Assembly: GCA_021846225.1 (NCBI GenBank)
Contig: JAJZCG010000022.1
Coordinates: 1 to 35,271, forward strand
DNA length: 35,271 nucleotides
Source of the DNA: Pseudomonadota bacterium
GTDB lineage: Bacteria > Pseudomonadota > Alphaproteobacteria > Acetobacterales > Acetobacteraceae
Reading direction: 5' to 3'
Position numbers and translations under genes: made by a program. Shown here piece after piece: positions 1 through 35,271 of this stretch (positions are counted from its first letter, which is position 1; the number at the start of each line of letters is the position of its first letter). Below the pieces are notes generated by a model that worked only from the letters and a program-made list of their open reading frames with translations, did no database searches and was not told the DNA's origin.

Positions 1-934
1 CCCGCGCCGCGGAAACCGCGCGCACCCGCTCATAATGCGGCGCCTCGGCCTTGAGCGCGCCCAGCAGCAAAATCGCCTCGGCCTCCGCGCGTTTCACCGC
101 CATATCCGCCATGCGGTGCGTGAGCGCCTGAAACGTGCCGATCGGCTTGCCGAACTGCACCCGCGTTTTGGCATATTCAACCGTCGCGCTCAGCAACACC
201 TTCATCGCCCCCACCGCATCGGCACATAGCGCAATGGCCGCGCGGTCGAGCGCCGCCTCCACATAGGGCAGAACGTCGCGCCTGGCACCCAAAAGTGCCG
301 AGGGCGGCACGCTCACATTGCGAAACTCCATATCCGCGAAATCCGCCCCATCCGCCCCTTGCCAGGCCCTGCGCGTCACGCCCGGCGCATCGGGGCCGAT
401 CATGAAAAGGCCAAACCCGCCCATCCCGTCCAGCCGCGCCAGCACCAGCAGCGTATCGGCCAGCCCGCCGCCACGCACGGCGGTTTTGGCGCCGTTGAGC
501 ACCCACGCCCCCTGGCTGTGCGCCGCACGCGTCGCAATTGCCTCCAGCGCGGCGCGGCGCGGCGTCTCGCCAACAGCCAAGGCGAGCAAATGCGTGCCGG
601 CCAGCACGGCCTCCAGCACCGCATGCTGCGCCGCGTCTCCCAGCCTGGCGATCAACTGCGCGCTGATGATGACGGGAATATAAGGCTCGGCAACCAGCGC
701 CGCGCCGAACTCCTCCAAGATCAGCACAACGTCTTCCATCTTGCCGCCTAAGCCGCCAACCGATTCGGGAAGTGCCAGGGCCAGCCAGCCCATTTCCGCA
801 AATCCCGCCCAGGCGCCCGGCGCAAAGCCCGGCCGCGCGTCCGGCGCTTCGCGAAACCTCGCGTATTGCCCGGCGAGAAACCGCCGCGCGCTTTCCTTCA
901 GCAGGAGTTGCTCTTGCGCGGGAAGAAGATCCAT
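1..934 (-). CDS. Acyl-CoA dehydrogenase, C-terminus outside window
   Basis: Reading the minus strand from the ATG at 934 gives an open frame to the window edge, about 311 residues. It begins MDLLPAQEQLLLKESARRFL, typical of the N-terminal helical domain of acyl-CoA dehydrogenases. A middle beta-domain follows (ALAVGET, WVLNGAKTAV), then the C-terminal motif YAKTRVQFGKPIGTFQALTH, which lines the FAD/acyl-CoA site. The family oxidises acyl-CoA thioesters at the alpha-beta bond, passing electrons to ETF. The last roughly 60 residues, with the final FAD-contact segment, are off the window. It lies 11 bp downstream of the ThuA-like gene and is probably cotranscribed with it. The divergent middle domain resembles the partner subunits of heteromeric steroid/cyclic-acid ACADs more than the straight-chain enzymes. 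The family is certain; the substrate is not. Confidence 0.9.
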   Translation of the reverse strand, partial: MDLLPAQEQLLLKESARRFLAGQYARFREAPDARPGFAPGAWAGFAEMGWLALALPESVGGLGGKMEDVVLILEEFGAALVAEPYIPVIISAQLIARLGDAAQHAVLEAVLAGTHLLALAVGETPRRAALEAIATRAAHSQGAWVLNGAKTAVRGGGLADTLLVLARLDGMGGFGLFMIGPDAPGVTRRAWQGADGADFADMEFRNVSVPPSALLGARRDVLPYVEAALDRAAIALCADAVGAMKVLLSATVEYAKTRVQFGKPIGTFQALTHRMADMAVKRAEAEAILLLGALKAEAPHYERVRAVSAAR

Positions 935-945
935 AGTCTTTCGCC

Positions 946-1683
946 TTACAGCTTGGCAGCCCAACGCAGGGCGCGACGGAGAATTTCGTAATAGGCCGGG
1001 GTGTTCCAGGCGCCGCGCTCGATATAGGGATACACCGCGATCAGCTCCGGCACATCGAACTTGCCGCGGCAATGGCCCAGCGTGCAGTACACGATCTCGC
1101 CGCCCGCATGCGCGCGATGATAGAGCACCGGATGATCCGCCTCCGGCCACTCGTTGCGCACGAACGGATCGGCATTGCCGCCGTAGCGCGTGGTCATCAA
1201 CACATGGTTGCCGGGGTGGCAATCAGCCAGATACAGCTCATCCTCGACCCAGAAATCCGCAATGCCGCGGCTCAGCTCATGGCCATCGTCGCAAACCCTT
1301 ACCTGGAATTTGCAAATCGGCGGATGCGCCTTGAACTGGCTGCCAAGCACTTCCATGAATTGCGGATGGGTGTCCGGCGCGTCGAACCGGCCATCCTCGC
1401 GCTGCACCAGAACCGAATTGGTGCCGTGCAGCGCCAGCCAGCGGCCACCCTTGCCCAGAAAGGTTTTCAGCGCCGCCAGGCCGCGCGGGCTTGGCTGCAC
1501 ATCGCATGTATAGCTCACCAGCACATCGGCGGCCTCGATGGCGCCATGATCCTCGTAATCATCGACCACCTGAACCCGCAGGCGTTCATGCTCAGCCATC
1601 AGTTTCAAAAGTTCGAGCCGGGCAAAATCAAAATCATGATACTTTCCGCCAGCGATGAGCAGCAATTTGATCGGCGTTTCCAC
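946..1683 (-). CDS. ThuA-like domain protein
   Basis: A 245-residue protein of the ThuA-like (class I glutamine-amidotransferase-like fold) family. It starts with a buried strand followed by GGKYHDF, has VLVSYTCD near residue 55 and a LALHGTNSV turn near residue 85, then WVEDELY and a late VVYCTLGH-like strand, the usual ThuA layout. The start is a GTG at 1683 preceded by a strong GGGAGGAGG site. Some relatives are linked to trehalose utilisation, but in catabolic clusters their biochemical role is unproven; a hydrolase or isomerase acting on a ring-derived intermediate is possible. It is the first gene of a minus-strand unit with the acyl-CoA dehydrogenase at 1-934, and is transcribed away from the reductase at 1822. 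Confidence 0.8.
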   Translation of the reverse strand: METPIKLLLIAGGKYHDFDFARLELLKLMAEHERLRVQVVDDYEDHGAIEAADVLVSYTCDVQPSPRGLAALKTFLGKGGRWLALHGTNSVLVQREDGRFDAPDTHPQFMEVLGSQFKAHPPICKFQVRVCDDGHELSRGIADFWVEDELYLADCHPGNHVLMTTRYGGNADPFVRNEWPEADHPVLYHRAHAGGEIVYCTLGHCRGKFDVPELIAVYPYIERGAWNTPAYYEILRRALRWAAKL

Positions 1684-1821
1684 GGCGGCGCCTCCTCCCG
1701 GAATTTTTTGACTTTATGACAGCTGCGCGAATGATATATAGTGATTGTTTTTTTGTATATATTAAAATCACGATTTTATATAATAACGCCGAATCATAAT
1801 AACACAGAGAGGACCCGCTCC
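1684..1821. promoter_or_regulatory. AT-rich divergent promoter region with palindrome
   Basis: This gap separates the divergent ThuA-like and reductase genes and is strikingly AT-rich for a GC-rich window. It holds a perfect inverted repeat TAAAATC-AC-GATTTTA at 1763-1778 and several TATA-like tracts. I read it as a shared promoter zone with a likely operator. The regulator is unknown. Confidence 0.5.
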
Positions 1822-2871
1822 ATGAAAACCCGCCGCATCGTGCTCGCCTCACGCCCCTCGGGCGTGCCGGTCGCCAGCAACTTCGAAATGGTGGAGCGCG
1901 AGATCGCCCCGCTGAAGGACGGCGAAGTGCTGACCGAAAACCTCGTGCTCGCCATCGACCCCGCCGTGCGCGGCATGCTCGATGAAAAAGAGGACAGCTA
2001 TCTTCCCGCCGTGCCGCTGGGCGGGCTGATCCCGGCCATGGTGCTCGGCCGGGTCGTCGAATCGCGCAATCCCGGCTTCAAGCCTGGCGACTATGCCCGC
2101 GGCTTCATCGGCTGGGAGGAGCACAGCATCATCCCCGCTGACAATTTCGCCACCGAGAACGTCCATGCCGACCCCACCATACCGCTGAGCGCCTATATGG
2201 GCGCGCTCGGCTGGTCGGGCATCACCGCCTATATCGGGCTCAAGCGCATCGGCGAGATGAAGGCGGACAACGTCGTCGTCGTCAGCGCCGCGGCCGGCGC
2301 GGTGGGCAGCGCCGCCGGCCAGATCGCGCGGCTGAGCGGCTGCCGCGCCGTCGGCATCACCAGCACGGACAAGGTGGCCGATGTCACCGGCCTGCTCGGC
2401 ATGCACGCCGCCGTTGACTACAAAACCGCCCCCGATCTCGCCGCCGCCATCCGCGAGGCCTGCGGCGGCAAAGGCGCCGATGTTTTCTTCGACAACGCCG
2501 GCGGCAAAATCCTGGACACCATGCTGCCGCTGATGGCGGCCTTCGGGCGCATCGTGGTCTGCGGCATGGTGGCCGATTACAACCAGGGCAAGGATGTCTA
2601 CGCCTTCCGTAATTTGTGGCAGGTGCTGGTCCACCGTGTCACCATGCGCGGCTTCCTGGCGTATGAGCATCTGGACATGCTGGCCGAAGCGGAATCAACG
2701 CTGGCCGGCTGGATCAAATCGGGCCAGCTCAAGGCCACCGAGAATGTCGCGACCGGGCTTGAGCGCGCGCCGGATGCCTTCATCCGCCTGATGTCGGGCC
2801 AGACCAAAGGCAAGACCATCGTGCGCCTGCGCGATGATGTCTCAACCCTGGCCGATCTCAAACTTTCCTGA
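1822..2871 (+). CDS. NADP-dependent MDR oxidoreductase (CurA/leukotriene B4 reductase type)
   Basis: A 349-residue medium-chain dehydrogenase/reductase without zinc. It starts MKTRRIVLASRPSGVPV, followed by a GroES-like domain with the family phrase LAIDPAVRGML and VVESRNPGFKPGD. The Rossmann domain begins VVVSAAAGAVGSAAGQIARL near residue 155, and SGCRAVGITST follows. The phrase FFDNAGGKILD is typical of the CurA/YncB-type double-bond reductases, which reduce alpha-beta unsaturated ketones with NADPH. The chosen ATG has AGAGAGGA upstream; a longer in-frame GTG start at 1741 would run through the AT-rich promoter and is rejected. It converges on the Rieske gene at 2906. It probably reduces or isomerises an enone in the pathway encoded here. 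Confidence 0.85.
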   Translation: MKTRRIVLASRPSGVPVASNFEMVEREIAPLKDGEVLTENLVLAIDPAVRGMLDEKEDSYLPAVPLGGLIPAMVLGRVVESRNPGFKPGDYARGFIGWEEHSIIPADNFATENVHADPTIPLSAYMGALGWSGITAYIGLKRIGEMKADNVVVVSAAAGAVGSAAGQIARLSGCRAVGITSTDKVADVTGLLGMHAAVDYKTAPDLAAAIREACGGKGADVFFDNAGGKILDTMLPLMAAFGRIVVCGMVADYNQGKDVYAFRNLWQVLVHRVTMRGFLAYEHLDMLAEAESTLAGWIKSGQLKATENVATGLERAPDAFIRLMSGQTKGKTIVRLRDDVSTLADLKLS

Positions 2872-2905
2872 GCGCCGGATGAAAAACGGCCAGAGCGTGA
2901 TAGCT

Positions 2906-3283
2906 TTAAAGGCGATCAGGCTCTGGCCGGGCAACCGGCAGATGCTCGGGCCCCGGCGCCTCATCGGGCACGGCAACCTCGATCCAGCCTTGCGCATCCT
3001 CGCGTAGTTCGAAGCGCATCAGCGGCTTGTAGTCCACCGCGCCCATGCAGCTGCCATCTTCGAGCTTGAAGCGCGCCCCATGCAACGGGCACATGATGGC
3101 GCCGCGCCGCACCCGCCCATCGGGCGCAAAGCTCGCGGCCTGATGCGTGCAGCGATTGATGAGGGCATGGAGCCTTCCCTCATCGCGCACCACCAGCACC
3201 GGCCAGCGGTTGACGACAAAAGCCTGCAACGATTTCTCCGCGATGGCGGCGGCCATGATAACCCGATGAAAACTGTGAGACAT
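2906..3283 (-). CDS. Small Rieske [2Fe-2S] ferredoxin
   Basis: A 125-residue single-domain Rieske protein. The cluster ligands are Cys45 and His47 (CTHQ) and Cys65 and His68 (CPLHGARF), spaced as in NirD/ferredoxin-type Rieske proteins. No oxygenase domain or transmembrane anchor is present. It would carry electrons to a Rieske oxygenase, so it could serve the alpha subunit at 8092, although the two genes are not adjacent. A longer in-frame start at 3379 adds 32 residues that do not look like a Rieske N-terminus; the ATG at 3283 fits family length. It is the third gene after the ACAD and EthD genes, with a 128-bp gap. No ferredoxin reductase is visible nearby. Confidence 0.8.
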   Translation of the reverse strand: MSHSFHRVIMAAAIAEKSLQAFVVNRWPVLVVRDEGRLHALINRCTHQAASFAPDGRVRRGAIMCPLHGARFKLEDGSCMGAVDYKPLMRFELREDAQGWIEVAVPDEAPGPEHLPVARPEPDRL

Positions 3284-3411
3284 TCTGCTCGTACACTCCG
3301 GCGTGACAGATCCTGGACAGATCACGTCTCTAAAGCAGTCTGCGATTGGATTGAACCCAAAGCTCCTGGCCAATCGCATAAAAACGGCGCGCCCTCAAAA
3401 ATGGGGAGCCC

Positions 3412-3774
3412 TCATCCTGCGGATAACGGCGCCAGCGCACTCTCTGTTTCTTCAACAGTGAAGACCCGCATCGCCCCGCGGTCAAACAGGCGGTCCTCAT
3501 CGGCCAGCACCCATTGCGCCACCGCTGGCGCGCTGAGCGCCGCGATGCAGCGGTCATGCGCGGCGCGGTCAGGGAAGCTGATCTCGGTGATCACGTCGAA
3601 ATCGGGTAGCTCCAAACCCGGGCCAACAGGCGCAACATACCGGCGGACATAGCGCAGCGCGTACCCGGCCAGCACCCGCTCGCCAACCAGCCGGTGGTGG
3701 GTCTCATAATAATCGCGGAACACTTCAGCCGTCATGCCCGCCCGGCGCTTGAGCAAAGTGATGCGCGTGAACAC
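3412..3774 (-). CDS. EthD-domain protein
   Basis: A 120-residue dimeric alpha-beta barrel protein of the EthD family. The N-terminus FTRITLLKRRAGMTAEVFRD, then HHRLVGE, is the family signature, and VITEISFPD is the second half of the ferredoxin-like fold. EthD proteins accompany many oxidative degradation clusters (first known from ether-degrading Rhodococcus); a few relatives are decarboxylases or cyclases, most are unassigned. The start is a GTG at 3774, only 4 bp after the stop of the acyl-CoA dehydrogenase, so the two are translationally linked. Confidence 0.8.
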   Translation of the reverse strand: MFTRITLLKRRAGMTAEVFRDYYETHHRLVGERVLAGYALRYVRRYVAPVGPGLELPDFDVITEISFPDRAAHDRCIAALSAPAVAQWVLADEDRLFDRGAMRVFTVEETESALAPLSAG

Positions 3775-3778
3775 GGGC

Positions 3779-4882
3779 TCAGGCCGCCTTTGTCAGTTGC
3801 ACATAATGGCGCAGGTCCCACTCGGAATCTCCCAGCAGCGAGGCGAGCAGCAGCGTGCGCTTGAAGGCCTGGCCCACCATCAGCTCCTCGGTCGTGCCGA
3901 TGCCGCCATGGAGCTGCACCGCCTCCTCGGCGATATTGCGGGCGAACCCGCTGATCAGGGCCTTCGCGCCGATGATCGCGCGATGCGCCTCGGCCGTGCC
4001 CGGCGTCTGGGCGGCGGCGCGGTAGAGCTGCGAGCGGCTGAGTTCAAGCAGCACATAACCATCGGCCAGGCGGTGCTGCACGGCCTGAAACTGGCCGACC
4101 GGCTGGCCGAACTGCTGGCGCGTCTTCACATAGTCCAGCGTCGCCTCGAACATATGGGTCATCAACCCCACCAGCTCGGCACAGATCGCAAGCCGCGCCT
4201 GGTCCAGCACCTCCTCGAAACATGCCGCCGCGCCGGGCATGTATTGCGCCGGGGTATCCTGAAAGGTGATGTCGCTGGCAACCGCGCCATCAACCAGCCG
4301 GTAGTCCGTGCGCGTCACCCCGGCGGCGGGCACCTCCACCCGGTAGAGCCCGCTCACCCCCGCCTCATCGCAGGCGCTCACCAGCAGAACATCGGCGAAC
4401 CCGCCGCCGATCACGCAAATCTTCTGGCCGTTGAGCCGCACCGCGCCGCGCGGCCCCGCCGCGCGCGTTTGCGGCCGCGCCGGCAAAAACCGGCCCGCGC
4501 GCTCCAGATGCGCCAGCGCCGGCAGGCACTCACCGGCAATAATCCGCGGCAGCAGCTCCGCCTTCATCGCCTCGGACCCGCCACGTTCGATCAACGAAGC
4601 GGCGATGAGAACAACAGGCAGAAACGGCTCCACGGCCACACCCTTGCCCAGCGCCTCGGCAACGGTGATCAGCTCAACCGCTCCCCCGCCGGCCCCGCCG
4701 TTCGCCTCCGAAAACGGCAAGGCCAGCAGGCCCGTCCCGGCCAGAATCCGCCAGTTTTCCGGCAAATAGCCCCGCGGTTCGGCAATATAGCCCAACCGGC
4801 GGATCGGATCGTAATGCGCGGCCACAAACCGCTCCACCAAATCCCGCAGCATCATCTGTTCTTGGTTCAGATCGAAGTTCAC
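3779..4882 (-). CDS. Acyl-CoA dehydrogenase
   Basis: A 367-residue acyl-CoA dehydrogenase, slightly short for the family. It contains the N-terminal helices (NFDLNQEQMMLRDLVERFV), the beta-domain, YVKTRQQFGQPVGQFQAVQH and the C-terminal AVQLHGGIGTTEE motif that contacts FAD. I place the start at a GTG (4882) because GGGGAG sits 8 nt upstream; an ATG at 4909 in frame lacks such a site. The usual catalytic Glu positions cannot be assigned without alignment. It is first in a minus-strand unit with EthD and the Rieske ferredoxin, and divergent from the LuxR-type gene with a lux-box-like palindrome between. It may pair with the similar partial ACAD at 1-934 or the one at 6050 as a heteromer. Confidence 0.88.
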   Translation of the reverse strand: MNFDLNQEQMMLRDLVERFVAAHYDPIRRLGYIAEPRGYLPENWRILAGTGLLALPFSEANGGAGGGAVELITVAEALGKGVAVEPFLPVVLIAASLIERGGSEAMKAELLPRIIAGECLPALAHLERAGRFLPARPQTRAAGPRGAVRLNGQKICVIGGGFADVLLVSACDEAGVSGLYRVEVPAAGVTRTDYRLVDGAVASDITFQDTPAQYMPGAAACFEEVLDQARLAICAELVGLMTHMFEATLDYVKTRQQFGQPVGQFQAVQHRLADGYVLLELSRSQLYRAAAQTPGTAEAHRAIIGAKALISGFARNIAEEAVQLHGGIGTTEELMVGQAFKRTLLLASLLGDSEWDLRHYVQLTKAA

Positions 4883-4984
4883 GCTGGTGTCTCCCCTAAC
4901 GTTTCCCAATCCGGCAGCCGCCGTTTGAGGGCCCTTTTGTCCGCGACGTTAGGCTAAATCTGGCCCGGTCAGCTTGCCATTCCT

Positions 4985-5004
4985 ACCTGCCACTAGTTAT
5001 AGGT
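4985..5004. promoter_or_regulatory. lux-box-like 20-bp element
   Basis: A 20-bp partly symmetric site, ACCT-N12-AGGT, with a perfect ACTAGT palindrome at its exact centre; 14 of 20 positions are symmetric. The size and the ACCT/AGGT ends match the general shape of LuxR-family operators. It is 45 bp upstream of the LuxR-type gene and about 100 bp upstream of the divergent acyl-CoA dehydrogenase gene. Binding is inferred only. Confidence 0.4.
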
Positions 5005-5049
5005 TTTGAACGCTTGTCTAAGTAAGTTGGGGAGGATAGCGTAATCACC

Positions 5050-5907
5050 ATGGAGCGAACGCGCGAACCCGTGTCCGCCGGTACGGACCACATCAGCCCG
5101 GCCGATCCGCTGCCATTCGGGCGGCGCGGCATTGATATATCATCGCTCCAGGACATCCGCCCCGCCGCGGAGGCGCTGCGCGACATGGCGCGGGATCTGA
5201 GCAATTTCCGGGTCGCCGTCAGCGCCAACATCGCCTCCAAACTGCCGGTGACTGACGCGCAGGGCAACGCCCTGGCCCAAAGCGTGTTCGGCTGGCCCAG
5301 CTCCAAGGACCAATGGTGGAAAAAACCGCTGCTGGCCCTCAGCTCGCCCCTCATCTTCGTCTGCCGCTATGAGAGCGAACCCTTCTGGGCCAATGCGCGC
5401 GCCATCCACACGCGCGCGCCCAATCCGCTGCTCAGCCAGATTGATTTGTCGCATTTCCGGGAGTCGGTGAACGCCGAATCCTTCATCGTGGTGCCCGTGC
5501 ATCTGCCCTTTGGCCAGATCGGCGCCATCAGCTATTCGCCCATTGAGCCTGGACGCGAAGATCTCTCGCGGGAATTCGCGCTCTATGCCGATATTCTGGA
5601 ATATCACGGCCGGCGCTTCATCAACGGCTATTCGCGGGTCACCAGTCAGCGCCCATGGATCGCGCGCAACTGCCGTCTCTCCAAGCGCGAGGTGGAATGC
5701 CTGCGCTGGGCCGCCCTGGGCAAGACCGACGCGGAAATCGCCACGATTCTGGGCCGCAGCTGCGCCACGGTGCGCTTTCACATCCATAACGCCGCAACCA
5801 AGCTGGAAGCCGTGAACCGCAGCCAGACCGTCTTCAAGGCAACGCAGCTTGGCTATCTGGGCAGCGTCGCGGCCATATCCTCAACACCGGCGCAGCCGCA
5901 CGGCTGA
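5050..5907 (+). CDS. LuxR-family transcriptional regulator
   Basis: A 285-residue regulator. The C-terminal LuxR/GerE helix-turn-helix is clear: LSKREVECLRWAALGKTDAE, then IATILGRSCATVRFHIHNA and KLEAVNRSQ, near residues 215-275. The N-terminal part (about residues 40-190) has the size and the aromatic/Gly pattern (WWKKP, FW, FGQIGAISYS) of an autoinducer-binding-type domain. No luxI synthase occurs in the window, so it would be a solo regulator answering to an outside signal or to a pathway metabolite. It is divergent from the ACAD-EthD-Rieske unit and probably controls it through the site at 4985. A GGGGAGG lies about 14 nt upstream, farther than usual. Confidence 0.85.
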   Translation: MERTREPVSAGTDHISPADPLPFGRRGIDISSLQDIRPAAEALRDMARDLSNFRVAVSANIASKLPVTDAQGNALAQSVFGWPSSKDQWWKKPLLALSSPLIFVCRYESEPFWANARAIHTRAPNPLLSQIDLSHFRESVNAESFIVVPVHLPFGQIGAISYSPIEPGREDLSREFALYADILEYHGRRFINGYSRVTSQRPWIARNCRLSKREVECLRWAALGKTDAEIATILGRSCATVRFHIHNAATKLEAVNRSQTVFKATQLGYLGSVAAISSTPAQPHG

Positions 5908-6049
5908 GCGGCGGTTGCGCGGCGGCGCGGGCGACCCGGTTTAACAACCTAGCGAAATTCACAGAAGCCAGCGCGGCGCAGGGCTTGCATAATCGGGCCC
6001 GGCGCGCGCGCACGGGCAATCATTTCGCTATGACAGGAATTTGAGGAAA

Positions 6050-7258
6050 ATGGATCTGCAGTTCACGCATGAGGAAGAAGCCTTCCAGCAGAGCGTGCGG
6101 GCGTTTCTGGCAACGCATCTGGCGCCGCATCTGCGCGCGGGCGCGGCGGCAACGCCCGGCGTGTTCGTGGAGCCTGACATCGGGGGCGAATGGCAGCGCA
6201 TCCTTCATCAAAAAGGCTGGCTTGCCTCCAGCTGGCCGGCTGATTGCGGCGGCACGGGATGGACGCCGGTGCAGCGCTATATCTTCGAGAAGGAATGCGC
6301 CCTGGCCGGCGCGCCAAGCCTGCCGCTGCTCAGCCTCAAGCTGCTGGGGCCGGTGATCTGCCGCTTTGGCACCCCCAGGCAGAAGGCGGAGATTCTGCCC
6401 CGCATCCTCGACGGCAGCGACTACTGGTGCCAGGGCTTCTCGGAGCCGGGCGCGGGGTCGGATCTCGCCAGCCTTAAAACCCGGGCGGAGCGGCGCGGCG
6501 ATGTCTACATCATCAACGGCCGCAAATTATGGACCACCCACGCCCACCACGCGAACAAAATCTTCTGTCTGGTCCGCACCGATTCCCAGGCCAAGCCCCA
6601 GAAGGGCATCAGCTTCCTGCTGGTGGACATGAACCAGCCCGGCATCGAGGTCCGCCCGATCAGGGGTCTGGCCGGCGACCATGAGGTGAACGAGGTGTTT
6701 CTCGACGATGTGGCGGCCCCGGTTGAAAATCTGGTCGGCGCGGAGGGCATGGGCTGGACCATCGCCAAATTCCTCCTGGAGAATGAGCGCGGCGGCGCCT
6801 GCTACGCGCCCAAGCTGCTCTCGGGCATCCAGAAGCTGCGCCTCTGCGCCGCCCGGGAGCCCAATGGCGAGGGCGCCACCATGGCCGATGACCCCGCCTT
6901 CATGGCCGATCTCGCCCGGCTGGAGCTGAGCGCGCAAGCCCTGGAAATGACCGAGCTGCGCGTCCTGGCCGATCTGGCGCAGGGCCGCCCGCCCGGTCCG
7001 CAAACCTCGCTCGCCAAGCTCACCGCCGCGGGCCTGCGCCAGCAGATCGACGCGCTGGCCGCCCGGCTCTACGGCTATGGCGGGCTGGCGCTGGAGCGTC
7101 AGCGCCCGCTGTATGGCGAAAACGCCCCCGCCCCGCTGTACCACAAAGCCGCCCAGCTTGCCGCCCCGCGCTATCTCAACAGCCTCGCCTGGAGCATTTT
7201 CGGCGGCACCAACGAGATCCAGCGCACAATCATCGCCAAAACCGTGCTCGGCCTGTAA
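6050..7258 (+). CDS. Acyl-CoA dehydrogenase
   Basis: A 402-residue acyl-CoA dehydrogenase of full family length. Visible elements are FTHEEEAFQQSVRAFLATHL, the FAD-binding CQGFSEPGAGSDLASLKTRA segment, the beta-domain phrase INGRKLWTTHAHHANKIFCL, GWTIAKFLLENERGG, and the C-terminal FGGTNEIQRTIIAK that closes the active site. The enzyme would dehydrogenate a CoA thioester and reduce ETF. The ATG at 6050 follows TTGAGGAAA; a TTG 9 bp earlier is unlikely. Upstream is the LuxR gene on the same strand, downstream the convergent TetR gene 9 bp away. Motif content is nearer the long-chain/steroid side-chain type (FadE-like with SEPGAGSD) than the two shorter paralogs here. Confidence 0.92.
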   Translation: MDLQFTHEEEAFQQSVRAFLATHLAPHLRAGAAATPGVFVEPDIGGEWQRILHQKGWLASSWPADCGGTGWTPVQRYIFEKECALAGAPSLPLLSLKLLGPVICRFGTPRQKAEILPRILDGSDYWCQGFSEPGAGSDLASLKTRAERRGDVYIINGRKLWTTHAHHANKIFCLVRTDSQAKPQKGISFLLVDMNQPGIEVRPIRGLAGDHEVNEVFLDDVAAPVENLVGAEGMGWTIAKFLLENERGGACYAPKLLSGIQKLRLCAAREPNGEGATMADDPAFMADLARLELSAQALEMTELRVLADLAQGRPPGPQTSLAKLTAAGLRQQIDALAARLYGYGGLALERQRPLYGENAPAPLYHKAAQLAAPRYLNSLAWSIFGGTNEIQRTIIAKTVLGL

Positions 7259-7267
7259 CCGCCCCGC

Positions 7268-7981
7268 TCAGTCGCGGGCGCCAAAGCCCCGAAATCCCGC
7301 GCTGAAGAACGGAACCAGGCGCTCAACCATGGCGGTGAAATCGTCCGATCTCAGCGCCCCGCCCGACTGGCGGTCCAGCATGCCGCTCTCCACGAGAATA
7401 TGCGTAATCGCCGCCTGATAGAAAAAGAACCCCCATTGCACATCCAGCGGGGCCATTTCCGGATGAATGGCCGCCAGCGCCTGCACGAAGGCCAGAATCA
7501 GGCTGTCGTAATGCTGCCTGAAGGGCGAGACGTAATCCTCCTCCTGCGGGTGGTTGGCCACGAAGGCCAGCAGCCGGATGTAATTCTTCCACCCCGGGCC
7601 GCCATGCGCCAGCCGCTGCGCAATCGGGCGGATCAGCGCGCCGATGATCGCCTCGCGCCGCACGCGGGCGCGGCCGCGCACCTGCATCGCCCCGGCCAGC
7701 GCCTGCGCGATGCCATCCGCATGCTCGCCCGCCCGCCGCTCGATGACCGCGCTGAACAAATTTTCCTTGGACCCGAAATGATAATGCGACAGCGCAAGCG
7801 GCACCCCGGCCTCGGCCGCGATATCGCGCAGGCTCACGCCATAAAAGCCACGGCGGGCAAACAGCGCCTCGGCGGAATCCAAAATGCGCGCGGCCGTTTC
7901 CGGCGCCCGGCGGCGGTCAACCTTGGGCGCCGCCGCATCCACCTCACCTGACATTTTTAATAGGTTGCCCCTCATTTGCAT
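7268..7981 (-). CDS. TetR-family transcriptional regulator
   Basis: A 237-residue TetR/AcrR repressor. The N-terminal HTH reads AARILDSAEALFARRGFYGV, then SLRDIAAEAGVPLALSHYHF and GSKENLF, typical of the family. The C-terminal ligand-binding part is helical, with HGGPGWKNYIRLLAFV like the TetR_C domain of FadR/PsrA-type proteins. The start is uncertain: ATGs at 7981, 7975 and 7954 are all in frame, and none has an ideal ribosome site. It is divergent from the Rieske oxygenase operon and most likely represses it from the shared promoter; the ligand could be a CoA thioester or the pathway substrate. Confidence 0.88.
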   Translation of the reverse strand: MQMRGNLLKMSGEVDAAAPKVDRRRAPETAARILDSAEALFARRGFYGVSLRDIAAEAGVPLALSHYHFGSKENLFSAVIERRAGEHADGIAQALAGAMQVRGRARVRREAIIGALIRPIAQRLAHGGPGWKNYIRLLAFVANHPQEEDYVSPFRQHYDSLILAFVQALAAIHPEMAPLDVQWGFFFYQAAITHILVESGMLDRQSGGALRSDDFTAMVERLVPFFSAGFRGFGARD

Positions 7982-7995
7982 GCCTTGCTTCAGGT

Positions 7996-8018
7996 AGATC
8001 TTGACAATTCACAGATCT
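7996..8018. promoter_or_regulatory. Candidate TetR operator over a -35 box
   Basis: Two AGATCT hexamers (7996-8001 and 8013-8018) form a perfect inverted pair separated by 11 nt. A TTGACA hexamer (8001-8006) lies between them, facing the Rieske oxygenase gene. A short ACTG-TTTAGT-CAGT repeat follows at about 8025-8038. The layout in the TetR/oxygenase divergent gap suits a repressor site; no good -10 hexamer is evident. Confidence 0.4.
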
Positions 8019-8091
8019 GACGCAACTGTTTAGTCAGTCGTTCAATAAAAAACAATCAAGAGATTCATAAAAGAACCACGGGAGGGTTACG

Positions 8092-9408
8092 ATGGCACTT
8101 ACGGCGAAAGACTCCGATCCCACCCCGTTTGATCCACCGTTGCGCGGCGATCCCATCACGGGTGAACGCTATTACTCAGCGCGCTGGGCCGATGCGGAGT
8201 GGAACAAACTCTGGACCCGGGTGTGGCATGTTGGCGGCATGGCGGCTGACCTGCTCGATCCCGGTGATTTCCTGACCCACAACATCGGCCGCGAATCAGT
8301 GGTGATGCTGCGCCAGACGGACGGATCAATCCGCGCCTTCTACAATGCCTGCCTGCACCGCGGCTACCGCCTGGCCTGGACCGAGGTTGGCGGCGCGCCG
8401 CAGCTCGTATGCGGCTATCACGGCTGGCGCTACAACCCCGATGGCATGCTGGCCCATGTGCAGGACCCGGACGATTTCCCCGGCGGCTCGCCCTGCGGCA
8501 AGCATCGCCTCACGGAAATCGCCTGCGAGGTCTGGGGCGGGCTCGTCTGGTTCAACATGGACCGCACCGGCCCCAGCCTGCGCGAATGGCTGGGCGAACA
8601 TGTCGCGAACCATCTGGCGCAATGGCAGATGGATAAAATGACCCGCGTCTACGCGGTCTCCTCCAACGTGCCCTGCAACTGGAAGATCGTCCGCGACAAT
8701 TTCAACGAGAGCTACCACCTGCCCACCCTGCACCCGCAAATCTCGACCGTCATCAACGATGACCATACCGACTGCGTTTTCCGCATCCACGCGGATACCG
8801 GCCATAACATGATGCGCATGAAGGGGCTGCAACCCTCCGCGCGCTACGCGCACTGCCACAAGCTGGACGCCCCGCTGGCGCAGGCGCTGGAATACTGGGG
8901 GCTGGACCCAGCGCCTTTCGCCAACAACGCCATGGCCGTGCGCGCGGCGATCATCGCGCGCAAGCGCGCGCTGGGCGCGCAAATGGGCTATGCGCATTAC
9001 GCGGCGATGGATGATGAGGAAATCGTCGATTATTTCCACTTCACCCTTTGGCCCAACACCACCTTCACCATGTGGCCCGACGGCGTGCAGATCCTGCGCT
9101 CCGAGCCGGACCCCAAAGACCCCGAGCGCTGCATCTTCGACCATTGGTTCATGGCGCACCAGATCGGCGGCAGCGATGTGGTCATCGGCCCCAACGGTCC
9201 CACCCCGTTTCAGGCGATGGACCGCGAACACATCGTCTTTGGCGAAAAAACCCTGGGCCAGGTCGCGGATCAGGACCTCTCGGTCGCCATCGGCCAGCAG
9301 CTCGGGCTGCATTCGCGCGGCTTCCGCGGCGGCATTCTCGCCAAGCAGGAGAAGCGCATCCAGGCCTTCCATGAACGCCTCAACGATGCCTGCGGCATTC
9401 ACGACTGA
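8092..9408 (+). CDS. Rieske non-heme iron oxygenase, alpha subunit
   Basis: A 438-residue ring-hydroxylating-type oxygenase. The N-terminal Rieske domain has Cys87-x-His89 (CLHRGYRL) and Cys107-x2-His110 (CGYHGW). The catalytic domain has NWKIVRDNFNESYHLPTLHP, which supplies iron ligands His209 and His214, with the third ligand probably the Asp in the late ADQDLS region. The position that bridges Rieske and iron sites in naphthalene dioxygenase (Asp) is Glu206 here, as in the carnitine monooxygenase (CntA) branch. Such enzymes hydroxylate or demethylate with O2 and electrons from a reductase. No beta subunit or reductase is adjacent. GGGAGGG lies 8 nt upstream. It is first in an operon with the SnoaL-like and KstD-like genes and divergent from TetR. 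Confidence 0.9.
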   Translation: MALTAKDSDPTPFDPPLRGDPITGERYYSARWADAEWNKLWTRVWHVGGMAADLLDPGDFLTHNIGRESVVMLRQTDGSIRAFYNACLHRGYRLAWTEVGGAPQLVCGYHGWRYNPDGMLAHVQDPDDFPGGSPCGKHRLTEIACEVWGGLVWFNMDRTGPSLREWLGEHVANHLAQWQMDKMTRVYAVSSNVPCNWKIVRDNFNESYHLPTLHPQISTVINDDHTDCVFRIHADTGHNMMRMKGLQPSARYAHCHKLDAPLAQALEYWGLDPAPFANNAMAVRAAIIARKRALGAQMGYAHYAAMDDEEIVDYFHFTLWPNTTFTMWPDGVQILRSEPDPKDPERCIFDHWFMAHQIGGSDVVIGPNGPTPFQAMDREHIVFGEKTLGQVADQDLSVAIGQQLGLHSRGFRGGILAKQEKRIQAFHERLNDACGIHD

Positions 9409-9449
9409 ACAAACCCCCTCCGGGCAAAATTTTGCAAAATGGAACAAAC

Positions 9450-9884
9450 ATGATGTTTACAGGACCAATCGAGGACCGGCTGGCCATTCGTGAGCTGGTC
9501 GAAACCTATGGCGACGCCGTGACGCGCGCCGATCAGCAGGCGTGGGAGCAGAACTGGACCGAGGATGCGGTGTGGACTCTCAACCTCCCCGGACTGGAAA
9601 AAGTGGAGGGGCGCAAAGCCATCGTCGCACTTTGGGTCCAGGCCATGGCGGGTTACGAGTTCGTGCTCATGAGCTCCTCCCCCGGCGCGATCCAGGTGGA
9701 GGGAAACCACGCGACCGGCCGGTTTTATACCAGCGAGGTCGCCCGCGCCAAGGACGGCACAACCCAGCGGGTCTCCGGCCGGTATGAGGATGAGTACGTA
9801 AAGCGGGAAGGCCGCTGGTACATCCACCGGCGCACCTTCAAGATGCTGCATACCCAGGACGTGACGGAGAAAACCGGCGCCTGA
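9450..9884 (+). CDS. SnoaL-like (NTF2-fold) protein
   Basis: A 144-residue small cone-shaped NTF2-fold protein, SnoaL-like. The N-terminal IEDRLAIRELVETYGDAVTR helix, then WTEDAVWTLNLPG, the central HATGRFYTSE and the end GRWYIHRRTFKML are typical of this family. Members are cyclases, ketosteroid-isomerase-like enzymes, lyases or small subunits of Rieske oxygenases. With an oxygenase alpha subunit upstream, a role as a small subunit or an isomerase for its product is plausible. Tandem ATGs occur at 9450 and 9453, with GGAACAAAC upstream. It is 41 bp after the oxygenase, so it is cotranscribed. Confidence 0.8.
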   Translation: MMFTGPIEDRLAIRELVETYGDAVTRADQQAWEQNWTEDAVWTLNLPGLEKVEGRKAIVALWVQAMAGYEFVLMSSSPGAIQVEGNHATGRFYTSEVARAKDGTTQRVSGRYEDEYVKREGRWYIHRRTFKMLHTQDVTEKTGA

Positions 9885-10050
9885 ATGCCAGCGCGCCGCT
9901 GCGAAGCCTCCGAGCGGGCGGCTCCACCTAGCATATGTGCGAGTAGCTGCCGCTCGCGGCTGAAAACTACAATCAACCCAACCACATGAGCACGCGGCGC
10001 TGTTAACCGCCCGTTGCGCCAGCAAGAACGCATGACCAGGGAGATGGACG

Positions 10051-11697
10051 ATGACTGAGGAGTTCAAATGGGACCTGGAGGCTGACGTTGCCGTTCTGGG
10101 CTCCGGCGGCGCGGCCCTAACAGCGGCGATCTCAGCCCATGATTTCGGCGCCAAGGATGTCGTCATCCTGGAAAAATCCGGCATGGTTGGCGGGACAACC
10201 GCGATGTCCGGCGGCATGCTCTGGATTCCCAACAACCATTATCAGCGCGAAGCCGGGATCGAGGAGTCCGACGACGACATCATCGCCTACCTCGAAGCCC
10301 TTGCGCCCGGCGGGCTGGACCCCGAAACCCTCGGCGCGTTCATGGAAAGCGGCCCGGAGATGATCCGCTATTTCACGGACAAAACCCCCGTGCGCTTCCA
10401 TGCCTACGCTGACTTCCCCGATTATCAGCCCTACCTGCCGGGCGCCAAGGCCGATGGCGGGCGCTCGCTGGACAACGAAGCCTTCTCCTTCGAGCGGCTC
10501 GGAAAATGGGCGAGCCGGGTGAACCCCTCCAAAATGGCCTACCCGCTGCGCGGCAGCCTGATGGAGGCGATCAACGGCACGCTGGATGAAGCCTCCCTCG
10601 CCGAGCGCGAAAAGCACGATTACCGGGGGTTGGGACAAGCCCTAACCGGCTCCCTGCTCAGGGCCGTGCTGGATCGCAACATCCCGGTTGAATTCGAAAA
10701 ACGCGCGCGCAAGCTGGTGAAGGACGGCGAGCGGGTCATCGGCGTCATCGCCGAAGATGCCAATGGCCGCGAATTTCGCGTGCGCGCCCGCCGCGGCGTG
10801 GTCATCGCCACCGGCGGGTTCGAGTGGAACGAGGCGCTGGTCAAAACCTTCCTGCGCGGGCCGCTGACCGGGCCGGTGAGCGTGCCCGAGAACGAGGGCG
10901 ACGGCCTGCTGATGGCGATCGAGGCCGGGGCGCAGCTGGGCAACATGCAAAACGCCTTCTGGCAGCAGAGCGTGCTCGAATTCAAGCCGCAGCACCGCAA
11001 CGCCAAACCCAACTACATGCTGGGCTCGGACGAACGGGCCCGCCCCGGCGCCATCCTGGTCAACCGCGCGGGCAAGCGCTTCGTGAACGAGGCGGCCAAT
11101 TACAACGCCATGGGCAAGGCGCTGCACGCCTTCGACGCCGGGCTCCATACCTACGCCAACCTGCCCTACTGGCTGATCATCGATCAGCGCTACAAGGACA
11201 AATACCCAACCTTCACCTCGCCGCCGGGCTCTCCCATCCCGCCCTATATGATGCAGGCCGCTACGCTGGAGGAGCTGGCCGCGACGGCGGGGATCGACGG
11301 CGAAGGGCTGAAGGCCACCGTGGCGCGGTTCAACGGCATGGTCCGCAATGGCCATGACGACGACTTCAACCGTGGCGATAATACTTACGACAATTTTTAC
11401 ATGTGGGGCGATCCCGCCTTCGAGCCCCCGTATCGCACCCTGGGGGTGATCGGCCAGGCCCCCTATTACGCCGTCAAGATGGAATCCGGCGCTTTGGGCA
11501 CTTGCGGCGGGCCAAAGACCAACGGCGACGCCCAGGTGCTGGATTGGCGCGGCAAACCGATCCCAGGCCTCTACGCGGCGGGCAACGCCATGGCCGCGGT
11601 GCTGGGCGAAGCCTACGGCGGCGCCGGCGGCACGCTGGGCCCAGGCATGACCTTCGGCTACATCGCCGGGCGCCACCTCGGAACCCATATGCCATAA
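10051..11697 (+). CDS. FAD-binding dehydrogenase of the KstD/fumarate reductase family
   Basis: A 548-residue flavoprotein. The N-terminal FAD motif is DVAVLGSGGAALTAAISAHD, with LEKSGMVGGTTAMSGGMLWI following, the GGT/S-x-SGG pattern of 3-ketosteroid 1-dehydrogenases. VVIATGGFEWN and GDGLLMAIEAGAQLG come next, and the C-terminal block runs APYYAVKMESGALGTCGG, GLYAAGNAMAAVLGEAYGGA, GGTLGPGMTFGYIAGRH. The tyrosine in PYYAVKM aligns by eye with the catalytic tyrosine of KstD. The family includes KstD, KstD-like Delta4-dehydrogenases and fumarate/urocanate reductases; a dehydrogenase acting on a cyclic enone is the best guess. GGGAGATGG lies upstream of the ATG. It is 166 bp after the SnoaL gene; the gap contains only short GC-rich hairpins. 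Confidence 0.85.
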   Translation: MTEEFKWDLEADVAVLGSGGAALTAAISAHDFGAKDVVILEKSGMVGGTTAMSGGMLWIPNNHYQREAGIEESDDDIIAYLEALAPGGLDPETLGAFMESGPEMIRYFTDKTPVRFHAYADFPDYQPYLPGAKADGGRSLDNEAFSFERLGKWASRVNPSKMAYPLRGSLMEAINGTLDEASLAEREKHDYRGLGQALTGSLLRAVLDRNIPVEFEKRARKLVKDGERVIGVIAEDANGREFRVRARRGVVIATGGFEWNEALVKTFLRGPLTGPVSVPENEGDGLLMAIEAGAQLGNMQNAFWQQSVLEFKPQHRNAKPNYMLGSDERARPGAILVNRAGKRFVNEAANYNAMGKALHAFDAGLHTYANLPYWLIIDQRYKDKYPTFTSPPGSPIPPYMMQAATLEELAATAGIDGEGLKATVARFNGMVRNGHDDDFNRGDNTYDNFYMWGDPAFEPPYRTLGVIGQAPYYAVKMESGALGTCGGPKTNGDAQVLDWRGKPIPGLYAAGNAMAAVLGEAYGGAGGTLGPGMTFGYIAGRHLGTHMP

Positions 11698-11860
11698 GTT
11701 TTTGATTCCTCCGGCAAATGGATGTGCCCCCGATTTGCGGGTGCCGCGAACGCCCTCGCCACCAACGCCCCGGAGCGTGGAATCATACGGCCAAGCCCAA
11801 CGCCCCCTTACTGGAACAGCCATTTTCCCATAATGCCCGGCGCCGCCATTAAGCACTTTT

Positions 11861-11877
11861 TAACAGTAAAACTGTTA
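11861..11877. promoter_or_regulatory. 7-3-7 palindrome upstream of the GGDEF-EAL gene
   Basis: A perfect inverted repeat, TAACAGT-AAA-ACTGTTA. It lies 37 bp before the preferred start of the GGDEF-EAL gene and has the shape of a repressor operator. It overlaps the place where a ribosome site for the earlier ATG (11882) would have to be, which argues for the later start. Confidence 0.35.
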
Positions 11878-11914
11878 CTTTATGTTTTGGCGGTTAAGGA
11901 CTTGGAAACAGGCT

Positions 11915-13987
11915 ATGGCAGGGTTGAAACGCAAGGCACCTTTGACTGACGCCGGAGTCGTTGAAGCGCTCATCAGGCGGGATCAGCTTGCCTCCATCCG
12001 CCGTGCGACGCTAGTCTCCCTGCCGGTAAGCACCATAATCGGGGGCGTGATCGTAGCCATGGCGAACCGCTATGGGCATGACACCCTGGGCTGGGCATGG
12101 TTTGCGGCCATCCTAATTATCAATATTATTAGGACGTCACTGTGCCTCACACCTTTGCCGCCGCTGGCCGGTGAAAAGAGCACTGCGAGGCGCTTCCCCG
12201 CCTTGGCGCGCCTGCCGGTGGAAAAATATCTGTATTTTTTCTGGACCAGCAGCCTCATCTCCGGACTGTTATGGTCGCTTATCTTCCTGCTCTGCAACGG
12301 TTACACATCCCCCCAGGCGACGTTTTATCTCACCGTTGTTTGCGGAATGACCGCAGGGGCGGTGACGACGGGCGTAGCCTACGCCATTGTGCCAATCAGC
12401 TTCTTCATGCCCGTGTTGCTCTCGGTTGCCGGCTGCCTGCTTTACGCGGGTGGTTTCGATAACAACGCCCTGGCGGCCACGGTGCTGCTATATCTGCTCA
12501 TGATAACCTCGATATCGCGGCAAAGTGAGGCCAGCTTCCGCACCGCGAGCCGGTTGAAGAATGAGGCTGACGCCATGGCGCAGTCCCTGAAAACGGCGCA
12601 TGAAAATTCCGTCCTCATTGCCGAGCAGATGCGCTATCGGGCCACGCATGATGAACTGACCGGTCTTTTCAATCGTACTGGCTTTATCCAGCAAGTAGAA
12701 CAATGCACTCCCAACGGGCGTGACACGTTCTGCATGATGCTGCTGGATCTTGACGGTTTCAAAATGGTTAACGACGGCTTCGGACACGCCACCGGTGACA
12801 GGGTTCTGAGTGAAGTCGCGCACCGCTTGCGCGAGGTTCTGGACGGAAGGTTTAGCGTCGCGCGCATTGGCGGCGATGAATTCGCGGTTTTTTATGTGCA
12901 ACAGACATCCGATGAACTGCCCGATGCGCTGGCCACAAAACTGATCACCGCGATCGGGGCTCCCTATCTCACGTTTGATTCCGGGCGGCTGGGTGTCAGT
13001 ATCGGCATCTATCAATCTCAGGACATGAATATCGCTGAAATGCTGACCAGGGCGGATGAAGCATTATACGCCGCCAAATCCGGCGGCCGCAATCGTTACC
13101 ACATGTTCGATGCACCCCTGCTTGCCCGTCTGTCCATGAAACGCGATGTCGAGCGTGATTTACAGCGCGCCTTGGCTGAAAAAAAGCTGGAAGTCTGGTA
13201 CCAGCCGGTGTTTAGCAACGATGGTAAAAATATCATCAATTACGAAGCGCTGCTGCGGTGGAAGCATCATAAACACGGCTGGATATCACCTGCGGATCTG
13301 GTCTTAACGGCCGCCATGGCGGGGCTTTCCGAACAGCTGATGCGCTTCATCTTCGGCGAAATCTGCGGCATGATTCAAACTTTGATCAGCCTCAATTTGG
13401 ACCATATCTTTGTGGCCATGAACATGTCGCCGCGCGATGCGTCCTGTCTCCCGATAGATGAATGCGTGCTGAAAGGATTGAAGGCCCTCAACTTGCCAAC
13501 CCACATGCTGGAAATCGAAGTCACTGAAGAGACCGCGATGGATACCATCGCCGTTCAGGACAAGATAAATCGTTTATCCGAGGCCGGCGTGCGCATCGCC
13601 GTGGATGATTTCGGCGCGGGCTACTCATCCTTGTCATCCCTACGGAAGTTGAATGTCAACAGGATCAAAATTGACCGTTGTTTCATCACGGGCGTCACAG
13701 AATCGGCCAACGACCAGATACTGGTGAAAACGATCCTGAAACTGGGTCAAGCACTTGGCCTCGAGGTCGTGGCCGAAGGCGTTGAAACTGCCGAAGCTCT
13801 GCATCTGCTAAGCGATTTTGGCTGCGAACTCATACAGGGGTATCATCTTGGCTACCCGGCCCCGAAGCAAGAAATCATCACCAGACTCAAGAAACTGGAA
13901 GCACAAAAAAAACGCGCATTGGAGTTCCCCGGAAAAATAGAAAACGAATTCATTTTACGCTGCCAGCACGAGAGCGCCCCTCTCTAA
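11915..13987 (+). CDS. Membrane GGDEF-EAL cyclic di-GMP enzyme
   Basis: A 690-residue protein. The N-terminal 210 residues have about five to seven hydrophobic spans, then a short coiled stretch and MRYRATHDELTGLFNRTGFI, which opens the GGDEF domain. RIGGDEF (residues 319-323) is intact, so diguanylate cyclase activity is possible. There is no RxxD inhibition site five residues upstream (the position reads DGRF). The EAL domain starts with EALLRW (residue 444); ITE-like IEVTEE, VDDFGAGYSS, RIKIDRCFI, VAEGVETAE and QGYHLGYP are all present, so phosphodiesterase residues look complete. It would make or hydrolyse c-di-GMP at the inner membrane. ATG 11915 has GGAA at a good distance; ATG 11882 has none. 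GC content is lower than the neighbouring catabolic genes. Confidence 0.88.
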   Translation: MAGLKRKAPLTDAGVVEALIRRDQLASIRRATLVSLPVSTIIGGVIVAMANRYGHDTLGWAWFAAILIINIIRTSLCLTPLPPLAGEKSTARRFPALARLPVEKYLYFFWTSSLISGLLWSLIFLLCNGYTSPQATFYLTVVCGMTAGAVTTGVAYAIVPISFFMPVLLSVAGCLLYAGGFDNNALAATVLLYLLMITSISRQSEASFRTASRLKNEADAMAQSLKTAHENSVLIAEQMRYRATHDELTGLFNRTGFIQQVEQCTPNGRDTFCMMLLDLDGFKMVNDGFGHATGDRVLSEVAHRLREVLDGRFSVARIGGDEFAVFYVQQTSDELPDALATKLITAIGAPYLTFDSGRLGVSIGIYQSQDMNIAEMLTRADEALYAAKSGGRNRYHMFDAPLLARLSMKRDVERDLQRALAEKKLEVWYQPVFSNDGKNIINYEALLRWKHHKHGWISPADLVLTAAMAGLSEQLMRFIFGEICGMIQTLISLNLDHIFVAMNMSPRDASCLPIDECVLKGLKALNLPTHMLEIEVTEETAMDTIAVQDKINRLSEAGVRIAVDDFGAGYSSLSSLRKLNVNRIKIDRCFITGVTESANDQILVKTILKLGQALGLEVVAEGVETAEALHLLSDFGCELIQGYHLGYPAPKQEIITRLKKLEAQKKRALEFPGKIENEFILRCQHESAPL

Positions 13988-14000
13988 TTTTATGCCCTTG

Positions 14001-14017
14001 GCGTTAAAGATTAACGC
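14001..14017. repeat. 7-3-7 inverted repeat after the GGDEF-EAL gene
   Basis: A perfect inverted repeat, GCGTTAA-AGA-TTAACGC, 14 bp after the GGDEF-EAL stop. It lacks a T-run, so it is either a protein-binding site or a weak terminator stem. Its size matches the palindrome at 11861 but the sequence differs. Confidence 0.35.
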
Positions 14018-14131
14018 ATGCCCAGTCTCTGGTTCAGATCGAGCTCATTCGAGCAGGGTCATGGGCGATGAAATTCCGGGACCGATTCGCTGCCGGTTGA
14101 GGGTGGCGAAATCCTTCTTGGTTGGGTTGAA

Positions 14132-14158
14132 GCCCGGCGCGCGACCCGGCTGTTTTTA
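14132..14158 (+). terminator. Possible intrinsic terminator between convergent genes
   Basis: An imperfect GC-rich stem (AGCCCGG / CCCGGCT, one mismatch, 7-nt loop) followed by GTTTTT. It lies where transcription from the GGDEF-EAL gene meets the convergent sugar operon. The T-run touches the last codon of the kinase gene. Confidence 0.35.
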
Positions 14159-15091
14159 TGGCGCCGTGCGGCCGGGAGCAAATGATTGGAGCAGGCGCAC
14201 GGTGGCGGCGCTGGTGAGGGCGTGGCGCTGCGCTTCGGGCGTGGAAACCAGAACCGCGGCGGCCGCGTTCGCATAAATAGCCGCTTTCTCCAGGGTTTCG
14301 CCTTTCACGAGCCGGGCCGCCAGCGCACCGGCGAAGGCATCGCCCGCGCCATGGGTGCTGATGAGCGCAACAGCATGGGAGCCGATGGTGGCGCTGATGC
14401 CAGGCGCGCTCAGCGCGAGGCCATGGCCGCCCGCGGTGACGATGACCGAAGGGACGAGGCGGGTGAGTGATTCAGCCGCTCGGGCCGCATCCGGCAGGTC
14501 TGCCACGGTGCCGCCGCCCAGCATCTGTGCTTCGAGCGCGTTGACGATCAGGATGTCAACCAGTTCGAGCAACGCCGCCGTCATCTCGCGCACGGGCGCG
14601 GCGTTGATCATCACGCGGGCCCCACGGCTGCGTGCCGCGCGCGCCGCAGCCAGATTGGCCGCCTCCGGAATTTCATTTTGCAGCACCAAAAGCCCGCCGG
14701 GGGCAAGTTCCTGCGTTGCGGCTTCAATATCCGCCACCTGCACCAGCGCATTGCTGCCTGTCACAATAACGGCGGCATAGTCGCCTCCGGCATCGCTGAG
14801 AGCGACGCTCATGCCTGAGCCGCTCTCGCCGCGGCGGATAAAGCGCGTGTCCACACCGGCGGCGGCGAGATGTGCTTCCAACCGGCCGCCGAATTCATCA
14901 TCGCCGATGCAGCCCACCATGGCCGTCGCCGCGCCGTGGCGTGCCGCCTCCACAGCTTGATTCCCACCTTTTCCACCACATTTCGTCATCCACCCGGTGC
15001 CCGCAAGTGTCTCGCCTATCTGCGGCAGGCGGGGGCCTGCGACCAGAATGTCAAAATGCAGGCTGCCTGCGACCAATATTTCGATGCTCAT
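14156..15091 (-). CDS. Ribokinase-like PfkB sugar kinase
   Basis: A 311-residue PfkB-family kinase. The N-terminal sugar-binding block GGKGGNQAVEAARHG is ribokinase-like. NALEA (compare NETE), VTAGGHG and STHGAGDAFAGALAARL follow, the last holding the catalytic Asp and anion hole; the usual leading Asp-Thr of this motif is Ser-Thr. It would phosphorylate the ketose or pentose imported by the operon at the terminal hydroxyl using ATP. It is the last gene of the six-gene operon, 6 bp after the RpiR gene. Substrate specificity cannot be read from the sequence; ribose, ribulose, allulose or tagatose are all conceivable. Confidence 0.85.
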   Translation of the reverse strand: MSIEILVAGSLHFDILVAGPRLPQIGETLAGTGWMTKCGGKGGNQAVEAARHGAATAMVGCIGDDEFGGRLEAHLAAAGVDTRFIRRGESGSGMSVALSDAGGDYAAVIVTGSNALVQVADIEAATQELAPGGLLVLQNEIPEAANLAAARAARSRGARVMINAAPVREMTAALLELVDILIVNALEAQMLGGGTVADLPDAARAAESLTRLVPSVIVTAGGHGLALSAPGISATIGSHAVALISTHGAGDAFAGALAARLVKGETLEKAAIYANAAAAVLVSTPEAQRHALTSAATVRLLQSFAPGRTAP

Positions 15092-15097
15092 AAGCGC

Positions 15098-15961
15098 TTA
15101 CCGGACCCGTTGCGCGGCAACCGCCGCTGATGTTCGTTCGAGATTTCGCTCGGCGCGCTCGTAATCCTTGGCCGCAATGGCCGCGAACAGCGCATCCATC
15201 ACGGTGAGCTGCGCAACCCGCGCGGCCGCATTTTCACCCAGCAGCGGCGAGCCGCGCGCGGTGGAGCACAACACGAGATCCGCGCATTCAACTAACGGCG
15301 AGTGCGTATAGTTGGTGATGGCGATGGTGGTGGCGCCTCTGCGGCGCGCTTCCCGCACGGCGTCTATCACGATGCTCGTCCGCCCGGAATGAGAAAAAAC
15401 CAAGGCAATATCACCCGTTTCGAGGAGCGATGCGGACATCAGCATCATATGCGCGTCATCATAGACCGTGCTGCGCAAACCGATGCGGAGGAATTTATGT
15501 GCAACGTCACGCGCGACCTGAGCCGAACCGCCGATGCCGTACAAATCCCGGCGTGGAGCCGCCGATATGGCGTCGACGATTTTCGCGAAAACCTCCGGAT
15601 CGATAATCGCCAACGTCTCCTGCAACGCCTGGATGGCGGTGTTGAAGACCTTGCGCATGATATCTGCCTGGGTATCCTCGAGCGCGATCTCCTTGTGCAG
15701 GGCGGCGCTGGGTTGCGCATTATAGCTGCTCATCTGTTTGCGGAAATCACGAAAGCCGGTGAAGCCAAGTTTTTTAGCGGTTTTCACCACCATGGCTTCA
15801 GAGACGCTGGCCTGTTCCGCGACATAGCTGAGAGCGGTGGCCGCGTTGAATCCTTCCTCGAAGGCGACGTTGAGAATGCGGCTCTCAAGCGGTGTGAGCA
15901 TCGGGCGCAGCAGGCGCAAGCGGGCGCCGACAGTCGAGGGCTCAGACACAGACTCGTTCAT
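15098..15961 (-). CDS. RpiR/MurR-family transcriptional regulator
   Basis: A 287-residue regulator with an N-terminal HTH_6 domain (LTPLESRILNVAFEEGFNAA, then TALSYVAEQASVSEAMVVK and LGFTGFRDFRKQ) and a C-terminal SIS domain (LYGIGGSAQVARDVAHKFLR, DIALVFSHSGRTSIVIDAVR, GATTIAITN). The SIS domain of this family binds phosphosugars. It is encoded inside the sugar operon, overlapping the permease by 4 bp, so it is likely a repressor or activator of its own operon responding to a pathway sugar phosphate. The inverted repeat over the operon promoter (20581-20608) is its best candidate site. Confidence 0.88.
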   Translation of the reverse strand: MNESVSEPSTVGARLRLLRPMLTPLESRILNVAFEEGFNAATALSYVAEQASVSEAMVVKTAKKLGFTGFRDFRKQMSSYNAQPSAALHKEIALEDTQADIMRKVFNTAIQALQETLAIIDPEVFAKIVDAISAAPRRDLYGIGGSAQVARDVAHKFLRIGLRSTVYDDAHMMLMSASLLETGDIALVFSHSGRTSIVIDAVREARRRGATTIAITNYTHSPLVECADLVLCSTARGSPLLGENAAARVAQLTVMDALFAAIAAKDYERAERNLERTSAAVAAQRVR

Positions 15962-16911
15962 GCACGCCCGCGGGTGAAACGGTCGACCAGCATGGCGGCG
16001 ATGATGATGATACCTGTCGCCAACAGTTGATAAAAAGCCTGGACGTTCATCAATATGAGGCCGTTGCTCATTGCCCCGAGCACCAGCGCCCCGAGCAGGG
16101 TGCCGATGATACTGCCTTTGCCGCCCATAAGCGAGGCCCCGCCGATGGCCGACGCGGCGATGGCGTTAAGCTCCCAGAGGTTGCCCAGCACCGGCTCGGC
16201 GGCGCCAAGACGCCCGACCAGGATGATCCCCGCGATGAACGCCAGCGCGCCCGAGGCCATATAGGTGGTAATCTTGGTCCGCGCGATCGGCACACCGGCC
16301 ACGCGCGCGGCCTCCTCATTTCCGCCGGCCGCCAGAATATACTCGCCGATCGGCGCTTTGCGCAGCACCAGCCAGACGATGGCGGAAAGCACGATCACAA
16401 TGACAACAGGCACCGGCAGTATGCCAATGCTGGCGTTAAAAATGTTGGAGAAATTTCCAGGCAGGTTAAGGATTGGGTTGCCGCCGGTGACAATCAGCGC
16501 CAGCGCGCGATACAGGCTGAGCGTGCCCAGCGTGACGATAAAGGGCTGCAATCCCGCATATGAAATCAGGGCGCCGTTGATGTAACCGCAGGCCAACCCG
16601 ATGCCAAGCCCCGCCAGCAGCGCCAGGCCCAGCGGAACGCCCGCGGCCATCATCATCGCGGTGAGCACCGCCGAAAGCGCGGCGCTGGCACCCACCGAGA
16701 GATCTATCCCACCACCGATGATCACGAGGGTCATGCCGATGGCGACGCAGGCGTTGATGCTCGATTGCTGCAAGATGTTGATGAGATTGTGCAGTGTCAA
16801 AAAGTCTGGGGCCAGCACGGCGAAGAGACCCGAGATGGCAAGCAGGCCGAAGAGGGTTCCTGCATCGCGCAGGTTGAAGGCCACGAGGCGGCGGCGTTTT
16901 TGTTCAGTCAT
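15958..16911 (-). CDS. ABC sugar transporter permease (RbsC-like)
   Basis: A 317-residue inner-membrane permease of the CUT2 family. It has about nine to ten hydrophobic spans and the family phrases LINILQQSSINACVAIGMTL, GGGIDLSVGAS and GNEEAARVAGVPIARTKITT (EAA loop). It pairs with the double ATPase upstream and the periplasmic binding protein. I chose ATG 16911, which has AAGGA 9 nt upstream; an earlier in-frame start at 16974 would overlap the ATPase gene. The gene overlaps the RpiR gene by 4 bp. Confidence 0.9.
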   Translation of the reverse strand: MTEQKRRRLVAFNLRDAGTLFGLLAISGLFAVLAPDFLTLHNLINILQQSSINACVAIGMTLVIIGGGIDLSVGASAALSAVLTAMMMAAGVPLGLALLAGLGIGLACGYINGALISYAGLQPFIVTLGTLSLYRALALIVTGGNPILNLPGNFSNIFNASIGILPVPVVIVIVLSAIVWLVLRKAPIGEYILAAGGNEEAARVAGVPIARTKITTYMASGALAFIAGIILVGRLGAAEPVLGNLWELNAIAASAIGGASLMGGKGSIIGTLLGALVLGAMSNGLILMNVQAFYQLLATGIIIIAAMLVDRFTRGRA

Positions 16912-16936
16912 GTGGAGCGTTCCTTGGGTCACCATT

Positions 16937-18454
16937 TCAGGCTGTCTCCTCAACGCGGGTATCGCGCGCGGCATATTGCATGATTGTCTCCTCGCTCATC
17001 GCATCGCGCTCAAGTGTCGCGGTCATGCGGCCGTTGCGCATCACCGCTACGCGGTCGCTGATGTAGAGAATTTCCGGCAGTTCGGATGAAACCACGATGA
17101 TCGCATGGCCGCTGGCGGCCAGTTCGCGGATGACGCGGTAGATTTCGTTTTTCGCGCCGATGTCGACGCCGCGCGTCGGCTCGTCGAGCAATAAAATTTT
17201 CACGCCCGAGAGCAGCCAGCGCGCGATGACAATCTTCTGCTGGTTGCCGCCGCTGAACAGGCGCACCGGCTTGTCCGGGTCCAGGGGACGCAGGTGCAGC
17301 GAGCGGAAGAGTTCCATCACATCGGCTCGTAGCCGGCCGCTGCGGATCATCCCTTGCCGGCTGTAGGCCCCCAGCGAGGTGATGGCGGCATTGGAGAGTG
17401 CCGAGCGCAGCGGCAGGATTCCCTCCTTCTTGCGCTCCTCGGGCAACAGGCCGATACCGTAACGGATCGCATCGCGCACGCCGCGCAGGCGCACCACCTG
17501 GCCGCCAAGGCGGATTTCCCCCGCCTGCGGCGTTTCAAGCCCGGCGAGCAGATGGAGCAGCTCGGTGCGCCCGGCTCCCATGAGCCCGGCAATGCCCAGA
17601 ATCTCCCCCCGATGCAGGGTGAAGGAAACTTCGCGGACCCGGTCCTTCCAGGACAGGCCGCGCACATCGAGAACAACCTCCCCTGTGCTCGCGCAGGGGT
17701 GAACCTCATGGCTGAGGTCGCGCCCCACCATCATGGTGACGATCTGCTCCTCGGTTGTATCGGCAAGCGCGATGGTGCCCACCAGGCGGCCGTCGCGCAG
17801 CACGCTGGCGCGGTGGCAAAAGCGGCGGACCTCGTCGAGCTTGTGCGAGACATAGATAATTGCGGTGCCTGTAGAGGCAAGCTGGCGGATAATCGCACCC
17901 AGCTTCTCCACCTCGGCGGGCATGAGGCTGGAGGTCGGCTCATCCATGGCGATAATGCGCGCCTCGAACAGCAAGGCGCGGGCAATTTCCACAATTTGCC
18001 GCTGCGCCACCCGCAGGGTTGAGATTTTGGCGTCTGGGTCTATGCTTTTGTCAAGCTTCGCCAGGGTTGCCGCGGCGGCGGCACGCATTGGCGCGCGCGC
18101 GAGGATGATGCCCGCGCGGGTGAGAGGGCGGCCGAGGAACATATTCTGCGCCACGGTAAGCTCTGGTACCTGCTGCAATTCCTGATGGATCATCGCGATG
18201 CCGGAGCGGCGCGCATTGGCCAGCGAGTGGCCATGCAGGGGCCTGCCGTCGACCTCGATGCTGCCCGTTGCCGGCGCCACGATGCCCGAGAGTATTTTCA
18301 GCAGGGTGGACTTTCCCGCCCCGTTCTCGCCCAGCAGGGCGTGCACCTCGCCTGCCCCGACGTTGAGGCTGACGCCGGACAAGGCCGCGAATGCGCCATA
18401 GGTCTTGCCAATATCACGCATCGCAAGACGCGGCTTATCCGGCGTGTTGCTCAT
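16937..18454 (-). CDS. ABC sugar transporter ATPase, two nucleotide-binding domains (RbsA-like)
   Basis: A 505-residue double ATPase of CUT2 type. Domain 1 has Walker A GENGAGKST, signature LRVAQRQIVEIARAL and Walker B IIAMDEPTSSL. Domain 2 has the expected degenerate Walker A GLMGAGRTE, signature FSGGNQQKIVIARWL and Walker B ILLLDEPTRGVD. This asymmetry is normal for RbsA/AraG/XylG. It powers import of a monosaccharide by the permease at 15958. Its ATG overlaps the stop of the binding-protein gene (ATGA), which implies translational coupling. Confidence 0.93.
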   Translation of the reverse strand: MSNTPDKPRLAMRDIGKTYGAFAALSGVSLNVGAGEVHALLGENGAGKSTLLKILSGIVAPATGSIEVDGRPLHGHSLANARRSGIAMIHQELQQVPELTVAQNMFLGRPLTRAGIILARAPMRAAAAATLAKLDKSIDPDAKISTLRVAQRQIVEIARALLFEARIIAMDEPTSSLMPAEVEKLGAIIRQLASTGTAIIYVSHKLDEVRRFCHRASVLRDGRLVGTIALADTTEEQIVTMMVGRDLSHEVHPCASTGEVVLDVRGLSWKDRVREVSFTLHRGEILGIAGLMGAGRTELLHLLAGLETPQAGEIRLGGQVVRLRGVRDAIRYGIGLLPEERKKEGILPLRSALSNAAITSLGAYSRQGMIRSGRLRADVMELFRSLHLRPLDPDKPVRLFSGGNQQKIVIARWLLSGVKILLLDEPTRGVDIGAKNEIYRVIRELAASGHAIIVVSSELPEILYISDRVAVMRNGRMTATLERDAMSEETIMQYAARDTRVEETA

Positions 18455-19494
18455 TGTTGGGTTGCCGCATCCTGCTTCAGCGCCGCTTCCTGAGAGGCAA
18501 GACCGCCGCTGTAGCGGGCCATGTTGCTCTTGGTCACCAGCGCCTGCGGTGTCACCACCACACGCGGCACGTTCTGTCCGGCAACGATGCGCTCAATAAC
18601 CTCAAGCGCGATAACACCGGTCAGCTTGGGGAAGCTATCGACTGTGCCTGTCAATTCGCCGGCCTTGATGGAGGCGTAGGCATCGCTCGTGCCGTCCGTG
18701 CCGATAACCTGCACCTTGCCGAGCAGATGCGCGTCCTTCACAGCCGCGACCACGCCCAGCGCCATGGTGTCGTTATTGCAATAAAAACCGATCAAATCAG
18801 GATGCTGCTGCAAAATCGTCGTCGCATCATTGTAGGAGAGTTCGCGGTCCCAGTTGCCGGGGACGCTGGCGACAATCGTAAAGCCTTTGGCTTTTGCAAT
18901 CGTTTCGCGGAATCCCGCGGTGCGCTGTATCGCGGCGAACACACCGGCCTGGCCCTCGATAATGGCAAGCTTGCCGCCCTCGGGGTGGTGTGCAATGAAC
19001 CATTTGGCCGCGCGCACGCCGTTGTCGCGCTGAACATTGCCGACAAAATGCGCAATAGTGGGCACCACGGCATCATCCACATCCACAACCGGCAAATTGG
19101 CCTTTGCCGCCTCGGCGATGGCCGGCACAAGATTGGCGTCGGTCTGCGGCGAGATCAACAGGCCCTTATAGCCGCCGTCGATCATGTTTTCCATAATCGA
19201 GAGCTGGCCAATCTGGTCGCTCTCCCCCTGGGCCGCCTGCACGGTAACATGGCTGCCACTCTGCGCGGCGCCATATTTGTAGCCATCGGCAAGCTGGCGC
19301 CAATAGGGGTTGGTCAACGTCTTCAGCACAACACCGTAGCTCTGCCCCTTCACATCAGGCATCGGCCCTAGATTTTGTAGATTATACCATTCAATCCGGC
19401 TTGCATCCGTATCGGGGTTGAGCGGCGGCAACCCCTGGGCCAGGGCAGCCAAAGGCATCAAGGCCGCGGTCGCGGCGAGCAGCATTTTTTTCAT
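18451..19494 (-). CDS. Periplasmic sugar-binding protein (RbsB/Peripla_BP_4 type)
   Basis: A 347-residue secreted binding protein. The signal peptide (MKKMLLAATAALMPLAALA, cut before QG) is a standard Sec signal without lipobox. The mature protein has the two-lobe fold: VVLKTLTNPYWRQLADGYKY, GYKGLLISPQTDANLVPAI, NLPVVDVDDAV, IGFYCNNDTMALGVVAAVKD, KVQVIGTDGTSDAYASIKAG. It captures the substrate sugar for the transporter. GGAGAGGAAATA precedes the ATG, a strong site fitting the high level needed for such proteins. A small hairpin (CCGCA-CAA-TGCGG, 19513-19525) sits just before it in the leader. The sugar is unknown. Confidence 0.92.
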   Translation of the reverse strand: MKKMLLAATAALMPLAALAQGLPPLNPDTDASRIEWYNLQNLGPMPDVKGQSYGVVLKTLTNPYWRQLADGYKYGAAQSGSHVTVQAAQGESDQIGQLSIMENMIDGGYKGLLISPQTDANLVPAIAEAAKANLPVVDVDDAVVPTIAHFVGNVQRDNGVRAAKWFIAHHPEGGKLAIIEGQAGVFAAIQRTAGFRETIAKAKGFTIVASVPGNWDRELSYNDATTILQQHPDLIGFYCNNDTMALGVVAAVKDAHLLGKVQVIGTDGTSDAYASIKAGELTGTVDSFPKLTGVIALEVIERIVAGQNVPRVVVTPQALVTKSNMARYSGGLASQEAALKQDAATQQ

Positions 19495-19556
19495 TATTTC
19501 CTCTCCATAACACCGCACAATGCGGCGTTTTATAGCAATTTAGCGGTAGGGCGGTA

Positions 19557-20558
19557 TCAGCTGTTACCCAGCATGATTTGTTGCAAAATAGCCTGGGAGC
19601 TGACCGCATCCTGGCGGCCGATCGCATCGCTCAGTCCGTTGCTTTGGTCGAGCCGGTCGACGATATCGATCATGCGCCGGACTGTCCTTATATTGGTCTC
19701 GCATTCCTTTACCGGGTCGAGTCCGGTGATGTCGGGGAAGGTATCAAAGTAAAGCGCGCCCGTATAACCATCGCGCTTTATCTGGCGGAGCAGTTCTATG
19801 GTCTGCACCGAATGCACCGCGCCAACCATCAACCCGTCATCGCGTTTTGCATAAGCGTCGTTGAGGTGAAGACCGAGCAGCTTGCTGCGCCGCGCGACGA
19901 GAGCCGCGGCATAGGCCGGTTGCTCCTCGGCATAGAGCACATGCGCCATGTCCAGCGTCACACCGAGGTTGGGCCGGTTAATCTCATCAATAGCCAGAAG
20001 CGTGGTCGCCGCATCGGGGAGGAGACTGAAGGAGCGCGGCTCGTTGGGTTTGTATTCCAGGCTGATGGCAACGCCAGGATTATGGTCCGCCACCTCGCGG
20101 ATACCCTCAATCTCCATCTCCCAGGCGCGCGCATAATCCATCTGGAACGCATAATCGAAGCCATCCTGACCAAGCCAAAGGGTCAACATCGGCGCTTCGC
20201 AGGCGGCGGCGGCATCTGAGCCGCGCTTGGTCAGGTCAATCGCCTTGCGCCGCACGGCGGGATCTGGGTTGGTGAAAGCGCCCAAAGCAAACTCGCGGAC
20301 GCTATAATAACGCATCGCAAGGCCGCTGATATCGAGCCCCTCGGCGCGAATCTGGCGCGCGAGCGCTACCGGCTCGGTACCGGAAAAATGGTCGGGAAAG
20401 TTGAGGTCAAGCACCGTGAGGCCGCTGACCGTAGCGGCCCGCTGCACCATCTGAATCGGCGTTGGTTTACCAGATAGTTCTGGCCAAAAAAGTTTTTGAT
20501 GCGACGCAAAAGAATTTAGCCGCGTAGCAAACGGCAAAGATTGTAATGACGTAACCAC
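19557..20558 (-). CDS. TIM-barrel sugar isomerase/epimerase, RhaI-like
   Basis: A 333-residue xylose-isomerase-like TIM barrel. Likely metal ligands are the Glu in SLEYKPNEP, the Asp in GVTLDMAHVLY and the His in LGLHLNDAY. The HLNDAYAKRDDGLMVGAVHS strand-loop and EYKPNEP strand resemble Pseudomonas stutzeri-type L-rhamnose isomerase and its relatives. It would interconvert an aldose and a ketose, which the operon kinase then phosphorylates. It is the first gene of the operon. The start is a GTG (20558) with GGAGG 5 nt before. L-rhamnose, lyxose, allose or ribose isomerisation are all possible; no aldolase is present to tell. Confidence 0.8.
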   Translation of the reverse strand: MVTSLQSLPFATRLNSFASHQKLFWPELSGKPTPIQMVQRAATVSGLTVLDLNFPDHFSGTEPVALARQIRAEGLDISGLAMRYYSVREFALGAFTNPDPAVRRKAIDLTKRGSDAAAACEAPMLTLWLGQDGFDYAFQMDYARAWEMEIEGIREVADHNPGVAISLEYKPNEPRSFSLLPDAATTLLAIDEINRPNLGVTLDMAHVLYAEEQPAYAAALVARRSKLLGLHLNDAYAKRDDGLMVGAVHSVQTIELLRQIKRDGYTGALYFDTFPDITGLDPVKECETNIRTVRRMIDIVDRLDQSNGLSDAIGRQDAVSSQAILQQIMLGNS

Positions 20559-20580
20559 GCCAGCCTCCGGTTTTGATTTA

Positions 20581-20614
20581 CTTTACTAATATGTTTACGC
20601 TAGTAAAGTGTCAA
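20581..20614 (-). promoter_or_regulatory. Sugar operon promoter with overlapping operator
   Basis: On the minus strand TTGACA (20614-20609) is followed after 17 nt by TATTAG (20591-20586), a good sigma-70-type promoter. A perfect 8-bp inverted repeat, CTTTACTA-N12-TAGTAAAG (20581-20608), covers the spacer next to the -35 box and the -10 box. This is the geometry of a repressor operator. The operon-encoded RpiR regulator is the natural candidate. Confidence 0.65.
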
Positions 20615-20755
20615 GGCTTAAAACAGAAAAGCCCGGCAAAACTGCGCCGTCCTCAAATAGACAATTTGCCCTGGCGCACCTGCCGGTAAAGCGCTCCAGG
20701 AGCCTGTCCCGGTAACGGCTGAATTAGGCGCGGCGCGGTATGGTTTTTTGGCTTC

Positions 20756-20880
20756 ATGAGCAAAGTGTTTCGCCCGTGGAAAACCGATGACGTCTGGTTA
20801 CTCCCCCGTTCGGTGGCGGACTTCGTCCCCGCCGCATCATCCGGCGATGATGGTCGCGCTGCCGCTTTACGCCTACATGC
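20756..20880 (+). pseudogene. IS1182-family transposase N-terminal remnant
   Basis: The first 27 or so codons read MSKVFRPWKTDDVWLLPRSV, then ADFVP, the start of IS1182-type transposases. From 20835 another frame continues with HHPAMMVALPLYAY, a piece that normally lies some 40 residues later. So an internal deletion has removed a segment and shifted the frame; the rest of the gene is absent. It is a dead IS fragment at the left edge of the accessory segment. Confidence 0.7.
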
Positions 20881-20942
20881 TTACGGATGCTCTGATGATG
20901 GGCCGCGCATCAATATCTTGAAAGCCGTCAGCCCTATTTCGC

Positions 20943-21210
20943 CTAACTCATCGGCAGATCCGGGATAAACCCATCATCCGTTCCAAAGAGGTTCGATGAC
21001 TTCAATGGAATTTTTGCTGTGGATTTTGGTGCGGTTTCCCCTGGGGAATCCAATGTAAGCCTGCGGATTTCGATGAGGTCAGCCACCTGAGCGTCGCCGA
21101 TTGGGTCTGGTTGAATGAATATCGTGTCTCTGTCTGGCGCTTTCGGTTCAGGCCATCTCGCATCATCAAGCAGAAGTTCCTTAGCATATCTACCTCTGTC
21201 GTATGATTTT
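20943..21210 (-). pseudogene. Unrecognised coding remnant beside IS5
   Basis: An open minus-strand frame ends at 20943 with about 88 residues after it leaves the IS5 region (phrases DDARWPEPKAPDRDTIFIQP, DAQVADLIEIRRLT, NLFGTDDGFIPDLPMS). The composition looks like real protein rather than an antisense shadow, but no own start or ribosome site is seen, and I do not recognise the family. It may be the tail of a gene cut by the IS. Low certainty. Confidence 0.25.
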
Positions 21211-21741
21211 TCTTGTGCGCAGGCGGATGTGGGCGAGCAGAACCCAGGCGGTTGCACTGGCGATTGTTGCCTCGAAATCCTTAGCGAGACGGCCGCATCG
21301 GCCGAGCCAGGCGAATGTTCTCTCGACGACCCATCGGCGGGGCAGGAGTTCAAAACCTTCAGCGGTGCCGGAGCACTTTACGATTTGTATGGTCCATTTT
21401 CCGATCTTTTCGAGGCGCCCTTTCAGTTTAGGACCGGCATAGCCGCCATCGGCGAAGACATGCCGCAGCCGCGGGTCGCGCGCGCGGATGGATTTGAGCA
21501 CCGCAGGCGCACCCGCCTCGGTCGTTTTCACCGGCTGGCTATCGATCACGCCCGCGGTTGGCGATACCGAGCACAGCCGTCCGCGCGGCGCCGGTGCCGG
21601 CATTAAAGGCGTGATCAGCGCCCATTCGGCATCCGTAAGGTTGCTTGCATAGCGCAGCTCATCCCGGCAATATCGCCGCCGGGCGGTTTCAGTCCAAGGC
21701 ATCGGGACTCCGCCAGTTGTCGCAAACCAACGGAATCGCAA
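21190..21741 (-). pseudogene. IS5-family transposase with two in-frame deletions
   Basis: A 183-residue frame matching IS5-family (IS427-like) transposases in order: YASNLTDAEWALITPLMPAP, AGVIDSQPVKTTEAGAP, RLRHVFADGGYAGPKLKGRL, PRRWVVERTFAWLGR. Full-length relatives are about 260-280 residues. One gap removes the segment between PRGR and AGVIDSQ, a second removes the GKKVKGRKRH region after TTEAGAP. The three catalytic DDE residues (in VIDSQ, FADGG, VVERTF) remain, and the frame is kept. Loss of conserved core parts makes activity unlikely. The right IS end is probably near 21785 (GAACCTGAACG on the minus strand); I found no matching left end. Confidence 0.75.
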
Positions 21742-21848
21742 CCAATTGAAATCGCTTAACTATTTTTTCGTTCAGGTTCTAAGGGAATTCGACATATGCC
21801 GTCGCACACGTGCCGCCTTTGCACCGCCGCCCGGCACCCCCTTAAGCC

Positions 21849-24422
21849 ATGATCCGCAGCCACTGGCGGGCCATCACCCTCCTCACGCTTATCGTGGTGC
21901 TGGCCAACGCCATCATTCTCAGCGGCACTTTCAACTGCGACCCCGAAATCTTGTTCAGCGGCCTCGCCGTCGCCCCGCAGCGCTCGTTCACCGACGCTTG
22001 CTTCGTTGATCCCGCCGTCGGCTTCCTCACGCAGGCGCTGGGGCATTTAAGCGCGCAGGACTGGCTGCACGGCATCATCCCCTGGTGGAACCCCTATACC
22101 GGCATCGGGATGCCCCTGGCCGCCGAGGTCCAGAACGAATCCTTCTTCCTCCCCTTCGTGCTGCTGCTGCACTTCCATAATGGCTGGATCGTCCAGCGCT
22201 TGCTCTTCCAGATTTTTTCCGGCCTGCTCACCTACGCCCTCCTGTTCCTCCTGAAACTTGGCCGCCCTGCGGCCCTGCTCGGCGGCGCGCTGTTCTCCCT
22301 CAACGGAACCTTCATCCTCACCGCCGGCACGGTCGCCGGCACGTTTCTGTTTCTTCCCCTGCTGCTCATCGGCATCGAGCGGGCGCACCAGGCCGCCTTG
22401 GCCCGCCGGCCCATGGGCTGGTCACTCATTGCACTCGCCATCGCCGGGTCGCTCTATGCCGGCTTTCCTGAAATCGCCTATTTCGACGGCCTGCTCGCCG
22501 CGAGCTGGACCCTGCTGCGCCTGGCCCAGACACCCGCCACCGCGCGCTGGCACCTGCTGGCCAAAATCGTCACCGGTGCGCTCCTTGGCATCGTCCTCAC
22601 CGCGCCGATGCTCATTCCCTTCCTGCAATATCTCCAGCTTGGCGATCTCGGCCTGCACGGCATCCTGATGGCCAAGGAAATTTCACCCATCGCCGCAACG
22701 CCGCTGCAAATGCTGCCGATGTTTTATGGGGCCCTCGCCTCCTATTCCGCCATCGCCTTCGCCTGGTTCCAGATCGGCGGCTGGTTTGGTTGCGCCCCGG
22801 TCCTGCTCGCCCTCTACGCCGTGGTCCCAAAACCCGGCGCGCCACACCGCGCCGAGCGCACCCTCCTTGCCTGCTGGATTGTCATCTTGGAGGCCCGCTG
22901 TTTTGGACTCCCCGGTGTTACCGCGCTCCTCAACCTCATCCCCGGCGTCGCCTCCACCGACATCATCCGCTACGCCCCGCTTTCCGTTGAATTCGCGGTT
23001 TTCGTGCTGGCCGCCTTTGGTTTCGACGATCTTTCCCGGTGCGGCCCGGCAACGCGCGGGCGGCTAGCCTGGTGTGCCGCCGCGTTTTTTGTCTGCCTCG
23101 GCCTCTCCGTCATTCCCGCCTGGCATTTGCTGCCGGGCTGGTACCGCACCTATCCGGCGTTGCGCCTGCCAGCGCTGCTCAGCCTCGGCGGCATCACGCT
23201 TACACTCGCCGCCACGGCGCTCTCATTGCGCACCGGCCGGCATCTGCGCGCTACCCAGGCGCTTATCATTACCGGCGGCGTGCTGCTGTTCCTCACGTCT
23301 CAGCTCGGCGGCCTGCGCTCCGGCCATATCGACCGCGCCGGCATCGCATACCTGCAGACCAACGCCGGCCTCACCCGTTTTTACACGCTTGGCCCCTTCA
23401 ACTCCAATTACCCGGCGGAGTACCGCATCGCCGCCATCAACGCCGTGCAACTCCCCACCCCGGAAAACTGGTCAAATTTCTACAACACCAAACTGCTGAC
23501 ACCGCCACAGTCTTTCGCCTACGGGTCCACGATCTTCATGCAGACCGCCGCCGTGCGCGCCAACATCGCGGCGTTTGAGGCTCTCGGCGTTAAATTCATC
23601 GGCATCCCCCTTGGTGGCCCGCCGCTGAACCGCATCCTGCTCTCCACCCCGCCGCCCGTCAGCGTGCCCACCACCGGCGCGCGCGGCAACAATTACCTGC
23701 AAATGCAACCCGGCCAGAGCGTCACCGGCACCATCACCGCGCCGGCCAGGCCCGCCTCCACCATCTACGCCGCCGCCATCACGCTCGGCACCTTCAAGGG
23801 CCGCAGCAGCGGCCCGCTCGCCATCAGCCTCTGCGCGGGCGGCCAATGCGCCACCGGCCAATCAGACCTCACTCTGGCCACTGACAATGCCGCCTTCACC
23901 ATCCGGCTCACCCCGCCGCTGCCCATCCAGCCCGGCACCGCCCTCACCTACCGCATCACCCACGCCGCAGGCCCCGCCGTGGCCCTCTGGCTCTCCACCG
24001 CCCAAACTCCCATGCTCGCCCTGCAAGTCTCCGCCCCCACTGACCAACCCATCCGCGTGCTACACAGCCCGGCCATGCTAATCTATCAACTTCCCAACCC
24101 CGCCCCCTACACCCAGGCCAGTCTTGACGCCTGCAACCTCGTCATCCTCAACCGCCAGTTCATGCAGTCCAACTGCCCGCAACCCGCCACCCTGCTCCGG
24201 CGCGAGCTGTTCTACCCCGGCTGGCGCGCCCGCGTTAACGGCACGCCCGCCGCCATCCAGCCGGTCTCCGGCATCTTCCAGCAAATTCCTTTGCCCGCCG
24301 GTCCTGCCACCATCCGCTTCACCTACATGCCAGCCCACACCCGCCTTAGTTGCGCCGCCGCCCTGCTCGCCTGCCTAATCTGGCTGCTCTGCGCCCTGGC
24401 CGCCCGGCGGCACCGCGCATGA
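21849..24422 (+). CDS. YfhO-like GT-C fold membrane protein
   Basis: An 857-residue integral membrane protein. It begins with a hydrophobic signal anchor, a periplasmic loop with IIPWWNPYTGIGMPLAAEVQ (typical of GT-C glycosyltransferase-like proteins), then about ten more spans to residue 500. A large periplasmic domain follows, and a last helix (ALLACLIWLLCALA) ends the protein. The stretch LLRRELFYPGWRARVNGTPA just before the last helix is the hallmark of the YfhO family. Relatives are linked to lipid-linked sugar transfer or surface polymer modification in other bacteria; the role here is unknown. Upstream is IS5, downstream an IS630 fragment, so it may be IS-carried or island cargo. The ribosome site is weak. 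Confidence 0.75.
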   Translation: MIRSHWRAITLLTLIVVLANAIILSGTFNCDPEILFSGLAVAPQRSFTDACFVDPAVGFLTQALGHLSAQDWLHGIIPWWNPYTGIGMPLAAEVQNESFFLPFVLLLHFHNGWIVQRLLFQIFSGLLTYALLFLLKLGRPAALLGGALFSLNGTFILTAGTVAGTFLFLPLLLIGIERAHQAALARRPMGWSLIALAIAGSLYAGFPEIAYFDGLLAASWTLLRLAQTPATARWHLLAKIVTGALLGIVLTAPMLIPFLQYLQLGDLGLHGILMAKEISPIAATPLQMLPMFYGALASYSAIAFAWFQIGGWFGCAPVLLALYAVVPKPGAPHRAERTLLACWIVILEARCFGLPGVTALLNLIPGVASTDIIRYAPLSVEFAVFVLAAFGFDDLSRCGPATRGRLAWCAAAFFVCLGLSVIPAWHLLPGWYRTYPALRLPALLSLGGITLTLAATALSLRTGRHLRATQALIITGGVLLFLTSQLGGLRSGHIDRAGIAYLQTNAGLTRFYTLGPFNSNYPAEYRIAAINAVQLPTPENWSNFYNTKLLTPPQSFAYGSTIFMQTAAVRANIAAFEALGVKFIGIPLGGPPLNRILLSTPPPVSVPTTGARGNNYLQMQPGQSVTGTITAPARPASTIYAAAITLGTFKGRSSGPLAISLCAGGQCATGQSDLTLATDNAAFTIRLTPPLPIQPGTALTYRITHAAGPAVALWLSTAQTPMLALQVSAPTDQPIRVLHSPAMLIYQLPNPAPYTQASLDACNLVILNRQFMQSNCPQPATLLRRELFYPGWRARVNGTPAAIQPVSGIFQQIPLPAGPATIRFTYMPAHTRLSCAAALLACLIWLLCALAARRHRA

Positions 24423-24539
24423 TCCAGGCGCATTGGCGGCGGCCTCGCCACCAGCGGCCTGCCCTTCGTGCCGCTGCTCGGCATCGAACACACCTGGCAC
24501 GCCGCCACCGCGCGCCGCCGCATGGGCTGGGCGAGCGCG

Positions 24540-24767
24540 GCCTTGTCACCAGGCGATATCGTCATCATGGACAATCTCGGCAGCCATAAAAGCCCAGCGG
24601 TGCGCAAAGCCATTCGCGAAGCTGGCGCCAAGCTCAAAATCCTGCTCCGCAAGGCTGCAGAGCGCACCGTCGAGGCAACTTGGAAACGCATCGGCACGTT
24701 GCTCAACGAGTTCAAGCCACAGGAACGCGCAAACGACCTCAGAAACTCAGGATATACGTCAAATTAG
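24540..24767 (+). pseudogene. IS630-family transposase C-terminal remnant
   Basis: The frame ending at 24767 reads LSPGDIVIMDNLGSHKSPAV, then RKAIREAGAKLK, ILLRKAAERTVEATWKRIGT and the end YTSN, the C-terminal part of IS630-type transposases. The normal LFLPPYSPDLNPIE-type segment with the catalytic Glu is missing between AKLK and LLRKAAER. Everything before about 24540 is also lost. The tail GTGAAAGAGACTC just after it may be the IS end. It is an inactive fragment. Confidence 0.72.
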
Positions 24768-25215
24768 GTGAAAGAGACTCTAATAAATGGCCGGGGCCCT
24801 GCACCGAGATTGATTCAGAGCCACGGTTGGAAGCGATTTGACAGTGCGAGGATAGGCTCGATCTCTGGCTGCAGGCGGCGGAGGCGCATGATCACAGACA
24901 ACGAAAACCAGCGACGTTCGGACTGATTGGTGCTCATTCTCGATTCTTGAGCCCGGCCGATGCAAGTGAGAAAACAAATGATTTTGTCCGGCCGCACCGC
25001 ATAAATCGATGGGAATCCGGCGTCGGCACTAGACGCCCCGCTTGTTGAGCCTGCCCTTGGCCGTGAGGTGCTGCGCAACAATCCACACGCTCATCCAGAT
25101 CGTCGCGCTACAGTGAGGTGCCAAGGGACAACCGATTAAAGTCGGATGCTTACTGGATATTGGGTGCATCGCGCCTCTTTGCCTCGGGGCAGGGATTGGT
25201 AGCTTTCTTGATGTT
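24768..25215. other. Gap without a clear gene
   Basis: About 450 bp between the IS630 fragment and the toxin-antitoxin operator. Only short open frames occur, mostly on the minus strand (one holds MSTNQSERRWFSLSVIMRL), with no convincing ribosome site and no family I know. It is probably decayed mobile DNA. Confidence 0.3.
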
Positions 25216-25231
25216 TCATGATTTATCATGA
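25216..25231. promoter_or_regulatory. Toxin-antitoxin operator palindrome
   Basis: A perfect 7-bp inverted repeat TCATGAT-TT-ATCATGA, 41 bp before the antitoxin GTG. Type II antitoxins with ribbon-helix-helix-like N-termini bind such sites to repress their own operon. It covers an alternative ATG (25228), further support for the downstream start. Confidence 0.5.
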
Positions 25232-25272
25232 TACGCCCTGATTTATCGAAGGATGAGGATTGGAGGCGTGCC

Positions 25273-25503
25273 GTGGCAACCAAGACCCGCGAGAAATTCG
25301 CGACCCAGGTGAATTCGGAGATTTTGTCCGCTGTTCGCAATCTTGCGCACAGCGAGGGACGGCAGCTTCAGGCGCTGGTTGATGAAGCGCTGGCCGATCT
25401 GATTGAGAAGCGCAAGCAGGGCAGGCCCCGTGCCAACGTCATGGCCGCCTATCAGGCGAGCCACGAAAAATTCGGGGCGCTTTACAAAAAGCTGGCTGAA
25501 TGA
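25273..25503 (+). CDS. Antitoxin of a Doc-type toxin-antitoxin pair
   Basis: A 76-residue protein starting ATKTREKFATQVNSEILSAV after the initiator Met. The N-terminal part suits a ribbon-helix-helix-type DNA-binding fold and the C-terminal RPRANVMAAYQASHEKFGAL, then YKKLAE, would wrap the toxin. The GTG start has GGAGG 6 nt upstream; an ATG 45 bp earlier in frame lies inside the operator. The stop overlaps the toxin ATG (ATGA). It should neutralise the toxin and repress the operon. Confidence 0.75.
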   Translation: MATKTREKFATQVNSEILSAVRNLAHSEGRQLQALVDEALADLIEKRKQGRPRANVMAAYQASHEKFGALYKKLAE

Positions 25504-25874
25504 CGGATTACCTGATTGTTGTTGAAGTGCTCGCCATCCATGAAGATCAGATCGAGCGCTATGGCGGTGCCCATGGTGTGCGCGATCATGGCCTTCTGGA
25601 AGCGGCCCTGTACCGCCCGCAGACGGGGCATTATGCCGGTCTGATTGAAGAGACCGCCGCGCTATGGGAAAGCCTGGCGCAGAATAACCCGTTCATCGAC
25701 GGCAACAAGCGCACGGCTTTTGCTGTCACCTACACTTTCCTTGCTATCAACGGGGTGATCGTCACGGCGGAAGCCGAGGCAACCTATGAGTTTATCATGG
25801 GGCTTTATGAGGCCGGGACGTTTGATTTTGGGCACTTGGTGCAATGGCTGCGCAACAACGTGGTCAGCGAATGA
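25500..25874 (+). CDS. Doc/Fic-family toxin with altered catalytic motif
   Basis: A 124-residue death-on-curing (Fic fold) protein: YLIVVEVLAIHEDQIERYGG, HGVRDHGLLEAALYRPQTGH, LIEETAALWESLAQ, then NNPFIDGNKRTAFAVTYTFL. The Fic/Doc motif is normally HPFxDGNKRTA; here the catalytic His is Asn (codon AAC at 25687-25689). Doc phosphorylates EF-Tu and needs that His. The remaining motif residues are intact. So the protein may be catalytically dead, or act only through its antitoxin. It overlaps the antitoxin gene by 4 bp. Length is normal. Confidence 0.85.
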   Translation: MTDYLIVVEVLAIHEDQIERYGGAHGVRDHGLLEAALYRPQTGHYAGLIEETAALWESLAQNNPFIDGNKRTAFAVTYTFLAINGVIVTAEAEATYEFIMGLYEAGTFDFGHLVQWLRNNVVSE

Positions 25875-26401
25875 TGTTTGTTGCCCAGAGAAAATGTAGA
25901 GATCCGCAGATCATTTAACTGGCAAGCCATCCAGGTAGCACGGGCGCGGTGTCGTGGGGGAGCATTAGATTCGATTTTATGCCGGTATTCCGCCCTGTCT
26001 GCCTTGTCTGGGAGCGGGCAGGACTACGATATCATCTAAAAAATAAACGGAAATTCCAGAGATTTAGGCGTTTTATCGATGGCGTTGACGGTGATCCGTG
26101 CGGGTGCGCGCTGCATCGATGTCGCTATTAATCTGGAAACAGGGCTTTTCTGACGGGCAATGCCCGTCTTCATGTTGATAATATTATGGATTTTTTGTGC
26201 GAGACCTTTGCTTTCCCCAGCGCGGGGAGCGGGCTTTTTCTGATGCTGGCGATGGAGCTGGCGTTTCACACTAAAATTTTAAAGCCGGGTCAAAAAGGGC
26301 TTGTATGCCGAAATTATGTGACTACCTTAATCAAAACCGTGCGTGATCAAACCATTCTTGATCGTCTGAATCGCGGGTATAAACAGGTCGGGGGGGATGC
26401 C
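25875..26401. other. Non-coding gap with hairpin
   Basis: About 530 bp, more AT-rich than its neighbours. A perfect stem GACGGGC-AAT-GCCCGTC lies at 26152-26168 without a T-run. An open plus-strand frame runs from 26186 into the cytochrome gene, but its first 72 codons look random, so I leave it out. The cytochrome/dehydrogenase promoter must lie here; no convincing hexamers are seen. Confidence 0.4.
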
Positions 26402-26839
26402 TTGAGAACTAAATTTTTAGTTTACATTTGTAGAGCTTTGTTCAGCGTTGGCTTTTTCAGCTTGATCTTATCAACCGCATATGCAGCCTGTCCGTCAGGC
26501 GGAATATATACTGCCGCGGAGGCCAAATCCGGCTTAGAGGCGTATAATACGAATTGCGCGTCTTGCCATAATGCCGATCTGTCGGGCAATGCGGGGCCCG
26601 CCCTCACTGGTCCGAAATTTGTTTCGTATCTTGCTTTTACGAAAATCACACCGGCCCAATTGCAGTCTTTTATCACGTCGCAGATGCCGGCCAATGCGCC
26701 AGGCTCGCTGACTGCGGCGCAATATAACGACATATTCGCTTATATCCTGTCCTATAACCATTACCCCGCCGGTAGCGAACCCCTCAGCGCCGCAAGTTTA
26801 AGCTGCCTGAGCCTGCTTCCTTATCCAACCGGCAAGTAG
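26402..26839 (+). CDS. Periplasmic c-type cytochrome
   Basis: A 145-residue secreted cytochrome c. The signal peptide (MRTKFLVYICRALFSVGFFS, then LILSTAYA) is cut before ACPSGG. Haem attachment is C52-A-S-C55-H56, and Met95 (TSQMPANAP) is the sixth ligand, making a class I mono-haem cytochrome. The start is a TTG at 26402, after a G-rich GGGGGGG. It is 81 bp upstream of the PQQ dehydrogenase and is the likely electron acceptor carrying electrons toward the terminal oxidase. The CxxCH-type protein lies before, not fused to, the dehydrogenase, as in type I quinoprotein systems. Confidence 0.8.
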   Translation: MRTKFLVYICRALFSVGFFSLILSTAYAACPSGGIYTAAEAKSGLEAYNTNCASCHNADLSGNAGPALTGPKFVSYLAFTKITPAQLQSFITSQMPANAPGSLTAAQYNDIFAYILSYNHYPAGSEPLSAASLSCLSLLPYPTGK

Positions 26840-26920
26840 ACAGTGATCCTTTTCTAATGGGGAGTTTAAGAGAAATCCAAACGTAAAACGCTTTAAAAAA
26901 AACGAATAACGGAGGAAATA

Positions 26921-28627
26921 ATGAAGCATAAAGCACTTACGACACCACCGATGCGGAAACTCTTACTGCTTACGAGTGCCGCCTTTGCGCTCAGCCTTGG
27001 TCTCGCCCAGGCTGCCCAGCCGCCGGAAAACCCAGGCGCGGAAACCGGAGGCGCCAGCGCCGCCGCCGCCGGACCAGCCGTCACCGTTGACACGGCCATA
27101 ACCGATGCGATGACCGAGAACGTGGCGAAAACGGGCCAAAATTGGTTGGCCTCCGGTGATGGATATTCCAACCAACGCTATTCCCCACTTACCGGGATAA
27201 ACGCAAATAATATCGCCAATCTCGCGCCGGTCGCGATCGCACAGACCGGCTACACCGCGAGTTTTGAGACGACGCCGATCGTTGTCAACGGTGTGATGTA
27301 TATCACCACGCCGATGGTCAATAGTAAGCAGGCACTCATCGCGATGAACGCCGTTACCGGCCAAACGTTATGGACCTATACGTATACAGACGGGTTGAAC
27401 CAGATTTGCTGTGGTCCGGTTAACCGGGGCGCGACCGTTTCGAACGGGAATGTTTATTTTCTTACGCTTGATAATAATCTGATCGACGTGAACGCGAATA
27501 CCGGCGATTTGGTTTGGAAGACGAATGTCGCTGATGCCCAGGAGGGGTATTCCGAGACCATGGCGCCGCAAGCTTATAACGGCCAGATCATTATTGGCAG
27601 TGCCGGCGGCGAATGGCCGATCCGTGGCTTCGTCGCTTCATACGATGCGACCACGGGCAAACAAACCTGGAGGTTCAATACCACCGACAGTCAGAAAAGC
27701 TGGGCTGGCGATTCTTGGAAAACTGGCGGCGGTACGGTCTGGACCACGCCCGCCATCGATCCGAAGCGTGGCCTCCTGATTTTCTCCACAGGGAACCCTA
27801 ACCCGGATCTCGATGGGTCCAAGCGGGCGGGCGATAATCTTTACACAGACTCCATCGTCGCGCTGCATATCAAGGATGGATCGCTTGCCTGGTACTACCA
27901 GGAAGTTAAGCATGATGTCTGGGATTATGACGCCGTTAGCAACGTCGTGTTATTTGACACGATGGACCATGGAAAAATGGTTCCCGCCGCGGGCGAGGCG
28001 GGGAAGACCGCATTTTTCTACATCGTCAACCGCGAGACTGGAAAGTTGATCCGCAAGTCAGAGCCGTTTGACATGCAGAAAAATATGTTCGCGCAGCCCA
28101 CTAAAGAGGGTGTACAGAGCCTTCCTGGCGCGAATGGTGGCACTGATTGGTCGCCTCCAGCCTACTCACCGCTCACGCATTATACCTATGTCATGGGTAT
28201 GAACCAGCTCATGACCTTTACGACTGAAAATAACGCGGGCGATATCCCAGGGCAGATCCGGCTTGGGAGCACTTTCAAAAACGTTTCGCACGGTATCCAG
28301 AACGGTACGTTTTCCGCAATCGATGTTGATACAGGGAAAATCGCCTGGAACGTGACTGTCCCGCAGCCAACAATGGGCGGTGCTTTGGTTACTGCCGGAA
28401 ATGTTGCTTTCATGGGTGAAGGCAACGGTTGGTTTGACGCATTCAATGCTAAAACCGGACAAAAGATCTGGCATTTCTACCTTGGTGCCGGTGTCAACGC
28501 GCCACCGGTTGCCTATTCCGTCAAGGGCCGGGAATATATTGCCGTGGCCGCTGGAGGAAATTTCCAGATGACGTATCCGCTTGGCGACGCGGTTGCGATT
28601 TTTGCTCTGCCTAAGACAACCGATTAA
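26921..28627 (+). CDS. PQQ-dependent alcohol dehydrogenase (type I)
   Basis: A 568-residue periplasmic quinoprotein: signal peptide (RKLLLLTSAAFALSLGLAQA), then an eight-bladed propeller with tryptophan-docking W motifs (ETGKLIR, DVDTGKIAWN, NAKTGQKIWHFYLGAG). Cys163-Cys164 (QICCGPVNRG) forms the vicinal disulfide over PQQ. The active site has EGYSETMAP, STGNPNPD and HDVWDYDAVSN. Asp335 is the catalytic base and Asp337, two residues on, marks lanthanide-using quinoproteins (Ca enzymes usually carry Ala, Ser or Thr there). There is no C-terminal haem domain. It oxidises a primary alcohol or similar, passing electrons to the upstream cytochrome. AACGGAGGAAATA gives a strong ribosome site. Lower GC than the housekeeping genes. 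Confidence 0.9.
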   Translation: MKHKALTTPPMRKLLLLTSAAFALSLGLAQAAQPPENPGAETGGASAAAAGPAVTVDTAITDAMTENVAKTGQNWLASGDGYSNQRYSPLTGINANNIANLAPVAIAQTGYTASFETTPIVVNGVMYITTPMVNSKQALIAMNAVTGQTLWTYTYTDGLNQICCGPVNRGATVSNGNVYFLTLDNNLIDVNANTGDLVWKTNVADAQEGYSETMAPQAYNGQIIIGSAGGEWPIRGFVASYDATTGKQTWRFNTTDSQKSWAGDSWKTGGGTVWTTPAIDPKRGLLIFSTGNPNPDLDGSKRAGDNLYTDSIVALHIKDGSLAWYYQEVKHDVWDYDAVSNVVLFDTMDHGKMVPAAGEAGKTAFFYIVNRETGKLIRKSEPFDMQKNMFAQPTKEGVQSLPGANGGTDWSPPAYSPLTHYTYVMGMNQLMTFTTENNAGDIPGQIRLGSTFKNVSHGIQNGTFSAIDVDTGKIAWNVTVPQPTMGGALVTAGNVAFMGEGNGWFDAFNAKTGQKIWHFYLGAGVNAPPVAYSVKGREYIAVAAGGNFQMTYPLGDAVAIFALPKTTD

Positions 28628-28642
28628 TAGAGGAGACGAATA

Positions 28643-28714
28643 ATGTGGCGTAAACCGATTATTGTTGAGATATGCCTGGGCGCCGAGATTAACAGTTATA
28701 TCTCAGCGCGTTAG
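28643..28714 (+). CDS. pqqA: PqqA, precursor peptide of PQQ
   Basis: A 23-codon gene, 15 bp after the dehydrogenase stop, with an AGAGGAGA ribosome site. The peptide starts MWRKPIIVEI and ends GAEINSYISAR. The conserved Glu and Tyr of PqqA with three residues between (E15-INS-Y19) are present, flanked by the usual MW-KP start and basic end. These two residues are cross-linked and become PQQ. No pqqB, C, D or E is in the window, so this copy supplies substrate for enzymes encoded elsewhere and is tied to expression of its client enzyme. The gene is too short for routine ORF calling. Confidence 0.88.
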   Translation: MWRKPIIVEICLGAEINSYISAR

Positions 28715-28764
28715 AGCGTAATTTATGATGTCTTGCCGCGTAGTTTAGGCGCGGTATCTGTTGC

Positions 28765-28798
28765 ATGGCCAGCCTGCCCTTTCCGGTAGGCTGGCCAT
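28765..28798 (+). terminator. Strong hairpin after pqqA
   Basis: A 14-bp stem (ATGGCCAGCCTGCC with GGTAGGCTGGCCAT, one G-T pair) and a 6-nt loop CTTTCC, 50 bp after pqqA. There is no T-run after it, so it may be a terminator needing Rho or an RNA-stabilising end. Confidence 0.5.
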
Positions 28799-29152
28799 CG
28801 GCGTGCCGGTTGATGACGTTGCCGCCGGCAGGGTGGCTTGATGTCTGGTGAATTGATTGTTTGTCTGGACGGTTGTTCTGTCCTGGCGGCGGTGTCTGAA
28901 GAATAGCACGGCGCTGGCAAGCCTGTAGCTGACCAGTGGTTGGCGCAAAATAAAAAGATGAATTGAATGCCGATCTTGAGCTGGCTGGCTTAACCTTGTT
29001 TCCGACGATTGCGCCGAAATTCGCTGAAACGCTGGGTCTTAGCCGGTAATAAGCGCGTTTCAGTCACTGCATGGGCGATGATGTGATGTTGCCCTTGAGA
29101 CGCCGCCCAGCTGCGCCATCAATCTTCAGGCCGCGGTACCGGCACTTATCAG

Positions 29153-29185
29153 GTCCTGAATCATGGTTGCGAAAAGATTCAGGAC
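29153..29185. repeat. 10-bp perfect inverted repeat
   Basis: Arms GTCCTGAATC and GATTCAGGAC with a 13-nt spacer, between the pqqA unit and the convergent membrane-protein gene. It could act as a two-way terminator stem or be an IS-end remnant. The remaining sequence from 28799 to 29217 shows no gene. Confidence 0.4.
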
Positions 29186-29217
29186 TCCGATAAGATTACA
29201 ACCGTCGTGCTAGCAAG

Positions 29218-29817
29218 CTAGATGGTTAGGTGCCAGCCGAGAGCGAGATCCAAAACAATCCCATATGTGAGATACATCAGCCAAAGGCCCGTGATGGTAT
29301 GGAAGAAACCTTGGGCGCGAACACTGAATGGCGCCCCGATCCCAAAATAAGAAAATATGCCAGAAAAATAAACGCAACTAAGCCCGACGAATAAGATGGC
29401 TACTGGAATGTCACCCGCTTCGGCGAAGACAATAAGGCCGAGAATACTAACGAGAAAAAAAGCGACGGCCATGAAGCCGTTCACACGCATATCGCCTTGG
29501 CGCATACGGCTAAGCCCGATTGCAAACCAATGCACACCAAAAACAGTAGTCAGGATACCAGCTGCATAGAGCGGCGCGCCCTGGAAGACATGAAACCAGG
29601 TTAGCCCGACAAGGATATAAGTCCCACAGAGAAACTGCAGAAAACCGGGCATCCATACGCCATACCAGCCATTTGCCCAGTCAACGGCTGGACTACGCTC
29701 TGGAAAGCCAAACAGCTCCTGCGGTCCATAAATGAGATAACCGGTTCCAAGGCCAAAAAAGGCGAGCCCCAGGGGTACGTAGACCGAGGTTGGAAAGGAA
29801 AAAATTTCAGGCGTCAT
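29218..29817 (-). CDS. Six-helix membrane protein, possibly acetate-transporter-like
   Basis: A 199-residue protein with six hydrophobic spans: YVPLGLAFFGLGTGYLIYGP, PGFLQFLCGTYILVGLTWF, LYAAGILTTVFGVHWFAIGL, GFMAVAFFLVSILGLIVFA, VAILFVGLSCVYFSGIFSYF, FHTITGLWLMYLTYGIVLDL. Size, helix count and the FGVHWFAIG stretch recall GPR1/FUN34/YaaH acetate-succinate carriers, but the NPAPLGL signature is not evident (VYVPLGL stands in its place). It is convergent with the PQQ alcohol dehydrogenase, so moving the acid product is an attractive guess. A TTTTGTATT-rich AT leader precedes the ATG. The family call is tentative. Confidence 0.55.
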   Translation of the reverse strand: MTPEIFSFPTSVYVPLGLAFFGLGTGYLIYGPQELFGFPERSPAVDWANGWYGVWMPGFLQFLCGTYILVGLTWFHVFQGAPLYAAGILTTVFGVHWFAIGLSRMRQGDMRVNGFMAVAFFLVSILGLIVFAEAGDIPVAILFVGLSCVYFSGIFSYFGIGAPFSVRAQGFFHTITGLWLMYLTYGIVLDLALGWHLTI

Positions 29818-29876
29818 TTTGTATTTCTCTCCCGCATTGCAACGTTATCTTTCTGATTGAAAGTTTATTTATTGCT

Positions 29877-30131
29877 TCATGGTAAAGCATACCACCGAGG
29901 ATGGTTCAATCTCTTAAAATGACGGTTGCTTGAGTCCAGCATACAATACGGCTGGCCTCCCGCTCTGCGCCGGCCCGCGCCCCGGTCACATTTGAACCGG
30001 GTCTCCTCACCACGAACCACCTTGCGCACCGTCGCCCCTGACACCGACAGGCAGCGCACAATCTCCTTGATCGGCAAATGCTCCTCAAAATACGCCCGCC
30101 GGATATCGCCAATCAAATCCACCCCGATCAT
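29877..30131 (-). pseudogene. IS21-family IstA transposase N-terminal remnant
   Basis: Starts MIGVDLIGDIRRAYFEEHLP, followed by IKEIVRCLSVSGATVRKVVR, the helix-turn-helix opening of IS21-type IstA. After about 53 codons the frame loses similarity (the tail runs through unrelated sequence to 29877). Upstream, GACATAAAAACGTC (30180-30193) and the downstream-lying GGGGGCACTATTA at 30231-30243 look like the left IS end. Over 80% of the transposase and all of istB are missing. Confidence 0.7.
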
Positions 30132-30374
30132 CCCCCCAAATATCCCCCCCGTCGCGTTAGAGGCCGTAGGAAGAATGCTGACATAAAAACGTCAGAGGGG
30201 GCGGTTTTGGGCGCGTAAACAACACCTCAAGGGGGCACTATTACAAGCGATTTTACAGCTGTTGCCGTCCATCCCCGTCCGCTTCAAGCCACGTCGCGGG
30301 TGCATGCCCAAGTGTCGGCCAAATAAATTGAAACAATTTTTTATCTAGGGTTTTGGCGGGTTACAGGCGGGCCG

Positions 30375-30465
<91 letters not shown>

Positions 30466-30597
30466 TGGGTACGGCTATGCATCTCGCCGGCGGCTTATAC
30501 GGGGCAGCCCGCTCCCCTGCAACCGCCCAGCGCCTCCCCGCACCAACATCTGCGAACTTTATCTAGCCCTTTGCCCACCAGCCCCGCGCTTTCAGCA

Positions 30598-30625
30598 TTG
30601 ACACTTCCCCCCGCCCGGCTATAAC
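30598..30625 (+). promoter_or_regulatory. Promoter of rplU operon
   Basis: TTGACA (30598-30603), 16-nt spacer, TATAAC (30620-30625), a near-consensus sigma-70 promoter about 75 bp before the rplU ATG. It would drive rplU-rpmA and possibly obgE-proB by readthrough. Confidence 0.7.
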
Positions 30626-30698
30626 GCGCCACTCTCGCGACAGGGCCCGGCCCCGCCGCGCACTCTATTTTTGACGACACCAGATTGGACCTAGACCC

Positions 30699-31013
30699 AT
30701 GTTCGCAGTCATCCGCACCGGCGGCAAGCAATACCGCGTCACCCCGGACGCCGTATTAAAAGTTGAGAAGCTCGAGGCGGAAGCTGGCAGCACCGTCACC
30801 TTCACGGATGTTCTGGCCGTTGGCGGCGAGAGCGGGTTGAAGCTCGGCGCCCCGAACCTGGCCGGTGCCTCCGTCACCGCGACCGTCATCGCGCAGGACC
30901 GTCTGGCCAAAGTCATCATCTTCAAAAAGCGCCGCCGGCAGAACAGCCGCCGCAAGAACGGCCACCGCCAGTGCGTCACCGTTCTGCGCGTCTCCTCCAT
31001 TAACGCGGCTTAA
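30699..31013 (+). CDS. rplU: 50S ribosomal protein L21
   Basis: A 104-residue ribosomal protein of normal length: [20 protein letters not shown], then the conserved [20 protein letters not shown] and [11 protein letters not shown]. It binds 23S rRNA with L20. It is first in the rplU-rpmA-obgE cluster with a clear promoter upstream. Confidence 0.97.
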
Positions 31014-31024
31014 GGAGCAGTCAC

Positions 31025-31294
31025 ATGGCACATAAAAAAGCAGGCGGTTCTTCGCGTAACGGCCGCGATACCGCGGGCCGCCGCCTTGGCGTCAAAAAAT
31101 CCGGCGGGCAGGACGTGGTCGCCGGCAACATCATCATCCGCCAGCGCGGCACCAAGGTTAAGCCCGGCATCAACGTCGGCGTCGGCCGTGACCATACGAT
31201 CTTCGCCCTTGCCGATGGCAAGGTCCTGTTTGAGCGCAAGTCCGACGACCGCGTGCATGTTTCGGTCACCCCGGTTAAGCTCGCCGCCGAATAA
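31025..31294 (+). CDS. rpmA: 50S ribosomal protein L27
   Basis: An 89-residue protein with the usual start [20 protein letters not shown] and [19 protein letters not shown]. The N-terminal tail reaches the peptidyl-transferase centre. AAGGAGCAGTCAC gives the ribosome site. 11 bp after rplU. Followed by a strong terminator. Confidence 0.97.
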
Positions 31295-31313
31295 TCCGGC
31301 CGCGAAATCCTTC

Positions 31314-31342
31314 AAAAAGGCCGGCTCAAGCCGGCCTTTTTT
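31314..31342 (+). terminator. Intrinsic terminator after rpmA
   Basis: A perfect stem AAAAAGGCCGGC / GCCGGCCTTTTT with a 4-nt loop and T-run, 20 bp past rpmA. It suggests that obgE is expressed by readthrough or from its own start. Confidence 0.85.
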
Positions 31343-31350
31343 ATTTTTAG

Positions 31351-33476
<2,126 letters not shown>

Positions 33477-33542
33477 CCGGAGCGCCCCTGCACCGCCCCG
33501 CCATTAGTTGAACAATCCCCCGATCCGCGCTACACCCCGCCC

Positions 33543-33568
33543 GCCGGCACCCCTGGAGGCCGGCTTTT
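33543..33568 (+). terminator. Short terminator after proB
   Basis: Stem GCCGGC-N10-GCCGGC followed by TTTT, 66 bp past proB and 23 bp before rplY. Small but well placed. Confidence 0.5.
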
Positions 33569-33590
33569 GTTGTTTATAGGAGCGTAAAAC

Positions 33591-34286
33591 ATGGCCAATT
33601 TCGAAACCATCGAAGCTGAGTCGCGTTCGCGTGCCGGCAAGGGGGTGGCGCGGGCGACGAGGCGTGCAGGTAAAGTGCCTGCGGTAATTTATGGCGCGAA
33701 GCAGGAACCCTCCCTGATCGCGCTGGACCCGCGCATCGTCATGCGCGAGCTTAAGCGCGGCGGCTGGCGTTCGCGCCTGTATGAAATCACCCTGGATGGC
33801 CAGAACGTTCGCGCCCTGATGCGCGATGTTCAGTTCCACCCGGTCACCGATGCCCCCGAGCATGTGGATTTTCAGCGCCTCGCCTCCGGTGAGCGCGTGC
33901 GCGTCGGCGTGCATGTGGTCTTCCTGAACGAAGGCATCAGCCCCGGCATCAAGCGCGGCGGCGTGCTCAACGTCGTGCGCCACACCGTGGAAGTCGCCTG
34001 CGACCCCGACAACATCCCCGAGAAGTTCGAGGTTGACCTGGGCCCGCTGGAAATCAACGACACCATCCGCTGGCACAACCTCATCGGCGTGGGCGACTCC
34101 CGTCCGGTCATCACTGACCGTGACTTCGTCATCGCCACCATCGCCGCGCCGACCGTCTCGGCAGAGCAGCTGGCCGAAGACGCCGCCAAGGCAGCCGCCG
34201 CGGCAGCCGCTCCCGCCAAGGGCAAGGGTGGCAAGGCCGCTCCCAAGGCAGCCGCCGCTCCCGCCGCGCCCGCCAAAAAGAAGTAA
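33591..34286 (+). CDS. rplY: 50S ribosomal protein L25/Ctc, long form
   Basis: A 231-residue CTC-type L25: N-terminal 5S-rRNA-binding domain ([30 protein letters not shown]) and the beta-barrel C-terminal domain ([34 protein letters not shown]). The tail is rich in Ala, Lys and Pro, as in many alphaproteobacteria. ATAGGAGCG precedes the ATG. It forms a unit with pth and ychF, a widely conserved order. Confidence 0.95.
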
Positions 34287-34301
34287 TTCTTTCCCCGCGC
34301 C

Positions 34302-34889
34302 ATGTTTCTTTGGGTCGGTCTCGGCAACCCAGAGCCAGCCATGGCGCGGCAGCGGCACAACATCGGCTTCATGGCCCTCGATGTCATCGCGCGCCGCCAT
34401 GGTTTCTCGCCCTGGCGGCAGCGTTTTAAGGGCCTGGTGTGTGAGGGCGTGATCGACGGGCATAAAATCCTGGCGCTCAAACCGATGACCTACATGAACC
34501 TCTCCGGTGAATCCGTGCAGGCCGCCGCCGCGTTCTTCAAAATTCCGCCCGCCTCCATCACCGTCTTCCATGACGATCTGGACCTCGCCCCCGGCAAGAT
34601 CCGCGTGAAAAAAGGTGGCGGCGCCGCCGGCCACAACGGCCTGCGCAGCATGGACCAGCACCTGGGCACCCCGGATTACTGGCGCGTGCGCCTGGGCATC
34701 GGCCATCCGGGGGACAAGCACCGCGTCACCGGCCACGTTCTTGGCGATTTCGCCAAGCCGGACCTGGACTGGCTGCTGCCAATGCTGGACGCGGTGGCCG
34801 ATGAAGCCGCCCTGCTGGCCGCGCAAAAGCCGGAAGACTACATGACCCGCCTCGCACTACTCACCAAGGACCAGAAAAATGGGCTTTAA
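34302..34889 (+). CDS. pth: Peptidyl-tRNA hydrolase
   Basis: A 195-residue enzyme that frees tRNA from stalled peptidyl-tRNA. [20 protein letters not shown] holds the first Asn and the catalytic His; [17 protein letters not shown] (catalytic Asp) and [12 protein letters not shown] hold the others. Length is normal. 15 bp after rplY; the last codons overlap the ychF start by 11 bp. Confidence 0.96.
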
Positions 34890-35271
34890 CTGCGGTATCG
34901 TCGGCCTGCCGAATGTCGGCAAATCGACCCTCTTCAACGCACTCACCGCCACGGTCGCGGCCCAGGCCGCCAATTATCCCTTCTGCACCATCGAGCCCAA
35001 CACCGGGCGCGTCGCCGTGCCCGATAAACGCATGGACGCCCTGGCCATCATCGGCAAATCCATCAAGGTGGTCCCCACCAGCCTGGAATTCGTGGACATC
35101 GCGGGCCTGGTCCGCGGCGCCTCCAAGGGCGAGGGCCTCGGCAACCAGTTCCTCGCCAACATCCGCGAGGTGGACGCCATCGTGCACGTGCTGCGCTGCT
35201 TCGAGGATGACGACGTGACCCATGTCGAAGGCAGCGTCGACCCGATCCGCGATGCCGAAACGGTTGAGACC
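34879..35271 (+). CDS. ychF: Ribosome-binding ATPase YchF, partial
   Basis: The first 131 codons of a YchF/OLA1-type GTPase-like ATPase: [20 protein letters not shown] (P-loop), [19 protein letters not shown] and [20 protein letters not shown] (switch region), then [20 protein letters not shown]. The C-terminal TGS-like part is outside the window. The start is inside the end of pth. Confidence 0.95.

Follow-up and report, generated by a model that had tools for sequence, protein, structure and literature searches.

An orphan second pqqA gene directly behind a PQQ alcohol dehydrogenase gene in Acidocella: a candidate for client-linked precursor supply

The stretch of DNA analysed here (35,271 nucleotides, hereafter the window) is contig C109 of an Acidocella assembly of 2.69 Mb (123 contigs, 97.8% complete). 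It carries pqqA2, a second copy of the gene for the PQQ precursor peptide, which stands alone behind the gene for a PQQ-dependent alcohol dehydrogenase (Table 1). The explanation that we favour, with somewhat better than even confidence, is that pqqA2 would supply extra precursor, made together with the dehydrogenase, for the PqqBCDE proteins encoded elsewhere in the genome. The 15-bp gap between the two genes leaves no room for a separate promoter, so pqqA2 is presumably translated from the dehydrogenase transcript. PqqD and PqqE encoded elsewhere would then cross-link the Glu and Tyr of the pqqA2 core, EICxGAEINSYISA, and PqqB and PqqC from the main cluster would complete the cofactor. Production of the dehydrogenase would thereby raise the amount of precursor, which the pathway consumes at one peptide per PQQ; because PqqA is spent in this way, the position of a pqqA gene hints at where PQQ supply is controlled. 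It is plausible from the gene order that the precursor is tied to its client enzyme in the window, a reasonable reading that has parallels, of an arrangement seen in a single genome.

Table 1. Features around pqqA2, in window positions
Feature	Position	Strand	Evidence
c-type cytochrome ORF, upstream of the dehydrogenase gene	26186..26839	+	PF13442 (E 2.5e-10), PF00034 (E 9e-7)
PQQ-dependent alcohol dehydrogenase, 568 aa	26921..28627	+	PF01011 (E 4.1e-77); alignment to 6zcv/6zcw; motif positions
GAGGAG, likely ribosome-binding site of pqqA2	28630..28635	+	sequence; 7 nt 5' of the ATG
pqqA2, orphan second copy of the PQQ precursor peptide gene, 23 aa	28643..28714	+	PF08042; TIGR02107; mostly silent divergence from the main copy
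Inverted repeat, 14 bp, 3' of pqqA2; possible transcript end, without a T run	28765..28798	+	folding
tRNA-Ser(CGA), bordering the non-syntenic stretch with the cassette	30376..30465	-	ARAGORN; synteny to its right only

A sequence-only reading of the window had proposed that the short frame is a pqqA gene, and the profile searches bear this out. The frame has 23 codons, starts with ATG and translates as MWRKPIIVEICLGAEINSYISAR. The peptide exceeds the cut-offs of PF08042 (35.1 bits against 21.1, E 1.3e-8) and of TIGR02107 (37.3 bits against 20, E 1.7e-9), and it contains, as EINSY, the Glu-x3-Tyr pair that becomes PQQ and that the same reading had pointed out. Also confirmed were the strong ribosome site claimed for the gene, its distance of 15 bp from a quinoprotein gene (the dehydrogenase ORF, a PF01011 match) and the absence of pqqBCDE nearby: a tblastn search of the window with the PqqB, C, D and E proteins of the host genome itself was negative at E 1e-3. 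With a PqqA-like pattern made for this analysis, pqqA2 was the sole fit in the window among ATG-started frames of 18 to 45 codons on both strands; a PDB search with the peptide gave no match at E up to 1. The inverted repeat 3' of the gene lies in a region with a fold z-score of -3.91 (28711-28830). Terminator-site prediction found no canonical terminator 3' of pqqA2, and the repeat is not among the predicted sites.

A TIGR02107 scan of the host genome (E up to 10) found two pqqA genes, pqqA2 and one at C37:9956, on another contig, where it heads pqqB, pqqC, pqqD and pqqE. The genome search suggested by the sequence-only reading thus yielded a full pqqABCDE set and one further pqqA. The products of the four other genes all exceed their NCBIfam cut-offs (PqqB 376.1 bits against 245, PqqC 382.2 against 240, PqqD 72.1 against 46, PqqE 529.8 against 381.35), and the possibility that the genome lacks pqqBCDE is accordingly rejected. 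So is a second pathway set, because this pqqE is the only genome-wide match above the cut-off. Upstream of the main pqqA, on the same strand and in one run, are genes for a PQQ alcohol dehydrogenase (577 aa), a solute-binding protein that scores just under its Pfam cut-off and a cytochrome c that is below the cut-offs of every NCBIfam model it matched; a gene for a TonB-dependent receptor comes after pqqE. The host has two PF01011 quinoproteins, one per cluster. Each has a cytochrome c gene and a pqqA nearby, and the pathway genes are with only one of them. The claim that the precursor is linked to its client and not to the biosynthesis genes therefore holds for pqqA2, which is alone behind the dehydrogenase gene, but not for the genome as a whole: an ordinary pqqA also heads pqqBCDE, so that pqqA2 does not replace the normal linkage.

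Between the two copies 15 of 66 bases are different (11 of them in third codon positions), compared with only 3 of 22 residues. When as many changes were placed at random the mean was 9.7 residue changes, and none of 100,000 runs gave three or fewer. So small a share of residue changes indicates that the pqqA2 peptide has been kept by selection, though some of that selection may have occurred in a donor or concerned the main copy. Compared with the main-copy PqqA the peptide has two residues fewer, and its core is the same except for one residue. pqqA2 is thus a true PqqA gene and, as part of the best explanation, fairly probably a working second copy in its genome. Among 121 other fetched copies the nearest peptide is that of the main copy in another Acidocella genome, G129 (18 of 21 residues, 47 of 63 bases); the remaining Acidocella copies have 43-47 of 63 bases in common with pqqA2. 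This degree of base similarity means either that the duplication is not very recent or that pqqA2 originated in a different lineage within the genus.

One expectation, that the placement would be conserved in relatives, failed, and by its own refuting test this counts in part against the sequence-only reading. Relatives of the window dehydrogenase at 67-88% identity occur in two other Acidocella genomes and in several other genomes of the family; Acidocella aminolytica (L120) matches at 83%. From the best 14 matches besides the window's own, 12 genes could be read (G319:C2 is a locus not in the set and L058 ends inside the gene), two of them only 52-54% identical to the window dehydrogenase. 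These were read in two ways, as + frames in up to 600 bases behind the stop and as whole loci on both strands, and a PqqA-like frame was behind none of the 12. In L051 the dehydrogenase frame runs on for 501 bases, which makes the true gene end uncertain, and L054 has a Glu-x3-Tyr motif whose frame is unlike PqqA and is not reported by the profile. Nor was there a pqqA behind the dehydrogenase gene in any of 20 loci with at least 1 kb downstream, out of 23 related loci that overlap the 12-gene set (L137-L139 have fewer than 100 bases behind the match). A profile of the fetched pqqA genes, run over 64 loci including these 23, found the window copy and one in L064; the latter adjoins an unrelated dehydrogenase gene, and the next frame resembles, by eye, the start of pqqB.

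Within the genus, pqqA is present in 10 of 38 Acidocella genomes, as one copy in nine and as two in the window's genome only. In all nine the single pqqA is directly before pqqB, followed by pqqC, D and E, and seven have a same-strand PQQ dehydrogenase gene about 1.4 kb upstream of it. (In G141 no dehydrogenase gene was seen upstream of pqqA, where the contig starts 2.7 kb away, and in G143 the only one seen near pqqA is downstream.) Since the main pqq cluster follows a PQQ dehydrogenase gene both here and in seven of nine genus mates, client linkage is usual in the genus. These main clusters (the host's own, L037, and L098-L101 and L104-L106) are like the window in that pqqA lies on the same strand behind genes for a PQQ alcohol dehydrogenase and a cytochrome c, and in the similarity of their peptide to that of pqqA2. 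They differ in having binding protein and cytochrome genes between dehydrogenase and pqqA, and in that their pqqA heads pqqBCDE whereas pqqA2 is alone. At the DNA level only two of the nine other pqqA-bearing genomes, G120 and G124, matched the window dehydrogenase gene; in both the orthologous dehydrogenase is present and a second pqqA absent. The sister genome G129 has the main cluster, with proteins 85-98% identical to those of the window's genome, and no match to the window dehydrogenase. A conserved dehydrogenase-pqqA operon in relatives is thus rejected for the set examined, in which 0 of 12 genes had the arrangement and genus mates are single-copy.

The composition and neighborhood of the cassette (cytochrome c, dehydrogenase and pqqA2) bear on its origin. 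Its G+C content is 53.2%, compared with 61.4% for the window, 62.2% for the left 21 kb, 65.9% for the right end and 60.7% for the contig with the main cluster. Rightward from the tRNA-Ser(CGA) gene the window is syntenic in relatives; to the left of that gene, blastn found no window match in four relatives (L241-L244, at least 4 kb there) beyond 70 tRNA-adjacent bases in L241. The cytochrome-dehydrogenase pair has matches elsewhere in G120 and G124. The low G+C and the non-syntenic stretch beside a tRNA gene make it probable that the cassette was acquired; the setting fits acquisition beside a tRNA gene, short of proof. Either this acquisition or the gain of pqqA by the cassette probably took place within the genus. 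A tblastn search of PLSDB (E up to 1) found no close plasmid copy of pqqA2: there were four records, the best at 68%, and in two of the three inspected pqqE adjoins the match.

The most serious alternative to precursor supply starts from this history: pqqA2 could have arrived with the cassette or close to it and add nothing measurable if PqqE or PqqC, and not the precursor, limits PQQ. We regard such a neutral passenger as unlikely, though it has to be reckoned with. It would account for the possession of two copies by a single genome in the genus (ten of 38 having any, nine having one), for the 12 readable related dehydrogenase genes of which none has a pqqA behind it, and for a cassette of deviant G+C in a non-syntenic stretch beside a tRNA gene. 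It accounts less well for a peptide kept while silent sites changed, even if that selection was partly the donor's or the main copy's, and for an intact ribosome site.

Several other elements lie in the same part of the window. At 25228-25874, left of the cassette, two overlapping frames resemble a Doc toxin-antitoxin pair, with a ribbon-helix-helix antitoxin-like protein (under the Pfam cut-off) and a Fic/DOC protein (PF02661, 50.4 bits); similar DNA is found elsewhere in G141 and G149. Short transposase-like pieces, recognized by eye only, occur at 21190-21741 and 24323-24771, also left of the cassette. Between pqqA2 and the tRNA-Ser gene, 29218-29817 (-) encodes a membrane-like protein of 199 aa that matched neither Pfam nor NCBIfam models at E up to 1.

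Are orphan pqqA genes found near quinoprotein genes in other organisms? Multi-copy genomes were identified by scanning 120 genomes from the family, 387 from the class and 396 from the phylum. The census comprised 112 pqqA places in 47 of these multi-copy genomes, a subset of the genomes and copies found. It includes the window copy and excludes the host's main copy, the single-copy genus mates and a plasmid copy. Quinoprotein and pqqB-E genes were detected with profiles built from loci of this analysis (threshold 60 bits), and a copy with no pqqB, C or E within 4 kb was called an orphan, which applied to 51 of the 112. A quinoprotein gene lay within 3 kb of 9 of 40 orphans (31 had none), versus 3 of 55 copies with pathway genes nearby; the other 11 orphans are the window's and ten whose flanking sequence is under 3 kb on a side, and one of these ten (L092) has a quinoprotein gene 1.8 kb away. 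By PF01011 match counts per genome, 0.49 orphans near a quinoprotein gene were expected and 9 of 39 observed (G012 is absent from these counts); the expectation takes no account of kinship, and in the match counts behind it some genes appear repeatedly. Because five of the nine come from a single family, f147, the nine cases are not independent of one another. Seven further places outside the 112 include three without pathway genes in the stretch (L252, L256 and L258); these have no quinoprotein gene within 3 kb, and L252 has one just beyond.

Of all pqqA copies read, that of the window is the only one immediately behind a quinoprotein gene. A parallel is found in G043, from another genus of the family, where genes for a quinoprotein, a binding protein and a cytochrome c are followed about 40 bp on by a pqqA (L085, 3168-6821). 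As in the window, this is an orphan that comes last in a quinoprotein operon, with no pqqB, C or E within 4 kb; unlike the window, L085 has a different dehydrogenase (683-aa ORF) and its pqqA comes after the cytochrome gene. The L085 peptide passes TIGR02107 (24.0 bits, cut-off 20) and fails PF08042 (16.5 bits, cut-off 21.1). The f147 orphans (L166, L219, L223, L225 and L234) share with the window a possible client gene, within 1.0-1.6 kb, but their pqqA is on the opposite strand from the quinoprotein gene and so needs its own promoter. A pqqA on a plasmid of Methylocystis iwaonis (L240) has no pqqB-E annotated within 6 kb in the PLSDB gene table, which is incomplete. It is in the same stretch as accessory genes of the mxa methanol dehydrogenase and beyond them; unlike pqqA2 it is not directly behind a dehydrogenase gene, and two-component system genes intervene.

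The kept peptide, the excess of orphans near quinoprotein genes over expectation and the L085 parallel count in favor of a precursor-supply role for pqqA2. Against it count the unconserved placement, the nine genus mates that manage with one copy, the majority of orphans that have no quinoprotein gene nearby and the slightly shorter peptide. A wider generalization can be put forward only tentatively, and we think it rather doubtful: bacteria may repeatedly wire the precursor alone, and not the pathway, into the transcript of a PQQ enzyme, and every burst of enzyme would then come with precursor of its own, the window cassette being a mobile self-provisioning form (client, electron acceptor and precursor) that borrows the host's PqqB-E.

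In two f147 loci an EF-hand gene stands between the orphan pqqA and a divergent quinoprotein gene (L166, 7205-7597, -; L223, 6483-6893, -). The L166 protein is a lanmodulin (NF053806, 179.8 bits, cut-off 135); that of L223 has EF hands (PF00036), and the L223 quinoprotein passes TIGR03075 (697.2 bits, cut-off 480.05). An orphan pqqA near both a PQQ enzyme and a lanthanide-binding protein is suggestive of a lanthanide link at these loci.

The dehydrogenase of the window exceeds the PF01011 cut-off (260.7 bits against 26.7) and misses that of TIGR03075, the methanol/ethanol-family PQQ dehydrogenases (418.7 bits against 480.05), so that it can be called a PQQ alcohol dehydrogenase only in the sense of the wider family. 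It has a Cys-Cys pair (163-164), the Glu of GGEW (229-232) and the Asn of TGNP (290-293). Assignment to 'acido-empty-quinoprotein' (TIGR04528) was rejected, with 325.4 bits against 650 and the ligand residues present. In WDYD (334-337) a second Asp is two residues behind the first (catalytic) one, as in lanthanide-type enzymes, and this motif aligns to WDFD of 6zcv. The closest solved structures, 6zcv and 6zcw, are titled quinoprotein ethanol dehydrogenase; we take the protein to be PedH of Pseudomonas putida. By its motif the window enzyme thus carries the lanthanide-type second Asp, and its activity may need a lanthanide. The cytochrome ORF upstream has the heme motif CASCH and a true start that is probably further in; its product is likely the electron acceptor of the dehydrogenase.

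The second Asp leads to another explanation, in which pqqA2 serves a lanthanide- or substrate-specific supply, making PQQ when a differently controlled main cluster is low. In support, the accessible text of one study gives Ser, in a Ca-type enzyme, at the position where La-dependent enzymes carry the second Asp (PMC10409515), and that of another reports that the orphan pqqA2 and pqqA3 of Methylorubrum extorquens respond to the Nd source while most pathway genes do not (PMC11317620). The window dehydrogenase has WDYD and 6zcv/6zcw as its best PDB matches, and L166, from another family, has its orphan pqqA beside a lanmodulin gene and a quinoprotein gene. The main-cluster dehydrogenase carries WDYD too, however, so that the two clusters cannot be distinguished by their metal, and we consider this explanation improbable. 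The last one, that pqqA2 is not a gene but a chance frame after the dehydrogenase gene, has in its favor that the frame is very short and that related loci lack it, and is rejected with near certainty because both curated models are exceeded and none of the 100,000 random placements left the peptide so similar to the main copy.

Spare or orphan pqqA genes in general are already known from the literature, which is summarized here from the accessible parts of the papers cited. Methylophilaceae have 3-12 copies (PMC4109929), Hyphomicrobium five (PMC9851590) and Methylovorus five, with precursor availability described as rate-determining (cited in PMC11317620); the two orphans of Methylorubrum are expressed differently from the operon (PMC11317620). 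Such methylotrophs resemble the window in having extra precursor genes and typically one set of the other pqq genes; they differ from it in that no orphan is described, in those parts of PMC4109929, PMC11317620 and PMC9851590, as the last gene of a quinoprotein operon. A lone pqqA ending a quinoprotein operon was not described in the literature searched, mostly outside subscription journals. The host of the window is not known to be a methylotroph. A gene of 23 codons is easily overlooked: the lone pqqA of Methylosinus trichosporium had no prediction in the genome annotation, although it is very strongly expressed, like mxaFI and far above pqqB-E (PMC3615186).

How precursor and client genes relate varies among the systems covered by these sources. 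In Beijerinckiaceae RH AL1 three pqqA copies go down under Nd and xoxF goes up (PMC10848612), which speaks against the idea that supply simply follows demand. Some Pseudomonas have their pqq operon inside the ped/exa alcohol dehydrogenase cluster (PMC12997753, PMC8546858); the synthesis genes are placed and regulated together with the client dehydrogenase, with a second copy in some species, but it is the whole operon that is beside the client, and in the window the precursor gene alone. With an engineered dehydrogenase fusion in Gluconobacter, adding pqqA alone or pqqABCDE improved growth, this addition being one step of a stepwise design for a strain with higher titre (PMC8102297). The window, with precursor and client but no pathway, is a natural parallel to this construction, and its arrangement makes a clean test case for whether precursor supply limits quinoprotein activity.

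A different kind of extra cluster was seen at five loci (L089, L090, L145, L148 and L150), besides a normal pqqABCDE set in the same genomes. It encodes a pqqA-like peptide that contains DLRLGFEVTAY and has only pqqD- and pqqE-like genes. As far as the available text goes, a pqqADE operon is reported in Hyphomicrobium (PMC9851590) and a divergent pqqA-pqqDE island in Methylophilaceae (PMC4109929), so this cluster may be known already.
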